Positions 1 through 64,000 of a DNA stretch of 64,000 bases are shown here, in pieces. Origin of the DNA: Reinekea marina (GTDB lineage Bacteria > Pseudomonadota > Gammaproteobacteria > Pseudomonadales > Natronospirillaceae); assembly GCF_030409715.1 (NCBI RefSeq), contig NZ_JAUFQI010000001.1:1735001-1799000 (forward strand), given 5' to 3'. A model generated the notes under the pieces. That model searched no databases. It was given only the letters and a program-made list of their open reading frames with translations, and was not told the DNA's origin. Numbering within the stretch: the stretch's first letter is position 1; every line of letters starts with the position of its first letter. The position numbers and the translations under genes were made by a program.

Positions 1-804
1 CTAAAGCATGTGGCGCCATTAGAAGTATTGTCGTTTCGTATTATTTTTGCCTGTGCCTTGAGTTTTTTGCTCATTGGCTACTTCGGCGAAATAAGGCAAT
101 TCTTTACGCATTTTAAGAATAAGAAAACCATCTTAATGACCATGCTGTCGTCATTTTTAATTACTGTAAATTGGTTTGTGTTTATTTGGGCTGTATCTGT
201 CGGTAAAGTAATTGAATCGAGTTTAGGCTATTTTATGACGCCCTTAGTAAGCTTATTGTTAGGGGCGGTGATTCTTAAAGAAAAGCTTACTCGCTATCAG
301 TTTATCGCTGGGGTTTTAGCCGTGATGGCGGTTTTGGTCGAGTTAGTCTTGCTGGGTAAAGTTCCTTGGGTTTCCATTATACTGGCCACTAGCTTTGGAC
401 TATATGGATTGGTTCGTAAACAGCAAACGTTAGAAAGCTTGCATGGCCTCACGTTAGAGACGTTTTGGGCATTTCCGATTGCCGTATGTGTACTCTTATT
501 AATTCAGTACAACAGCGGAACAGTTCTTAATTACGACTTACCTACCTATGCGTTGCTCGCCCTATCTGGGGCTGTTACGGCCACGCCCTTACTATTGTTT
601 GCATCGTCGGTTAGAAAACTGAACTTAGTCGTTGCAGGGTTTTTAATGTATCTCAATCCGTCTATGCAGTTTGTTACGGCGATTTTTATCTTTGGAGAAA
701 CGGCACCTGTACAGCGCTATGTGACCTTTGGAATCGTCTGGTTAGCGATGGTATTTTTTATCTTTGGTATGGTGAAGTCTTATCGAAACCGGCCGGTAGA
801 TTAA
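1..804 (+). CDS. rarD: RarD-type EamA/DMT-family transporter (5' end cut by window)
   Basis: Polytopic inner-membrane protein of the drug/metabolite transporter superfamily. The reading frame is open from base 1 and the first codons read LKHVAPLEVLSFR, which matches the conserved segment after the first helix of RarD (LKHVSPLE...HR). The gene therefore starts before the window and the GTG at base 10 is not a real start. About nine hydrophobic segments are visible in the 267 residues present; family members are near 295 residues. The role as a permease is known from the family, and the substrate is unknown. Its TAA overlaps the stop codon of the convergent SulP gene. Confidence 0.85.
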   Translation, partial: LKHVAPLEVLSFRIIFACALSFLLIGYFGEIRQFFTHFKNKKTILMTMLSSFLITVNWFVFIWAVSVGKVIESSLGYFMTPLVSLLLGAVILKEKLTRYQFIAGVLAVMAVLVELVLLGKVPWVSIILATSFGLYGLVRKQQTLESLHGLTLETFWAFPIAVCVLLLIQYNSGTVLNYDLPTYALLALSGAVTATPLLLFASSVRKLNLVVAGFLMYLNPSMQFVTAIFIFGETAPVQRYVTFGIVWLAMVFFIFGMVKSYRNRPVD

Positions 805-2390
805 CTTCTAGCCTGTAAGATTAAACTTAATTGATCGTTACTCCAAGGCAATGCGGTGTTCAAAGATGAACATAAGCTTTGCAAACTAGTGGAAGCCCCC
901 GTCATTTTTAGGTCTATTCCCTGTGCGACGCAGTGCTGCTCAATTTCTTGTAAGGCTTGAATGGCCGCAACTCGGCATTGATGTGCATGAGATAAATCTA
1001 TGACGCACTGTTGCGTGCCTTCCACTAATCGTTCATTGACTTGATTGGGCAGTTGACGGGCAGCGGCAAAATATAAGCTGCCGGATATCTGTATAAGCAA
1101 ACGACTAGGGGCTTTATTATGTACCGGGTGAGCTTGATTGTGCTCATCGAGTTCATAGCAAAATATTTGTGGCTTGCTGGTTTGAAATAAGAATAGCCCG
1201 ATACCCAGTAACGTTCCGACTAGAATGGCAATATGAAAATCAAACATTAGCGTACTTAAAAACGTTGAAATAAACAGCATTCGAGTTTGGTGGTTGCCAC
1301 GCAGCATTTGCTTTATTTGTGCGGGCTTTATCATAGAAATAGCGATGGCAATTAGCAGGCCAGCGATAACGGGCTGCGGGATAGCGCTGATGGCGCTAGC
1401 GCCAAATATGAGAATAGGGACCATGACCAAAGCGGCAATAAAGGGCGCCCAACGAGACATAGCACCGCCCACTTCTAGCATAACTGAACGAGTTAAAGAG
1501 GTACTGGCTGGAAACGCGCCGGCAAAACTGCCGACAATATTCGCGATGCCTTGGCTTTTAAGTTCACTGGCCAATAAATGTTGGCTACGACTGTTTCGAA
1601 GTGTCACGATGAGTTCCAAGGAGCCAATAAATGCGACGGCAAAGCTTGGGATAATCAGCTGCTGAATCATAGATAAAGAGGGCAGGGCTGAATTGATTTG
1701 TGGCCAGCCTTCAGAAACTAAGCCTGATTTGCCTAAGGTAGCCCAACTGAGAACCCACGACTGTTGGCTAAAGTGAACCAAAGCCATGCTGCAAATTAAT
1801 ACGATCAGCGGTATGGGCCATCTAGGAAAAAACCTTTTGCCAAGTATGACCGATATGAGTGCGATAAAGGCCAACAAAAAGCTCGCGAAGTTAACGTCGG
1901 GCAATGAATAATCTAATAGCCGTATGAACTCTTCTAATACGTTGGAGACGCCTTCAAAGGGTTGCCCAAGCGTTTCGTCAAGCTGCATAACCCCAATAAT
2001 AACGGCGGCACCTGTGGCAAAACCAACCATGACGGCCTCAGGAACAAAGTCAAAGATCCTTTCCGTGCGGCTTACTACTATGACGAGGCGCATCAATCCT
2101 GCCATAAATCCAAGGGTGGCCATCGCCGTCAGAAGCGCATTAGGATCACCAGCCCAAGGGCTCAGCGATGTTAAGATGATGAGCCCCGTCGTATTGGTTG
2201 GCCCCACAGTTACGAAGCGGCTTTTGCCCAACAGAGCAGCAATGATTCCAGGAACAGCCGCTGTAACTAAGCCATACATTGGCGGTAAGCCAGAAAGCAT
2301 GGCATAAGCTAAGCATTGAGGAATGCCTATTAACGCGACAAGTAGCCCAGCATTGATATCCCGGGCGTGTGGTAGTGAAAAGGCGTTAAT
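801..2390 (-). CDS. SulP/SLC26 family anion transporter, apparent ATT start
   Basis: Inner-membrane SulP-family anion permease (sulfate, bicarbonate or similar; substrate not determinable). It has the transmembrane SulP core and a C-terminal STAS-like domain over the last 100 residues. The first ATG in frame (base 2300) falls inside the conserved first-helix motif PQCLAYAMLSGLPP, so translation must begin upstream. Between the in-frame stop at 2399-2397 and that ATG there is no ATG, GTG or TTG. The best candidate is ATT at 2390-2388, preceded by AAGG with a 9-base spacer, giving about 529 residues. A sequencing error is the alternative. It lies just downstream of the DUF442 gene on the same strand, probably in one operon. 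Family confident, start uncertain. Confidence 0.82.
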   Translation of the reverse strand: MNAFSLPHARDINAGLLVALIGIPQCLAYAMLSGLPPMYGLVTAAVPGIIAALLGKSRFVTVGPTNTTGLIILTSLSPWAGDPNALLTAMATLGFMAGLMRLVIVVSRTERIFDFVPEAVMVGFATGAAVIIGVMQLDETLGQPFEGVSNVLEEFIRLLDYSLPDVNFASFLLAFIALISVILGKRFFPRWPIPLIVLICSMALVHFSQQSWVLSWATLGKSGLVSEGWPQINSALPSLSMIQQLIIPSFAVAFIGSLELIVTLRNSRSQHLLASELKSQGIANIVGSFAGAFPASTSLTRSVMLEVGGAMSRWAPFIAALVMVPILIFGASAISAIPQPVIAGLLIAIAISMIKPAQIKQMLRGNHQTRMLFISTFLSTLMFDFHIAILVGTLLGIGLFLFQTSKPQIFCYELDEHNQAHPVHNKAPSRLLIQISGSLYFAAARQLPNQVNERLVEGTQQCVIDLSHAHQCRVAAIQALQEIEQHCVAQGIDLKMTGASTSLQSLCSSLNTALPWSNDQLSLILQARS

Positions 2391-2407
2391 CGGGTACTAC
2401 CTTGTTT

Positions 2408-2731
2408 TTATTGAGCAGCATTAAACAAAATTGAACTTCGATTACCTGTTCGGCAATAGCCTAGCGTTTTCTTATTGCTGGCAATGAGCGCTTTAACACC
2501 TTCTACGTATTCAGGCGTAAAGTTTGGCCCTTGCATAGGCATGAACTCAAAGCGAATTCCCACTGCATCACAGGCGGCTTTGATCACGTCATGATTAGGC
2601 TGGCCTGGCTCTTCTTCGTCTGGGCGATTGCAAATAATGACGTCAAAGCCTTCTTCTTTCGCTTTTTGAACATCGTCAGCGGTTATTTGAGCAGAGACAA
2701 AATAGGTTTCTGCAATTTGAGTCGGTGTCAT
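2408..2731 (-). CDS. DUF442 / TIGR01244 family sulfurtransferase-phosphatase-like protein
   Basis: Small 107-residue protein of the DUF442 (TIGR01244) family, which has a rhodanese/dual-specificity-phosphatase-like fold. The active-site loop is the C-x5-R signature YCRTGNRSS with the nucleophilic cysteine at residue 93. In other bacteria this domain is found fused to, or beside, ETHE1-like metallo-beta-lactamase proteins that act in persulfide metabolism. Here the metallo-hydrolase is divergently transcribed 180 bp away and a SulP transporter follows downstream, so a role in sulfane-sulfur handling is a reasonable inference. The protein ends very soon after the catalytic loop. ATG start. Confidence 0.85.
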   Translation of the reverse strand: MTPTQIAETYFVSAQITADDVQKAKEEGFDVIICNRPDEEEPGQPNHDVIKAACDAVGIRFEFMPMQGPNFTPEYVEGVKALIASNKKTLGYCRTGNRSSILFNAAQ

Positions 2732-2912
2732 CTGTTGTACTCCTCATAGGTGGTGGCTGGTTTGTTACGCAACCGATTAACGATTCTCGCATAATGCTAC
2801 TAAAATTGCATAGTGAGAATTTCAGGGTTGCAAATGATAAAGACACACTATACGATAGGTAAATCTAAATTAGAAGTTGCTAATATTTAAGTGATTAGCC
2901 GAGGAGCCTACA

Positions 2913-3782
2913 ATGAGTACCAATACACGCATTAAGACCTTTTTTGATAAGCAGACCTTTACTTACACTCACTTAGTGTTTGATGCACAAAGTAAAGAGG
3001 CCGCAATTATAGACTCCGTTCTAGATTTTGACGCTAAATCAGGCCGAACGCATACAGAAGCTGCAGATGCCGTGATTGAATTCGTAAAGTCTGAAGGTTT
3101 AACCGTTAAATGGATTCTAGAAACACATGTCCACGCAGACCACTTGTCTGCTGCACCCTATCTAAAAGAGAAATTGGGTGGTCAAATTGGTATTGGCAGT
3201 AAAATTAATCAAGTTCAGCATGTATTTAAAGACATATTTAATGCAGAGCCTGAATTTAAAGCCGATGGCTCTGAATTTGACGTAGTTTTCGATGACGAAG
3301 AAACCTTTAAGATCGGCCAATTAACGGTAAAAGTGCTTCATACGCCTGGGCATACCCCTGCCTGCGTATCTTATGTGGTAGAAGATGAACATGCATTTGT
3401 GGGTGATACCCTATTTATGCCAGATCAAGGCACCGCACGTTGCGATTTCCCAGGTGGCGATGCTAATGTTTTGTTTAATTCTGTAAAACGCCTGTTAAGT
3501 TTAGACGATTCAACTAAGCTCTATATGTGTCATGATTATGGCCCGAATGGACGTGACTATAAGTATTTAACGACCGTAAAAGAGCAGCGAGAAGAAAACA
3601 TTCATGTAAAAGACGCCATTGCAGAAGAAGAGTTTGTTAAGATGCGAACCGAAAGAGACGCGACCTTAGGAATGCCAATGCTGATACTTCCTTCGGTTCA
3701 AGTCAATATGAGGGCTGGTGAAATGCCACCTGCCGAAAATAATGGAACTCGATACCTTAAAATTCCATTAAATGTATTTTAA
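2913..3782 (+). CDS. ETHE1/Blh-like MBL-fold metallo-hydrolase (probable persulfide dioxygenase)
   Basis: Cytoplasmic metallo-beta-lactamase-fold protein of 289 residues. The metal-binding motif THVHADH lies at residues 71-77. Further ligands appear in HTPGHTP, in FVGDTLF and in the late CHDYGPNGRD segment, the same order as in ETHE1-type persulfide dioxygenases and the Blh proteins. Those enzymes oxidise glutathione persulfide to sulfite with a mononuclear iron. Whether this one uses iron and persulfide is inference from motif layout and from its DUF442 and SulP neighbours. A GAGGAG ribosome-binding site precedes the ATG. Two hairpin terminators follow. Confidence 0.85.
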   Translation: MSTNTRIKTFFDKQTFTYTHLVFDAQSKEAAIIDSVLDFDAKSGRTHTEAADAVIEFVKSEGLTVKWILETHVHADHLSAAPYLKEKLGGQIGIGSKINQVQHVFKDIFNAEPEFKADGSEFDVVFDDEETFKIGQLTVKVLHTPGHTPACVSYVVEDEHAFVGDTLFMPDQGTARCDFPGGDANVLFNSVKRLLSLDDSTKLYMCHDYGPNGRDYKYLTTVKEQREENIHVKDAIAEEEFVKMRTERDATLGMPMLILPSVQVNMRAGEMPPAENNGTRYLKIPLNVF

Positions 3783-3821
3783 TGAAATGCTGAGAATATA
3801 GGTTTAGGGCTATTGCTCTAA

Positions 3822-3843
3822 AAAAAGGTGCTACGGCACTTTT
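3822..3843 (+). terminator. Probable intrinsic terminator of the MBL hydrolase gene
   Basis: An eight-pair stem (AAAGGTGC with GCACTTTT, one G-T wobble) closes a TACG tetraloop and runs into TTTT, 40 bases after the stop codon. Confidence 0.6.
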
Positions 3844-3870
3844 AAAACCCCTGGTCGTAAGCAACCAGTT

Positions 3871-3903
3871 AAAAACCCGACATGTGTGTCGGGTTTTTTT
3901 TTG
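3871..3903. terminator. Strong intrinsic terminator, probably bidirectional
   Basis: Nine-pair stem AACCCGACA / TGTCGGGTT around a TGTG loop (3874-3895), followed by a run of T and preceded by a run of A. It can serve the MBL hydrolase gene on the plus strand and the lipoprotein gene that converges from the right. Confidence 0.85.
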
Positions 3904-3975
3904 TTAAAAAAAAGAGGCTGAATCACTCATTATTGTTTTTGTTCGGTGATCCAACCTTTCAAAGTAAATCTAACA

Positions 3976-4854
3976 TTAATATCCAAGCTCAGTCCAAGTC
4001 CAGAAGTTGGATCTGCCTTGACTGTTTTCACGCCAAACACCTTGGTCTTCAAATTTAAGCGACACCCAATGTAACCCACTGATGAATTTCATTTCTCCTA
4101 AGTGAGGGTGTTTTGCGCCGAGGTACCAATGTACTTTTTGCGTAGTCTTTAGCGTTGGCCGCTGAACACTAAAGCCATCATCGAGTTTTGCCGATGCCTT
4201 TAGATCAATCTTAAAATCAGTCGCATTGATTTCAGTAATGGTTGAAGAAATATTAACCAGCTCAATTTGTTTTGAATGCCATTTTAAGTTGAACTGGCCC
4301 CCTAGTTGACCATCAATGCGGCTGAGTTCATTTTCATAGTCATCATACCATCCGGTTGTGTCGTAACTTAAATCACTGTTAATGGTGACCAGCTCTGAGT
4401 TTTGCCATACTTGACAGTGGTTAGCTTGTGCGGAAGTTTGAATGTCAACATAGGTATAGCCGTCACTGTAAGAGGTCGTTTCTGCTTCAGCTTCTACCTG
4501 GGTGCTGCCGCCTTCTGCACACTCAACATTGTCGAATAAATAAGCATAAGTTGTGTCCGTGACATGACCGCGAGACGGCATTCGTGAACGAGGGCTGGTG
4601 TATTTATCTGGATCGATCACTTGGTAAGGGGCTTCGGCGGCCAATGCTACAGGTGTAATCGCCGCTTCTACTAAAAATGAAGTGCGCATATCGGCAATCG
4701 TGTAAGGCGAAGGTTCGTAATGATAGTCATCTTCGTAATCGCTATAGACTTCTACATAACAACCCATGAGTGATAAAGAAGCGCCGAGTGTTACTAAGGC
4801 TTTTAATACTCGGTTAGAGCGTATAGAGTAATTAGATTGTGTCTGTGCGTTCAT
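3976..4854 (-). CDS. Predicted lipoprotein of unknown function
   Basis: Not recognised. A basic N-terminus and hydrophobic stretch end in the lipobox LSLMGC, with the lipidated cysteine at residue 32, so a lipoprotein is expected. A tyrosine- and acid-rich linker (about residues 34-52) follows. The rest of the 292 residues is soluble and beta-rich in appearance, with many tryptophans and alternating polar and hydrophobic residues. No catalytic motif was seen. It is a single gene, divergent from an MDR oxidoreductase and converging on the terminator near 3890. Confidence 0.7.
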   Translation of the reverse strand: MNAQTQSNYSIRSNRVLKALVTLGASLSLMGCYVEVYSDYEDDYHYEPSPYTIADMRTSFLVEAAITPVALAAEAPYQVIDPDKYTSPRSRMPSRGHVTDTTYAYLFDNVECAEGGSTQVEAEAETTSYSDGYTYVDIQTSAQANHCQVWQNSELVTINSDLSYDTTGWYDDYENELSRIDGQLGGQFNLKWHSKQIELVNISSTITEINATDFKIDLKASAKLDDGFSVQRPTLKTTQKVHWYLGAKHPHLGEMKFISGLHWVSLKFEDQGVWRENSQGRSNFWTWTELGY

Positions 4855-4951
4855 GCAGTAGCCTCCTTTGACATAAACCCATTATCGACTTTGTGCCTGA
4901 ACAGAGTCTGAACATTCAAATTAAATAGTTATGCAGAGGAAGGAACTTACC

Positions 4952-5941
4952 TTGAAAGCCGTGACTTATCGTAAATATGGACCCTCTTCGGTGCTAAAAG
5001 TTGAAGAGATCGCTCGGCCCAATACCAAACCTGAACATTATGAAATCTGCGTACGCGCCGCTGAAGTGACTAAAGCCGATTGTGAATTACGCAGCTTTAA
5101 CTTTCCTGTTAAATGGTTTTGGTTGCCTTTGCGGTTGGCCATAGGTGTTTTTAAACCGCGAAACTCTGTACTAGGCGGCTATTTTTCAGGGACCATAAGC
5201 AAGGCTTCTGAATCAGATTCGCGTTTTAAAGTGGGGGATGCTGTTTTTGGTAATACCGGAATGGGCTTCGGTGCCTATGGTGAGTTTTTGAAAGTGTCGG
5301 CTAACAACACTATGGTCAAAATACCAAAAAGCTTGAGTTTCGAGCAGGCCGCCGCTGTGCCCTTAGGTGGTTTAAATGCGCTGCATTTTTTGAATATTGT
5401 GCAATTAAAAGCCGGTCAGCACATTTTAATCGTTGGCGCCGGCGGCAGTATTGGGTTATTTGCCGTGCAGATTGCCCTTGCAAAAGGTGCGCGGGTTTCT
5501 GTTGTCGATAAAGCGTCAAAAAAGGTCATGTTGCTGAAATTAGGCGTAGAAGAATTTATCGATTATCAGCAGAGTGACGTTTACGCACATAAAACGCAAT
5601 TTGACGTTGTATTCAGCATGGTGGCACAAGCGCCTATTCTAAAAAGCCTTAAACTGGTAAAACCATGTGGAATCTTTGTAACAGGAAACCCATCATTTTC
5701 AGACATGCTGTTGTCGGTCATATTGCCAATTATAACTGGTAAGAAGGTGTTGTTCCGTTTTGCAAAAGAGTCAGAACATGAGTTGCATGCGTTAGTTGAA
5801 TTAGTGAACGAAGGGAAATTAATGCCAATAATTGATTCTATATTACCGATGGAAAAGGCTGGATTCGCGCATGAGAAAGTTGAGTTAGAGCAAAGAAATG
5901 GTGCAGTTGTCTTATCGCTCAATAACCTTACCGAAGAGTAA
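4952..5941 (+). CDS. MDR-superfamily NAD(P)-dependent oxidoreductase (quinone-reductase-like)
   Basis: Medium-chain dehydrogenase/reductase, about 329 residues, with an N-terminal GroES-like domain and a Rossmann cofactor domain carrying GAGGSIGLFAVQIA. No catalytic or structural zinc cysteine cluster was seen, which fits the zinc-independent quinone oxidoreductase branch. Start choice: an upstream ATG at 4931 exists, but a strong AGGAAGGA Shine-Dalgarno at 4937-4944 lies inside that extension, seven bases before the TTG at 4952, so TTG giving MKAVTYRKYG is preferred. The substrate is unknown. Its stop abuts the stop of the convergent DUF1289 gene. Confidence 0.8.
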   Translation: MKAVTYRKYGPSSVLKVEEIARPNTKPEHYEICVRAAEVTKADCELRSFNFPVKWFWLPLRLAIGVFKPRNSVLGGYFSGTISKASESDSRFKVGDAVFGNTGMGFGAYGEFLKVSANNTMVKIPKSLSFEQAAAVPLGGLNALHFLNIVQLKAGQHILIVGAGGSIGLFAVQIALAKGARVSVVDKASKKVMLLKLGVEEFIDYQQSDVYAHKTQFDVVFSMVAQAPILKSLKLVKPCGIFVTGNPSFSDMLLSVILPIITGKKVLFRFAKESEHELHALVELVNEGKLMPIIDSILPMEKAGFAHEKVELEQRNGAVVLSLNNLTEE

Positions 5942-6127
5942 TTAACCTTTATAAGGCGACTGTTTTTTTCGAGTATCAGCGGTGGTTAGAATGAGTTGCT
6001 TTTCATCACGAGTGGCTTTATGCCAATGTTTGATTTCATCCAGTGATCGAAAACACCCCACGCAAATATCTTGCTCGTTTAAACAGCAATTTCGAATACA
6101 GGGTGAAGCGATTTCCGTTGAGGCCAT
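5942..6127 (-). CDS. DUF1289 family small cysteine-rich protein
   Basis: A 61-residue protein of the DUF1289 family, defined by a short cysteine cluster. Here it reads SPCIRNCCLNEQDICVGCFR, followed by the typical helix DEIKHWHKAT. The cysteines suggest a bound metal or iron-sulfur cluster, but the function is not established. The start lies seven bases after the stop of the patatin-like gene on the same strand, so the two are probably co-transcribed. Confidence 0.85.
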   Translation of the reverse strand: MASTEIASPCIRNCCLNEQDICVGCFRSLDEIKHWHKATRDEKQLILTTADTRKKQSPYKG

Positions 6128-6134
6128 AAGCTAA

Positions 6135-7196
6135 CTAAATAAATTCCGTTATGGGTTTTACTGTGTCGGCAAAGTTTGGCGAATTTACCATATTATGGAA
6201 AGCGTCAGCCAACATTTTATTTTTTTCAATCACTTCCTTCCAAACCTCAATTCGCTCCGAAGTTCTGTGTTTCTTAAAATCATTGCGGTCAGGTATTTTT
6301 TGATTGGGCAGTTGCGCAATAAACTCAGCGCTTGGACAAACCACAACAGTGTGAGAGTAATTGTCTGCATTTACATGTCGCCAAGGTAAGGCTTTATCAA
6401 ACCAACCGGGTTTCAATAAAGGCGCAAAGTGAGGGTAAAGTACTAAACCATTTTGGGGTTTTATCGGTAAGTCGAAGTGATAATCAACCATTCCGCCATC
6501 ACGATACATACCTATTGGGGCATGTGCCGGGTTTTTTACGCCCTCAATAACAACTGGAATAGAACCTGTTGCGTGCAATGCTTGACGAATATTATCGGCA
6601 CGAAGCGGCACCTGATGTGTTTTAAATTGATCCCATTTTTCAATCGGAAGTTGCGCACCGGTTGATTGAAAAATAACTCGCTCAAACCAAAGAGGCAGCG
6701 TTTTACGTGAGATCATATTGGCCAGAGCAACGCCAGCAAACGCCGCGGCTTGGATGTGGGTTTGTTCGTGCTTTGTCATTCCGCGTGAAATAGCCGCCAC
6801 AATGTTTAATTTTCGTGAACTCTGATTGTGAGATAAACTTTCATCGATGAATGAATCGAGCAGCGCGTGAATGTGATGCGTAATTTCTCGAGCATCGGCA
6901 TTATCGCTATAGTCTTGATGCAAATAGCCTTGCTCTAGTTTGGCAATCGCATCAACTGGGTTAGGGTTCGCATAGGCACTCATGCGCCAAGCGCCAATTG
7001 AGCTGCCAATCAGTTCAACTTGATGGGGAATATTTGGAAGCCATTCTTGAGCGATATAACGATCTAGGTGGGTCAATACAAACCATTTGGGACCGCCAGA
7101 AGCACCTAAAATTGCTGAAATATCCGCAGGCTTCAAGCCATGATTTTGAATGTGTTTAAGTGCGTGCTGACCAGCATAAACGTGAAGCGGTTGCAT
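6135..7196 (-). CDS. Patatin-like phospholipase family protein
   Basis: A 353-residue protein with patatin-type features: an oxyanion-hole-like loop GASGGPKWF at residues 31-39, a nucleophile elbow GSSIG with Ser66, and a DGG motif at 233-235 supplying the catalytic aspartate. This Ser-Asp dyad arrangement is known for patatin-like lipid acyl hydrolases. There is no signal peptide, so a cytoplasmic or membrane-peripheral location is likely. The substrate is unknown. It is first in a probable two-gene unit with DUF1289. Confidence 0.75.
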   Translation of the reverse strand: MQPLHVYAGQHALKHIQNHGLKPADISAILGASGGPKWFVLTHLDRYIAQEWLPNIPHQVELIGSSIGAWRMSAYANPNPVDAIAKLEQGYLHQDYSDNADAREITHHIHALLDSFIDESLSHNQSSRKLNIVAAISRGMTKHEQTHIQAAAFAGVALANMISRKTLPLWFERVIFQSTGAQLPIEKWDQFKTHQVPLRADNIRQALHATGSIPVVIEGVKNPAHAPIGMYRDGGMVDYHFDLPIKPQNGLVLYPHFAPLLKPGWFDKALPWRHVNADNYSHTVVVCPSAEFIAQLPNQKIPDRNDFKKHRTSERIEVWKEVIEKNKMLADAFHNMVNSPNFADTVKPITEFI

Positions 7197-7307
7197 AGTA
7201 TAGGATTACCAAGAAAATTTAATAGCGTTATAACAATAAAGTGGCGGGTTGAACAAGGATAGAATGGTGATATCTGGTAAAGAGAGGCTTGTAGTATAAA
7301 AACAATG

Positions 7308-7328
7308 AAAGGGTGCAGCGCACCCTTT
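7308..7328 (-). terminator. Hairpin downstream of suhB, probable terminator
   Basis: Perfect nine-pair stem AAAGGGTGC / GCACCCTTT with a three-base loop, starting ten bases past the suhB stop. On the minus strand it is followed by CATTGTTTTTA, a modest T-rich tail. Confidence 0.6.
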
Positions 7329-7338
7329 ACGACTACCG

Positions 7339-8094
7339 TTAAGCCATGTTGCTGGCAACGATGTGTTTAAACAATCGTGGTGCTGCAGCCATCAGCTCGC
7401 CACTGTCCATTTTGACCGGCGCGCCAGTTGCATTGCCGGTTAATGCGCCAGATTCTTGAGCAATAAGCATCGCAGTTGCCATATCAGCAGGCGATAAGTT
7501 TTGTGCTACTGCTACATTGGTTTTGCCGGCAGCCAGATGAACAAAGTTCAATAAACCACAACCCGTCATTCGTAATTCTGAAGTTCGGCTATGCCATTGT
7601 GTAATTAGGTCAATATCGGCAGTTTGCAAAGAAGCGGTTGCGTTAGCAATGGGTGCATAAACGGCTCTTACACGTCGCTCATTGGCTTGTACGCCGCGTC
7701 CTCGTTGCGCTGTCATAAAGTCTTCTGACATAGGGTCTACAATCGCGGCAACGTCGATTTTGTCTTTGGTATAAAGTGAAACATTGACTAAAAAGCCAGG
7801 GTAGCCAGCTTTTATATTGTTTATGCCAGAGGCGACATCGACAACCCACTTTGATTGTCCATCCCATTCTCGGCTTTCTTCCATGCCAATTTGAGGGGAG
7901 TCAATATGATGTTTGGTGTGAGCATTTCGAATAGCTTTACGAGCGCGCCATGCCGCATCTTCGAATGCTTTTTTGAGTACGTCCTCGCGGCTGTCACCTT
8001 CATCCATTAATTTGTCGATATTTTCAATGGTATAGTTAATCTTATCTGCTGCACTTTGAGCTGCACGTAGCGCAATACTAACGATTGGTTGCAT
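7339..8094 (-). CDS. suhB: SuhB-like inositol monophosphatase family protein with a decayed active site
   Basis: Inositol-monophosphatase-fold protein, 251 residues, in the conserved SuhB position: divergent from trmJ, with cysE following trmJ. E. coli SuhB is both a phosphatase and a Nus-factor partner in rRNA antitermination. Here the first metal glutamate is kept (MEES, residues 71-74) and the late aspartate is kept (SPAD, Asp204). The core DPLDGT motif reads DVASGI at 86-91, so the second aspartate is serine and the threonine that activates water is isoleucine. The usual WD before the last ligand reads AD. The family assignment is firm. Loss or strong reduction of phosphatase activity is inferred. 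A boxA-like element lies in its leader. The ATG has a GAGAG ribosome-binding site. Confidence 0.85.
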   Translation of the reverse strand: MQPIVSIALRAAQSAADKINYTIENIDKLMDEGDSREDVLKKAFEDAAWRARKAIRNAHTKHHIDSPQIGMEESREWDGQSKWVVDVASGINNIKAGYPGFLVNVSLYTKDKIDVAAIVDPMSEDFMTAQRGRGVQANERRVRAVYAPIANATASLQTADIDLITQWHSRTSELRMTGCGLLNFVHLAAGKTNVAVAQNLSPADMATAMLIAQESGALTGNATGAPVKMDSGELMAAAPRLFKHIVASNMA

Positions 8095-8163
8095 GTTATT
8101 CTCTCACAATATAGTTAAGACCACGGAGGTGCTTCACCAACGTGCGTCAAATTAGGAAATCGG

Positions 8164-8175
8164 GTCCGCAAGGAC
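8164..8175 (-). other. Short hairpin directly 3' of the boxA-like element
   Basis: In the suhB leader the minus strand reads GTCC-TTGC-GGAC, a four-pair hairpin that begins at the base after the boxA-like motif. Further downstream is a second imperfect hairpin (CACG..GGTG-AAG-CACC..CGTG) before the ribosome-binding site. Confidence 0.45.
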
Positions 8176-8187
8176 TTGTTAAACAGC
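8176..8187 (-). promoter_or_regulatory. boxA-like antitermination element in suhB leader
   Basis: The minus strand reads GCTGTTTAACAA, matching the rRNA boxA core GCTCTTTAACAA at 11 of 12 positions. It lies about 80 bases upstream of the suhB start. In E. coli the Nus complex, which includes SuhB, binds a boxA in the suhB leader and represses suhB translation, so a similar feedback site is plausible here. Confidence 0.6.
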
Positions 8188-8267
8188 GATTCGGTCGCGG
8201 CGACTGTAGGCCGAACACCGAATGAATCATCTTTTTGATTCAAAAGGGCGCGCATCATACACTATGT

Positions 8268-8297
8268 TTGCCGTATCATTAAGTGAAATTGTGTAAT
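8268..8297 (+). promoter_or_regulatory. Candidate sigma-70 promoter for trmJ-cysE
   Basis: TTGCCG (8268-8273) and TGTAAT (8292-8297) are separated by 18 bases. The predicted transcript would begin just upstream of the AGGAAGG ribosome-binding site. Confidence 0.4.
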
Positions 8298-8317
8298 TTT
8301 TAACAGGAAGGTCTTTC

Positions 8318-9058
8318 TTGCAGTTTGATCATATAAAAATCGTCATGGTAAATACCTCGCATGCAGGCAATATTGGTTCCGCTGCTCGAGCCATGAAAAC
8401 CATGGGGTTTAAACACCTTGTATTGGTAGAGCCTAAAGAGTTCCCCTCACAAGAGGCTACCACTTTAGCTGCGGGCGCAGGCGATGTTTTAGAGAACGCC
8501 CAGGTAGTGAATACATTGCAAGAGGCCGTCGCCGATTGCGCATTGGTGGTGGGTGCTTCGGCACGTTCAAGAAGCTTGCCTTGGCCATTGGTTAACCCTC
8601 GGGAAATGGCACATCAGGTGCTTGCCTTACCTAGCAGTGAAAAAACTGCAGTTGTCGTAGGGCGCGAGCGCAGTGGTTTAACCAATGAAGAGCTAGCGAT
8701 ATGCCAATGCCATGTGCATATACCTTCTAACCCTGAATACAGTTCTTTAAATGTTGCCAGTGCCGTTCAGGTGTTGTGTTATGAGTTGGTGATGTCTTCG
8801 GTCAGTTTAGAAGCAAGAGATAAGCCTGCATTTGGTGTTGAGTGGGATCAAAAGCCAGCAAACAGTGGCCAGTTAGAGAGTTTATTTGATCATTGGCAAA
8901 AAACGTTGGTTGATATTGATTTCCTAGACCCCAATAACCCCAGAACATTAATGAGTAAAATTCGCCGCTTAGTCTTAAGAGCGCAGCCAGATGAGGTCGA
9001 AGCCAATATTCTGCGTGGCATGTTAAGTCAAGTCGATAAGACCATAAGGAAGTCTTAG
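8318..9058 (+). CDS. trmJ: tRNA (cytidine/uridine-32-2'-O)-methyltransferase TrmJ
   Basis: SPOUT-class RNA methyltransferase, 246 residues, which 2'-O-methylates position 32 of tRNA anticodon loops using S-adenosylmethionine. Family motifs are visible: [14 protein letters not shown] near the N-terminus, [11 protein letters not shown] in the middle, and the trefoil-knot segment [16 protein letters not shown]. The C-terminal helical extension is typical of TrmJ. The start is TTG at 8318, supported by AGGAAGG at 8305-8311. It is followed one base later by cysE, an order common in gammaproteobacteria. Confidence 0.92.
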
Positions 9059-9059
9059 A

Positions 9060-9833
9060 ATGTTCGCCAGATTAAAAGATGATATCCAAAGTGTGTTTGA
9101 TCGAGACCCTGCCGCGCGAAGCTGGTTAGAAGTCTTGCTAAATTATCCAGGGTTACACGCCATATTGTTTCATCGGTTGTCTCACCGTTTGTGGGGATGG
9201 AACTTAAAAGTGTTAGCGCGTTGGGTGTCTCAGTTTAGCCGCTGGCTAACCGGCATAGAAATACACCCAGGCGCCAAGGTTGGGCGTCGGTTTTTTATTG
9301 ATCACGGCATGGGTGTGGTCATTGGAGAAACGGCCGAAATTGGTGATGATGTCACGATTTATCAAGGCGTGACATTAGGGGGGACCAGTTGGAGTAAAGG
9401 GAAGCGCCACCCAACCTTAGAAGACGGCGTCATTGTCGGTGCCGGTGCGAAGGTGCTAGGTCCATTCACCGTGGGCAGAAATGCCCGCGTTGGTTCAAAT
9501 GCTGTTGTTACAAAAGAAGTGCCAGAGAATGCGACGGTCGTCGGGATTCCAGGGCGAATCGTCAGACAAGATGGTGAGAAAGTATCGCTATTGAACGATA
9601 AGCAAAAAGAAATGGCACAAAAAATCGGTTTTGATGCCTATGGTGGTGCGGATATGCCCGATATTACAGCGCACGCAATTAAAGCCCTATTAGACCATGT
9701 TCAAGCACAAGATGAACGGATCAACAATATGTGCGGGGCCATCAAAAAAATGGATAAAAACTTTAAATCTAACGGCGATTTAGAAATAAATTGTGACGAT
9801 TTTGTCTCCATTGAAGAGGCCGACAAAAGCTAA
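9060..9833 (+). CDS. cysE: Serine O-acetyltransferase
   Basis: Catalyses acetyl transfer from acetyl-CoA to L-serine, the first committed step of cysteine synthesis, in the cytoplasm. It has a helical N-terminal domain, then left-handed beta-helix hexapeptide repeats from about residue 65, including [17 protein letters not shown] and the [17 protein letters not shown] loop that carries active-site histidine. At 257 residues it resembles the shorter EpsC-type enzymes. The acidic C-terminal tail after residue 185 is not hexapeptide. It is one base downstream of trmJ and ends at a strong terminator. Confidence 0.93.
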
Positions 9834-9854
9834 GCAGGCCATTTATATTAACTT

Positions 9855-9890
9855 AGAGGCATTAAACAGAGTATTTAATGCCTCTTTTTT
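9855..9890 (+). terminator. Intrinsic terminator after cysE
   Basis: Eleven-pair perfect stem GAGGCATTAAA / TTTAATGCCTC with a seven-base loop, followed by six T. Confidence 0.9.
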
Positions 9891-9993
9891 GAAATTTAGG
9901 TTACTAGAGTGCTACTTTTTAGATAGAAGGTGCAATGTAGGGTTAAATTTGAAATACTTTGCGCCTAATTGTTAATCTGCTCGGAGTTTACCG

Positions 9994-10998
9994 TTGTTTC
10001 TCACTTTTTTGATATTGGTGTGTGTCGCACTTTTTGTTTTGGGTCCTCGACCAAAAGTTGACCTAACCACTCCCATCAAGCCAGGTCGTTTTGGTGCTAA
10101 CCTTTACAGCTCTTATTCAGAAACCGAAAAGCTTAAGAAAATTCAGGCGCAACTTGCCGAAATTGAAAATTTTTTCCCAGCTGTACCAAAAGGGGCGGAA
10201 AAAGCGATTATTTTCAATAACGAACATCAGCCAACGAAGACAGACTATTGTGTTTTATACCTACACGGTTTCTCGGCTACTCGACAAGAAATTACCCCGG
10301 TTCCTGAAAATATTGCCAAGCACTTTAATGCTAACTACCACGCAACTCGGATAACGGGTCATGGGTTAACCGGAGATGAACTAGCCAAGGCAACCCCATA
10401 CGACTGGATGTACGATGCCCTAGAAGCTTGGCAAATTGCGGAGCAGTTAGGTAAAAAGGTCATCATTATTTGTACCTCAACCGGTGGCACCTTGGCAACG
10501 TGGCTGTCGCAACAACCGCAGACGCAAGGAAAGCTGGCTTCTCTGGTCATGATATCGCCAAATTTCGGACCCAAACATTGGGCCATGCCATTGTTTCAAA
10601 TGCCTTGGTCTCGTTACTGGATACCCTTAATTAGTAAGGGCGTTCACAGTTGGGAGCCTAGCAATGAAGCGGGCGCTACCTATTGGACATACTCATACCC
10701 GACTTCGATCGTGCACGATATGAATGCCTTTGTGAAAGCCGTTTGTAAAAGCAAGGTTGAGCAAATTAACGCGCCGACGTTATTCATTTATTCTGATCAT
10801 GATGTGATTGTGAACTCTCGTAAAACCGATGAAGTGGCGCGCCGTTGGGGAGCAGAGGTGAAACACCGAATTGCTGTACCTGCGCGTGCGAATGATAACA
10901 ACCACGTAATTACAGGTGATATAGTGAATCCAGCCTCGACGGATATGATTCACGGTGAAATAGCTTCATTTTTAGCGCGCCATGTGATCAAACATTAA
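9994..10998 (+). CDS. Alpha/beta hydrolase, membrane-anchored or exported
   Basis: A 334-residue alpha/beta-hydrolase-fold protein with a hydrophobic N-terminal segment (about residues 1-17) that could anchor it or direct export. The oxyanion motif is LYLHGFSA. The nucleophile elbow reads CTSTGG, so the first glycine of GxSxG is cysteine while the serine is kept. The acid is probably in YSDHDVIV and the catalytic histidine in NNHVITGD. This resembles carboxylesterase/monoglyceride-lipase types, but the substrate is unknown. The start is TTG with CGGAG upstream. It stands alone between two terminated units. Confidence 0.75.
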   Translation: MFLTFLILVCVALFVLGPRPKVDLTTPIKPGRFGANLYSSYSETEKLKKIQAQLAEIENFFPAVPKGAEKAIIFNNEHQPTKTDYCVLYLHGFSATRQEITPVPENIAKHFNANYHATRITGHGLTGDELAKATPYDWMYDALEAWQIAEQLGKKVIIICTSTGGTLATWLSQQPQTQGKLASLVMISPNFGPKHWAMPLFQMPWSRYWIPLISKGVHSWEPSNEAGATYWTYSYPTSIVHDMNAFVKAVCKSKVEQINAPTLFIYSDHDVIVNSRKTDEVARRWGAEVKHRIAVPARANDNNHVITGDIVNPASTDMIHGEIASFLARHVIKH

Positions 10999-11087
10999 TC
11001 GGTTGCGCGAATGCTCTATTTTGGTAAAATTCGCGCCCCAAAATCGTTTGAGCTCTGCATTTACGATGCAGCTCGCCATAGGATATT

Positions 11088-12080
11088 ATGAAAAAGATCG
11101 TTGTTTCAGCGCTTTACCACTTTGTGGAAGTTAAGCAGCCTGAGCGCCTACGTGCGCCATTGTTAGCATTTCTAGAAAAAAACCAAATTCGCGGTACCTT
11201 AATTTTAGCCAAAGAAGGCATTAATGGAACCGTTTCAGGCACGCGAGAGAGTATTGATGCTCTATACCAGTGGTTTGCAAACACACCAGAATTTGTCGAC
11301 ATTAAATCGAAAGAATCGTTTCACGATGAGCAGCCCTTTTACCGCACCAAGGTAAAAATAAAAAAAGAAATCGTGACCATGGGTGTTGAAAACATTGACC
11401 CGAAAAAAGTAGTCGGTACCTATGTCAAACCAACTCAATGGAATGAATTAATCTCTGATCCTGAAGTTGTCTTGGTCGATACTCGCAATGACTACGAATA
11501 TGATATCGGCACGTTTGAAGGGGCGGTGAACCCCAACACACAGTCGTTTCGTGAATTTCCTGAATACGTGAAAGAAAATTTAGACCCCACAAAACATAAA
11601 AAGGTCGCAATGTTTTGCACGGGCGGTATTCGATGTGAAAAATCGACGGCCTATTTGAAAGAACAAGGCTTCGATGAGGTATACCACCTTGAAGGTGGTA
11701 TTTTGAAATATTTAGAAGAAGTCAAAGCAGAAGAATCAAAATGGCAAGGCGATTGTTTTGTGTTTGATAATCGCGTTGCGGTGGGTCACGAACTTAAAGT
11801 GGGTGAATACGAGTTATGCCATGCGTGTCGTAAACCGTTATCAGTAGAAGAACGGCAGCACGAACATTATGAACATGGCGTGAGTTGTCATCATTGTTTC
11901 GATAAAGTATCCGAAAAACAGCGAGCACGTTTTAAAGAGCGTGAAAAGCAAATGCGATTGGCTCAAGAGCGTGGTGAGCTACACCTTGGCACTGAAGCTA
12001 AACAAACCATTGTAAAGCGTCGTAGATCAAAAATAGCCGAACGATTAGCGCAACGTGAGCTAGATACTCAAAAATCTTGA
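11088..12080 (+). CDS. trhO: tRNA uridine(34) hydroxylase TrhO (rhodanese-related)
   Basis: Rhodanese-family protein (formerly YceA) that carries out oxygen-dependent hydroxylation of uridine 34 in tRNA, a step toward cmo5U-type modifications. It has an N-terminal acylphosphatase-like domain, a rhodanese domain with the active loop [12 protein letters not shown], and a C-terminal cysteine-rich region (CHACRKPLS, then [11 protein letters not shown]) that looks metal binding. At 330 residues it is of usual length. Monocistronic, with a clear terminator. Confidence 0.92.
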
Positions 12081-12104
12081 TTTTAAGTATACCCTGCTGA
12101 AATG

Positions 12105-12129
12105 AAAGCCCACTTACGTGGGCTTTTTT
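12105..12129 (+). terminator. Intrinsic terminator after trhO
   Basis: Nine-pair stem AAAGCCCAC / GTGGGCTTT with loop TTAC, running into a T tract. Confidence 0.88.
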
Positions 12130-12245
12130 GTGCATTAAATTCAAGTGGCACCTATTGCGAGTATTTTGGCACGCTTTGCTAGTGTGGTTTACAGTGTACA
12201 ACGCTAAGATGAGGCACATTCTAAATAAGTTTATAGGAGTACAGC

Positions 12246-13073
12246 ATGTCAAACCAAGCTAAAGTGGCCCTTGTAACCGGTGCGTCATCTGGTATGGGTA
12301 AAGATTTTGCGAAAGCTTTGCTCGATGAGGGTTATGTTGTTTACACAGCCGCGAGACGCTTAGAGCAAATGGATGATTTGCAGAAACTGGGCGCCATTGC
12401 GGTAAAAATGGACATTACCAAAGAAGAAGAGATTCAAAACCTTGTCAGCCAAATTGAAACACATCATGGCGCGGTGGATGTCTTGGTTAATAATGCTGGC
12501 TTTGGTTTATATGGTGCAATGGAAGATACCAGCATCGAAGATGCTCGCTATCAGTTCGAAGTTAATATTTTTGGTTTGGCGCGTCTGACACAATTGTTAC
12601 TTCCAAAAATGCGTGATCAAAAAACTGGGCGCATTATTAATATTTCCTCAATGGGCGGTAAAATGTATACCCCATTAGGCAGTTGGTACCATGCAACGAA
12701 ACACGCCTTGGAAGGTTGGTCCGATTGTTTGCGCATAGAGTTGGCACCTTTTGGCATTGATGTTGTAATTATAGAGCCTGGTGCCATTGTCACTGAATTT
12801 GGCGATGTAGTACTCGAACCCATGTTGAAGCGATCAGGGCAATCAGCTTATTCTGAAATGGCGCAGGCAATGGCTAACGCCACTCGGGAGTCTTATCAAA
12901 ATGGAAAAGGCTCGCCCGTATCAGTTATTACCAAACTTTTGGTCAAAGCCGTACGTGCTAAGAAACCTAAAACACGTTATGTCGGTGGTTTGTATGCGAA
13001 ACCTATTTTGTTTATTCGTCGTATTGTGAGTGATAAGGTTTTTGATCGTATTGTTGCAGCGATGGTGAAATAG
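12246..13073 (+). CDS. Short-chain dehydrogenase/reductase (SDR)
   Basis: Classical SDR of 275 residues. The cofactor motif TGASSGMG, the NNAGFG motif and the catalytic serine followed by YHATK are all present, with the segment PGAIVTEF after them. The C-terminal extension suggests action on a lipid-like or bulky substrate, but this cannot be fixed from sequence. The ATG is preceded by AGGAG. The next gene, an AraC-type regulator, starts one base after its stop, so they are co-transcribed and the regulator may control this enzyme. Confidence 0.85.
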   Translation: MSNQAKVALVTGASSGMGKDFAKALLDEGYVVYTAARRLEQMDDLQKLGAIAVKMDITKEEEIQNLVSQIETHHGAVDVLVNNAGFGLYGAMEDTSIEDARYQFEVNIFGLARLTQLLLPKMRDQKTGRIINISSMGGKMYTPLGSWYHATKHALEGWSDCLRIELAPFGIDVVIIEPGAIVTEFGDVVLEPMLKRSGQSAYSEMAQAMANATRESYQNGKGSPVSVITKLLVKAVRAKKPKTRYVGGLYAKPILFIRRIVSDKVFDRIVAAMVK

Positions 13074-13074
13074 T

Positions 13075-14073
13075 GTGAAGCAAGCAAGCCGGTTTCAGTT
13101 GCAAGCAGGGTGGAATGTGATTATCAGTGATATCGGGCAAAATTCTACAGAAGTGGCGCGCCTAGCTGGTTTGCCCGAAGATCTATTTCAGCGCAGTGAT
13201 GCAACCTTAACCGCTCAAGAGTATTTTAATTTATTTTCAGCGCTGGAAACATTGGCTGGGGTCAACGATCTACCATTAAAGCTTGGCCAAGTCATTTCGG
13301 TTGAATCGTTCGATGCTGCTGTTTTTGCTTGCTTGTGTTCACCTAATTTAAAAACAGCCATGCAACGCTTAGCGCTCTATAAGCGCTTAATTGGTCCTAT
13401 GTTATTGTCGCAAACCAGCTTCGATAACTTTATAGAGTATCAGGTTGAGTGTTATGGCTATGACGGTGCTTTGCCAGTTTCAATAGCAGCAGTCGAAGTT
13501 GTGTTTTTCGTAAAGCTGGCGAGGATAGCCACGCGGCGTGAGCTAGTGCCATTAGCCGTCACGCTACCCAGCTTGCCTTCAGGAATAGAAGAGTACAGCG
13601 AATTTATTGGAGTTGTGCCTAAGCTTGGGCAAGGTGTAAGTATTAGGTTTTCAATGGAAGATTTAGAGCGGCCTTTCCTCACACAGAATTTAAAGATGTG
13701 GACCTACTTTGAACCTGAGTTGCAACAACGATTATCTCTATTGGATAAAGAAGCCTCCATGGCTGCAAAAGTCAGAGGAGTTCTATTAGAGTTGCTGCCC
13801 AGTGGTGAAAGCACTATCGAAAACGTGCTGTCTCGCTTGGCGTTAAGCAAACGCAGTTTGCAACGAAAATTATCGGAAGAAGGCATTACGTTTAAGGCTG
13901 TTTTGCAGAAAACCCGTCAAGATTTAGCTCGTCATTATCTTAGGGATGAGCGATTGTCACTCGCTGAAATTTCATTCTTACTTGGGTTTACAGATGCGAA
14001 TTCGTTTGTTAGAGCGTTTAGTGATTGGGAAGGCATTTCACCAGGAAAGGTGCGAAAAAATAATAGTCGTTAA
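13075..14073 (+). CDS. AraC-family transcriptional regulator
   Basis: A 332-residue regulator. The N-terminal 200 residues look like the arabinose-binding-like ligand domain (PF12625 type) found in regulators of lipid and amino-acid catabolism. The C-terminal pair of helix-turn-helix motifs includes VLSRLALSKRSLQRKLSEEG and the conserved end SLAEISFLLGFTDANSFVRA. The GTG start lies one base after the SDR stop with little Shine-Dalgarno, so translational coupling is likely. Its stop codon is inside the stem of the following terminator. The inducer is unknown. Confidence 0.85.
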   Translation: MKQASRFQLQAGWNVIISDIGQNSTEVARLAGLPEDLFQRSDATLTAQEYFNLFSALETLAGVNDLPLKLGQVISVESFDAAVFACLCSPNLKTAMQRLALYKRLIGPMLLSQTSFDNFIEYQVECYGYDGALPVSIAAVEVVFFVKLARIATRRELVPLAVTLPSLPSGIEEYSEFIGVVPKLGQGVSIRFSMEDLERPFLTQNLKMWTYFEPELQQRLSLLDKEASMAAKVRGVLLELLPSGESTIENVLSRLALSKRSLQRKLSEEGITFKAVLQKTRQDLARHYLRDERLSLAEISFLLGFTDANSFVRAFSDWEGISPGKVRKNNSR

Positions 14074-14104
14074 GTAAAGGTGAGTGGGCTCACCCTACTT
14101 AACG
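14068..14104. terminator. Bidirectional terminator between araC-type gene and gal operon
   Basis: A long hairpin: outer arms CGTTAAGTA / TACTTAACG and inner arms GGTGAG / CTCACC around TGGG, with a small internal loop. It is followed by AATTTTG on the plus strand and by a T-rich stretch (ATTATTTTTTCG) on the minus strand. The regulator stop codon at 14071-14073 forms part of the stem. Confidence 0.8.
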
Positions 14105-14117
14105 AATTTTGTAAAAA

Positions 14118-14543
14118 TTATAAACGCAAGCCGACAGCCACGTAATCTGCACCAGGGTGAGTGCCGCCTTCGATGAATATGCTGCTGCTGTTAACATCGA
14201 TGTTGAAGCCAATTTCAGCACCTAAACCAAACCCAGCATCAATACCAATGGCTGGACCCAGGCTTCCGTAAACGCTTAGCCCTTGACCAACGTATACCAG
14301 AACGCCGCCAGAAAGTTCGGCGCCGGCTGTTACACCGCCTTCTACTCCAACACCCACTTCTAATTCTCCATAGGTGTGTAATCCGTTAGACGCTAAAAAT
14401 TTAATATTTAACGGAATACCTACTGCAACGGTTGCGCCTAATCCACCATAAGATGCAATGGCGACTTCACTGCCACCTTTACCGCCTGCAAATGAAGTTG
14501 CAGCAAAGATACTTAAAATTGCTGTAATTAAAAACTTTTTCAT
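14118..14543 (-). CDS. Small glycine-rich exported protein of unknown function
   Basis: Not recognised. About 141 residues: a clean signal peptide starting MKKFLITAILSIFAATSFA, then a glycine- and valine-rich mature chain of alternating small and hydrophobic residues that suggests beta strands. There are no cysteines and no catalytic motif. A frame-extending GTG at 14555 is possible, but the ATG at 14543 has GAGA six bases upstream and begins a normal signal peptide, so it is preferred. It starts eight bases after the galM stop and ends at the shared terminator, making it the last gene of the gal operon. Confidence 0.7.
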   Translation of the reverse strand: MKKFLITAILSIFAATSFAGGKGGSEVAIASYGGLGATVAVGIPLNIKFLASNGLHTYGELEVGVGVEGGVTAGAELSGGVLVYVGQGLSVYGSLGPAIGIDAGFGLGAEIGFNIDVNSSSIFIEGGTHPGADYVAVGLRL

Positions 14544-14551
14544 AATAATTC

Positions 14552-15598
14552 TCACAGTTGAGTAAAACGGTACTCGATTATAGCGCTATAAGGATGGGAA
14601 TTGTCAAACGTACAATCTGGAAAGTGTGCGTGATTTGGCGAATCAGGCCAATATCCCGGTTCAAAACAAAATGCGCCATGTGTTTTATAAACTTGGGAGT
14701 CATTAATGGGCGTGTTGCCTAAAAAGTTCCCAGTATAAAATTGAACGCCGGGTAGGGTCGTTGTACAAGTTAATTGAATACCCTCGGCTCGTGCAAACGC
14801 GACGGAACTTTGTTCACCGTTGTTGTCTAAGCAATAACAGTGGTCATAACCATGCGCGCGCGCGATAGTAGGGTCTTGTTGGTCGTTAAGTTCAGTAGCG
14901 ATATTTTTCCATTGTGTTAAATCCAATGCTGTTCCAGCTACCGTATTAATAGAACCCGTTGGCATGCCTGTCGAGTCCGCTTCAACATAGTGTGATGCGT
15001 TAATCTTAAACTCATGATCATTTAAGTTCCCAGATTGCGCGCCTTGTAAATTGAAGTATACGTGGTTTGTTAAATTCACCACGGTGCGGGCGTGAGGTTG
15101 TGCCGTGTATTCAAAACTCACCGAATTGCTGTCTGTTAAAGTGACAGTCACGGCGACATCAAGTTGCCCCGGAAAACCTTCTTCGCCGTCGGCAGATAAA
15201 TAACGAAACGTCAATGTTGGGTGCTCATTAACCAATGCAATATGACTTTGCCAGATCTTTTTTGAATAACCTTCAAAACCGCCGTGAATATGATCATTGG
15301 CCATATTTTGAGAGACAGAGACCGTTTGATTGTCGATCGAAAATTGGCCGCCTTTTATTCGATTGGCAAACCGACCAATAGTGGCACCAAGCGAGGCCCC
15401 CTGATTAATGAAGGCTTCAAGTGTATCGCATCCAAGCACTAGGTTTTCACTGTCGTGTGTTAGTTTGAATCCTACCCAAGCGGCGCCTAAGTTACAAAAT
15501 TTTGCCTCAGCACCCGATGCATTTCGCAATATAAATTGTTTAACTTCTTCGCCAGTAGCCAAAGTTCCTAACGTTTGCTCAGAGATCGTTGCGACCAT
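14552..15598 (-). CDS. galM: Aldose 1-epimerase (mutarotase)
   Basis: Interconverts alpha and beta anomers of galactose and other aldoses, the entry step of the Leloir pathway. A protein of 348 residues with the family's beta-sandwich signature: the catalytic histidine region VNLTNHVYFNL, the substrate-binding NDHIHGG, and the catalytic glutamate in FCFEPGYWPDSPNH. No signal peptide, so cytoplasmic. It lies 30 bases downstream of galK with a CGAGG ribosome-binding site. Confidence 0.93.
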   Translation of the reverse strand: MVATISEQTLGTLATGEEVKQFILRNASGAEAKFCNLGAAWVGFKLTHDSENLVLGCDTLEAFINQGASLGATIGRFANRIKGGQFSIDNQTVSVSQNMANDHIHGGFEGYSKKIWQSHIALVNEHPTLTFRYLSADGEEGFPGQLDVAVTVTLTDSNSVSFEYTAQPHARTVVNLTNHVYFNLQGAQSGNLNDHEFKINASHYVEADSTGMPTGSINTVAGTALDLTQWKNIATELNDQQDPTIARAHGYDHCYCLDNNGEQSSVAFARAEGIQLTCTTTLPGVQFYTGNFLGNTPINDSQVYKTHGAFCFEPGYWPDSPNHAHFPDCTFDNSHPYSAIIEYRFTQL

Positions 15599-15628
15599 GA
15601 AAAGCCTCGAGATAATAAAAAAGTAGCA

Positions 15629-16777
15629 TTATGCCATAAATGCACCGTCTTCTGCGGTACAAATATAGATGTCTTCTTTAATTCCGAATGTCGCTTGATA
15701 TTGTTTCATCACCGTTTGACGAATATCAGATACTAAGTCGGTTGGTGCCAGGGCGACAACGCATCCTCCAAAGCCGCCACCGGTCATTCGAACACCGCCT
15801 CGGTCTCCGATGACATCGGCCACCATCTCTACTATTGCGTCGATCGCCGGAACAGTGATTTCAAAGTCATCGCGCATAGACGCGTGTGACTGCGCCATTA
15901 ATTCACTCAGCCTTGACCAATTTTTGTCTTTAAGCGCCGAAGCGGCATTTAATGTTCGCTCGTTCTCACTAATGATGTGACGGGCACGCTGGTAAACTTG
16001 CTGACTCATGTGTGTTTTTGCGTTTTCTAACTGGCTAAACGTTGCGTCTCGTAAATGGCTAACGTTGAGAGCTTGTGCCGCCTCGTTGCATTGAGCACGC
16101 CGTAAATTATATTCAGAATCGACTAAGCCGCGCTTAACGTTTGAATTAATTATAACAATGGCCATATCGCTATCTAAGGCTACTGGCTGGCTTTCAAGTG
16201 ATCGGCAATCAATGAGTAAGGCCTGATTTTTTTGGCCAAGAGCACAAACGAGTTGATCCATGATGCCGGTATTTGCGCCGATATATTCATTTTCAACTTG
16301 CTGCCCTAATAGAGCCGCTTTCTTAGGGTCTATCTCAATGTTTGCTAGCTCTAAGAGTGCTCTAATCAGTACAATTTCCAATGCCGCTGAAGAGCTCAAT
16401 CCTGCACCATAGGGAACGTCTCCTGCGATGGTTATATCAGCGCCCGTCAGTTCATAACCTGTTTGCATTAACACCTGGCAAACACCGCGGAGATAGTTTG
16501 ACCATCGATGTGTTGTGCACGCGGGAATGTCGCCGGTTAAAGAGAATTCAGTGATTTCTTTATTGAAATTAACCGCACAGGCTCTAATAAGGTTATCTTC
16601 GCGCTTCTTAGCACACACAAAGGTCCCAAAATTAATGGCGGCCGGCAATACAAACCCGTCATTGTAATCGGTGTGTTCGCCAATCAAGTTAACGCGACCA
16701 GGTGCATGGAAGTGGTGACTGGGCTCAAATTTGAATGCCTCAACAAAATTGCGATGGGCAATACTCTGAATCGACAT
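15629..16777 (-). CDS. galK: Galactokinase
   Basis: Phosphorylates galactose with ATP to galactose-1-phosphate. A GHMP-family kinase of 382 residues with the galactose-binding signature GRVNLIGEHTDYNDG, the ATP loop YGAGLSSSAALE, and the C-terminal motif RMTGGGFGGC. It starts one base after the galT stop, so translation is probably coupled. Confidence 0.95.
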   Translation of the reverse strand: MSIQSIAHRNFVEAFKFEPSHHFHAPGRVNLIGEHTDYNDGFVLPAAINFGTFVCAKKREDNLIRACAVNFNKEITEFSLTGDIPACTTHRWSNYLRGVCQVLMQTGYELTGADITIAGDVPYGAGLSSSAALEIVLIRALLELANIEIDPKKAALLGQQVENEYIGANTGIMDQLVCALGQKNQALLIDCRSLESQPVALDSDMAIVIINSNVKRGLVDSEYNLRRAQCNEAAQALNVSHLRDATFSQLENAKTHMSQQVYQRARHIISENERTLNAASALKDKNWSRLSELMAQSHASMRDDFEITVPAIDAIVEMVADVIGDRGGVRMTGGGFGGCVVALAPTDLVSDIRQTVMKQYQATFGIKEDIYICTAEDGAFMA

Positions 16778-16778
16778 T

Positions 16779-17828
16779 CTATTTATCCTTATAATGGTGC
16801 GTGCTGAGTGCTTTTAGCTTTTCTGCAGCTTGCTCTGGCGTTAAATCGCGCTGGGGTTCGGCTAACATTTCGTAACCCACCATAAATTTTTTCACCGAAG
16901 CGCTGCGCAACAATGGCGGATAAAAATGTGCGTGCAACTGCCAGTAGGGCGTGTCTTTTAAATGAGTAGGCGCACCATGCCATCCCATAGAATAAGGAAA
17001 AGAAGTATTAAACAGATTGTCATACTTGGTGGTTAGCACCTTGATGGCATCGGCTAAACTTTTCTTTTCATTTTCTGTTAGTTGATGAAAGTGTGAAACT
17101 TGGCGTAACCTAGGCATGAGCAATGTTTCAAACGGCCATGAAGCCCAATACGGAACGACAACGATCCAGTCTTGGTTTTTATATACCGTACGAACGTCAT
17201 TAGTATCTTCTTTTTGTGCGTATTCCAGTAGCAGATTTTTTTGATACGCCTGATAGTACTGGGTTTGTTGTTGAGACTCTTTTTTGGGCAAGGTAGGAAT
17301 ACTTGAATTCGCCCAAATTTGTCCATGAGGGTGGGGTTGTGAACAACCCATCGCAGCCCCTTTATTCTCAAATATCTGAACCCATTGAAAGCGTTTAGAA
17401 AGCTTAATGTATTGTTGTGTCCAAGTCTCGACAACAGTTAGAAGCTGAGAATGGGTCAGTTCCGGTAGCGTTTTACTGTGGTCTGGACTGAAGCAAATGA
17501 CATGCGCCTCGCCACTTTCAGCCTTCATTTGAAAGAGCGGGTCTTGTGATTGCGGGCTATCCGGAGAGTCAGCTTGCAGGGCGGCAAAATCATTTTGAAA
17601 AACATAGGTACCACTGTAGTTTGTGTTAACATCACCAGAGATACGTTCATTGCCTGGGCATAAAAAGCAATTTTCATCATGGGCCGGTAGTTGAGGCTCG
17701 TTGATTGGCTCACTTTGTCCTTGCCAAGGGCGCTTGGCCCGATGAGGTGACACCAAAACCCATTCATCGGTCAGTGGATTACGTCTTTTATGGGCGTGAT
17801 CGGCTGGATCAAAATTATCTTGGCTCAC
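16779..17828 (-). CDS. galT: Galactose-1-phosphate uridylyltransferase
   Basis: Transfers UMP from UDP-glucose to galactose-1-phosphate. HIT-superfamily enzyme of 349 residues with the nucleophilic motif [11 protein letters not shown] and the zinc-site cysteines in NCFLCPGN. It is the first gene of the galT-galK-galM unit. The start is GTG at 17828 with an AGG eight bases upstream. No galE or dedicated sugar transporter lies nearby in the window. Confidence 0.95.
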
Positions 17829-17858
17829 GGATTTTGCCTATCCTTTATTTTTTTCGTG

Positions 17859-17886
17859 ATTTTACTTTATTTGAAAACGTTTTCAA
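17859..17886 (-). promoter_or_regulatory. Candidate galTKM promoter overlapping operator O1
   Basis: Minus strand: TTGAAA (17886-17881) and TAAAAT (17864-17859) separated by 16 bases. The -35 hexamer is one arm of the operator palindrome, so repressor binding would block RNA polymerase directly. Confidence 0.6.
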
Positions 17887-17887
17887 T
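17870..17887. promoter_or_regulatory. LacI-family operator O1 (gal)
   Basis: Contains the perfect 16-bp palindrome TTGAAAACGTTTTCAA (17871-17886) with a central CG, the typical form of LacI/GalR-family operators. It lies 43 bases upstream of galT, in the galT/lacI-type divergent gap. Confidence 0.8.
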
Positions 17888-17925
17888 AGTTATTTTCTTG
17901 AGATAGTGCCATTATTAGTTCAGTA

Positions 17926-17943
17926 TTTGAAACCTGTTTCAAA
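17926..17943. promoter_or_regulatory. LacI-family operator O2 (gal)
   Basis: TTTGAAACCTGTTTCAAA, with matching arms and only the two central bases non-palindromic. It shares the TTTGAAA-N4-TTTCAA layout with O1. It is 20 bases upstream of the regulator start, and the centre-to-centre distance to O1 is 56 bases. Confidence 0.75.
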
Positions 17944-17963
17944 TGAGTTTAAACGGAGTGTGA

Positions 17964-18965
17964 ATGGCCAATATTAAAGACGTCGCCAAGGCTGCAGGGG
18001 TTTCTGTTTCTACGGTTTCTCGTGTGATCAATGATTCAGCCTCGGTTGTGCCAGAAAAAAAAGAAGCCGTCTTAAAAGCCATGGACGAATTAAAGTACAA
18101 GCCCAATACACTTGCTCGAGCGCTTGTTAACAACCGATCCGATTGTATTGGTCTGTTAGTCGGTGAAATCGAATCGCCTTTTTTCGGTCAGTTAATGGCG
18201 GGTGTTCACCGTAAGGTTATGGAAGCGGGTAAACATGTGATTGTGACGGCGGGTTATCATATGCCAGATCTAGAGCGTAGCTCGATTCGTTTTCTCCAAG
18301 AAAGACGCTGTGATGCCCTCATCATTCATTCCAAAGCATTACCCGATGACGAGCTAATAGAGCTGTTTCAACAAGATACGCCGGTGATGATCATTAATCG
18401 TTTAATTCCTGGCTGGGAAGATCATTGTGTATTTTTAGACAATGAATATGGCGCCTATTTGGCCACACGGCACCTCATTCAAAAGGGACACAAAAAGATT
18501 GCCTACATTGGCACCAATATAGAAATTGAAGATGGCAATCATCGTGTAAAGGGGTATTCGAAAGCCTTGCATGAAGCAGGCATAGATGTAGATGATCGAG
18601 CAATAGTGAAGGCTTTCCCCGACGAAGAGGGTGGTCATTCAGCTATGTCTGAAGTGCTTCAACGCAATTTGGGCGTAACGGCCGTTTTTTCTTACAATGA
18701 CGCGATGGCTGCAGGTGCCATGCTTATGATGCAAGACGCCGGTTTAGACATTCCTGAGAAGGTATCCATAGTGGGCTTTGATGACATCATATTAGCGCGA
18801 GTTCTGAAACCGCACCTTACGACGATCCGATACCCAGTTAATGAAATGGGCGCTTTGGCAGCGCAGTTAGTGTTGCATCGATTAGACGAGCGTTATCAAA
18901 AAATTGAACAACCGCTAAGGTTTACCCCTCGGCTGATTGAGCGGCAGTCGGTGTTGAGTCTTTAA
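17964..18965 (+). CDS. LacI/GalR-family repressor of the galactose operon
   Basis: A 333-residue regulator with the N-terminal helix-turn-helix IKDVAKAAGVSVSTVSRVIN, the hinge helix PNTLARALV, and a periplasmic-binding-protein-like effector domain ending with the conserved VGFDDIILARVLKPHLTTIR. It is divergent from galTKM, and two operators lie in the gap, one beside each promoter, so local repression and autoregulation are likely. Galactose or a derivative as inducer is inferred from context. The ATG is preceded by GGAG. Confidence 0.88.
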   Translation: MANIKDVAKAAGVSVSTVSRVINDSASVVPEKKEAVLKAMDELKYKPNTLARALVNNRSDCIGLLVGEIESPFFGQLMAGVHRKVMEAGKHVIVTAGYHMPDLERSSIRFLQERRCDALIIHSKALPDDELIELFQQDTPVMIINRLIPGWEDHCVFLDNEYGAYLATRHLIQKGHKKIAYIGTNIEIEDGNHRVKGYSKALHEAGIDVDDRAIVKAFPDEEGGHSAMSEVLQRNLGVTAVFSYNDAMAAGAMLMMQDAGLDIPEKVSIVGFDDIILARVLKPHLTTIRYPVNEMGALAAQLVLHRLDERYQKIEQPLRFTPRLIERQSVLSL

Positions 18966-18972
18966 ACCAAAC

Positions 18973-18993
18973 AAGGCAGCGTATTCTGCCTTT
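18973..18993 (+). terminator. Weak hairpin between the LacI-type gene and murI
   Basis: Seven-pair stem AAGGCAG / CTGCCTT with a six-base loop and only three T after it. It may be a weak terminator. Confidence 0.4.
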
Positions 18994-19042
18994 CATGGTT
19001 CGTGATACACTTAGCCTAGTTGATTCGTTTAGTAAGGTTCCT

Positions 19043-19843
19043 ATGATTGGCGTGTTTGATTCTGGTATTGGTGGGCTAACTGTACTGTCTAGTATTTATA
19101 AACTTATGCCTGAATCGCCGCTTATTTATGTGGCCGATCAAGCGCACGCTCCTTATGGGAATTTATCCGATGCACTTTTATTGAAGCGATGCCGGCTTAT
19201 AACGAGTTGGCTTGAAGCACAGGGCTGCACTTTAGTCGTCATTGCTTGCAATACCGCGACCGCCATGGCGATAGATACCCTGAGAAAAGAGTTTACCGTG
19301 CCCATTGTGGGGGTAGAGCCGGGCATTAAACCCGCCGCGATTTCCAGCCAAAGTCGATGCGTGGGCATTTTAGCCACAGAAAACACCGTCGCTTCTGGGC
19401 GTTATAAGCGGCTATTAGAACGCTTCATGCCTTCTGTTTCAATTGCCAGCCAAGGTTGTCCTGGCTTGGCTGATGCCATCGAGCAGGGGTCTCATTCTAT
19501 CGATTCGTTGTTGCAACAATACAGTAAACCTTTGTTGCAAGCCGGTGCAGATCAAATTGTGCTAGGTTGTACGCATTATCCCTTGGTTATGCAACGGCTC
19601 CAAAAAATAGTCGGGAATGAGATCAATATTATTGATACCAGTGATGCAGTCGCTTTAGAGGTGCAAAGGCGCTATAACGCGAATTCCAGCCAAAATGGGC
19701 TCCCTACAAGCCACATTGCCTTGTTTACCACGGGTAGTCAGACCGCCATCAATAGAATTGTGGCAACCTATGCCGAATTAACTTGGCTTGCTGATTTACC
19801 CGTTCAGCATTGCGCTTTATCAGACCTTGCTGAACAGCCATAA
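19043..19843 (+). CDS. murI: Glutamate racemase
   Basis: Converts L-glutamate to D-glutamate for peptidoglycan synthesis, without a cofactor. About 266 residues, with the first catalytic cysteine in VIACNTATA, the second in VLGCTHYPL, and the N-terminal signature IGVFDSGIGGLTV. The frame is open further upstream (ATG at 18995), but the extension does not resemble the family and has no ribosome-binding site. The ATG at 19043 follows TAAGG and places the start at the conserved IGVFDSG. Confidence 0.93.
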   Translation: MIGVFDSGIGGLTVLSSIYKLMPESPLIYVADQAHAPYGNLSDALLLKRCRLITSWLEAQGCTLVVIACNTATAMAIDTLRKEFTVPIVGVEPGIKPAAISSQSRCVGILATENTVASGRYKRLLERFMPSVSIASQGCPGLADAIEQGSHSIDSLLQQYSKPLLQAGADQIVLGCTHYPLVMQRLQKIVGNEINIIDTSDAVALEVQRRYNANSSQNGLPTSHIALFTTGSQTAINRIVATYAELTWLADLPVQHCALSDLAEQP

Positions 19844-19927
19844 GTCACAATAATTGAGCCGTTACTTGGGTTCTGAATAACGACCCGCATAATGAACCTT
19901 TCTCGCCATTACGCACAAGGAAGCCCT

Positions 19928-21751
19928 ATGACACAATCTGCTTCGTCGGCTCAAACTGAGGCCGAAATCAAAGACAGCGCTGATCCGTTGTCTCCCCCAC
20001 CGAGTAATAAAAATGTCTCCAGCTTTTTAGCGGCATTATGGCCCTATTTATCTCGCTATAAAAAAGTTATGTTGGGGGCGGCTACGGCCTTAGTTATTAC
20101 CGCAATGGTGAGTTTATTGTTAGGTCAGGGCGTGCGACTCGTCATCGATGAAGGCATCGGCGCTGAATCTATGTCATCGCTAAATGCCATGCTTGGCGTG
20201 GTGATGATTATGGTCATTGTAATGGCCGTGGGTACTTTTATTAGATTTTATTTAGTCACCTGGTTGGGTGAGCGAATTTCAGCCGATATCCGCAATGATG
20301 TGTTTAAACACCTTGTGCGATTGCACCCTAGTTATTTCGAAGAGAACCAATCGGGCGAAATCATGTCTCGATTAACCACCGATACAACATTGCTGCAATC
20401 GATAATCGGCTCTAGTTTATCCTTCGCGTTACGTAATGCATTAACGGTATCGGGCGGCTTAATCATGCTTTTTGTCACTAACTTAAAGTTAACCTCCGTT
20501 GTGCTGCTGGGCGTTCCTGCGGTCATTGTGCCTGCACTTTGGATGGGCAAACGCGTGCGTAATTTAAGCCGTGAAAGCCAAGACACAGTTGCTGATGTCG
20601 GTTCCTACGCGGGTGAAATCATCCGTCAAGTGAAAACGGTTCAATCCTATTCACGCGAGCGATTTGAAATAGACGCCTTTGGTCAAGAAGTAGATAAAGC
20701 ATTTAACGTCGCCAAAAAACGCATACTTACAAGGTCCACCTTATTAGCTATTGTCATTTTTCTTTCCTTCACCGCGATCGCTTCTATGGTTTGGGTAGGG
20801 GGCTACGATGTGATGAATGGCAATATGACGGCAGGTGAGTTAGCCGCGTTTGTGTTTTACGCGCTTATGGTTGCTTTTGGTGTAGCGGGTGTATCGGAAG
20901 TTTATGGTGAAATCCAGCGCGCTGCAGGCGCTACCGAGCGTTTAATGGAGCTATTAGGCGAGCAGACCTTAATCACCGACCCGGAACAACCCGAATCGCT
21001 TCAAAAAGAAGTTAACCCTCATTTAGCGTTATCGGGCGTTACCTTTGCGTATCCGAGCCGGTTGGATAAACCCTCACTCAATAACGTTTCGTTAGATATT
21101 GCCCGTGGTGAAACCATTGCATTGGTCGGACCGAGTGGCGCTGGGAAGTCGACTCTGTTTGAATTGCTGTTGCGTTTTTATGATCCGCAACAAGGGCAAA
21201 TAAATCTCTTTGGTTCTAATATAAAGGACATACGTTTAGAAGATTTACGCACAAATATGGCGTTGGTACCGCAACAGCCTGTGCTATTTAGTAAAGATGT
21301 TTGGTATAACATTCGTTATGGCAAACCAGATGCAACGGATGAAGAAGTCATTAAAGCGGCAAAAGCTGCATTTGCCTACGACTTTATAATGGAGCTTCCT
21401 AATGGCTTTTCTAGTCATCTTGGGGAAAACGGAGTGCGGTTGAGTGGCGGGCAAAAACAACGCATCGTGATTGCGCGTGCCATTCTAAACGATCCGGAAA
21501 TACTTTTATTGGATGAAGCGACCAGTGCACTGGATGCACAAAGTGAATATGAAGTTCAAAAAGCGCTCGATAGTTTAATGGAAAATAGAACGACTTTAAT
21601 CATTGCGCATCGTTTAGCAACTGTCTTAGGGGCAGATCGAACGGTGGTGTTAGATAAAGGCACGGTTGTCGCTCAAGGCACACATGAGTCTTTGATTGAA
21701 ACTTCAACCCTGTATAAGCGCTTAGCCGACCTACAATTTGGCGAAAGCTAG
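19928..21751 (+). CDS. MsbA-like ABC exporter, fused permease and ATPase
   Basis: Type IV ABC half-transporter, about 607 residues. A six-helix transmembrane domain (about residues 40-330) is followed by an ATPase domain with Walker A GPSGAGKST, signature LSGGQKQR, Walker B ILLLDEATSALD and the H-loop IIAHRLAT. It works as a homodimer in the inner membrane exporting lipids, drugs or peptides; the substrate is not identifiable. A longer frame begins at 19892, but AAGGAAG directly precedes the ATG at 19928. The first 35 residues are polar and presumably cytosolic. Confidence 0.85.
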   Translation: MTQSASSAQTEAEIKDSADPLSPPPSNKNVSSFLAALWPYLSRYKKVMLGAATALVITAMVSLLLGQGVRLVIDEGIGAESMSSLNAMLGVVMIMVIVMAVGTFIRFYLVTWLGERISADIRNDVFKHLVRLHPSYFEENQSGEIMSRLTTDTTLLQSIIGSSLSFALRNALTVSGGLIMLFVTNLKLTSVVLLGVPAVIVPALWMGKRVRNLSRESQDTVADVGSYAGEIIRQVKTVQSYSRERFEIDAFGQEVDKAFNVAKKRILTRSTLLAIVIFLSFTAIASMVWVGGYDVMNGNMTAGELAAFVFYALMVAFGVAGVSEVYGEIQRAAGATERLMELLGEQTLITDPEQPESLQKEVNPHLALSGVTFAYPSRLDKPSLNNVSLDIARGETIALVGPSGAGKSTLFELLLRFYDPQQGQINLFGSNIKDIRLEDLRTNMALVPQQPVLFSKDVWYNIRYGKPDATDEEVIKAAKAAFAYDFIMELPNGFSSHLGENGVRLSGGQKQRIVIARAILNDPEILLLDEATSALDAQSEYEVQKALDSLMENRTTLIIAHRLATVLGADRTVVLDKGTVVAQGTHESLIETSTLYKRLADLQFGES

Positions 21752-21848
21752 ACTGTATTCCGCATAAGTCACTTTACTCGTTAAGGTGGCTTTAATAAGC
21801 TTTAGCGACTGTTTAGATCTTCATTCAAAAAAATTACAGAGGTATGTT

Positions 21849-22577
21849 GTGATTAAGGTATTAGTAAACGGCGCAAATGGGCGCATGGGCTCGGAAGTAG
21901 TTAACGCCATTTCCCGCGATGCTGAATTAGAGTTAGTAGGTGCCATTGACCGCGACACCAATTTGGCCAGTGCTATTCAAGAATTATCCCCTCAAGTAGT
22001 GGTCGATTTCACCATTGCCTCTGCAGGTTTTGAAAATACCAAAACTATTATTAATGCCGGTGTGTGTCCTGTTGTTGGAACCAGTGGATTTCAAGAAGCC
22101 CAAGTCAATGAATTAAAAGCGTTAGCTGCTGAGAAAAAATTGGGGGGTTTAATTGCGCCGAATTTTTCAGTGGGCGCTGTATTGATGATGAAGTTTGCTG
22201 CCGAAGCGGCTAAATATTTGCCCGATGTCGAAGTCATTGAAGCACACAGTACGCAAAAGGAAGAAAGCCCTTCGGGTACTGCCTTGAGAACGGCTGAGAT
22301 GATCGCCCAAGCTAGAACGCGATCAGCTGAAAAGACCAGTGAAAAAGAGCTTATCGAAGGCGCTCGTGGCGCGACTTTGCACGAAGTTCCGCTGCATTCC
22401 ATACGCCTTCCGGGCGTTGTAGCCCAGCAAACAGTGATGTTTGGTGGCTTATCAGAGACATTGAAAATTGAGCATAATTCGCAACATCGCAGTTCGTTTA
22501 TGCCAGGCGTTTGCTTAGCTTGTAAAAAGGTCGTTGATGAGCAAGAGTTGCATTATGGTTTAGAGTACCTGCTTTAA
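21849..22577 (+). CDS. dapB: 4-hydroxy-tetrahydrodipicolinate reductase
   Basis: NAD(P)H-dependent reductase in the diaminopimelate/lysine pathway. It carries the N-terminal cofactor loop NGANGRMG, the substrate segment EAHSTQKEESPSGTAL (family: E-HH-x-x-K-x-D-x-PSGT; the second histidine is serine here) and the C-terminal SIRLPGVVAQQTVMFGG and SSFMPGV. The start is GTG at 21849, preceded by AGAGG. An upstream ATG would add 21 unrelated residues. About 242 residues, a little shorter than E. coli DapB. No carAB follows, unlike in many relatives. Confidence 0.92.
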   Translation: MIKVLVNGANGRMGSEVVNAISRDAELELVGAIDRDTNLASAIQELSPQVVVDFTIASAGFENTKTIINAGVCPVVGTSGFQEAQVNELKALAAEKKLGGLIAPNFSVGAVLMMKFAAEAAKYLPDVEVIEAHSTQKEESPSGTALRTAEMIAQARTRSAEKTSEKELIEGARGATLHEVPLHSIRLPGVVAQQTVMFGGLSETLKIEHNSQHRSSFMPGVCLACKKVVDEQELHYGLEYLL

Positions 22578-22713
22578 CCTCAACCTAAGGCGCTTGCTTG
22601 GTTCTGGGTGAGCGCTTTATAGAGTCTTTTTTCTCCTCATAACTTTCTACTTTAGTTTTTTCTAATATATGCTATTATCCCTCTCAGATTAACTATTAGA
22701 GCCGTGAGCGGCT

Positions 22714-22776
22714 ATGTTTAAAGTAGGCCAATTGCTCGAAATAAGCGTAGCTTTGCTATTTAAAGTGAGGAACTAG
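22714..22776 (+). CDS. Possible 20-codon leader ORF before the second SulP gene
   Basis: ATG at 22714 to TAG at 22774-22776 encodes a 20-residue hydrophobic/basic peptide beginning MFKVGQLLEI. Its stop is one base before the GTG of the SulP gene, which would allow translational coupling. Its own ribosome-binding site is weak, and a small hairpin (AGCCG-TGAG-CGGCT) sits just upstream. It may be chance. Confidence 0.25.
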   Translation: MFKVGQLLEISVALLFKVRN

Positions 22777-22777
22777 G

Positions 22778-24508
22778 GTGAAAGCATTAGAAAGAATTCA
22801 AGGCAGCGACCTCATGCAGGGCGTTATAGCCTTGGTAACCACTGGGCGTTACGGTAAAAAGCTGCTCATTAGTGACATTAACGCCGCTATTATTGTAACG
22901 TTAATGCTTATACCGCAAAGTTTAGCCTATGCGTTAGTGGCCGGTTTGCCGCCTGAGGCCGGTTTGTATGCGTCTATTCTTCCACTTATAGCCTATGCGT
23001 TTTTTGGCACCAGTGCGGCATTGGCGGTTGGACCGGTGGCAATCGTAAGTTTATTGACCGCCAATACCTTAATGCCAATGGCCGAAGTTGGTACCGATGA
23101 ATACATGCAGTTAGCTTTGTTATTGGCCGCTATGGTTGGCGCTATGTACTTTATCATGGGCGTTTTTCGATTAGGGTTTATCACTCAGTTATTGAGTTAC
23201 CCTGTGATGAAAGGCTTTATTACAGCCTCTTCATTGTTGATTATTATTGGTCAAATAAAGCCGTTAACAGGCATTTATATGTCTCGTGGAAACTTAATAG
23301 AGCGTTTCCATACGCTCGATATAAGTACGTTCCACAGTGTTTCGAGCATCATGGGTGTCGGTGCCATGTTGTTGCTATTTTGGACTCGTTCAAAGCAAGG
23401 TATTGCGATAACAAACCGGCTCTTTGGCTCTTTTGCAACTCTTTCAAGAAGGTTGTTTCCAATGTTGTTGATATTGGTGGCAGCCGTGCTAACCGCGTTA
23501 TTGTCACTCGATACCAAAGGGGTTGCCACCGTTGGGCTATTGCCTAAAGGCTTACCCAGTTTGCAATTGCCTGGGTTTGATCTCGGGCTTATCAGTCAAC
23601 TGATGCTGCCTGCTTTTATTATCACATTAATCGGGATGACAGAATCTATTGCGGTTGGTCAAACGCTTGGGGCGGTGAAGCGTCAGCGTATCAATCCGAA
23701 TCGTGAGCTACTTGGTTTAGGTGCGGCCAATTTTGCGGCCGGATTTAGTGGTGGCTTCCCCGTTACCGGAGGCATGGCTCGTTCAGTGGTTAATGCCGAC
23801 GCTGGTGCAGAAACCCCAATTGCGGGTGCGTTGACCGCCGTATTTTTAAGCTTTGGCATTTTGTTTTTAACGCCGTGGTTATCTTATATTCCAATTCCAG
23901 TTTTGGCAGCCACCATTATTGTCGCAGTGAGCCAGTTATTAGAGTTTCCATCGATGGCGACATTGCTTCGAATGAATCGTATTGATGGTGGTATCAGCTG
24001 GATCACAGCCATTTTAGTCTTGGTTTGGGAGGTTGAAGCAGGTTTGCTGGTAGGCGTTATTTTATCGGTACTGTCATTATTAGCGAATCATCGTCAGCCT
24101 TATATGGCCGAGCTTGGGTTAATTCCCAATACCGAGCGATTCAAAAATATCAAGCATGCTCAAACAGAAACCTTGCCCAATACTTTATTACTTCGTGTGG
24201 ACGAGAGCTTAACGTTTTTAAACGCCGGGGTTATTGAGCAAGCATTTTTGCAGCGAGTATCTGAAAACGATGAATTGAAAAACTTAGTCATCGTTGCCTC
24301 AGGAATTCACACCCTAGATGCCAGTGGCGCCAGTATGCTAAAACGGTTTTGCCAAGAAATGGATGCGGCTAATATCAAGCTATATTTAACCGATGTGAAG
24401 GTGCCTTTAGCTAGAAAATTAAAAGCGTATGATGTATTTAAGCGACGACCAGAAGCGATGGAGTATCCGACGATTGAGCTTTATAAAAAGCTACAATCGT
24501 CGAATTAA
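22778..24508 (+). CDS. SulP/SLC26 family anion transporter with STAS domain
   Basis: Second SulP transporter of the window, 576 residues and complete. The first-helix motif is PQSLAYALVAGLPPEAGLYA. The membrane core runs to about residue 440, and a C-terminal STAS domain (about 465-570) includes the loop HTLDASGASMLKRF. The family imports sulfate, bicarbonate or dicarboxylates; the substrate is not determinable here. The start is GTG with GAGG upstream. It is divergent in sequence from the first SulP, so not a recent duplicate. It converges on gcvR with six bases between stops. Confidence 0.9.
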   Translation: MKALERIQGSDLMQGVIALVTTGRYGKKLLISDINAAIIVTLMLIPQSLAYALVAGLPPEAGLYASILPLIAYAFFGTSAALAVGPVAIVSLLTANTLMPMAEVGTDEYMQLALLLAAMVGAMYFIMGVFRLGFITQLLSYPVMKGFITASSLLIIIGQIKPLTGIYMSRGNLIERFHTLDISTFHSVSSIMGVGAMLLLFWTRSKQGIAITNRLFGSFATLSRRLFPMLLILVAAVLTALLSLDTKGVATVGLLPKGLPSLQLPGFDLGLISQLMLPAFIITLIGMTESIAVGQTLGAVKRQRINPNRELLGLGAANFAAGFSGGFPVTGGMARSVVNADAGAETPIAGALTAVFLSFGILFLTPWLSYIPIPVLAATIIVAVSQLLEFPSMATLLRMNRIDGGISWITAILVLVWEVEAGLLVGVILSVLSLLANHRQPYMAELGLIPNTERFKNIKHAQTETLPNTLLLRVDESLTFLNAGVIEQAFLQRVSENDELKNLVIVASGIHTLDASGASMLKRFCQEMDAANIKLYLTDVKVPLARKLKAYDVFKRRPEAMEYPTIELYKKLQSSN

Positions 24509-24514
24509 GTTCGA

Positions 24515-25012
24515 TTACTTAGTGTCGACCATTAGATCGGGCGATAAGTTTTCTAAAGCTTGAATGACATTATCTAAAGACTGCTCGTCGGTTAATGCAA
24601 ACTCAATCATGGCCTTGAAAATAACGCCGCCGCTCATCGAAGCGGGGGCGATTTTTGTTTGCAAATCTATGACGTTAGCGTGTTGGCCGGCCAAAGCATC
24701 GGTCACTTCTCTCACGATACCAGGGCGGTCGTTACCGACCACCTCAATAACATGACCGGTGTTATGGCCTTCACCAGTTTCGCCCATTTCTATAGAAACA
24801 TTTAAGCCGTCTTCTTTAAGGTTTTGAAGGGCTAATGAAAGTGCTTCAAAATTAGCTTCTGGCACTTCAACACGAACGATACCCGCAAATTTTCCAGCCA
24901 TGGTTGCTAAACGGCTTTCAAGCCAGTTGCCTTGGTGAGCGGCAATTTCACGTGCTAAACGCTCGGCAATGCCGGTTCGGTCGTTCGCCATTATCGTCAG
25001 TATAAATTCCAT
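24515..25012 (-). CDS. GcvR-like ACT-domain protein
   Basis: Two tandem ACT domains, about 165 residues, beginning MEFILTIMANDRTGIAERLA with a second copy starting at VIEVVGNDRPGIVREVTDAL. GcvR in E. coli binds GcvA and represses the glycine cleavage operon when glycine is low. The gene starts one base after the gcvP stop, so it belongs to the gcv operon. A longer frame starting inside gcvP is possible, but the ATG at 25012 gives the standard ACT start. No GcvA-type regulator is in the window, so the partner is unknown. Confidence 0.8.
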   Translation of the reverse strand: MEFILTIMANDRTGIAERLAREIAAHQGNWLESRLATMAGKFAGIVRVEVPEANFEALSLALQNLKEDGLNVSIEMGETGEGHNTGHVIEVVGNDRPGIVREVTDALAGQHANVIDLQTKIAPASMSGGVIFKAMIEFALTDEQSLDNVIQALENLSPDLMVDTK

Positions 25013-25013
25013 C

Positions 25014-27896
25014 TTAGCTCTCCGAATAAGAATCAGTGGTTGGGCAGGCACAGAACAAGTTTCGGTCGCCCCAAACGTCGTCAATGCGGTTCACAAATGG
25101 CCAGAACTTATTTTCACCGACCCATTCTAATGGGAATGCAGCTTCTTTAATGGTGTATGGGCGATCCCAGCCATTGATGAGATCGCTCTGGCTGTGTGGG
25201 GCCCTAACCAATGGGTTGTTATCGGCCGGCCAGTGCCCGTCTTTCACTTGCTGGATTTCACCATGAATGGCAATCATCGCGTCGGCGAAACGATCAAGCT
25301 CTGCTTTCGATTCTGATTCAGTTGGTTCAACCATAAAGGTTCCCGGGACAGGGAAACTCATGGTCGGTGCGTGGAATCCGTAGTCCATCAATCGTTTAGC
25401 GATATCCACTTCACTGATGCCCGATTCTGCTTTTAGCGGGCGTAAATCTAGAATACATTCATGTGCTACACGGCCGTTTGGCGCGGTATACAAAATAGGG
25501 TAGTGGGCCTTTAAACGCTCAACTAAATAATTGGCATTTAAAATGGCCGTTTGAGTCGACGTTTTTAAACCGTTAGCCCCTAATAAACGAATGTACATCC
25601 ATGAAATGGTCAAGATAGATGCGCTGCCGTAAGGTGCAGCGGAAACTGCGCCCATTAATGGATTAGCATTTTTAACTGGGTTAACCACGTGGCTAGGAAG
25701 ATAAGGCTCTAGATGTTTACGCACGCCAATCGGTCCCATACCCGGGCCACCACCACCGTGTGGAATGGCAAAGGTTTTGTGCAAGTTCATGTGGGAAACA
25801 TCTGCGCCAATATCAGCAGGACGCGTTAAACCAACTTGTGCGTTTAAGTTGGCCCCATCCATATACACTTGGCCACCGTGATCGTGCACCAACTGACAAA
25901 TTTCTTTTATTCCTTCTTCATACACACCGTGCGTAGACGGGTAAGTAATCATTAAGCAGCACAGGTTATCCCCGGCTTGTTTAACTTTTTCGGCCAAGTC
26001 TTCTTGATCGACATTGCCTTTAGAGTCGGTTTTAGTTACAACGACTTTTAGCCCCATCATTTGAGCTGAAGCTGGGTTAGTACCATGTGCCGACTGAGGA
26101 ATAATACAAATATCTCGATGGCCTTCGCCAAGCGTTTCTTGGTATTTTCGAATCGCAAGTAGGCCCGCGTATTCACCTTGCGCACCCGAGTTTGGTTGCA
26201 TGCTGACAGCGTCAAAACCTGTGATGCTCTTAAGCATATTTTGCAATTCTTCAACAAGTGTTCGGTAACCGCGAGTTTGATTGTAAGGCGCAAACGGGTG
26301 GATCTTGCCAAACTCTGGCCAAGTGACTGGAATCATCTGCGCAGTGGCGTTTAATTTCATCGTACAAGAACCTAAAGCAATCATGCTTTGGTTCAATGCT
26401 AAGTCGCGATTTTCCAACTTTTTCAAATAACGCAACATGTCTGTTTCACTGTGATGGCTATTGAACACAGGGTGCGTTAAAAAGCTGGATTGGCGTTCTA
26501 AAGACTCCGGTAAGAACGAGGTGTCTTGTTGATCTAGGTCATCGTCAATTTTTGTGGCGTTTAAATCGTGCTCACCTAAGAAAATATCAAATAATTCTTC
26601 AATATCTTCACGAGAAGTCGTCTCATCGACAGAAACACCGAGGTAACCATTTTTATCTTCACGCAGGTTAATGTTTGCTGCGGCCGCTCGTTCAACAATA
26701 ATTTCGTGATTGTGAAGCGGGTCTATTGTTAAGGTGTCGAAAAAGTGGGAATTTAAAACTCGAATTCCTTTGGCGACTAACCCTTCCGATAAAATTCCAG
26801 TAAGGCGGTGTACACGCTTTGCAATTCGCGTTAAGCCTTCAGGGCCGTGGTAGACCGCGTAAAAACCAGCCATGTTTGCCAATAAAACTTGCGCCGTACA
26901 AATGTTGGATGTCGCTTTCTCGCGACGAATATGTTGTTCACGAGTTTGCAAAGCCATGCGGTAGGCGGGTTTGTTGTTGGCATCTTTAGAAACGCCAATG
27001 ATTCGGCCGGGTATAGTCCGTTTGTGCGTTTCTAAGGTCGCAAAAAAAGCCGCATGCGGACCCCCATAACCCATAGGAACACCAAAACGTTGGCTATTGC
27101 CGATGACTATGTCAGCGCCCATCTCACCGGGTGTTTTCAATAAACACAGCGCAAGTAAATCGGAGGCAACAATGCTCATGGCATTCTTTTCTTTTAACGC
27201 CTGTATTATTGGCTCAGGATCAGATATATCGCCATTGACGCCAGGGTATTGAATTAAGGCGGCGAAAACGTCTTCCTCAGAGGCTTTCGATATTGGACCA
27301 ACTATGATGTCGTATCCGTAATATTCGGCACGGGTACGCAGCACATCTAGCGTTTGAGGCAAAACATTTTCATCGACAAAAAAGGCATTCGATTTATTCT
27401 TTCGAACCGTTCGCTTTGCCATGGCCATTGCTTCGGCGGCTGCAGTCGCTTCATCTAACAAAGAAGCATTTGCCAGCTCCATGCCCGTTAAATCGATCAC
27501 CATTTGCTGATAATTGATGAGAGCTTCTAAGCGACCTTGGGCGATTTCAGGTTGGTAGGGCGTGTAAGCGGTATACCAACCTGGGTTTTCTAAAACATTT
27601 CGAAGGATTACATTTGGTACATGCGTGTCGTAGTAGCCCATGCCAATGTAGTTTTTAAAGACCTTATTTTGCCCTGCAATAGCCTTAAGATAACTGATGG
27701 CTTCGTGCTCTGGCGTGGCATCTTCTAGTTGCAGTGCCCGATTGAGCTGAATATCGCGCGGGACAATTTCATTAGTTAATGCATCAATAGAAGGGGCGTT
27801 AACCAGTGACAGCATTTCTTGCTGTTGTTGCTTATCTGGCCCTACATGGCGGCGAATGAAGGCGTTACGATACTCTAGATCAGTCAAAGAAGTCAT
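25014..27896 (-). CDS. gcvP: Glycine dehydrogenase (decarboxylating), P protein
   Basis: PLP-dependent subunit of the glycine cleavage system. It decarboxylates glycine and transfers the aminomethyl group to the lipoyl arm of GcvH. At 960 residues it is the full-length fused form (N- and C-terminal halves). The PLP lysine lies in [20 protein letters not shown], and the glycine-rich [12 protein letters not shown] of the N-terminal half is present. It is preceded by a 120-base gap holding a stem-loop, and followed by the GcvR-like gene. Confidence 0.96.
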
Positions 27897-27969
27897 GGAT
27901 TATCTCAATTGGTCTATTTAGGCGAGGAAAAGGATTCCTGCGGTATTCTATGGTCGGTTTCGTTAATGG

Positions 27970-28004
27970 GGCGACTAGAGCCTTTTAATAGGCTCGGTGT
28001 CGCC
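27970..28004 (-). other. Stem-loop between gcvH and gcvP
   Basis: Inner arms GAGCC / GGCTC with an eight-base loop and outer arms GGCGAC / GTCGCC, separated by a small internal loop. No T tract follows on the minus strand, so it is more likely an mRNA-processing or stability element than a terminator. It may set the gcvH:gcvP expression ratio. Confidence 0.55.
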
Positions 28005-28016
28005 TTCAGAAACGGA

Positions 28017-28409
28017 TTATTCGTTGTCTGCGCACTGATCCGCGTAAGACTCGGCATCCATTAGCTCATTAAGCTCTTCTGGATCGGTTATTTTGATTTT
28101 GAAAAACCAGCCGTTTTCATAAGCGTCTTCGTTTACCTGTTCAGGAGTGTCTTCTAAGCTGCTGTTTACCGCGACAACTGTGCCAGTCACAGGCGTATAA
28201 ATATCTGAAGCAGCTTTTACAGATTCAACAACAGCGATAGGATCGCCAGCTGTCACTTCAGCACCTTCCTCAGGCAACTCAACAAACACTACATCGCCTA
28301 GTTTCTCTTGAGCGAAATCTGAAATGCCTAACGTAAATACATCATCGCCATCTTCACGAAGCCATTCGTGGGAAGCGGCATATTTTAAATCTGCAGGGAT
28401 ATTGCTCAT
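28017..28409 (-). CDS. gcvH: Glycine cleavage system H protein
   Basis: Lipoyl carrier of the glycine cleavage system, 130 residues. The lipoylated lysine is residue 65 in [14 protein letters not shown]. It shuttles the aminomethyl group from GcvP to GcvT. It lies 29 bases downstream of gcvT in the gcvT-gcvH-gcvP order typical of gammaproteobacteria. Confidence 0.96.
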
Positions 28410-28438
28410 GTTGTATTCCTTCTTAAATATGACAAATA

Positions 28439-29530
28439 TTAATCAAATTGTTTTTTACCGTTGCGAACAAATGGCAAGGCGACAATACGTACTGGAACCA
28501 TTTTACCGCGCATTTCCACAAAACAGGAATCTTTTAAGTCTTTAGGAATACGCGCCATCGCGATAGATTGAGATAAAGACGGAGAGAATGTGCCGCTGGT
28601 GATTTCTCCCACGGCAGGGCCGTCTTCTGTTGCATGAATAGCTTGATGTGAGCGCATAACACCGCGCCCCTCTAAAACTAACCCAGCCAGTTTCCCGTAT
28701 TGACCCTTTTCTTTAATGATCTCAAGTGCTTTGCGGCCATTAAACGAGCGATCGTTCGGTTCCCAAGCAATGGTCCAACCCATAGCCGATTCTAAAGGAT
28801 GCTTTGTCTCATCCATGTCGTTGCCATATAAGTTCATGCCAGCTTCTAAGCGCAAAGTATCACGAGCGCCTAAACCGGTGGGCTTAACACCTGCTTTCAG
28901 TAAATCTTGCCAAAACGAGACAATATGTTCATGTGGCACCATAATTTCTAAACCGTCTTCACCGGTGTAGCCTGTGCGTGCAAAGAACCAATTGTTATGA
29001 GGTAAACCTTGGAATGGCGTGAGCGATTCGACAGTAGAAGCGGCGTCGGCTGGTAACACGCTTAACGTTTTTTCAATCGCTTTGGGGCCTTGAACTGCGA
29101 TCATCGATAAATCATCACGCTCGGTCAGTGCCGCTTCAAAATTAACGATTTCTTTGTTCATCCAGGCGAGGTCTTTCTCACGAGTGGCACAGTTGACTAC
29201 TGTACGAAAGCCGTCTTTAATGCTGTAAACGATAAGATCATCAATGACACCGCCTTCTTCGTTTAGCATTCCGGTATATAAAGCTTTGCCTTCGGATTTG
29301 AGCTTCGCGACATCATTTGCGAGCAGCTTCTGTAAAAACGCCTTAGCCTCGTCACCGGTAACATCAACAATGGTCATGTGAGAAACATCGAAGATTCCAG
29401 CGTCTTCGCGTACCGCTTCATGCTCTTTAATTTGTGAGCCATAGTTGATGGGCATGTCCCAGCCACCAAAATCGACCATTTTTGCACCAGCATCAAGGTG
29501 CGCCTGATAAAGAGACGTTTTCATTGCCAT
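28439..29530 (-). CDS. gcvT: Aminomethyltransferase (glycine cleavage T protein)
   Basis: Transfers the methylene group from aminomethyl-lipoyl GcvH to tetrahydrofolate, releasing ammonia. A protein of 363 residues with the N-terminal [31 protein letters not shown] and the conserved [14 protein letters not shown]. It is the first gene of gcvT-gcvH-gcvP-gcvR. The 120-base leader upstream does not contain a recognisable glycine riboswitch. Confidence 0.96.
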
Positions 29531-29650
29531 GGTTGAGCCTTTGTTAGGAGTTATTTTTTGCGGGAAGGCTACCGTAAATTACCCTGCTTGTCATTCGCAA
29601 AGCAATATCCTGTTCAGGCGGACAGGTGTCTAGAAGTTATTACACACTTT

Positions 29651-29866
29651 TCAAAGGGTGCGGTTACGGGTTTCAGCCGCGGGGTCGATGAAAATTCGCT
29701 CAGCCCGCATCATGCGAATCAGCAATAAAGATGAATGTATTGCCGCGTCTTGAGCAGATTGGGTGAGTTCATCGAGCGCTTGGTTTTGCGTATTTAAATC
29801 GCTAAATGCAAACTCGATCAATTCTTCGGTGCTGAGCAGGTTTTTACCTAAAATGATGGTGGCCAT
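29651..29866 (-). CDS. Hypothetical 71-residue protein
   Basis: Not recognised. A small protein that is mostly predicted helix, with a central segment rich in Leu, Ile and Met (SSLLLIRMMRAERIF) and a polar C-terminus. There is no signal peptide and no cysteine. The ATG has GAGA eight bases upstream, and it sits between the sensor kinase gene and gcvT on the same strand, so it is probably real, but its role is unknown. Confidence 0.5.
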   Translation of the reverse strand: MATIILGKNLLSTEELIEFAFSDLNTQNQALDELTQSAQDAAIHSSLLLIRMMRAERIFIDPAAETRNRTL

Positions 29867-29943
29867 GATAAATATCTCATTGATTGACTCGGTACTTCGA
29901 AGTTATCGGCCAAGGTTAGGTTTGGTTTAATAAAAACCTGTGA

Positions 29944-31611
29944 TCAAGCACCCAATTCCGTATTTTTTTCAGGTCGTTCATGGCAAATGGGTAGGCGAAT
30001 CTCAAAAACACTGCCTAACCCAAATTCTGACTCAACGCTTAACTGTCCAGAATGGTGAGTACTGATGATGAAATAACACACCGATAAGCCTAAACCGGTA
30101 CCCACGCCCACTTCTTTGGTGGTAAAGAAGGGTTCAAATACCTTTTTCCGGGTATTGGGCGTCATGCCGATGCCATTATCGCTAATGCTTATCAAGCAGT
30201 AGTCGTTCTCGATGCTTTGATGAATATTAATAACCCCTTCATCAATATCATTTAAGGTTTGTTTGCGCTCGGCAATGGCGTGAGAGGCATTTTTGATGAG
30301 ATTTAAAATAACTTGTTCAAGTTCAGTGAAAACACCCGAAACCCAAACTTCAGGCGCTAAGAAATCTTGATCTATGTTCATTTCAAAATTGCCTTTAATG
30401 CTATATAGCTTGTCATCGGTAAGGGCGATGTTTATAGCATTCTCGAGAATGTCGATGATCATACAAGGAGACAGGCTAACATCATTGCTACGGCTAAACT
30501 GAAGCATATTAGTGACAAGTTTAGACGCACGTACACCCGACTCCGTAATGTTATTTAAAAAAGCGGTGACTTTTCGCTTTTTCAGATACTCATGCATTCG
30601 ATTTAAGTCGAGATCATTTTCTTTGGCTTGTTTTTGATTGGCCTCCAAATTTGGGTCAATGCGTCGGGCAATATTTTGAGCGTTTTGTACGATCGCCGAA
30701 AGCGGATTGTTAATTTCATGAGCCATACCCGATGCCATTCCACCTAAAGACATCACCTTGTCGCTGTGGATCATGATTTCTTCCATGCGGAACTTCTCCG
30801 TCACGTCATCAATGCGTATTACCGCATCGTTGCTGTTTGATTGCTGAAGTGGGTAAACGACAATGTCGAGCAAATAAGTTTTATGGTTTTTCACATACTC
30901 CACATTGCGCAGCGTTTTGGTCCGTTTAGTGACAATAGATTCTTGCAACCAATCGATGTGGCTTTCCATATAGGGAAAGGCTGCGACTAAATGTTCGCCC
31001 TTTGCATCACTGCTAGAAGTTGCCGTTAAGTGAGTAGCCTCAACGTTCCATTGGGTCACGATCAACGATTGGTCGATGGCGATTATGGCTGAGGGCATGG
31101 AATTAATGATGCTGTTTAAAAATTGTTGAAACTCAGTTAGTTTGGTTTCGATACGTTTTCTAACTTGCACTTCGAGTTCCAGTTTTCGATTGCTGGATCT
31201 CATTTCTGCAGCGTAGGCATTGGCTTGCTGGTGGGCTAAAGCCGAACGGTCTCGTTCAGCAATAATTATTTCTTTTCGGCTTTGTATGCCATCGATTAAA
31301 TCATTCAGTGCATTAACTAAATCACCCAGTTCGTCATCTTGTGTGCGTTTCGCTCGTACCGGTGAGCCAGTGGTTTGCGTGAGCTCTTTTGTCACGGCAA
31401 TGAGGTGTCGAATGGGTTTTAAAACCAACCAACGAAAATAATAATGCAACCCAAATATCACACAAATAATCATGACCCATTGCAAGGTCACCTGAGCGGT
31501 AGGTGACATCCATTGGTTGGTGTGAATGAGCGCTGTTATCGTCGAAACCAATAGAATCACTATGACATAGCTAATCATTAACTTGTGGCTTAGCGAGCGA
31601 ATAGGGCGCAT
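29944..31611 (-). CDS. Membrane sensor histidine kinase (HAMP-PAS-HisKA-HATPase)
   Basis: A 555-residue sensor kinase. Two transmembrane helices (about residues 12-30 and 43-60) with almost no periplasmic loop are followed by a HAMP-like linker, a coiled coil, a PAS domain (about 165-270), the phospho-acceptor helix with His298 in GMAHEINNPLSAI, and an ATPase domain with the N box NLIKNASHAI and glycine loops DNGIGM and GVGTGLGLSV. The short periplasmic loop suggests sensing in the membrane or through PAS. It starts one base after the panE-like gene, downstream of a response-regulator gene in the same apparent operon. Confidence 0.88.
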   Translation of the reverse strand: MRPIRSLSHKLMISYVIVILLVSTITALIHTNQWMSPTAQVTLQWVMIICVIFGLHYYFRWLVLKPIRHLIAVTKELTQTTGSPVRAKRTQDDELGDLVNALNDLIDGIQSRKEIIIAERDRSALAHQQANAYAAEMRSSNRKLELEVQVRKRIETKLTEFQQFLNSIINSMPSAIIAIDQSLIVTQWNVEATHLTATSSSDAKGEHLVAAFPYMESHIDWLQESIVTKRTKTLRNVEYVKNHKTYLLDIVVYPLQQSNSNDAVIRIDDVTEKFRMEEIMIHSDKVMSLGGMASGMAHEINNPLSAIVQNAQNIARRIDPNLEANQKQAKENDLDLNRMHEYLKKRKVTAFLNNITESGVRASKLVTNMLQFSRSNDVSLSPCMIIDILENAINIALTDDKLYSIKGNFEMNIDQDFLAPEVWVSGVFTELEQVILNLIKNASHAIAERKQTLNDIDEGVINIHQSIENDYCLISISDNGIGMTPNTRKKVFEPFFTTKEVGVGTGLGLSVCYFIISTHHSGQLSVESEFGLGSVFEIRLPICHERPEKNTELGA

Positions 31612-31612
31612 G

Positions 31613-32512
31613 TTAGTCCTCCGAGCACTGCATTTGCAGTGCGTCTATTTTTTGGTACCAATACTCTATTGTTGGTATTTCTATAGCGTGCTTCTGGGCT
31701 CGGTTAAGTAAAAAGCCTAGTATAAATTCAAGTTCGGTGGTCCGTTTGTAGTGGAAATCACGGTTCATTGAAGAATAGTTTTGAGCCGTCAGCTCTATGA
31801 CTTCATTCACAGTGTTTATCAAAGGAGTCGGTAAGCTTTGCCTCTCTTTTAGAGCGACTTGCTCAATTTCCTTACACATTTTGTTGATAGTAGATTGGTA
31901 TTGACTTTTTAATAATTCGCCATTTTTAATTTGGTAAAAGGCGGTTAACGGATTGACGATGGCATTTATCGCGAGCTTTTTCCAAAGCGCAGATTCGATA
32001 TTGGCTACTTTGTAAAACGAAAGGTTACCGGGCCAAGAGGTAATGGTTTCTAGCCAAGCTGCTGATTGAGGCGCAACCTGATGTGGATACCCTAAAAACG
32101 TTTGACCAAAAGCTGTCTGCTGGAACAAACCATTCGACGCTTTAAACGCTGCGTTGGTTGTCATGCCGTAAATGATTCGGCCCGGAAATTTCTTGTTCAA
32201 GGCTTGCTGAGGACCTAAACCGTTATGTAGCAAAATAGCCTGCGCATTGTTGTGTAAGGTTAAAAGTTTGGAGGCAGTTTGCTCGCTATGGTTAGCTTTA
32301 CTGCACACCCAGATCAGGTCAATGGGTTGTTGGGGGTTGTCTAACAGTTGCCAATTTAGCGGAACGGACTCTTTTGATAAGACTTCATTGGCCAAAGACA
32401 TCGCAGGTTTATGAGGGTGGACCCAAACCGTCGAGTGGGCTTGAATATGCGCGCACAATAGGCTGCCAATGGCGCCAGGCCCAACAATTAAACTGTGAAT
32501 GGTTTGTTTCAT
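31613..32512 (-). CDS. Ketopantoate reductase family protein (PanE/ApbA)
   Basis: A 299-residue Rossmann protein with the N-terminal NADPH motif IVGPGAIGSLL and the C-terminal ApbA helical domain (WKKLAINAIVNPLTA, where the lysine corresponds to the catalytic one). Family members reduce 2-dehydropantoate to pantoate for coenzyme A synthesis. Its position between a response regulator and a histidine kinase is unusual and could mean a diverged substrate. The downstream kinase gene begins one base after its stop. Confidence 0.82.
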   Translation of the reverse strand: MKQTIHSLIVGPGAIGSLLCAHIQAHSTVWVHPHKPAMSLANEVLSKESVPLNWQLLDNPQQPIDLIWVCSKANHSEQTASKLLTLHNNAQAILLHNGLGPQQALNKKFPGRIIYGMTTNAAFKASNGLFQQTAFGQTFLGYPHQVAPQSAAWLETITSWPGNLSFYKVANIESALWKKLAINAIVNPLTAFYQIKNGELLKSQYQSTINKMCKEIEQVALKERQSLPTPLINTVNEVIELTAQNYSSMNRDFHYKRTTELEFILGFLLNRAQKHAIEIPTIEYWYQKIDALQMQCSED

Positions 32513-32571
32513 AACGATGCAATGACAAATAATATCAGAGCATCGTACCGAAATTTACGCTCGTGCAATAG

Positions 32572-33546
32572 TTAGGCGTACGATATTTCGTCATCTTCCC
32601 AGAAAAATACCGAATGGCCTTCAACGAGATTGTTCAATCTATCGAGAGCTTGCGCTAAAAAGCTGCTGGCATCGGCCGGTGTCGCTGTAGATGAATCAAC
32701 AATATCGTATTGTAGGGTGCCTTTTAGGTGATGAAAATCGCCACCAACCGGATAAGCCTTCACAAAAAGGCTGTCCTGTACTCTACGAACGAGTGCTTGG
32801 GTAATAAACGAAGGCTCATGACCATATAGCGCAATTGCAAAGGTAGATTCATTAATACGGGCGACATCATCTAGGGGTCTAGCCACATCTTGTAGGCGTT
32901 TACCAATCAGTTTTAGTAGATGGTTTGAATCTTTACGGTCTTTAAGCTTTCGAATCGACTCAAAGTTATCGATACGGCATAAAAGTAACCCTAAATGCCC
33001 GGAACGACCTTTGTGCTGCTTTAAATAGCGAGAAAGCTGATGTTCTAGGAACTTTAAGTTTCCGACGCCGGTTGTTGGGTCTGTTCTATTGAGTATCGAT
33101 AACTTTTTATATTGTTCTTTAATTTTACGCTCGCGTTGCAGCAGGCTGTTTTGCACCTGCGAAATACGTTGAGCGGCATAAATTCTAGGTAAAAGCTGAT
33201 TTTTAAGTGATGTTTTACCAATAAAATCATCGACGCCGCTGGCAAACGCTTCTTTTAAATCAGTCGTTTCTTCTTTGGCTGTCAGTAACATAATGTAGGT
33301 GAATTCGTTTTTACGGCGATTAAGCTCGCGTACTAGCTGGGTAAGGGCAAGCCCATCCATGCCAGGCATAAGCCAGTCGGCCAATAAAATATCGGCATTA
33401 CGTTCTTTTAACATAGAAATGGCATCGATTGCGTTATCGGCAATACGAATGTCGGTGAAACCGGTTGCGTCGAGATACTTCTTAACTACTGCGCTGCTAA
33501 ATTTAGTATCATCAACGATCATGATTGACGCTGTTAATGCTTGCAT
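32572..33546 (-). CDS. Response regulator with REC and degenerate GGDEF domain
   Basis: 324 residues. The N-terminal receiver domain has Asp12/Asp13, phospho-acceptor Asp57 in LLADWLMPGMDG, and the conserved LLTAKEE. The C-terminal domain (about residues 160-310) aligns to GGDEF diguanylate cyclases, starting at RTDPTTGVGN, but the signature loop reads INESTFAIAL rather than GGDEF. Diguanylate cyclase activity is therefore unlikely; GTP or c-di-GMP binding or a purely structural output is possible. It is the first gene of an apparent three-gene unit with the panE-like gene and the sensor kinase, its likely partner. Confidence 0.82.
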   Translation of the reverse strand: MQALTASIMIVDDTKFSSAVVKKYLDATGFTDIRIADNAIDAISMLKERNADILLADWLMPGMDGLALTQLVRELNRRKNEFTYIMLLTAKEETTDLKEAFASGVDDFIGKTSLKNQLLPRIYAAQRISQVQNSLLQRERKIKEQYKKLSILNRTDPTTGVGNLKFLEHQLSRYLKQHKGRSGHLGLLLCRIDNFESIRKLKDRKDSNHLLKLIGKRLQDVARPLDDVARINESTFAIALYGHEPSFITQALVRRVQDSLFVKAYPVGGDFHHLKGTLQYDIVDSSTATPADASSFLAQALDRLNNLVEGHSVFFWEDDEISYA

Positions 33547-33743
33547 ATCCTTTGCCCGCTATAAGAGTAGAATCGTTGAATGAGTATAAATTGATCGAGC
33601 GAATGTCACAATCTTATGGTCGCATTTAATAGGCTAGTGAGTCTATTTGAGAAATTACCTACACGATTTGATCAAAAAACAATCAATTATCGCCGCTTCG
33701 GGAAGTTTTTTTCATAATTTATAAAAAATTTTAACCGCAGGCG

Positions 33744-33771
33744 TTGAAATGATAACCCATACCCCCATTTA
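33744..33771 (+). promoter_or_regulatory. Sigma-32 (heat-shock) promoter of groESL
   Basis: TTGAAA (33744-33749) and CCCCATTTA (33763-33771) with a 13-base spacer, very close to the RpoH consensus. It lies about 85 bases upstream of groES. No CIRCE (HrcA) inverted repeat was seen in the leader. The rest of the 310-base gap from 33547 is AT-rich with nothing else recognised. Confidence 0.85.
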
Positions 33772-33856
33772 TCGTTTGCATCTGATGTAACACTCATATT
33801 TAGAGTATTACTTTTAACAATAACACTCCCAACATTGTAATTTAGGAGATCTATAG

Positions 33857-34144
33857 ATGAATATTCGTCCTTTGCATGATCGCGTCGTGGTACGTCGCAA
33901 GGAAGAAGAGCAACAAACTGCGGGCGGTATCCTTTTGCCAGGTTCTGCTAAAGAAAAGCCTTCTCAAGGCGAAGTATTGGCAGTAGGTAATGGTCGAGTT
34001 CTAGATAATGGCGACGTTCGCGCGTTAGACGTTAAAGTCGGCGATACAGTAGTTTTTGGCCAATATTCTGGCAATGCTGTAAAGGTTGATGGCGAAGAGC
34101 TATTGATCATGAACGAAAACGATATTTTCGGTGTTATCGAATAA
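33857..34144 (+). CDS. groES: Co-chaperonin GroES
   Basis: The 10-kDa lid of the GroEL folding chamber, 95 residues, with the family start [14 protein letters not shown] and the mobile-loop segment [15 protein letters not shown]. It is first in the groES-groEL operon, driven by the sigma-32 promoter upstream. GGAG ribosome-binding site. Confidence 0.97.
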
Positions 34145-34179
34145 GTCATTCATTCATCCAATTGATTTTTTAAAGGTAA

Positions 34180-35829
<1,650 letters not shown>

Positions 35830-35866
35830 GCGAAAAGTCGCTGACATTGTCTTCCTAGACAGACAT

Positions 35867-35898
35867 AACCCGCAAACGTAAAGTTTGCGGGTTTTTTT
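35867..35898 (+). terminator. Intrinsic terminator after groEL
   Basis: Eleven-pair stem AACCCGCAAAC / GTTTGCGGGTT with loop GTAAA and a seven-T tail. Confidence 0.92.
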
Positions 35899-35978
35899 AT
35901 GCCATATTTTTAAGCGAACACCATTCCAATATAAAATCAAGTTTGTACTTTTAAGCTCAAATGCCCACGTATGCGGCA

Positions 35979-35997
35979 TGTAAAACGTTTGTTTACA
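35979..35997. promoter_or_regulatory. Inverted repeat upstream of gspN
   Basis: Arms TGTAAA and TTTACA seven bases apart (centre ACGTTTG), 62 bases upstream of gspN. It may be an operator, but no regulator is assigned. Confidence 0.3.
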
Positions 35998-36058
35998 GAA
36001 AAGCGGTCGGTTAGACTGATGCTAATAACAATTAATATTAGGCGCTTACCGTCGGTTC

Positions 36059-36796
36059 ATGAAATACCTTAATTTTAAATATATTCTACTTTTCGTTGTT
36101 GCTTATATTATTGCGCTGGCGGCTTTGTTTCCTGTCCGATGGGTCATCCCTTCTATTTCGCCTATGTTGGCTTCTGTTGGTTTAACGGTCAATCAGGTCG
36201 ATGGCAGTATTTGGCAAGGAAAGGCGTTTGTTAAGCATAAGCAGTTAGGTGACATCAACGTGCAATGGCAAGCAAAGCCGTTGCATTTGTTCCGTTTGGC
36301 TTTGCCTATGCAGATTGAAACTACTGGGCGATATTTTGATGTGAAAGCGCTAGTTGCCCCTTCGGTGTTTGGTATAAGAGCCAGTGATGTTACCGGTTAT
36401 GTTGATGAGCAAGCGGTGCAGCCATTTTTACAGCCTCATCGGGTAACGTTGCAAGGTCGTTTACAACTAGATGGCATCGCTGCCGAAAGTTCATGGAAAT
36501 ATGAGCTCGGAGAAGCTTCGGGCCAACTGACCTATTCGGGTGGGCCTATTCGTATTCCGGTTGGACGATCGATAGAAACCTACGAAGTACCGACCATGCT
36601 TGGCGAACTTAGCAGTAATGAAAAGCAATGGCAGTTGCAAATAAACAGTACCGATCAACAAACTTTTATTGAAGTAAATTTAGAGCGATCTGGCCTAGCC
36701 ACATTATCGGTTAAGCGTACCTTGGCTGAAGTGATGGATATTCCTCTGCCTGCCGGTGGGCGATCGCTCTTTGATGTCTCTCAGCAGGTGTTTTAA
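36059..36796 (+). CDS. gspN: Type II secretion system protein N
   Basis: Inner-membrane accessory component of the type II secretion system, 245 residues. One N-terminal membrane helix (about residues 8-28) is followed by a periplasmic domain with the family pattern VDGSIWQGKA and WQAKPLHLFR. Its stop overlaps the gspC start (TAATG). Placing gspN ahead of gspC and gspD differs from the classical order, where N comes last. Confidence 0.85.
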   Translation: MKYLNFKYILLFVVAYIIALAALFPVRWVIPSISPMLASVGLTVNQVDGSIWQGKAFVKHKQLGDINVQWQAKPLHLFRLALPMQIETTGRYFDVKALVAPSVFGIRASDVTGYVDEQAVQPFLQPHRVTLQGRLQLDGIAAESSWKYELGEASGQLTYSGGPIRIPVGRSIETYEVPTMLGELSSNEKQWQLQINSTDQQTFIEVNLERSGLATLSVKRTLAEVMDIPLPAGGRSLFDVSQQVF

Positions 36797-37713
36797 TGGA
36801 TATCCTCAATCAAGCGCTCTCAATTTGGCTAAAGTTACAGCGATATGTCATTGCGCTTTTAGTTGTACTGAGTGCTGTATGGTCTGCCCAAATCACGTGG
36901 CTTTTACTAGAGCCAAATATTCAAATATCCGCCCCTAGAGTGCTGCCCGCAGTGAACGCTAATGATAATTCAAGTGGTGTTAATTGGGCGGAAATAGGGG
37001 ATCAAGCCGCCAGTAGAGAGTTTTTCGGCGAAGTTGTTATCGAAGAGACCACAGAGGTAGAAGAACTAGACGCACCTGAAACGAGTTTAGACCTAACTTT
37101 GCACGCCGTGATGGCTCAAGGCGATGGTAAAGGGTTTGCGATTATAGGCCAGCGCAATGGTTCTGGCGAAGTGTTCAGCGTCGAAGAAGATATTTTTGGG
37201 CAGGCGAAACTGACTAAGGTTTTTGCCGATAGAGTAATTCTAGATCGAAACGGGCGCTTAGAAACCCTTCGCTACGAGCAAATAGCTTCCGAGGGCTTAC
37301 TGCAACCTGTTTCGTCTATTGCGAAAAGCAGCGGAACGGCCGATAGTTTTCAAGAAGCTTTACAGCAAGCGAATCAAGCGGTAGCAACAGGTGGCGATTT
37401 GCAAAGCCAAGTTCAAGGAATGGTGGCTTATGTGGCTCAGCGTGCAAATACCGACCCAGAAGCGTTCATTAATGAAATGGGTTTACAGCCAACCGAAGGT
37501 GGATACCAAGTCACTCGGCAAGCCAGACAGTTGCAAATGGTTGGCTTGCGCCCAGGCGATATTGTAACCGCGGTGAACGATTCACCTGTTGGCAACATCC
37601 AAAACGATCAAGTGCTTCTGAATCAATTTTTACAGACTGGCGGTGAATTGAAAATTCAAATTCGTCGTGGTTCTCGTTCTTTTACCATTTACCAGTCGAT
37701 ACCGACTTTTTAA
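36796..37713 (+). CDS. gspC: Type II secretion system protein C
   Basis: Inner-membrane clamp protein that links the cytoplasmic platform to the GspD secretin. 305 residues: a membrane helix near residues 15-37, a homology-region domain (about 90-170) that contacts GspD, a linker, and a C-terminal PDZ domain ending QMVGLRPGDIVTAVNDSPVG and beyond. The start overlaps gspN by one base and gspD follows 15 bases later. Confidence 0.9.
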   Translation: MDILNQALSIWLKLQRYVIALLVVLSAVWSAQITWLLLEPNIQISAPRVLPAVNANDNSSGVNWAEIGDQAASREFFGEVVIEETTEVEELDAPETSLDLTLHAVMAQGDGKGFAIIGQRNGSGEVFSVEEDIFGQAKLTKVFADRVILDRNGRLETLRYEQIASEGLLQPVSSIAKSSGTADSFQEALQQANQAVATGGDLQSQVQGMVAYVAQRANTDPEAFINEMGLQPTEGGYQVTRQARQLQMVGLRPGDIVTAVNDSPVGNIQNDQVLLNQFLQTGGELKIQIRRGSRSFTIYQSIPTF

Positions 37714-37728
37714 TTAAGGAAACAACGG

Positions 37729-39657
37729 ATGAATGTGTTGAATCAACTTCGTCATGTGATTGCGCTTTTAATGATAAGCGCAGCGGTGTTTGCCTACAGT
37801 GCAGATGACGCCAAATTTACCCTCAGTATGCAAGATGCTGAAATAAAAGAGGTGATTGATCTTGTTGCAAAGGTGACAGGAAAAGTCTTCATTATTGATC
37901 CGCGAGTTCGTGGCAAAGTAACGGTTATCTCTGAAAAACAGATGACAGAAGACCAAATTTACGAAGTATTCCTGGCGACATTAGAAGTGTATGGCTTTTC
38001 TGCTGTCGATACTGGTGATGTGATTAAAATTATCGGCCAAGCTGATATTAAATCGGCAGGAATAGAAGTAGTAACACAAGAGGGGGAAACCGGCGAAAAA
38101 ATCATTACGCGAGTGTTCCCAATTCAAAATGCTTCTGCCATGGAATTGGTTCCAATTTTGCGCCCAATGGTGGCAAACTATGGTCATTTGGCCGGAGTGC
38201 CTTCTGCTAATGTTTTAATAGTAGCCGACCGAGCCACCAATATTGAGCGAATGGCTGAGATAGTTAAGCTGCTGGATAAAGCTGGAAGCGAAGAGATTGA
38301 AGTTGTCAATCTAGAGCATGCATGGGTGGGCGGTATGATCACCTTATTAGAACGCATTTCCCCGTCAGCCGTGGCCGGTGGAGCACAAGGCAGAGCCACT
38401 TCTTCACGAGAAGTGCAGCTTGTGGGGGATGAGCGCAGCAATCGAATAATAGTTAAAGGTGAAACCGAAGCGAGGGCACAAATTGTCGAGCTGATTAAAA
38501 AACTTGATACTCCCGCACAAGACAACGCCTCTTTCAAAGTAATCTTTTTAAATAATGCCGATGCAAAAAAAATGGCTGAAATTCTCAAAGGTGTTTCAGC
38601 GGCTTCGGCAACGGGCAGCAGTCCAGATGCGCCACCTTCTCAGCCTGTATCGATCTTGGCCGATGAAGAACAAAATGCCTTGATTGTTCGAGCTGAACCG
38701 TCAGAGTTAGTTGAATTAGAGCAATTAATTTCACAGTTGGATATTCCGCGCGAACAGGTATTAATTGAAGCTGCGATTGTTGAGATTACAGGAAACAATT
38801 CTGACGCATTGGGCGTTCAGTGGGCGACAAACCCAGAGCTAGCGGACGACGGCGTGCCCTTTATTTCGTCTTCGTTTTCAGAGGCGGGCGCAACATTAGG
38901 TCAGGTAGCTGGCAGTGTCGCAACTGGGGGGGTAGGAGCGGTCACAAACATACCTTCGGGGGCGTTTGTAGGCATTGCGGATCCATTTGGAGACCCAGCT
39001 TCGTTTGGTGCGATCATTCAAGCAATAGAGTCGCAAAGTAATACCAACTTGCTGTCAACACCCAGTGTTATGACCCTTGATAACAGTGAAGCCTTTATCA
39101 CTGTAGGTAGTTCGGTGCCGTTTAAAACCGGTGGCGAATCGGCGGATAGTCCATTTTCAATAAACCGGCAAGATGTGGGTACCACACTCTCGGTGGTGCC
39201 TCACATACAGCAAAATGGTGCCATTCGTTTAGAGGTAGATCAAACGGTTGAGTCGGTGAATGAAGATAACAGTTTTGGTGCGGTAGATGTTGTAACCAAT
39301 AAACGGCAGGTGCAAACCGAAGTGCTTGTTAATGATGGCTCAACCATTGTATTAGGAGGTTTAATTTCTGATCGTGTAACCGAATCTGAAAGCCGTGTTC
39401 CTATTTTGGGTAAAATACCGATATTAGGTGTGTTGTTTAAATCAAAATCAACGAAGAAAGAAAAAACAAACTTGCTCATTATTTTGCGTCCAACCATAGT
39501 ATCAAACAATACCGACGCGCTACGGGAAAGCCGCTTAAATGGTATATGGGAGCTACGGATTCAAACTATGGACGGTCAAAAAGATCTTGTAGAGCCAAGT
39601 TTGGAGGACATTTTCGACGGCAACTACTTTGAAGGAGCGCCTCAAGAAAGTAATTAA
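37729..39657 (+). CDS. gspD: Type II secretion system secretin GspD
   Basis: Outer-membrane secretin channel, 642 residues. A signal peptide (about 1-25, ending VFAYSADD) is followed by the N0 domain (FTLSMQDAEIKEVIDLVAKV), N1-N3 domains, and the secretin core with VPFKTGGES, the GTTLSVVPHI segment and TNLLIILRPTIV. The short C-terminal region could bind a pilotin. The genes for GspE to GspM are not in the window, so this is a split cluster. Confidence 0.94.
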   Translation: MNVLNQLRHVIALLMISAAVFAYSADDAKFTLSMQDAEIKEVIDLVAKVTGKVFIIDPRVRGKVTVISEKQMTEDQIYEVFLATLEVYGFSAVDTGDVIKIIGQADIKSAGIEVVTQEGETGEKIITRVFPIQNASAMELVPILRPMVANYGHLAGVPSANVLIVADRATNIERMAEIVKLLDKAGSEEIEVVNLEHAWVGGMITLLERISPSAVAGGAQGRATSSREVQLVGDERSNRIIVKGETEARAQIVELIKKLDTPAQDNASFKVIFLNNADAKKMAEILKGVSAASATGSSPDAPPSQPVSILADEEQNALIVRAEPSELVELEQLISQLDIPREQVLIEAAIVEITGNNSDALGVQWATNPELADDGVPFISSSFSEAGATLGQVAGSVATGGVGAVTNIPSGAFVGIADPFGDPASFGAIIQAIESQSNTNLLSTPSVMTLDNSEAFITVGSSVPFKTGGESADSPFSINRQDVGTTLSVVPHIQQNGAIRLEVDQTVESVNEDNSFGAVDVVTNKRQVQTEVLVNDGSTIVLGGLISDRVTESESRVPILGKIPILGVLFKSKSTKKEKTNLLIILRPTIVSNNTDALRESRLNGIWELRIQTMDGQKDLVEPSLEDIFDGNYFEGAPQESN

Positions 39658-39705
39658 CGTAATTTAATGTTTACAAATATGTCGGTTTTGCGAAATAGAG
39701 TTTCT

Positions 39706-39728
39706 AGAGGAGTGATGTTTACACCTCT
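39706..39728 (+). other. Imperfect hairpin downstream of gspD
   Basis: Arms AGAGG / CCTCT with an A-A mismatch and GT / AC inside. No T tract follows. It lies 49 bases after the gspD stop and may protect the transcript end ahead of the terminator at 39783. Confidence 0.35.
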
Positions 39729-39782
39729 CCGAAAAAGACTATCATAGCGCCCGATTTTGACTCTCTTGCATTAAATTGCTTG

Positions 39783-39816
39783 GCTCCACACTGTTTTGGT
39801 TGTGGAGCTTTTTTTT
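39783..39816 (+). terminator. Intrinsic terminator after gspD
   Basis: Eight-pair stem GCTCCACA / TGTGGAGC with a ten-base loop, followed by eight T. Confidence 0.88.
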
Positions 39817-39923
39817 GCCCAAAATAAATCAAACTTCGCAACAATCTCCTGCAAATATTATAGTTTCTACCGCTTCTAGGCTGTGGTACAACTATGTTCA
39901 GTGAATTCTAAAAGGGCGATTGA

Positions 39924-42536
39924 ATGACTGTAATACCAGAATCTCTGCGAGAAAATGTTCGTTTACTGGGTGAGCTGCTAGGCAATACTCTACAAGCCTA
40001 TAATGGTGATGATATTTATCAAAAGGTCGAAGAGATTCGGCAAAAAGGCAAGGAGCTCACGGAAGAATCTGGGGATGCAAGTGGATTAATCAAAGTGTTG
40101 TCTGAATTAAAAGACGAGGAGATTTTGCCCATAGTTCGGTCGTTTAATCAGTTTCTTAACCTGGCCAATATTGCCGAGCAGCAGTATTTTTCTTCTTCAG
40201 AAGCCGTTCGAAGCGATGTTTTAGAAGAAACAATCAATAATTTAACTTCAAAACAATCAAAAGCCTCCATTGTTGAAGCGCTAAAAGCGCTCGATATAGA
40301 GCTAGTTCTCACTGCTCATCCAACCGAAGTTACCCGCCGTACGCTTATACGAAAATATGAACGTATTTCTAAGGTACTGCGTGAGCGCAACCGAAATGAT
40401 CTTTTTAATTACGAAAAAGATCAATTAAACAGTCAATTAAAGCGCACCATTGACGAAATTTGGCATACCAATGAGGTTCGAGACGAACGCCCCACCGCAG
40501 TAGATGAAGCGAAGTGGGGGTTTGCGGTGATTGAAAACTCTTTATGGAGTGCCGTACCCGATTTTCTGCGTGAATTGGATGCTATTACCCTTCGAGCAAC
40601 GGGTGAGAGCATAGGCATTGATCATTGCCCTTTCCATTTTTTCTCTTGGATGGGTGGGGATCGCGATGGCAACCCTAACGTAACGCACTCAGTGACTCGT
40701 GAGGTAATTCTTTTAGGGCGATGGATGGCCGCCGATTTATACCTACGCGATATAACTGAGCTGCGAGCTCGTTTGAGTATGGAAGTGGCCAGCGAGCACT
40801 TCAATGAACATTGGGGTGAGCAAGCTAAAACGCCTTACCGTACTTGCATGAAGCGATTGCAAGATAATCTGCAAAGCACTCGAGACTGGGCCGAGCAGAC
40901 ATTAGCCGGCGAAATTGTTACTACAGTGCGCCCCTTAAGCACTAAGCAAGAGCTATTAGCGCCTCTCATGGCCTGTTATGAATCTCTATGTGCAGTAGGG
41001 CTGGAACGCATCGCTAATGGCGAGCTATTAGACACCATAAGGCGAGTGCATTGTTTTGGTATAAGTTTGGTACCGTTGGATGTTCGCCAAGACAGCGAAC
41101 GCCATTTACTTGCGATAGACGAAATTACTCAATACATCGGTTTAGGGTCTTATGCACAATGGAGTGAGCCTGAAAAACAAACCTTTTTAGTGCAGCAACT
41201 CGACAGTAAGCGCCCGCTGGTTCCACGTAAGTGGCAACCTTCGGCGGATACCCGTGAGGTACTAGATACTTGTTTTGAAATTGCTCGCCAACCCAAAGAG
41301 ACACTGTCTCACTACATAATTTCGATGGCAAAACAGCCCTCCGATGTATTGGCTGTTGCGCTGTTGCTCCGAGAGTGCGGTGTTGAATGGAATGTACCAA
41401 TAGTTCCGCTTTTCGAAACGCTCGATGATCTAGACCGAGCGCCTAAAGTTATGTCGCAGCTTTGGCAAAACCAGTGGTATCGGCATTATATAAACCAACA
41501 ACAAACCGTCATGATTGGTTATTCCGATTCTGCCAAAGACGCCGGAAAAATAACTGCAACGTGGGCTCAATATAAAGCCCAAGAAACATTGGTTCAGTTG
41601 GCACAAGATAATGACGTCACGCTTATGCTTTTCCACGGGCGAGGTGGCACCATCGGTCGAGGCGGTGGCCCGGTTGAAAAGGCCATGGCATCGCAGCCTC
41701 CAGGCTCTGTTCCTGGTCGCATTCGGGTGACCGAACAAGGTGAAATGATTCGTTATAAGTTCGGCCTACCGAGAGTAGCTATTCGGTCGCTGGCGGTCTA
41801 CGTTGCTGCAACGTTAAGAGCAACACTAGACCCTCATGCAGCGCCAAAGCCAGAGTGGCGTGAGCTAATAGAACAAATGTCATCTGAAAGTTTGCAGCGC
41901 TACCGCGCCGTCGTGCGTGAAGACGAGCGATTTGTTCCATATTTTAGATCGCTCACACCCGAACAAGAGTTAGGAAAGCTAGCACTCGGAAGTCGGCCTG
42001 CGAAGCGCAAAGCTTCCGGTGGCATCGAAAGCCTGCGAGCCATTCCATGGGTATTTGCTTGGATGCAGGTTCGCTTAAACCTTCCGGCTTGGCTGGGCGC
42101 ACCGCAAGCTTTAGAGTTCGCGTCGAAAGAACACCCAGCCGTTCTTAAGGAGATGGTTGAGCAGTGGCCATTTTTTACCAGCTATCTAGATTTATTAGAA
42201 ATGGTCATTGGTAAAGCCGATACCGCAATAGCGGCCTATTACGAGCAACAATTGGTGAGTGAAGAAAATCGCAGCCTTGGAGAAGTATTAAGAGCCGACT
42301 TAAAGCGCTGTGAATCAATCCTAAACAGCATTAAAGGGCAGTCTTCCATATTAGAGTCGGATCCACTGTTAAAGCAGTCGATCGACGTAAGAAGCCCCTA
42401 CACTGCGCCTTTAAATTATTTACAGGCCGAACTACTTAAGCGGGATAGAAACGCCACAAACCTTAGCCCAGAGTTAGAGCAAGCTTTAAAGGTAACTATG
42501 GCGGGCATATCAGCGGGAATGCGTAATACAGGCTAG
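39924..42536 (+). CDS. ppc: Phosphoenolpyruvate carboxylase
   Basis: Anaplerotic enzyme that adds bicarbonate to phosphoenolpyruvate to give oxaloacetate. 870 residues, full length. The catalytic histidine is in LTAHPTEVTRRTL, the glycine loop is FHGRGGTIGRGGGP, the PEP-binding region is GGDRDGNPNVTHSVT, and the C-terminus ends MRNTG as in bacterial enzymes that bind aspartate as inhibitor. It is a single gene. Confidence 0.97.
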   Translation: MTVIPESLRENVRLLGELLGNTLQAYNGDDIYQKVEEIRQKGKELTEESGDASGLIKVLSELKDEEILPIVRSFNQFLNLANIAEQQYFSSSEAVRSDVLEETINNLTSKQSKASIVEALKALDIELVLTAHPTEVTRRTLIRKYERISKVLRERNRNDLFNYEKDQLNSQLKRTIDEIWHTNEVRDERPTAVDEAKWGFAVIENSLWSAVPDFLRELDAITLRATGESIGIDHCPFHFFSWMGGDRDGNPNVTHSVTREVILLGRWMAADLYLRDITELRARLSMEVASEHFNEHWGEQAKTPYRTCMKRLQDNLQSTRDWAEQTLAGEIVTTVRPLSTKQELLAPLMACYESLCAVGLERIANGELLDTIRRVHCFGISLVPLDVRQDSERHLLAIDEITQYIGLGSYAQWSEPEKQTFLVQQLDSKRPLVPRKWQPSADTREVLDTCFEIARQPKETLSHYIISMAKQPSDVLAVALLLRECGVEWNVPIVPLFETLDDLDRAPKVMSQLWQNQWYRHYINQQQTVMIGYSDSAKDAGKITATWAQYKAQETLVQLAQDNDVTLMLFHGRGGTIGRGGGPVEKAMASQPPGSVPGRIRVTEQGEMIRYKFGLPRVAIRSLAVYVAATLRATLDPHAAPKPEWRELIEQMSSESLQRYRAVVREDERFVPYFRSLTPEQELGKLALGSRPAKRKASGGIESLRAIPWVFAWMQVRLNLPAWLGAPQALEFASKEHPAVLKEMVEQWPFFTSYLDLLEMVIGKADTAIAAYYEQQLVSEENRSLGEVLRADLKRCESILNSIKGQSSILESDPLLKQSIDVRSPYTAPLNYLQAELLKRDRNATNLSPELEQALKVTMAGISAGMRNTG

Positions 42537-42647
42537 CTACGACTAAAATATGCTGTAGTTATAGCCAGCTATTCACCAATTGATGGTTGTATATCGCTAT
42601 ATCCAAGGGTAGAGTAGCGGATCGAAATTTATAGTCAGTGTACATCC

Positions 42648-42653
42648 TATAAT
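42648..42653 (+). promoter_or_regulatory. Candidate -10 element for adk
   Basis: A perfect TATAAT, about 50 bases upstream of the adk start; no good -35 hexamer is visible. The 165-base gap holds nothing else recognised. Confidence 0.35.
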
Positions 42654-42701
42654 TAGGGCGTTTTTTGTACACTAAACATTAGTGATTATAGGAGTACGTG
42701 A

Positions 42702-43355
<654 letters not shown>

Positions 43356-43377
43356 GCTATTGCCAAGCTAAAATTGG

Positions 43378-43411
43378 AAGGCATTGAATATTGTATTCAA
43401 TGCCTTTTTTT
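43378..43411. terminator. Intrinsic terminator between adk and the chemoreceptor gene
   Basis: Twelve-pair stem AAGGCATTGAAT / ATTCAATGCCTT with a five-base loop and seven T on the plus strand. The minus-strand tail is weaker, so it serves adk mainly. Confidence 0.9.
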
Positions 43412-43439
43412 ATGCGTTTAATTCAGCCTGAAAAACCCA

Positions 43440-45266
43440 TTAAGATTTAAATTGTTGCGATTGGTCTTCTAAAGCCAAGGTAGATTGATTTAAGCGAACC
43501 ATCGCCTCAGCCGTCAAGTTGGCCTTATCAGCAATATCGACTAATAACATGGAAATTTTTGAAACCGATGCATCAATTGCACTGGTTGCATCTGTTTGTT
43601 CTTGAGTGGATTGAGATATTTGTTCGTTCATTTGCTGAATATCAACCATAGAATGGTGCAAGCTATCGATAGATGAACGTGCAGAATCTGAAAACGATCT
43701 CGCAGCTTCAGCAGAGCTACTGGCATTATTGACGGCCTCGACAGTGGTTTGAACTTCTTTTGTGAACTCCTCAACCATGACCTTAATTTCAGCCGTACTT
43801 TGGTCGGTGCGTTGCGCCAGTGTTCTCACTTCATCGGCCACTACGGCAAAACCGCGACCTTGTTCACCAGCACGGGCCGCTTCAATCGCGGCGTTCAAAG
43901 CCAATAAATTGGTCTGTTCAGAAATGCCCTGAATTGCATCCACAACACTGTAAATTTGTTCCGTTTTAGTGGCTAACTCAGACAATCGGCGGCTGGCCTG
44001 TGTGAGTTGATCATTTAAAGCCATAACTTGTTCGCTGCTGTGTTGAACTTGTTGTTCACTGGACTCACACAGTGCGTTCCCTTCACTAGCGGCACTTGCG
44101 GCACTTGAGGTGATGCTATTAATACCGCTGACAGATGCCGTCATCTCGTTAATGGCGGTAGCAACGGAATCTACTTCAACATTGAGATTGGCTAAGGCAT
44201 CTCGCACTTCTTGATTATTGTGCGTTTGCGTGTCGGTTTCGGAGGCAATGGAACTGGCGCTTGTACGAACACTATCGACCATGTCGCGGAAACTCTCTAG
44301 CATGCTATTGATGCTGTGAGATATTATGCCTATGTCGTCACGACGGCTTTCGTCCATCACTATGGTTAAATCGGCGTGTTGGCTAATGGCTTCAATTTTA
44401 CCACGCAATTGATTAAGCGGGTTGATAATCGAGCGGCTCAGTAATACCCCAACCAAAATCGATAAAACAGTAATAACCAGCAGAATAATCATTACTTGGC
44501 TTTCCCGAGACTGAACTTCTGCAACGGTATCTCTATTGCTTTGTACCACTTGATTCACAGAGTCGGCAATGTCACGGCCAGATTGCTCAACAGCCGCGAC
44601 AGAGGTTTCTAAAGCACCTAAACTCTCATTGACCACGGCCTGTGCTTCTTCTACAACTTCATTGGCAATGTAAATAGACACCTCCAATACCGATGTCATC
44701 GTAATGACCTGGTTTTGGCTTGCAGAAACAATGCTGCGCCCGTATCTATTCTCCTCATTCCTAAACGCTTCAATGGCTCTGGTCACGCTGTCATTGAAAT
44801 CGCTTAAATCGAGTAAAAATAAATCAATAGATTCACCCAGCTCTTCATCCACTTCTTGAATTACTTTTACGGCCTCAATAAGTTCTTTTTCAGCGGCATC
44901 ACCATTTTTAATATCATCATTGGAAAGCGATGACGTCGAGGCTAAGCGCCAAAATAGGAATTTCGGGTATACTTGATAGACTTGCAACACGGCGCTTTGA
45001 AGGTCAAGCGCGGCCTGTTGGGTTTTAATGGCATTTTGCTGGTTGGTTAATTCTACTCGTTGCTCTTGGAAGCGTTGATTTTGTTCAGATAGGGTAACTT
45101 GCTGTTGGTCGACAATCGTTTTTTGGTTATCCATTAAATCTGAAATGTAACTTAACCCTGAAAGCAGTGCGGCAAAACCAAGCAGGGTAAGCCCTACCTG
45201 AAACAGCACCATAAATTGAGTACGCCAGCGAACGGACCAGTGTTTCATATTTAACGATTGCAACAT
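43440..45266 (-). CDS. Methyl-accepting chemotaxis protein
   Basis: Transmembrane chemoreceptor of 608 residues. TM1 lies near residues 17-42, followed by a periplasmic, partly coiled-coil sensor region and a second helix near 255-278. Then come a HAMP domain ([18 protein letters not shown]) and the cytoplasmic signalling coiled coil with the invariant hairpin [20 protein letters not shown]. The N-terminal part is unusually rich in Gln and Glu heptads (about 45-95). The ligand is unknown. The C-terminus lacks an obvious CheR-docking pentapeptide. The gene is monocistronic. Confidence 0.92.
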
Positions 45267-45432
45267 GTATAATTACTCCAAAGTTACTGCGAGTGAAGGT
45301 TGGCTATTGGGTGAATGCCCAGTTATCATATCGGCACAGAAACATTAAACTGAATCAAAAATTTAAAAAGGTGCAATACGACAAGTGTAGGTCGCATTGC
45401 TGATTTACGCGAATGAACACTAAGGTTGTTTT

Positions 45433-45750
45433 TTGATCACAATTACCGATATTTTATGGTTGAGTATTTTAATAACCGTTGTGGCTGTTTGGTGGCAAGG
45501 CCAGGGTGTTAAATCATTTGCGTTACGTCAGGTAAAAAAGTATTGCGATGAAAACAATATTCAGTTGTTAGACGAATCACTCATCATTAAACGGTTGTGG
45601 CTTGCCCGAGGGGCTACCGGTTCGGTGCAGCTCAAGCGCACCTTTCAGTTTGAATTCACCTCAACCGGTGAACATCGGTATTTGGGCTTTATAGTGCTTA
45701 TTGGTTGGAAGGTAGTACAGTTGGAAAGTCAGCCGCATCATATTTCTTGA
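45433..45750 (+). CDS. DUF3301 family protein
   Basis: A 105-residue protein with one N-terminal membrane helix (about residues 5-21, ending AVWWQG) and a small cytoplasmic domain containing the family pattern ALRQVKKYCDENNIQLLDES and RTFQFEFTSTGE. The function is not established. The start is TTG with AAGG seven to eight bases upstream. It lies 54 bases before the PHP phosphatase gene and is probably co-transcribed with it. Confidence 0.8.
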   Translation: MITITDILWLSILITVVAVWWQGQGVKSFALRQVKKYCDENNIQLLDESLIIKRLWLARGATGSVQLKRTFQFEFTSTGEHRYLGFIVLIGWKVVQLESQPHHIS

Positions 45751-45804
45751 TCCAGCAAAAGCTGTGTTTAATAACACGATCCTTACATCAGAGGAGTATT
45801 TGTC

Positions 45805-46584
45805 ATTAATTTCATCGCTTGCGACACGCACTCACACACGGTAGCCAGTACTCACGCCTACAGCACTTTGCATGATTATATTGCCAGCGCTAAAGACGTA
45901 GGGCTGTCGCTTTTATCCATTACCGATCATGGCCCAGAAATGCCCGACTCTCCCCACATGTGGCATTTTGGAAACATGAAGGTTTGGCCGCGATTAGTCG
46001 ATAATATTGGTATTCTTCGAGGGATAGAGGCCAATATTTTATCTCAACCCTTTCAAGGCTCGGGGCATCGTTATGTCGATCTGCCCGATGGCATGCTGCC
46101 ATTTCTAGATTTCGCTATTGCGAGTTTTCATGAGCCCGTTTTTACGCCGGGCAGTATAAAAGACAATACCGCTGCGATGATAAGAGCCATAAAAAGTGGT
46201 GTAGTTCAGATAATAGGCCACCCAGGCAACCCCAATTACCCGATCAACCAAGATGAAGTTGTTCGAGCGGCTAAAGACAATAATGTTCTATTGGAAATCA
46301 ACAACAGTTCATTTTTGCTTTCGAGGAAGGGTTCCGAGCCTATATGTAAAAGGCTTCTTGAAACTGTCGCCAACCATGATTGGAAGATCAGTGTCAGCAG
46401 TGATGCTCATATCAGCTATGACGTGGGCAAGTTTGATCAAGCGGAAGCTATTATAGAAAAGGTGGGTTTTAACCCCGATAACATAGTGACCAAAACCCCC
46501 AAACGATTTTTATCGTTTTTGCAAGATCACGGTAAAAGCTTTGATGCCGAGCTTTTGGAGTGGGCGAATAAACTGGAAAGCTAG
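45805..46584 (+). CDS. PHP-domain phosphatase, YcdX-like, apparent ATT start
   Basis: Metal-dependent PHP-superfamily hydrolase close to YcdX, which binds a trinuclear zinc site. The first metal motif DTHSHTVASTHAYST is encoded at 45823-45867, upstream of the first usable TTG (45868), so the start must be earlier. Between the stop at 45772-45774 and that motif there is no in-frame ATG, GTG or TTG. ATT at 45805, eight bases after AGAGGAG (45790-45796), is the best candidate and gives about 259 residues. Later motifs SITDHGPEM, IGHPGNPNY and SSDAHISYDVG complete the site. The substrate is unknown. Confidence 0.85.
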   Translation: MNFIACDTHSHTVASTHAYSTLHDYIASAKDVGLSLLSITDHGPEMPDSPHMWHFGNMKVWPRLVDNIGILRGIEANILSQPFQGSGHRYVDLPDGMLPFLDFAIASFHEPVFTPGSIKDNTAAMIRAIKSGVVQIIGHPGNPNYPINQDEVVRAAKDNNVLLEINNSSFLLSRKGSEPICKRLLETVANHDWKISVSSDAHISYDVGKFDQAEAIIEKVGFNPDNIVTKTPKRFLSFLQDHGKSFDAELLEWANKLES

Positions 46585-46648
46585 CATCACTGACCTTTTC
46601 AAATAACTTCGGTACAATGCCTGATTCAAAGTTTAGGCAAAGAATGAC

Positions 46649-47794
46649 ATGCGCATACTGCACACATCCGATTGGCATATTGGTCGACAATTCCATAACC
46701 ATAATTTACTCGTCGAGCAACAAGAGTGTTTGGATCAGCTCATTGACATTCTTGTCCGTGAGTCTATTGATGCAGTACTGATCGCTGGTGATATATACGA
46801 CCGTTCGGTACCTCCAGCCGATGCCGTTGTGCTTTTGCACCGAACACTTAGCCATATTTGCTTAGAACTTAAAATACCGGTCGTGATCATCAGCGGAAAC
46901 CACGATGGGCCAGAAAGGTTGGGATTTGGCGCTGACTTGTTAAAGTCTTCAGGGCTGCACATCCTTACCGACCTTTCTGCCATTGAAACACCTATACAAA
47001 TTCACAAAAATGATCAAACTTTAAATGTTTACGGTATACCATACTGCCAGCCAGAGCATGTGCGAAATACATTCGAATGCGAGGTAAAAACATTTGATGA
47101 AGCACACAGCTTCTTAGTTGAAAAAATCACCAAAACAATGAACCCCCATGAAACGAATCTGCTAATGAGTCATTGTTTTGTAGGCGGTGGTGAAGAAAGC
47201 GATTCTGAGCGACCCTTGTCAATCGGTGGAGCCGATACCGTTAGCTGGCGACCAATGGTAGCTTTTGATTACGTTGCCTTAGGGCACTTACACACACCGC
47301 AATATCGAGGCAAAGAAACGATTCGTTATTCTGGCTCGTTAATGAAGTACAGCTTTTCTGAGATTCATCAAAACAAAGGCGTAAACCTAATAACGCTCAG
47401 CAAGACTGAACCTTTGCATGTAGAACACCTACCTTTATCTCCAGTACGAGACTTACGTATTTTAGAAGGTAAGTTCGATGACCTTTTGAAGGAAGGATTC
47501 AACGATGAGCGCAAAGAAGATTATCTGCTTATACGCATTACCGACAAAGAATCGATAATCGATGCCATAGGCAAGCTGCGTTCAATTTATCCGAATATCC
47601 TTCATCTAGAGAAAACAGGACTTGTGACACTAGAAGAAACCAAGCAGCTTTCTAAATCTCAGCTTCAGCGCTCAGAAATTGAATTGTTTGAAGATTTCTA
47701 CCAGGCCACCTTAGATGAGCCATTGACAAAAGCCCAACGAAACCTGTTAACGGGTTTGATAGATGACTTGCACTCGCAGAAGGAACTGTCATGA
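46649..47794 (+). CDS. sbcD: Exonuclease subunit SbcD
   Basis: Mre11-type nuclease subunit of SbcCD, which cleaves DNA hairpins and processes ends during repair. 381 residues with phosphoesterase motifs TSDWHIGRQFHNH, GDIYDRSVPP, SGNHDGPERLGF and YVALGHLHTPQ supplying the two-metal site. Its last four bases overlap the sbcC start (ATGA). Confidence 0.95.
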   Translation: MRILHTSDWHIGRQFHNHNLLVEQQECLDQLIDILVRESIDAVLIAGDIYDRSVPPADAVVLLHRTLSHICLELKIPVVIISGNHDGPERLGFGADLLKSSGLHILTDLSAIETPIQIHKNDQTLNVYGIPYCQPEHVRNTFECEVKTFDEAHSFLVEKITKTMNPHETNLLMSHCFVGGGEESDSERPLSIGGADTVSWRPMVAFDYVALGHLHTPQYRGKETIRYSGSLMKYSFSEIHQNKGVNLITLSKTEPLHVEHLPLSPVRDLRILEGKFDDLLKEGFNDERKEDYLLIRITDKESIIDAIGKLRSIYPNILHLEKTGLVTLEETKQLSKSQLQRSEIELFEDFYQATLDEPLTKAQRNLLTGLIDDLHSQKELS

Positions 47795-50700
47795 AGCCGA
47801 TTTCCATAGCGATTCAAGCGTTTGGACCGTTTGCTGATCGCCAAGTAGTGAACTTTACAGCATTAGGGGAGAACCCGTTATTTTTAATTAATGGCCCAAC
47901 TGGCGCAGGCAAAAGCACGCTATTAGATGCCATTTGCTTTGCGTTGTACGGTGAAAGTACCGGCAAAGAACGCGAACCCGCTGCGATGCGTTGCGATTTA
48001 GCCCCACTCGATTTACCTACGGAAGTTACCTTCGATTTTATATTATCCGAACATGCCTATCGAGTGATCAGAACGCCAGCTCAAGAATTAACCAAGAAAA
48101 AAGGTACGGGTACTACCGTAAAGGGACCAACGGCTTTAGTGTATCGGTACAAAAATGCCAGTAGCTTTGAATCGGTTTCATTTAGCGAAAGCGATCAAAA
48201 CGTAGAGCTTTTGCCGCTGAAAGGGGTGAAAGAAGTTAATGAATGGGTCAGTGACTTAACAGGGCTATCGAGTGAACAGTTCCGGCAAGTCATGGTGTTA
48301 CCTCAAGGTCAGTTTCGCAAACTTCTATTAGCCGATTCAGACCAACGTGAAACGATTTTCAGCCAGCTGTTTCAGACCCATATATTTAAACAAATAGAAG
48401 AACGGCTGAAACTAAAGTCGGCTGATTTACGAAATAACCGAAAGGCACTGAATGACAAGGTTTTTGGTTTATTAGATTCGGTTAACCTTGATGATAGCAG
48501 TGCTCTAAATGAGCAGCTTCTAGCGGTAGAGCCAGAGTTTAAACAAGCAAAGAGTAACCTTGCGAGCACACAAAACAAACTTAAGAAAGCTGAACAAGAG
48601 TTTCAAGTCGCGCAAGAAATAGAGAAAAAAATTCAAAAGAAAGCAAGCTTAGCAGCAACGCTCCAGACTCTCGAAAAAGATCAGGTGACAATAGATACCC
48701 AGATAAAGTCGCTGGAGTTAGTAGAACGTGCAAATAAAATTAAACCAATGCAGGTTCAAATGCAGCACTCAGTCGTGCGTTTAAAGCAAGAAACGGCGCA
48801 ACAAGAAAATATTCAGCAAAAGGTTGAGAAGCTCAAAGCTCAGCGCGAAAATAATTTAGAACAATTAAAAGCGTTAGAGCCTTTATGGAAAAGCATAGAC
48901 GATAAGAAACACAACCTTAAAGAATGGCAACGCAAGAAGCAGTTGTTAGCTGGGCTCATTGAAAATAAAACTCAGCTTAAACAGCTTGAAGAAAAGTCGG
49001 CAAACTTTGAACAATCTATGTTCAGCGTGCAAGCTAAACTAACGCAAACAGAAGCATCAATTAAAGCCAACGCCACAGCTTTAAACGACAACACGAAGAA
49101 ACTGTTCGAGAAGCCAGCATTAGAAGTTGAGTTTAACCGTTTCGAATACCTAGGGCGTATAAAAGCCAAAGTAGAGGAGGCGGCACAAAATATAGTTTCG
49201 CTTGATGAAACTATTAGCAAAAGCAAAGAGAGTTTTGCCCTGAAAGACCAACAACAGAAACAGCTCCTAATAGCGCTTCAACAGGCTGAGCTTAGTTGGC
49301 ATCAAGGTCAAGCGGCAGAACTGGCAAGGCAATTGAATATGGGTGAACCCTGTATGGTGTGTGGCAGTCTAGAACATCCTAACCCTGCTAATCAGGGTGC
49401 CGATGACTATGCGAGCAAAGAACAGGTCGATTCTGCGCGGAGTGTTTTGAATAGCAGCCAAAAACAAGTCAGCGATTTGCAGGCTCAAATAACGACACTT
49501 GAGTTTCAGCGTGGTGAACTCATCAATCGAATCAATGAATTAAATCAGGAGCTCGGAGAACAAAGTGGGGAGTCTATCGAATGGTTTAGAGCGCAGTGGC
49601 AACGTTGTAAAGCTGCGTTAAAAGAATTAGAACAGTTGGAAAAAAATCAAATTGAACTGGAAAAACAACAACAAGCGCTCAGTCAAAAAGTTGAGCAATT
49701 CTCACAGCAAATTACAGAGCTAACGGCCACTCGCGATCAAAACAAGGTTGAGTGCTCTACGCTAGCCGCCAGAATTCAAGAAAAAGAAAGTGAAATTCCA
49801 GCCGAATATAGACAAGCCAAAGCGGTTGACCAAAAAATAGACCATCTGCAAGAAGAAATAGACTCCATAGCGCAGCAGCATCAGCAAGCCACTGAGCAAC
49901 AGCAGGAAATTGCTCAACAGTTGTCGGCACAACAATCTTTGTTGTCCGATATAACTAACCGATTAAGCGAATTAACTAAGCTCGCAGAAAAAGAGCGTTT
50001 AGCATGGCAGCAAGCAATCCAAAGCAGTGGATTTGCCAGCGAAGCACAGTTTGAAGAGTTTTGTTGGAGTGAACAAAAAATTCAGCAACAGCAGAATATA
50101 GTTGACCAACATAAAGCCAAAGTGGCCGATACCAAAGCCCAGCTCAGCTATATTGAAACAGAATTAAAAGAATCGCCAGAGGCCAATGTAGAGCAATTCA
50201 AACATCAAGTTGACGAGCAAAAGCAAGCTTATGATAAAGCCAGTGAATTGTATAATCAGTTGGCGAATCAATATGAGTCTCTCAAACGCGTCGCTGATAA
50301 ACTCAAGGCCATTCAAAGCGAAGTAGATGCTATAGAAGCCCAATATAAAGTTGTGGGCACCTTAGCCGATGTTGCTAGTGGGCAAACAGGCAACCGAGTG
50401 AGCTTACAGCGTTACGTATTAGGGGTGTTATTAGATGATGTGCTTGCCGAGGCCAGTCAACGATTATTGTTAATGAGCAAAGGGCGGTACAGGCTAACCC
50501 GTAAGCTAGATCGCAGTAAGGGCAATAAAACATCGGGGTTAGAGCTTGAAATAGAAGACGCCTATTCAGGAGCGCGCCGCCCAGCGAATACTCTTTCAGG
50601 TGGCGAGTCTTTTATGGCGGCTTTGTCGCTCGCATTGGGGCTTTCAGATGTGGTGCAAAGTTATTCTGGTGGCATAAAGCTTGAGACATTGTTTATAGAT

Positions 50701-50886
50701 GAAGGATTCGGATCGCTCGATATGGAATCGCTCGATTTAGCCATCCAAACACTAGTCGACTTACGTAAGAGCGGCCGCACTATTGGTATTATTTCGCACG
50801 TCAGTGAATTAAAAGAGCAGATGTCACAGCGAATAGATGTGACACCTTCAGATCAAGGCAGTACGGTGAGCATAGTGGCCGCCTAG
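47791..50886 (+). CDS. sbcC: Exonuclease subunit SbcC
   Basis: Rad50-type ATPase subunit, 1031 residues. Walker A is in NGPTGAGKSTLLDAICFALY near residue 35. Two long coiled coils flank the zinc hook CMVC at residues 521-524. The C-terminal half of the ATPase has the signature TLSGGESFMAALSLALGLSD and Walker B LFIDEGFGSLD. With SbcD it forms the hairpin-cleaving complex. It overlaps sbcD, and its stop is four bases from the convergent trxC stop with no terminator between. Confidence 0.96.
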   Translation: MKPISIAIQAFGPFADRQVVNFTALGENPLFLINGPTGAGKSTLLDAICFALYGESTGKEREPAAMRCDLAPLDLPTEVTFDFILSEHAYRVIRTPAQELTKKKGTGTTVKGPTALVYRYKNASSFESVSFSESDQNVELLPLKGVKEVNEWVSDLTGLSSEQFRQVMVLPQGQFRKLLLADSDQRETIFSQLFQTHIFKQIEERLKLKSADLRNNRKALNDKVFGLLDSVNLDDSSALNEQLLAVEPEFKQAKSNLASTQNKLKKAEQEFQVAQEIEKKIQKKASLAATLQTLEKDQVTIDTQIKSLELVERANKIKPMQVQMQHSVVRLKQETAQQENIQQKVEKLKAQRENNLEQLKALEPLWKSIDDKKHNLKEWQRKKQLLAGLIENKTQLKQLEEKSANFEQSMFSVQAKLTQTEASIKANATALNDNTKKLFEKPALEVEFNRFEYLGRIKAKVEEAAQNIVSLDETISKSKESFALKDQQQKQLLIALQQAELSWHQGQAAELARQLNMGEPCMVCGSLEHPNPANQGADDYASKEQVDSARSVLNSSQKQVSDLQAQITTLEFQRGELINRINELNQELGEQSGESIEWFRAQWQRCKAALKELEQLEKNQIELEKQQQALSQKVEQFSQQITELTATRDQNKVECSTLAARIQEKESEIPAEYRQAKAVDQKIDHLQEEIDSIAQQHQQATEQQQEIAQQLSAQQSLLSDITNRLSELTKLAEKERLAWQQAIQSSGFASEAQFEEFCWSEQKIQQQQNIVDQHKAKVADTKAQLSYIETELKESPEANVEQFKHQVDEQKQAYDKASELYNQLANQYESLKRVADKLKAIQSEVDAIEAQYKVVGTLADVASGQTGNRVSLQRYVLGVLLDDVLAEASQRLLLMSKGRYRLTRKLDRSKGNKTSGLELEIEDAYSGARRPANTLSGGESFMAALSLALGLSDVVQSYSGGIKLETLFIDEGFGSLDMESLDLAIQTLVDLRKSGRTIGIISHVSELKEQMSQRIDVTPSDQGSTVSIVAA

Positions 50887-50890
50887 CGCG

Positions 50891-51325
50891 TTAAACACCT
50901 TGTTGAGTTAACCAGCTTTTGAGTTGGTTTAATGGCAGTGCGCCACTCAATCGAGCAACTTCTTTGCCTTGCCTAAATAAAATTAAGGTGGGAATCGATT
51001 GGATTTTCCAGCGAGCAGCCGTGGTTTGGTTGCGCTCGGTGTCTAACTTAGCGAATCTAAGTTTAGGTTCGAGTTCTTTAGTAGCCTGCTCAAATATCGG
51101 CGCAAAGTTTTTGCACGGTCCGCACCAAGATGCCCAGCAATCTACTAAAACAGGTTGGTCGTTGTGGTTTAAGACAGCGGCTAAGTTCGTGCTGGTTAAG
51201 GTGATTGGCTTTGCGTTGAAAACCGGTGCTTTGCATTTGCCACACTTAGGGTTATCGGATAATCGATTCTCTGGCAGGCGGTTGGTTGCATTGCATTTGG
51301 CGCAAGTAGCGTTCATGGTCGACAT
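50891..51325 (-). CDS. trxC: Thioredoxin 2 (zinc-binding)
   Basis: Oxidative-stress thioredoxin of 144 residues. An N-terminal zinc module has CxxC pairs at residues 8/11 and 28/31, and the thioredoxin domain has the active site WCGPC at 67-71 and the cis-proline loop SIPT. It reduces protein disulfides in the cytoplasm. A second ATG three codons in is an equally possible start. Confidence 0.94.
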   Translation of the reverse strand: MSTMNATCAKCNATNRLPENRLSDNPKCGKCKAPVFNAKPITLTSTNLAAVLNHNDQPVLVDCWASWCGPCKNFAPIFEQATKELEPKLRFAKLDTERNQTTAARWKIQSIPTLILFRQGKEVARLSGALPLNQLKSWLTQQGV

Positions 51326-51370
51326 AGCATTTCATACTCTTTAAAGCGGTGATGCTATGTTAGTCAAATT

Positions 51371-51396
51371 AGGCCGCTCAATAAAGAGCGGCCTTT
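51371..51396 (-). terminator. Hairpin after the M28 peptidase gene
   Basis: Nine-pair stem AGGCCGCTC / GAGCGGCCT with a six-base loop, 15 bases past the peptidase stop. The minus-strand tail TAATTTG is only moderately T-rich. Confidence 0.6.
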
Positions 51397-51408
51397 CATA
51401 AGGTGCGA

Positions 51409-53040
51409 CTATTTAATCCAATATTTACCCCAGTGAGTAATATCGTATTGTTGGTTTTGCTGAACCGAACGTAGCATTTGGATGGTAGGCGCAGGTGCTT
51501 CGGCTGCAGCTATTTCATCATCAATGGCTTTCGTTGTGTTGGCGAAAACGCTGGTCACATAAGCTATGGCATCGGCATTCACTTCCAGTGCCCGCTCATT
51601 GACATTGTTAATATCATCGCAGTCGGCATGGTAGCATTCATCAAAGGCAACATCGGCAAAGCCGCCGTAAAGTGCGGCTTGTTCTGCTGATTTTATGCCC
51701 TCGGCACCAGTGAATAATCCACCAAAAGCAACACCTTGTAAGAAGAACTCAGCGTAATCTGATCGGAATGATATCTCACTGCCTTCGAATGGCTCAGCTC
51801 GTAAGTTGAAATAACGCTCGAACATACCTTCAGTAGCTGCTGATCCCGGCGGACCTTGTAGATCAAATTCTGAGCCGTCACCATCGTATAAACCATAGAA
51901 GTAGTTTGGTGAGCCGATCATGTCGAAGTTTAGGTAAACTTTAATTTTAGCTAATTCTTCAGGGCTTAAGCGTTGAACGTAATCGGTAGAGCCCACTAAA
52001 CCGGCTTCTTCTGCTCCCCACCATGCAAAGCGTACTTTGTTCTTAATGCGAGCACGTTTTAGCAGGTTAGCCATTTCTAAAACGGCGGCACTGCCTGTTC
52101 CGTTGTCATTAATGCCTGCACCTTCGAAAACAGAGTCTAGGTGTGCGCCTAGCATCACGATGTTATCTGGATCGCCCCAGCGCGTTTCCGCAATAACGTT
52201 GTCTACTGATCGAACTTCACGTAAAACATCGGCCATCATAGAAAGCGTTTGTGTTGGTTCACTGGCCCATGCAACGCCATTGTCATAGGTTGCGAAAAAT
52301 ACTGGGATACCGCCAGCATATTCTGACCCTAAGGTACCGCGAATTAATCCAGTACGGTCTTCAGAGTTACCTTGGTTAAAGACTATCGCTCCAACGGCAC
52401 CGGCGGCGGCAGCGTTTTCGGCTTTAACACTGAAGGCACATGCGCCACGTTGAACTAGGGCGATATTTCCCGCGGTAAACCCAGCGAAATCTTCGGGTTC
52501 ACAGCCACTGGTAGAAGCATTGCCCAGCCCGAGATCTAAGTCTACGGCTTCGACCATCGCGGTGACATTACCGGCTTCAGTTTGTGACATATAGGTAAAA
52601 TCGACATCCCATTCATAGCTAGTGGGTACTGGCGCTAAAGACGACAATTGGCCGTCTCCCAGCTCATAAAAAGCGTTAAAATCAAAAGAGTCGTAGGTGA
52701 CTTTGTAGCCCATTTTTCTGAGTTTATGTGCAACGTAATCTACCGATTCAGTATACCCATCTAACCCTGCGGCACGCGTGCCAAGGTTATTATCTGCAAT
52801 TTCTTGTAAATCTTCTAAATACTCCATTACGTTGGAGGCTTGCATGCACCGTGGCATATAAAATGGTGATGCGCCAAATGTAAATCGGCATTCAAACGGG
52901 TGGAGGCTGTTATCGCTCCAAAAATCATCTAAGAAAGTGGATACATTCGGTGGCACATTATTAGCAAATGCACCTGAACTTAAAGCTACTGCGCAGGTTA
53001 CGCCAGCGAGAATTGTGGTCTTTTTTATTATTTTTTGCAT
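51409..53040 (-). CDS. Secreted M28-family zinc aminopeptidase with PA domain
   Basis: 543 residues. A signal peptide (about 1-26, ending SSGAFA) precedes an M28 peptidase with an inserted PA domain (about 180-285, GNIALVQRGACAFSVKAENA). Zinc ligands and catalytic acids appear in LGAHLDSVFEGAGINDNGTG, WWGAEEAGLVGS, LNFDMIGSPN and the late histidine YHADCDDINN. Such enzymes remove N-terminal residues from extracellular peptides and are typical type II secretion cargo; gspN-gspC-gspD lie elsewhere in this window. It is a single gene, divergent from tldD. Confidence 0.9.
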   Translation of the reverse strand: MQKIIKKTTILAGVTCAVALSSGAFANNVPPNVSTFLDDFWSDNSLHPFECRFTFGASPFYMPRCMQASNVMEYLEDLQEIADNNLGTRAAGLDGYTESVDYVAHKLRKMGYKVTYDSFDFNAFYELGDGQLSSLAPVPTSYEWDVDFTYMSQTEAGNVTAMVEAVDLDLGLGNASTSGCEPEDFAGFTAGNIALVQRGACAFSVKAENAAAAGAVGAIVFNQGNSEDRTGLIRGTLGSEYAGGIPVFFATYDNGVAWASEPTQTLSMMADVLREVRSVDNVIAETRWGDPDNIVMLGAHLDSVFEGAGINDNGTGSAAVLEMANLLKRARIKNKVRFAWWGAEEAGLVGSTDYVQRLSPEELAKIKVYLNFDMIGSPNYFYGLYDGDGSEFDLQGPPGSAATEGMFERYFNLRAEPFEGSEISFRSDYAEFFLQGVAFGGLFTGAEGIKSAEQAALYGGFADVAFDECYHADCDDINNVNERALEVNADAIAYVTSVFANTTKAIDDEIAAAEAPAPTIQMLRSVQQNQQYDITHWGKYWIK

Positions 53041-53462
53041 AATTTTCTCTACTATTCGTTTGAAAAATTATGCTTGTAACGACGGCCAATAAAATTGAAA
53101 GCTACTGACCTACAAGCGTTTACCTTGTTTGAACAGCACAATCAAAAAGGATCTAAAATGTAGCCTGTTTTTAAGGTGAGGCTCTAACTTTTTGAAAAAT
53201 ATTTATTATTGCCTTTGTAACCCTAAGTTAACAAAATCGACATAATTTGCCTGTTTTGGCTTAAATTCGTGACCTGCGTCTAAAAAAATTATGGTATGTG
53301 TTGTACACATTTCTTAAATGAAAGATTGAAACATTCAATTTAATTCAAATCACACTAAACAGATATTTAGTTAGTAAAAAACAAAAGGACTTTCGTCAGC
53401 TTGTGTTTTAGTAGTAGCGGCCTTATGTTAATGCTTTAGAATAAGTATAAGGATACGGCTAA
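53041..53462. other. Divergent 420-base intergenic region, AT-rich, with two inverted repeats
   Basis: No gene was found. It holds the divergent promoter regions of the M28 peptidase gene and tldD. Two inverted repeats are visible: ATGTGT-TGT-ACACAT (53296-53310) and ATTGAA-ACA-TTCAAT (53325-53339). An AAGGA ribosome-binding site for tldD is at its right end. The rest is AT-rich and unassigned. Confidence 0.5.
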
Positions 53463-54848
53463 ATGTTTAACCCCTCACATGCTCAATCGGTTATTGATCA
53501 CGCGCTGGCCATGGGCGCTGATTTTGCCGAGTTATTTATAGAGCGCCAAATTAGAAGCACCGTAGAAACGCTTACCGGTAAGGTAAAAGACATTAATTCC
53601 GGCATCGACTTCGGCATTGGTGTTCGGTTGGTTTTTGGTTTTAAAGTGCTTTATGGGTACACCAACAAAGCCGATGTAAACGAATTAAAGCGTATTGTAA
53701 GTGACTTAGCGGCCAAAGATCGCCGAGACCCAACCGTTACTTTAAAAGCCTTCAAATACGCTCAATACGCAAACATTCACCCAGCCACAAAAGTACTCTC
53801 ACACGATCACCAAGTGGCCAGCAAAATAGAGTACTTGTTAGCCGCTGATGATGCAGCTCGGAAAGCAAACAGCGCCATTGAGCAAGTGTCAGGCTCGGTA
53901 GGGCAACGCGAACAGGCCATTGAAATTTTTAACAGCGAAGGTCTACACGCACAAGATACTCGCCACTACATTCGCGCAAGAACGACGGCCGTAGCGACTA
54001 ACGGTGACGAACAAGCCACTGGCTACGACGACGATGGCGGTTTATTGGGCTGGGAACTCGAAAACCGATTAAATGCTAAAGCCATGGGCGAAGAAGCCGC
54101 TCGTATGGCCATGGTTAACTTAGGTGCAAAAGCCTGCCCTTCAGGGCGCATGCCCGTTGTGATTGGTAATGGTTTTGGCGGCGTAATTTTTCATGAAGCC
54201 TGTGGACATTTATTAGAAACCACGTCGGTTGCGAAAAAGGCATCTGTTTTTCATGATCAGTTAGGTGAAATGATCGCGAATCCCGTCGTAAACGCAGTAG
54301 ACGATGGCACCATGGCCAATGAATGGGGCAGCATTAATATTGATGACGAAGGCATGGCTACGCAAAAGACACAGCTGATCAAAGATGGGCAGCTGGTAAA
54401 CTTTTTAGCCGATCGTCAAGGCAGCTTAAAAACAGGGCTTGCACGCTCTGGCTCTGGGCGTCGCGAATCTTATAAATTTGCACCCACTTCACGCATGCGT
54501 AACACGTTTATTGAGCCGGGTACCGATTCTTTCGATGACATGATTAGCAGTATCGAAAAGGGTATTTACGCAAAACGCATGGGCGGTGGTTCTGTTCAAC
54601 CGGGCACAGGGGAGTTTAATTTTGCAGTAACCGAAGGTTACTACGTAGAAGATGGAAAAATTCAGTACCCTGTAAAAGCGGCCACATTAATTAGTACTGG
54701 ACCACAGGTATTAAAAGAGATTTCGATGGTATCGGATGATTTTAAGCTGGCTTGTGGCATGTGTGGATCAATAAGTGGTGCTGTACCAACTACCGTAGGG
54801 CAACCGGCATTAAAAGTGGATGATATTTTGGTAGGGGGGAACGCCTAA
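53463..54848 (+). CDS. tldD: Metalloprotease TldD
   Basis: Catalytic subunit of the TldD/TldE heterodimer, a metalloprotease that matures microcin B17 and degrades unfolded peptides. 461 residues with the zinc motif HEACGH at 244-249 in GGVIFHEACGHLLET and the late conserved CGMCGS. The stop overlaps the start of pmbA by one base. Confidence 0.95.
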   Translation: MFNPSHAQSVIDHALAMGADFAELFIERQIRSTVETLTGKVKDINSGIDFGIGVRLVFGFKVLYGYTNKADVNELKRIVSDLAAKDRRDPTVTLKAFKYAQYANIHPATKVLSHDHQVASKIEYLLAADDAARKANSAIEQVSGSVGQREQAIEIFNSEGLHAQDTRHYIRARTTAVATNGDEQATGYDDDGGLLGWELENRLNAKAMGEEAARMAMVNLGAKACPSGRMPVVIGNGFGGVIFHEACGHLLETTSVAKKASVFHDQLGEMIANPVVNAVDDGTMANEWGSINIDDEGMATQKTQLIKDGQLVNFLADRQGSLKTGLARSGSGRRESYKFAPTSRMRNTFIEPGTDSFDDMISSIEKGIYAKRMGGGSVQPGTGEFNFAVTEGYYVEDGKIQYPVKAATLISTGPQVLKEISMVSDDFKLACGMCGSISGAVPTTVGQPALKVDDILVGGNA

Positions 54849-56176
54849 TGCAACATTCAGATATTCAAAAAGTGCTCGATCAAGTGAGTGCAGCCGGTGC
54901 ATCGGGTGATCTTATTGTTGATGGTGGAGAATCGGTGTCGTTAAAAGCAAATGCCGGTGCACTAGAAGAACATGCCGTTCGCTCTAGCCAAATATTAGGC
55001 TTAAGAGTGATAAAAGATCAAAAGGTGGGCATTGCCTACAGTGAAGCCACCGATGAAGAGGCTATAACTCAGCTAGTTAACCAGGCATTGACGAATGCCA
55101 GCTACAGCGAAATTAATGCCGATGAATCTTTGTTAGGTAATCAAGCGCAATTGGTTACCGACGATGCCGTATTAGCGCCAAAAGATACCACCAGTATTGA
55201 AGAAAAAATTGAATTTGCTTTAGCCTTAGAAGCTCAGCTATTGAAAAAAGATAAAATTCAAAGCGTGCCATACAATGGCGTAACGCACAGCACCAGTACA
55301 CGTTCAGTTTATTCAACCGCGGGTTTAAGCGCACAAAGTAAAGCCAGTTCAGCCGTTGCTTACGCCTATGCACTAGCGGCTGACGGTGACAAAAACGCCA
55401 TGTCGGGTATTGGGCAAGCAAGCAGGCAGTTTACTGAGCTCAATGTTGAAAGCATTGTTGAGCCAACCTGGGAAGACTGCATGGCGCTGTTGAAAGGAAC
55501 CCCTGTACCGACAAAGCACTACGATGTGATCTTTGACCCTAACCAACAGGCCGATATTTTTGACGTGTTTACGATGGCGCTGTCTGGTAAATCGGCTAAA
55601 GATGGCTTGAACCCTTGGCGAGAGAAATTGGGCAAAACGGTGGCCGATGAACGGTTAAGTTTAATAGACAGTCCAACCAACACTGACGGGTTTGGATACC
55701 AGTTATTTGATGTTGAAGGGGTCGCTTGCCGAGATGTTTCCATTATTTCCCAAGGGTCTTTATCGACACTACTGCACAACAGTGCTACGGCACATTATTT
55801 TGGAATAGAAAGCACTGGTCATGCTAGCCGGAACCCTAAATCGGCCTTATCGGTGGGTGCGCACCAGTTGGTGGTTGGCGCGGGTGATGCCAACAAAAGC
55901 GAGCTTGAGCAAGGTGAATACCTATATATCACCGAGCTCTCGGGTACTCACAGTGGTGCGAATGCCATTTCTGGTGATTTTAGTTTTGGTGCGTCGGGTT
56001 ATCTTTGCAAAGACGGTGAACGATTACAGCCTGTAAGAGGGATCACCATTGCGGGTAACTTCTATGACATGCTGAAACGCATTACCTGCATAGGAGACAC
56101 TCAACATTGGAACTGGCAGAGATCCAGCCTAATGGCCAGCATCCGCTTTGCAGATTTAGCCGTTTCAGGCTCGTAA
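54848..56176 (+). CDS. pmbA: Metalloprotease TldE (PmbA)
   Basis: Partner subunit of TldD, 442 residues, same fold without the zinc motif. Conserved segments seen are GTHSGANAISGDFSFGASGYL and TIAGNFYDMLKRI. Overlap with tldD (TAATG) implies coupled translation of the heterodimer. A terminator follows after 16 bases. Confidence 0.95.
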   Translation: MQHSDIQKVLDQVSAAGASGDLIVDGGESVSLKANAGALEEHAVRSSQILGLRVIKDQKVGIAYSEATDEEAITQLVNQALTNASYSEINADESLLGNQAQLVTDDAVLAPKDTTSIEEKIEFALALEAQLLKKDKIQSVPYNGVTHSTSTRSVYSTAGLSAQSKASSAVAYAYALAADGDKNAMSGIGQASRQFTELNVESIVEPTWEDCMALLKGTPVPTKHYDVIFDPNQQADIFDVFTMALSGKSAKDGLNPWREKLGKTVADERLSLIDSPTNTDGFGYQLFDVEGVACRDVSIISQGSLSTLLHNSATAHYFGIESTGHASRNPKSALSVGAHQLVVGAGDANKSELEQGEYLYITELSGTHSGANAISGDFSFGASGYLCKDGERLQPVRGITIAGNFYDMLKRITCIGDTQHWNWQRSSLMASIRFADLAVSGS

Positions 56177-56192
56177 GTTTTACAATGTCAAC

Positions 56193-56217
56193 GCCCGCAT
56201 GTTGCGGGCTTTTTTTT
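56193..56217 (+). terminator. Intrinsic terminator after pmbA
   Basis: Seven-pair GC-rich stem GCCCGCA / TGCGGGC with a three-base loop and eight T. Confidence 0.9.
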
Positions 56218-56222
56218 ACCCT

Positions 56223-57260
56223 TTAATAAGGCTCAACCGGTAATGGCTTTTCACTATTCGCCGAAAATGCCTTTAAAGGTTTGGCATGGTATTTCGACTT
56301 TGCCATTCTATCGAGCACACTTTGATGTACAAAAGTAGGGATCTCTTTAGGGTCGGGTATGTCCCTAACTTTTTTCCCCAGCATGACAATTAACCCTTTA
56401 AAAGAGTTATTAAGTTTAGTGGTAACATTGAGGGATTTCTTAGGCACTTTTATATGTGGCTTTACCGTTAAACCAAATTTTTCAGCTTCGCTTACCATCC
56501 ACATCAGTGCGAAATCAGACTGCAAACTCCCCTTGCTGGGTGGATTACCGCCGCCAATATCAGAATGTGAACCGCAAAACCAAACTTGTTTTAAATCGAC
56601 ACTAGGGCGGGGTTGCCAAAGCGTTGGGGCAAAATCATCGCGCTGCTCATCTAATGCCAATGCATGGCGTGCCACCTTTATATTGCTGCCCATTTTATTA
56701 TCGTAAAAAACATGCTTCTTTTTAAGTAAGCCAAACAAAGTGAAAGGAATGCCCATAGCGCCGACGGTATCCCATGCGCCAATAAAATCTATTTTAGGTT
56801 TACCCGCAACGGCAAAGCTTGAGCGAAATTTTTTAGCTTTAGCGCTGTTTGGAGAGTGCTTAGGGTTTTTATAAAGATCAAACGCCGCATTGACTTGGTT
56901 ACCGTGCTCGCTTTTTAGAATATGGCAGGTATTGATAAGCCCGCACAGGCTACGCACCGTGTATGCACCACGGCTAAACCCAAACAGAAAAATTTTATCG
57001 TTTTTCTCATAGTTTTGAACAATAAAGCGATAGCAATCCATCACGTTCTTTTCTAAGCCCGCACCAAAAGCACCGCCGCTGGCTTTATCGTGGTAGGTGC
57101 CTATACCCCAATCGTAAAAGACGACTTGCTTCTCATTGTTTTTATTTTTGGGGGCAATAGCCCGAGACAGTTTTAATACGTTGGTTGGAATATCTTTTTC
57201 GAGGTCTTCCTCTGGTTTATTCCAGGTACCGTCTGAGCAAATAACAATAGTTTTAGACAT
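56223..57260 (-). CDS. DUF2235-domain protein (Tle1-like alpha/beta hydrolase)
   Basis: A 345-residue protein of the DUF2235 family, an alpha/beta-hydrolase fold related to Tle1-type phospholipases. It starts TIVICSDGTWNKPEED, the nucleophile elbow is GFSRGAYTVRS, and the later IDFIGAWDTVGAMG and WFCGSHSDIGGG carry the probable acid and histidine. Some relatives are type VI secretion lipase effectors, but no type VI gene or immunity gene is nearby and there is no signal peptide, so a cytoplasmic hydrolase is equally likely. The DUF3147 gene lies upstream on the same strand with a 94-base gap. Confidence 0.8.
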   Translation of the reverse strand: MSKTIVICSDGTWNKPEEDLEKDIPTNVLKLSRAIAPKNKNNEKQVVFYDWGIGTYHDKASGGAFGAGLEKNVMDCYRFIVQNYEKNDKIFLFGFSRGAYTVRSLCGLINTCHILKSEHGNQVNAAFDLYKNPKHSPNSAKAKKFRSSFAVAGKPKIDFIGAWDTVGAMGIPFTLFGLLKKKHVFYDNKMGSNIKVARHALALDEQRDDFAPTLWQPRPSVDLKQVWFCGSHSDIGGGNPPSKGSLQSDFALMWMVSEAEKFGLTVKPHIKVPKKSLNVTTKLNNSFKGLIVMLGKKVRDIPDPKEIPTFVHQSVLDRMAKSKYHAKPLKAFSANSEKPLPVEPY

Positions 57261-57354
57261 GGAACACCCCTGAGTTGTTATTGTGAAGCCTTAGAATAGG
57301 CGTATTAATAAGCCCTGAGCAAATATTGCCGCCGTTTATGTGATTAACGCCGCA

Positions 57355-57702
57355 TTAAAATAATTTAATGCCAAAATAACTAACCAATTTTGACCATAGC
57401 GCAACCAACACCACAGTTAATATACATACGAAGACTAAACTTAACCAAAACCCAAACTTGCGATACGCCAACGGAAACACCAAAAACATAGGCAAGGTTG
57501 GGATAACGTACCAAAAGGTATAAAACGCATGCTTAGTAATTTTGTCGGCCGCTGCACCTTCCACATGCAACCAAATAAGCACAAGTAAAGTAACAATCGG
57601 CAACGATGCAATCAACGCGCCCAAATTAGCACTGCGTTTTGCAACTTCAGAAATAAGAACCACCAGTGCCGCGGTAATGAGGTATTTGTATAAAATAAAC
57701 AT
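57355..57702 (-). CDS. DUF3147 family membrane protein
   Basis: A small integral membrane protein, about 115 residues, with four predicted helices. The family pattern is ISEVAKRSANLGALIASLPI, followed by YVIPTLPMFLVFPLAYRK. The function is unknown. The frame extends to an ATG at 57774, but that extension is polar and unlike the family; ATG at 57702 gives the usual start MFILYKYL. It may be co-transcribed with the DUF2235 gene. Confidence 0.75.
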   Translation of the reverse strand: MFILYKYLITAALVVLISEVAKRSANLGALIASLPIVTLLVLIWLHVEGAAADKITKHAFYTFWYVIPTLPMFLVFPLAYRKFGFWLSLVFVCILTVVLVALWSKLVSYFGIKLF

Positions 57703-57804
57703 AGTTTGGCTTTTATTGTTTTTTAATACTGTAACAGTATCTGCTTGTGCATCGTACTCAAAAATACCATTCAAATGGTTAAATATGTACTTTTTTAACG
57801 CCTA

Positions 57805-57820
57805 AGTGACGATCGTCACT
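57805..57820. promoter_or_regulatory. Perfect CRP-like palindrome GTGA-N6-TCAC
   Basis: AGTGACGATCGTCACT is a perfect 16-bp palindrome with half-sites GTGA and TCAC six bases apart, the CRP/Vfr arrangement. It lies in the divergent gap between the DUF3147-DUF2235 genes and the lipoprotein operon, 110 bases before the latter. A CRP-like regulator gene is encoded at the end of that cluster. Confidence 0.6.
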
Positions 57821-57930
57821 GCGTCACCGCAGCTTGTTCTTGATGATGTCTATTAAACCTAGATCAAGCGCAATGCTTTGCGGCTGTATTGATCCCACTG
57901 TAAACCAACAACAAACACAGGGGACTTATC

Positions 57931-60498
57931 ATGCCTATTTATCCGAGCAATCGTTATATTTCATTTCTATTGTTGGCCATTTTGGTCTTTATTATGGTGG
58001 CTTGTGCAGAGCCGCCTAGCGATCAAGAAGCGGCCGTTGAAGACAGCGTTGACCAAACGTTAACAAATTTAGGCGTAGATACCACGGTAACGGACAGGCA
58101 AGACGATGAAGGTAACCCGCTCCCTGAAAATTACCTTCCTTTAGGCGCGAACGAATCCCTAGAGAAGTTTGATGAACTTGTATTAATTGGCTGGCCACTT
58201 GCTGCAAGCAGTGGGTTTGATAGTCAGTTAACTTTGATGGAGTTTGATCGCAACAACGATGCAAGCTTTACCACTGATGTTTTATTTGCCCCTTCACAAG
58301 CACAAACCCCTTGGGCATCTTCAGTAGGAGACACGCCCGAATCTAAACGCCATTCCGTTGCCGCCGATATCGATGCCGACGGTTTACAAGAGCTTATTGT
58401 TGTACACCAGCAAGAAAATCAAGCAGTGCAATTAATGGTTTATGAAGATAAACCTTCAGGCTTTATTCAAAACCAAACGGTAACGGTCAGTGCCCAAACG
58501 CACAGCTATTTATCGGCAGGTGCTTCGGATATTAACGGCGATGGCTACAGTGAAGTTTGGGTCGCTTTGATCAGTGGATCACAAGTTAAACTGCAATTGT
58601 TAGACAATACTCAAGGTCTGCTTTCGTTATCGACCACGCAATTAGACATAGAGGCAGACTTTCCAGGTAGCGAAATTCAAGTTACGTTATCAAGCGGCAA
58701 TATAGACTACGATGCCTCAATTGAACTGGGGGTTATTGTGAATGAGTCTTTTCAGCTCTCTGGTGATAGTGGCATCAGTAACTTCTATTTGTTTGATGAC
58801 CAGCAACATAACTTTGAAATAGTAAACAGCGGATTACTGCATTCAACAACACTCAACCGAACGGCGGTGGTGGGTAATATAGTTTTAGCCGATATCGACA
58901 ACGATAATATTGATGAGATTGTATTGGCCGGTCTCACGCATTTTGACCCCGATAATTCCTGTGAATACTCCACATTACTGTTGGCATACGATGATGCAGC
59001 AAATGATTTTTCAGAGTTAGGCGCACTAGAAGAAACCGAAACCATTCACGGTGGTTGTAATAAAAGCGTTAAAGGCAATTTGAGGTATGTGCATTTAAAT
59101 GCGGGCGATATTGACGGTGACGGAATATCAGAAATTCAAGCCAATGAATATTTATATGATGATTTTTCCAACGCGCCAGCGTTCAGTTATTTAAGAGACG
59201 TTAGTAGCGACATTGCCAAACTGCCTTTAGCGCAATTGTATGGTAATAACGAAGGCTTTACGGGGGAGTTTGCCTACGAAACGAGTGATATTATTGTAGC
59301 CGACATGACCGCCAATAAACGCCAAGACGTTGTGTTTATTTCACACAGTACTAATGAAATGCAAATTTGGGGCATGGGTGATCCAAAACCAAATATTGGA
59401 GCCATAGACGGCGAGTGGCGATTGCTTAAAAATATTCCAATCACACCCGTAACCGACGAAACCCCCTACCGACCCGATTTACTTGCGATTAATGTAAACC
59501 ATGACGGGCTTTCAATTGCATTCGATGCCGGTGAACATAAGGTTGTCTTTACCGAGCCTGTTATTTTAGCAGCACTTGCAGCCGCTCCCTGCTATTCAAG
59601 CCAAGGGCAAAACCTAGATGCCTGTAGAACCAGCTATGGATCAACCCAAAGCCAGCAAGTGGAATTTGAAGATTCACTGTCGATCAGTGCAGGGGTGTTT
59701 ATAGGGGTAAATGTTGAATTCAGTGACCCCATTACCGCATTACGATTATCAGAAGTTGAATCCAAAGTTAAGGTAACTGCAACCGCCAGTCTTAAGCATT
59801 CTTCATCATACACTTACAGCGAAACGGTGGAGTACACCACCGGTAGCATTGAAGATACGGTCGTGTTTTCTACGATTCCATTCGATATTTATACCTACAC
59901 CATTACCTCGCACCCAGATGAAAACCTAATGGGTGAAAAGATTGTAGTGTCTATGCCACGAGCACCCGTGACCTTACAAGTATCACGCGATTTTTATAAT
60001 GCCAATGTTGAACATGGCGGTCCTAAGATTGGCACCGATGTGTTTAATCATAAAGCAGGTGACCCGAGCAGTTATCCCACGGCATCTCTCAAAGACAGCC
60101 TGCTCAACCGTTACAGCTTAATCAAAAGCGATGAACAAGAAATAACTCGCTGGGCATACGCAACTGGTCCGGCCGCCGTAGGTGAAGGCGGAGGTAGCAC
60201 CAGTTTAGAAATAAACATCGTCGAAGAAAATGGAACCGGCACGAGTGTCGGAGCACAAGTGGAATTTGAAGCACAAGCCACATTTGGTGTGGTATTGGCA
60301 GGCTTCTCAGTAGGCTCCTCTGTTGAATCATCATTGCAAGTAACTCATGGCGAAGAATCTAGTTATGTTGGCGCGGTTGCCAACCTACCCAGTGAAGGAT
60401 TTGCCGATAAGGATTATCGATGGGGGTTAATGACGTATTTAGTCGATGACCACATTTCGGGTCAACAATTTGAAGTCATTAATTATTGGGTCGAATAG
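57931..60498 (+). CDS. Large lipoprotein with FG-GAP/VCBS repeats and an unassigned C-terminal domain
   Basis: 855 residues. The signal sequence ends in the lipobox IMVAC with Cys25, so it is probably a lipoprotein; which membrane or face it occupies is not known. Residues about 130-530 hold FG-GAP-type repeats of the integrin beta-propeller kind, each with a calcium-loop-like acid cluster, for example ADIDADGLQE, SDINGDGYSE, ADIDNDNIDE and GDIDGDGISE. The C-terminal 300 residues are beta-rich with a long Ser/Thr-alternating stretch (SSYTYSETVEYTTGS) and end VINYWVE; I do not recognise this domain. It lies 29 bases upstream of the next lipoprotein gene, and an operon is likely. Confidence 0.75.
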   Translation: MPIYPSNRYISFLLLAILVFIMVACAEPPSDQEAAVEDSVDQTLTNLGVDTTVTDRQDDEGNPLPENYLPLGANESLEKFDELVLIGWPLAASSGFDSQLTLMEFDRNNDASFTTDVLFAPSQAQTPWASSVGDTPESKRHSVAADIDADGLQELIVVHQQENQAVQLMVYEDKPSGFIQNQTVTVSAQTHSYLSAGASDINGDGYSEVWVALISGSQVKLQLLDNTQGLLSLSTTQLDIEADFPGSEIQVTLSSGNIDYDASIELGVIVNESFQLSGDSGISNFYLFDDQQHNFEIVNSGLLHSTTLNRTAVVGNIVLADIDNDNIDEIVLAGLTHFDPDNSCEYSTLLLAYDDAANDFSELGALEETETIHGGCNKSVKGNLRYVHLNAGDIDGDGISEIQANEYLYDDFSNAPAFSYLRDVSSDIAKLPLAQLYGNNEGFTGEFAYETSDIIVADMTANKRQDVVFISHSTNEMQIWGMGDPKPNIGAIDGEWRLLKNIPITPVTDETPYRPDLLAINVNHDGLSIAFDAGEHKVVFTEPVILAALAAAPCYSSQGQNLDACRTSYGSTQSQQVEFEDSLSISAGVFIGVNVEFSDPITALRLSEVESKVKVTATASLKHSSSYTYSETVEYTTGSIEDTVVFSTIPFDIYTYTITSHPDENLMGEKIVVSMPRAPVTLQVSRDFYNANVEHGGPKIGTDVFNHKAGDPSSYPTASLKDSLLNRYSLIKSDEQEITRWAYATGPAAVGEGGGSTSLEINIVEENGTGTSVGAQVEFEAQATFGVVLAGFSVGSSVESSLQVTHGEESSYVGAVANLPSEGFADKDYRWGLMTYLVDDHISGQQFEVINYWVE

Positions 60499-60527
60499 TT
60501 ATTAATAATAAAAATAGGAGAACTGAC

Positions 60528-62450
60528 ATGAAAAAAACACATGTAAAAATAATGGCCATTCCCATTTGGCTGACCCTACTAGCGGGTTGTAATCCAGATG
60601 AAAAAGTGGAGCCGCCCGTAGTTAAAAATTCGCCACCGATTGCAGTAGTGCAAGCGCCTGAAGTTGTAAACGCTAATTTTAAGGTGACGTTAAATGCAGA
60701 GGAAAGCCACGATGCGGATGAAGATGAGTTAACTTATCGTTGGGAACAAGTAAGCGGGCCAGACGTCACTAATGGGGCGGGTTTTCTCACCGGTGAAACA
60801 GTTAGCTTTTCGGCACCTAGTGAAGTGAGTACCTTAAAGCTGAACTTAATTGTTAACGATGGGGAAGATGATAGCCAGCCTGAAAGCATCGCCGTCAATG
60901 TACTGGAAAACACGGCCGCCGCTTACTATGTGGACGGTGATTTAGGTTCCGATACAGAAGGCGTAGGTACGCGCGAAGCGCCTTTTGCATCCATCACCAA
61001 AGCGCTTTGTTCCGTTACCAAAGCGCAGCAAGATATCTACGTAAAAAATAAAGCCAACAACGGCATTTATTCTGAAAAAAGTGACACTTGCTCCCCAGTT
61101 GATGAGCGATCACAAACAGAATGGCTAACAGTGCCAACAGGCACCAGCCTTTACGGTGGCTACGATGAATATTGGCATCGGGATGTAACAAATTCCACGT
61201 TGGTTGATACCGTAGAGGATGGCTTTACTTTTACCGACGTTGATCAACCTGCTTGGTTTAGTGGCTTTAATGTACTTGCACAAGATGCAAAAGAACCAGG
61301 AGTTGCGGTGTCGGTTATCAGTGTGACAGGAGGCAACTCGATGCTAACTATTGCCGATAACCAGTTAATTGCCGGCGATGTTGCAGCGAAAATCACAAGC
61401 AACCCACAATCCAGTTATGGCGTTCGTGTGGGTTACTTAAGCAAGTTACGGCTGGAGCGTAATGAAATTTCTTCGGGTGCGGGCGGTAATGCACTTTCAT
61501 ACGAGGTTGTATTTTCTTCACCGGCACCAGACGGTGCAAATGGTAAGAATGCCAGCGGAACGAGTGGTGGCTCTGGCGGAGATGGGCGCGGGACTTTAGA
61601 TTACGACGGTGGAAAAGGTGGTGACAACAATAGCTCAGGCAAATCAGGCGAAGGACGAACCAATAAGAATGCGGGCAAAAGCGGTGCTCCTGGTAGGAGC
61701 GGAAACGGATCCGGCTATATTGCTGAATTAATTACCCCCTTGAGTACGCGACCAGCGGTAGTATTTAGATGTGGTAATGGGTTTTGGGGGAGTTATGGTT
61801 ATGATGGTTACGGCGGTAATGGGGGGGACGGTGGAGACAATGCTTGGCCTAATAATGGTGGCGGTGGCGGCGGTGGCGGCGGCGGCGGCCAAGGAGGCGC
61901 GGGTGGTCGTTGGGGCGTAGGTGGATGTGCTTCTATCGGGGTTTTACTCAATAGAATTGAAGACGTACAGCTGACCGACAACACCATTATTAGTTCGAAT
62001 GGTGGTTACGGTGGTTCTGGCTCTAGAGGGCAGTTAGGCGGAGACGGTGGCAAAGGCGGTGCCGGTGCAAAAGGTAACTGTACAGGTTGGTGTGCCAAAA
62101 ATGGAAAGAATGGCGGTGCTGGTCAAGCAGGCGGTAATGGTGGGCGCGGCGGTGCCGGCGGCGGTGGTCCTTCTTATGGTGTGCTCGTCGGCTCACAAAT
62201 GTCGCCATTATTGACAGGGAATGATATCCGTAGTGGCAATGGCGGCAATGGCGGCTTTGGAGGGGTAAACGGCCATGGCGGCGAAGGGGGTTACAGCTAT
62301 GCCATTTATGACACTAATCTGAACGATGGTATTGTGCCTGTTCTCTCTGATAATACATTATCGTTCGGGGAGCCTGGGTTAGGTGGCAACAGCACCGGCA
62401 CGGTAGGTGAACCAGGCAATAAAGGTAAAGCCGCTGCAACAAATTGGTAA
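60528..62450 (+). CDS. Lipoprotein with PKD-like domain and glycine-rich DUF1565/beta-helix region
   Basis: 640 residues. ATG at 60528 follows AGGAG; the signal ends in LLAGC with Cys21. A PKD/REJ-like domain (about 30-130, with the pattern YRWEQVSGP and LNLIVNDGEDD) is followed by a DUF1565 start (YYVDGDLGSDTEGVGTREAP) and a predicted right-handed beta-helix. From about residue 340 the helix is broken by long glycine-rich loops (GGxGG runs) like those of PE-PGRS-type proteins, with several cysteines among them. The function is unknown; a surface adhesin or binding role is a guess. Base composition in the glycine region is locally GC-rich. Confidence 0.75.
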   Translation: MKKTHVKIMAIPIWLTLLAGCNPDEKVEPPVVKNSPPIAVVQAPEVVNANFKVTLNAEESHDADEDELTYRWEQVSGPDVTNGAGFLTGETVSFSAPSEVSTLKLNLIVNDGEDDSQPESIAVNVLENTAAAYYVDGDLGSDTEGVGTREAPFASITKALCSVTKAQQDIYVKNKANNGIYSEKSDTCSPVDERSQTEWLTVPTGTSLYGGYDEYWHRDVTNSTLVDTVEDGFTFTDVDQPAWFSGFNVLAQDAKEPGVAVSVISVTGGNSMLTIADNQLIAGDVAAKITSNPQSSYGVRVGYLSKLRLERNEISSGAGGNALSYEVVFSSPAPDGANGKNASGTSGGSGGDGRGTLDYDGGKGGDNNSSGKSGEGRTNKNAGKSGAPGRSGNGSGYIAELITPLSTRPAVVFRCGNGFWGSYGYDGYGGNGGDGGDNAWPNNGGGGGGGGGGGQGGAGGRWGVGGCASIGVLLNRIEDVQLTDNTIISSNGGYGGSGSRGQLGGDGGKGGAGAKGNCTGWCAKNGKNGGAGQAGGNGGRGGAGGGGPSYGVLVGSQMSPLLTGNDIRSGNGGNGGFGGVNGHGGEGGYSYAIYDTNLNDGIVPVLSDNTLSFGEPGLGGNSTGTVGEPGNKGKAAATNW

Positions 62451-62460
62451 TTTAGTGCAA

Positions 62461-62490
62461 GCCGAGTGCAGCAATTGAGCTTCACTCGGC
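62461..62490. other. Hairpin after the lipoprotein operon
   Basis: Eight-pair stem GCCGAGTG / CACTCGGC with a further AGC / GCT inside, ten bases past the lipoprotein stop. There is no T tract on either side, so it may be an mRNA end-protection or regulatory element in front of the CRP-like gene rather than a terminator. Confidence 0.45.
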
Positions 62491-62555
62491 GACCACTTGG
62501 AAAAAAAAGTTGCTTAAGCCATACTTTAACCGGTATTTAAAGTTGGGAAAGCAGC

Positions 62556-63233
62556 ATGTCAATTCTTAGACAGCACGATCTATTTAAGCCTCTATCTGAA
62601 GAGCTGCATCTGGCAATGGAACAAGCTAGCCAACAACGAAAATACAAAGCCGGGTCGTTGATATTTCAACGCGGCGATCCGGGCGACCGCTTATTGATTA
62701 TCGAAGCAGGGATCATCGAAATAAGTTTAATGTCTCAAACCGGCCGAAAATCTATTTTAAATCACCTCACCCAAGGAGACGTGCTTGGTGAAATAGCCGT
62801 GTTTGATGGTGAGCCTAGAAGTGCCGATGCTTATGCAAAAACCGATGTGGTGTCTTTAGAAATATCAAGGTCGCGCATACACCAAGTGTTTTCAGATTCT
62901 CCTGAAGCACTGTGGCAGCTAGTAAAAGTATTGTGTGGCCGAGTACGCAATGCATCGACCATGTTTGAAACACGGGCTTTAACTAGCGCGGATACCCGTA
63001 TAGCGCGTTGTTTATTAAAAATGGCCGATTTATGGGGTAAAAATGAAGGCGATACCGTCGTTATTCAACAGCACCTTACTCAAGGAGATTTAGGCGATTT
63101 ATCAGGTCTCGCGCGAGAAAATGTGAACCGCCATCTGCGTAAGCTTATTCAAGAAGACTATGTTCATTACAACAAAGGGCAGTTTTCGTTGCTAAACATC
63201 GACAGGCTAACGCGCATAGCGAATCAAGAATAA
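62556..63233 (+). CDS. CRP/FNR-family regulator with conserved cyclic-nucleotide and GTGA-reading residues
   Basis: A 225-residue regulator. The cyclic-nucleotide-binding domain has the phosphate cassette GEIAVFDGEPRSADAYAK, keeping the Glu79 and Arg88-Ser89 that bind cAMP phosphate and ribose in E. coli CRP. No FNR-type cysteines were seen. The C-terminal winged helix has the recognition helix LARENVNRHLRKL, where Arg187, Glu188 and Arg192 match CRP Arg180, Glu181 and Arg185 that contact GTGA. A matching palindrome lies upstream of the two lipoprotein genes. A cyclase-domain gene converges on it. Binding of cAMP or cGMP is inferred. Confidence 0.85.
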   Translation: MSILRQHDLFKPLSEELHLAMEQASQQRKYKAGSLIFQRGDPGDRLLIIEAGIIEISLMSQTGRKSILNHLTQGDVLGEIAVFDGEPRSADAYAKTDVVSLEISRSRIHQVFSDSPEALWQLVKVLCGRVRNASTMFETRALTSADTRIARCLLKMADLWGKNEGDTVVIQQHLTQGDLGDLSGLARENVNRHLRKLIQEDYVHYNKGQFSLLNIDRLTRIANQE

Positions 63234-63247
63234 AAGCAATTCAACGT

Positions 63248-64000
63248 TTAAGTACCTATCCGAAACGTTTGAATCGGTGCATCGAACCCCTTCAAAGTTA
63301 AAGCGCCATTGTTTTCGGCAATATGGTGTTGATTACTTCGTTGTAAACAAGTTTCACTGATGAGAGCTTGATAGGCGTTTGCCTCCGCCGCTAACCTTGC
63401 AGCAAGTATAACTTCAGAACCAAAAATAGAGACATCTCTAAACAAGCCCTTTGCCGCTTGAACTGTTGCCATAAATACGCTTCCGGTATGTACGCCTACA
63501 CCCACGGGAATATCATGGTGCTTTGAAAAGTGTTTAGTAAGTTCGGCCGCGCACTCTACAGCCTTAGCTGCATGATTCTGGCCGCAAAACCCGGGCGGCC
63601 AAACCGCCACAATGCAATCACCATAAAAGGCCATAATGAAACCATCGTGATCGGTTATGGCCTGTGTTGCTTGATCTAAAAATGCGTTGACGCGATTATT
63701 GACTTCAGCGGGACTGGCGTGAGTGGCAAATTCGGTTGAATGACGAATGTCAATAAACAAAAGCGATAAATCAACATCAGCGCCGCCGGGAAACTTATTT
63801 AAAAATTCATCGCAGGCTGCACAATAATTTGGATTACGACTGCTAGGGGCACGGTGCCGAAAGGTTTTTTGCCACCACCCCCCAAAGCCTGCAAATGGGG
63901 AAAAACATAATCGGCATCTGGGTTTAGTGGGCATTAAACGATGGATCCACTGCTGTTTAGTTAAATCTGGGTGACCATCTTGGAATATCGTTCGCCAGAG
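63248..64000 (-). CDS. Class III nucleotidyl cyclase-domain protein (5' end beyond window)
   Basis: The frame is open to the window edge, so the ATG at 63934 need not be the start; the upstream residues (LWRTIFQDGHPDLTKQQ) are followed by PRCRLCFSPFAGFGGWW, a cysteine-rich N-terminal pattern seen in some bacterial cyclase-domain proteins. The cyclase domain keeps the two metal aspartates (FIDIRHST and YGDCIVAVW) and the VGVHTG segment. The usual GDxVNxAxR motif reads GSEVILAAR, so the transition-state asparagine appears to be isoleucine while the arginine is kept. Activity is therefore uncertain. It converges on the CRP-like gene. Confidence 0.78.
   Translation of the reverse strand, partial: LWRTIFQDGHPDLTKQQWIHRLMPTKPRCRLCFSPFAGFGGWWQKTFRHRAPSSRNPNYCAACDEFLNKFPGGADVDLSLLFIDIRHSTEFATHASPAEVNNRVNAFLDQATQAITDHDGFIMAFYGDCIVAVWPPGFCGQNHAAKAVECAAELTKHFSKHHDIPVGVGVHTGSVFMATVQAAKGLFRDVSIFGSEVILAARLAAEANAYQALISETCLQRSNQHHIAENNGALTLKGFDAPIQTFRIGT

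Follow-up and report, generated by a model that had tools for sequence, protein, structure and literature searches.

In Rhodospirillum centenum, the regulator of the RC1_3785-gcyB-gcyC-cgrA cluster protects a TGTGA-N6-TCACA palindrome ahead of its own cluster, as described in the available portion of the report (PMC4681086). Clr of Sinorhizobium meliloti, a member of the Crp family, has the operator GTNNCNNNNGNNAC according to the accessible part of its description (PMC10127613). A fungal noncanonical aromatic amino acid decarboxylase (AAAD) is calcium-activated, and in the enzyme of Psilocybe cubensis, the C-terminal domain was set at 718-1013 (both from the excerpted text of PMC13062060). 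Here, we compare these systems with a locus of Reinekea marina, located in a window of 64,000 nucleotides (the whole stretch of DNA that was analysed) and just beyond it. We consider it probable that this block represents one instance of a cassette common to distant marine bacteria, in which a class III cyclase is paired with a CRP-family regulator. We infer that the cyclase would make a cyclic nucleotide, and that the regulator, loaded with this product, would bind the GTGACGATCGTCAC palindrome and switch on the lip1-lip2 operon. The parts of the block are as follows.

57805..57820, no strand: operator, a perfect 16-bp palindrome AGTGACGATCGTCACT of the class GTGAYGNNCRTCAC (from the sequence; the class is enriched at regulator loci)
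57931..60498, + strand: lip1, an 855-aa lipoprotein with an FG-GAP beta-propeller and a C-terminal part (Pfam)
60528..62450, + strand: lip2, a 640-aa lipoprotein with a PKD-like domain and glycine-rich repeats (ORF, Pfam)
62556..63233, + strand: CRP-family regulator of 225 aa, a putative cyclic-nucleotide receptor and candidate owner of the operator (Pfam, residues, tree)
63248..64000, - strand, full start at 64039 outside the window: class III cyclase of 263 aa with an N-terminal CxxC...CxxC (PF00211)
L036 14065-15138, beyond the window, same strand as the cyclase and behind it: companion gene, 357 aa, no Pfam match
L036 15155-17425, beyond the window, same strand as the cyclase and behind the companion gene: PLP decarboxylase gene

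A sequence-only reading had described a perfect palindrome ahead of an operon of two large lipoproteins, followed by a regulator on which a class III cyclase-domain gene converges, and these elements were all borne out. The palindrome precedes the lip1 start by 110 bp, the two lipoproteins have lipobox-like N-termini (VAC, LAGC), and the regulator keeps both the phosphate-cassette Arg88-Ser89 and Arg187/Glu188/Arg192, while the cyclase domain scored 50.3 bits against the PF00211 cut-off of 21.9, which places it in class III. The gap between lip1 and lip2 is 29 bp; analyses of lip2 were run on 60531-62450, with the first Met left off. A small membrane gene lies divergently at 57355-57699, and the operator is also upstream of that gene. 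Promoter-like matches were below chance (7, shuffled mean 9.9), and terminator-like matches were somewhat above it (9, shuffled mean 5.4, sd 2.2). Reinekea forsetii G2M07 gave a 100% match to the window regulator, and the two other R. forsetii records also contain the operator site. The same reading had proposed a self-contained envelope module. Comparative sequence evidence (a conserved gene pair and a recurring operator) gives good support to a putative local cyclic-nucleotide circuit that has its own operator, but the block is not self-contained, because the decarboxylase and companion genes lie outside the window.

The regulator belongs to the CRP/FNR family, with PF00027 (82.1 bits) and PF13545 (HTH_Crp_2; 49.1 bits) both over their cut-offs. 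Against the global-CRP model NF008732, it scored 82.7 bits, under the curated cut-off of 266. The closest solved structure was 7pza, a putative cAMP-binding protein (E = 3.8e-28), which we take to be Clr of S. meliloti. The base-contacting Thr pair of helix C is absent, with Ala133/Ser134 in its place. A scan with three aligned regulators yielded 44 loci, found by the peptides VRNAS[DT]MF and GLARENVN; because the loci were picked in this way, those residues are conserved by construction, which does not hold for the counts of cyclases and operators. In a maximum-likelihood tree, 27 of the 44 regulators, including that of Reinekea, formed a fully supported core clade. The placement of Reinekea in this tree is unsure, since its terminal branch was flagged as long.

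In these sequence comparisons, the pairing of the cyclase and regulator genes is conserved, and operators of a single class recur where the pair occurs. Class III cyclases at the loci were recognised with a profile built for this analysis, and the tree labels were taken from that scan. A cyclase was near the regulator in 22 of the 27 core-clade loci (own included), compared with 1 of 17 outside the clade; 16 of these core-clade cyclases were within 300 bp of the regulator, and six were farther away or in an overlapping ORF. Over all 44 loci, a cyclase was present in 23 and lay at 300 bp or less in 17 (12 convergent as in Reinekea, five upstream on the same strand), the remaining six being farther off or, in L048, within a long ORF overlapping the regulator. 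Five core loci had no cyclase, among which L049 and L071 were on short contigs and L067 was near a contig end. In two genomes of Saccharospirillum, a member of the same family (G019 and G020), the regulator is directly behind another class III cyclase.

Counting that of Reinekea, 13 of the 44 loci contain the cyclase together with both the 357-aa protein and the decarboxylase. This group was several kb from the regulator in L060, L061, and L065, and was arranged differently relative to the regulator in L042. Among 198 genomes of the family to which the L043 genome belongs, five carry the companion family, and a CRP-family gene adjoins it in each; four of the five are loci already among the 44. 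The cassette is also present in the fifth, G491, where the gene ahead of the decarboxylase encodes a different CRP-family protein with only remote similarity to the core clade; the search of this cassette gave plain GTGA-N6-TCAC sites only and no operator-class site. Open-literature searches on the Rhodobacteraceae cyclase-CRP pair and on the combined cassette found nothing, and one on Reinekea with cyclic AMP gave only items that looked unrelated.

A first survey of 57 genomes, own included (E = 1e-20 for the regulator and cyclase, 1e-10 for lip1 and lip2), gave the regulator in 8, lip1 in 2, lip2 in 1, and the cyclase in 1; at these thresholds, the five congeneric genomes yielded none of the four proteins. 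Taken alone, this survey speaks against a conserved block. A chance cluster, at which it hinted, was rejected after the regulator-seeded search, which showed the pair and the cassette. The expected co-conservation of the block was upheld for the cyclase-regulator pair by the core-clade counts and failed for the lipoproteins, given their counts in the survey.

We investigated how far the palindrome can be informative. Plain GTGA-N6-TCAC, for which a genome search had been suggested, occurred 63 times in the own genome (39 for a reversed control); being so common, the motif alone says little, and it was rejected as informative on its own. The narrower class GTGAYGNNCRTCAC was derived from the sites of relatives; the Reinekea palindrome matches it exactly, and there are only two exact matches in the 3.7-Mb genome, one of them at 57805-57820. 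By our estimate, one of the two class sites would by chance fall as close as this (6 kb) to the regulator with a probability of ~0.006. In several alphaproteobacteria, TGTGACGCGCGTCACA or a near copy stands upstream of the regulator. The 44 regulator loci contained 23 exact class sites, spread over 20 loci, and 20 first-order resamplings of the same loci contained a mean of 0.05 (maximum: 1). Across 26 whole genomes, the class occurred 105 times, with 21 sites inside regulator loci against 0.47 expected from genome share (computed with rounded genome sizes). An exact site was absent from 11 of the 27 core-clade loci, including both Saccharospirillum loci; an operator upstream of the cyclase-regulator operon was sought in these two genomes and not found, the loci having one-mismatch sites only, at the regulator 3' end. 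An open-literature search with operator strings gave a match for GTGACGCGCGTCAC only.

Sixteen core loci have an exact site, and in 10 of them, Reinekea included, the site fronts an exported-looking gene, as judged by eye from the N-terminus or repeats. The genes concerned are of three kinds.

L041, L042, L054: lipoprotein gene behind the site
L045, L059: RTX-repeat protein gene behind the site
L043, L046, L047, L050, L051: genes for small proteins whose N-termini look signal-like, running divergently from the regulator

Three P47-family genes follow in L043, L046, L047, and L050; PF06597 was tested on four proteins from L049, L060, and L065, and an open-literature search on P47/OrfX/TULIP with proteobacteria found nothing. 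A second site lies ahead of the decarboxylase operon in L059, and a caspase-domain gene begins ~500 bp from the site in L057. The site in L044, L048, L062, L064, and L065 is followed by a gene that was ambiguous, showed no evident sign of export, or belonged to the P47 family. The C-terminus of the L054 lipoprotein resembles lip2 (40% over 188 columns, E = 4e-4), a two-sequence comparison that should be read cautiously, as it is partly glycine-rich. The cargo of the proposed circuit would be lip1 and lip2 in Reinekea; at other loci, the operator precedes genes for different exported-looking proteins, the regulator gene, or the decarboxylase operon. The two lipoproteins are probable, though variable, targets of the circuit.

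We also examined lip1 on its own. Its C25 was invariant in 29 aligned sequences, and its model had a pLDDT of 77, with beta-propeller proteins in the top Foldseek rows. The C-terminal part contains two long predicted beta hairpins, where confidence is low, and Foldseek gave no clear fold match for it. A large protein collection contained 42 lip1 homologues, and among 390 genomes of the order, lip1 was found in three: the own genome, another of the same species, and G133. One lip1, one cyclase (60%), and one regulator (54%) homologue have the same longest contig size of 36,945 bases and the same source; apparently, one metagenome contig carries all three. One lip1 and one cyclase homologue share a longest contig size of 10,911 bases, and for a regulator homologue (79%) and a cyclase homologue (71%), the common size is 3,190 bases. 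Such agreement in contig size is indirect evidence of co-location. The other 40 lip1 clusters shared no size with the 119 cyclase clusters compared (172 found, 120 listed).

The reader of the palindrome and the membership of the lipoproteins are the points at which other explanations have to be weighed. The own genome encodes a true global CRP (L037 3303-3953; 364.9 bits against the cut-off of 266), which was revealed by the suggested search for another CRP and carries the same Arg/Glu/Arg triad and Arg-Ser cassette as the regulator. This CRP may read and share the Reinekea site. It is conceivable that the global CRP owns the palindrome, with the local regulator having other targets and lip1-lip2 being ordinary CRP-controlled genes. 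Besides the shared triad, the 63 plain sites in the genome fit such an arrangement, as does the occupation of GGTGACGCGCGTCACA and AGTGATGCGCATCACG by Escherichia coli CRP in the available part of a list of CRP-bound ChIP sites in one strain (PMC4287617). We nevertheless regard it as unlikely, because the narrow class makes up only two of the genome's sites and is present at the regulator locus in 16 of the 22 alphaproteobacterial genomes, none of which has a CRP over the cut-off. Such a CRP was found in 4 of 26 genomes, all gammaproteobacterial, whereas further CRP/FNR-family proteins were found in 26 of 26. Since the 22 alphaproteobacterial genomes have no CRP over the cut-off, the site is probably read there by a protein that is not a global CRP, and on these genome counts the local regulator is the simplest candidate. 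A different concern is that only the cyclase-regulator cassette is real, in which case lip1 and lip2 would be chance neighbours and the palindrome would be coincidental or serve the divergent small membrane gene. The near absence of both lipoproteins from relatives and the position of the palindrome upstream of the gene at 57355-57699 are compatible with this, as are the solitary lip1 copies: that of G016, on a short contig, has no upstream operator-class site (the best has two mismatches), and neither the cassette nor an operator-class site was found around that of G133. Against chance neighbourhood stand the single contig size and source common to homologues of lip1, the cyclase, and the regulator, the occurrence of at least two lip1-cyclase coincidences (probability 0.0003 for contigs >9 kb and 0.02 for all lengths, jitter null), and the lip2-like lipoprotein behind the operator in L054, and we find it quite improbable.

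Another question is what the cyclase makes. We aligned 132 cyclase sequences: the 120 listed homologues of 172, among them the own cyclase, and 12 taken from the loci, with some near-identical sequences in the set; the figures below refer to these listed matches and loci. The metal Asp residues D97 and D141 and the Arg R215 were invariant (132/132). The roles of these and the other positions were assigned from the cyclase literature. At the first base-reading position, the usual Lys is replaced by Ala137 (Ala in 130, Glu in 2), and at the second, the usual Asp/Thr is replaced by Ser204 (Ser in 132/132), so that the Lys and Asp/Thr pair of canonical adenylate cyclases is missing. The transition-state Asn is also missing from the own cyclase, whose residue 211 is Ile; across the alignment, this position holds Asn in 115, Ile in 14, and Thr in 3. 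None of the 21 readable core-clade cyclases has Lys at the first position (L048 was unreadable); the cyclase of L082, beside a regulator outside the clade, has Lys and Asp at the base-reading positions. Because the cyclase lacks the usual nucleotide-selecting residues, the ligand may be other than cAMP; a non-standard messenger is possible, and so is a weak enzyme. The loss of Asn and the replacements at both base-reading positions would even suit a cyclase that is catalytically dead or nearly so, with the regulator taking its ligand from other cyclases or needing none. This is improbable in our judgment, as the two metal Asp and the Arg are kept throughout, and several differing cyclase architectures adjoin core-clade regulators, suggesting that it is the activity of the cyclase that has been conserved.

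On the favoured reading of a cyclase-regulator cassette with its own operator, the two decarboxylase genes just past the window belong to the same cassette. The companion protein has a predicted fold like that of the remaining part of the calcium-activated Psilocybe decarboxylase; by sequence, its profile gave nothing convincing against solved structures (best E = 0.65). The PLP domain and the C-terminal domain are present as two genes and not as the one chain of the PcncAAAD type, and the decarboxylase and companion are predicted to correspond, as two chains, to the calcium-activated aromatic amino acid decarboxylase of Psilocybe. Such a decarboxylase in the cassette would tie amine production to surface-protein display. 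A bolder and doubtful extension is a portable cassette using a non-standard cyclic nucleotide, in which the Ala/Ser of the cyclase and the Thr positions of the regulator would have changed together, and the operator would capture new exported cargo in each lineage, coupled to a calcium-gated two-chain amine-forming decarboxylase. What began as a guess about one operon has become a conserved cassette of alpha- and gammaproteobacteria, with a predicted messenger enzyme, a receptor, an operator class, and variable exported targets. The nucleotide used and the calcium gating of a bacterial two-chain decarboxylase are now directly testable, as is how a local cyclic-nucleotide circuit keeps apart from a global CRP able to occupy similar sites.

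Compared with known systems, the locus has cyclase and CRP-like regulator genes together, as in the CgrA type. It shares with the R. centenum cluster (cGMP, CgrA) both this side-by-side arrangement and a palindrome (PMC4681086). That cluster is an operon for non-catalytic guanylyl cyclase subunits and cyst development. In the Reinekea type, by contrast, the cyclase is a CxxC protein, most often encoded convergently, and is accompanied by a decarboxylase pair and exported cargo. The window palindrome fits GTNNCNNNNGNNAC of Clr, whereas Clr contacts the base with Thr140/Thr141 in the accessible part of its description (PMC10127613), where the Reinekea regulator has Ala133/Ser134. The own global CRP and the regulator are alike in the CRP family, Arg-Ser, and Arg/Glu/Arg, and differ at 24% identity and in the 82.7 bits of the regulator. 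Finally, the noncanonical aromatic amino acid decarboxylase of P. cubensis (6ebn) is one chain, whereas its predicted Reinekea counterpart is bacterial, is split into two genes, and stands beside a cyclase and a regulator.

The palindrome, our candidate operator, is positioned between lip1, the first gene of the lipoprotein operon, and a divergent small membrane gene, and might serve both of them. Also near the operon is a gene of a type VI secretion effector family, the Tle1-like phospholipases (PF09994). The two neighbors are:

57355-57699, divergent from lip1: small membrane protein gene of the PRK09272 kind
56223-57260, strand opposite to the lipoprotein operon: Tle1-like phospholipase domain gene (PF09994, E 7e-84)

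The surroundings of related regulators were also recorded. In the alphaproteobacterial loci L043, L046, L047, L049, L050, L060, L061, and L065, the regulator is adjoined by three P47-family genes, a label for which PF06597 was present in 4/4 proteins tested. At five core-clade loci (L052, L056, L057, L063, and L064), the neighboring cyclases have a base-reading pair that appears to be charge-reversed, Asp at the first position and Lys or Arg at the second.

Elsewhere in the Reinekea genome, an identical pair of FNR-like genes (stretches L006 and L007) is widely separated. Just outside the window lies a further feature:

L036 (own-genome stretch) 17560 onward, L086, L087: extended array in which YD/RHS-like coding pieces recur many times over

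These pieces are separated by differing short genes, and the array looks like a polymorphic-toxin array.
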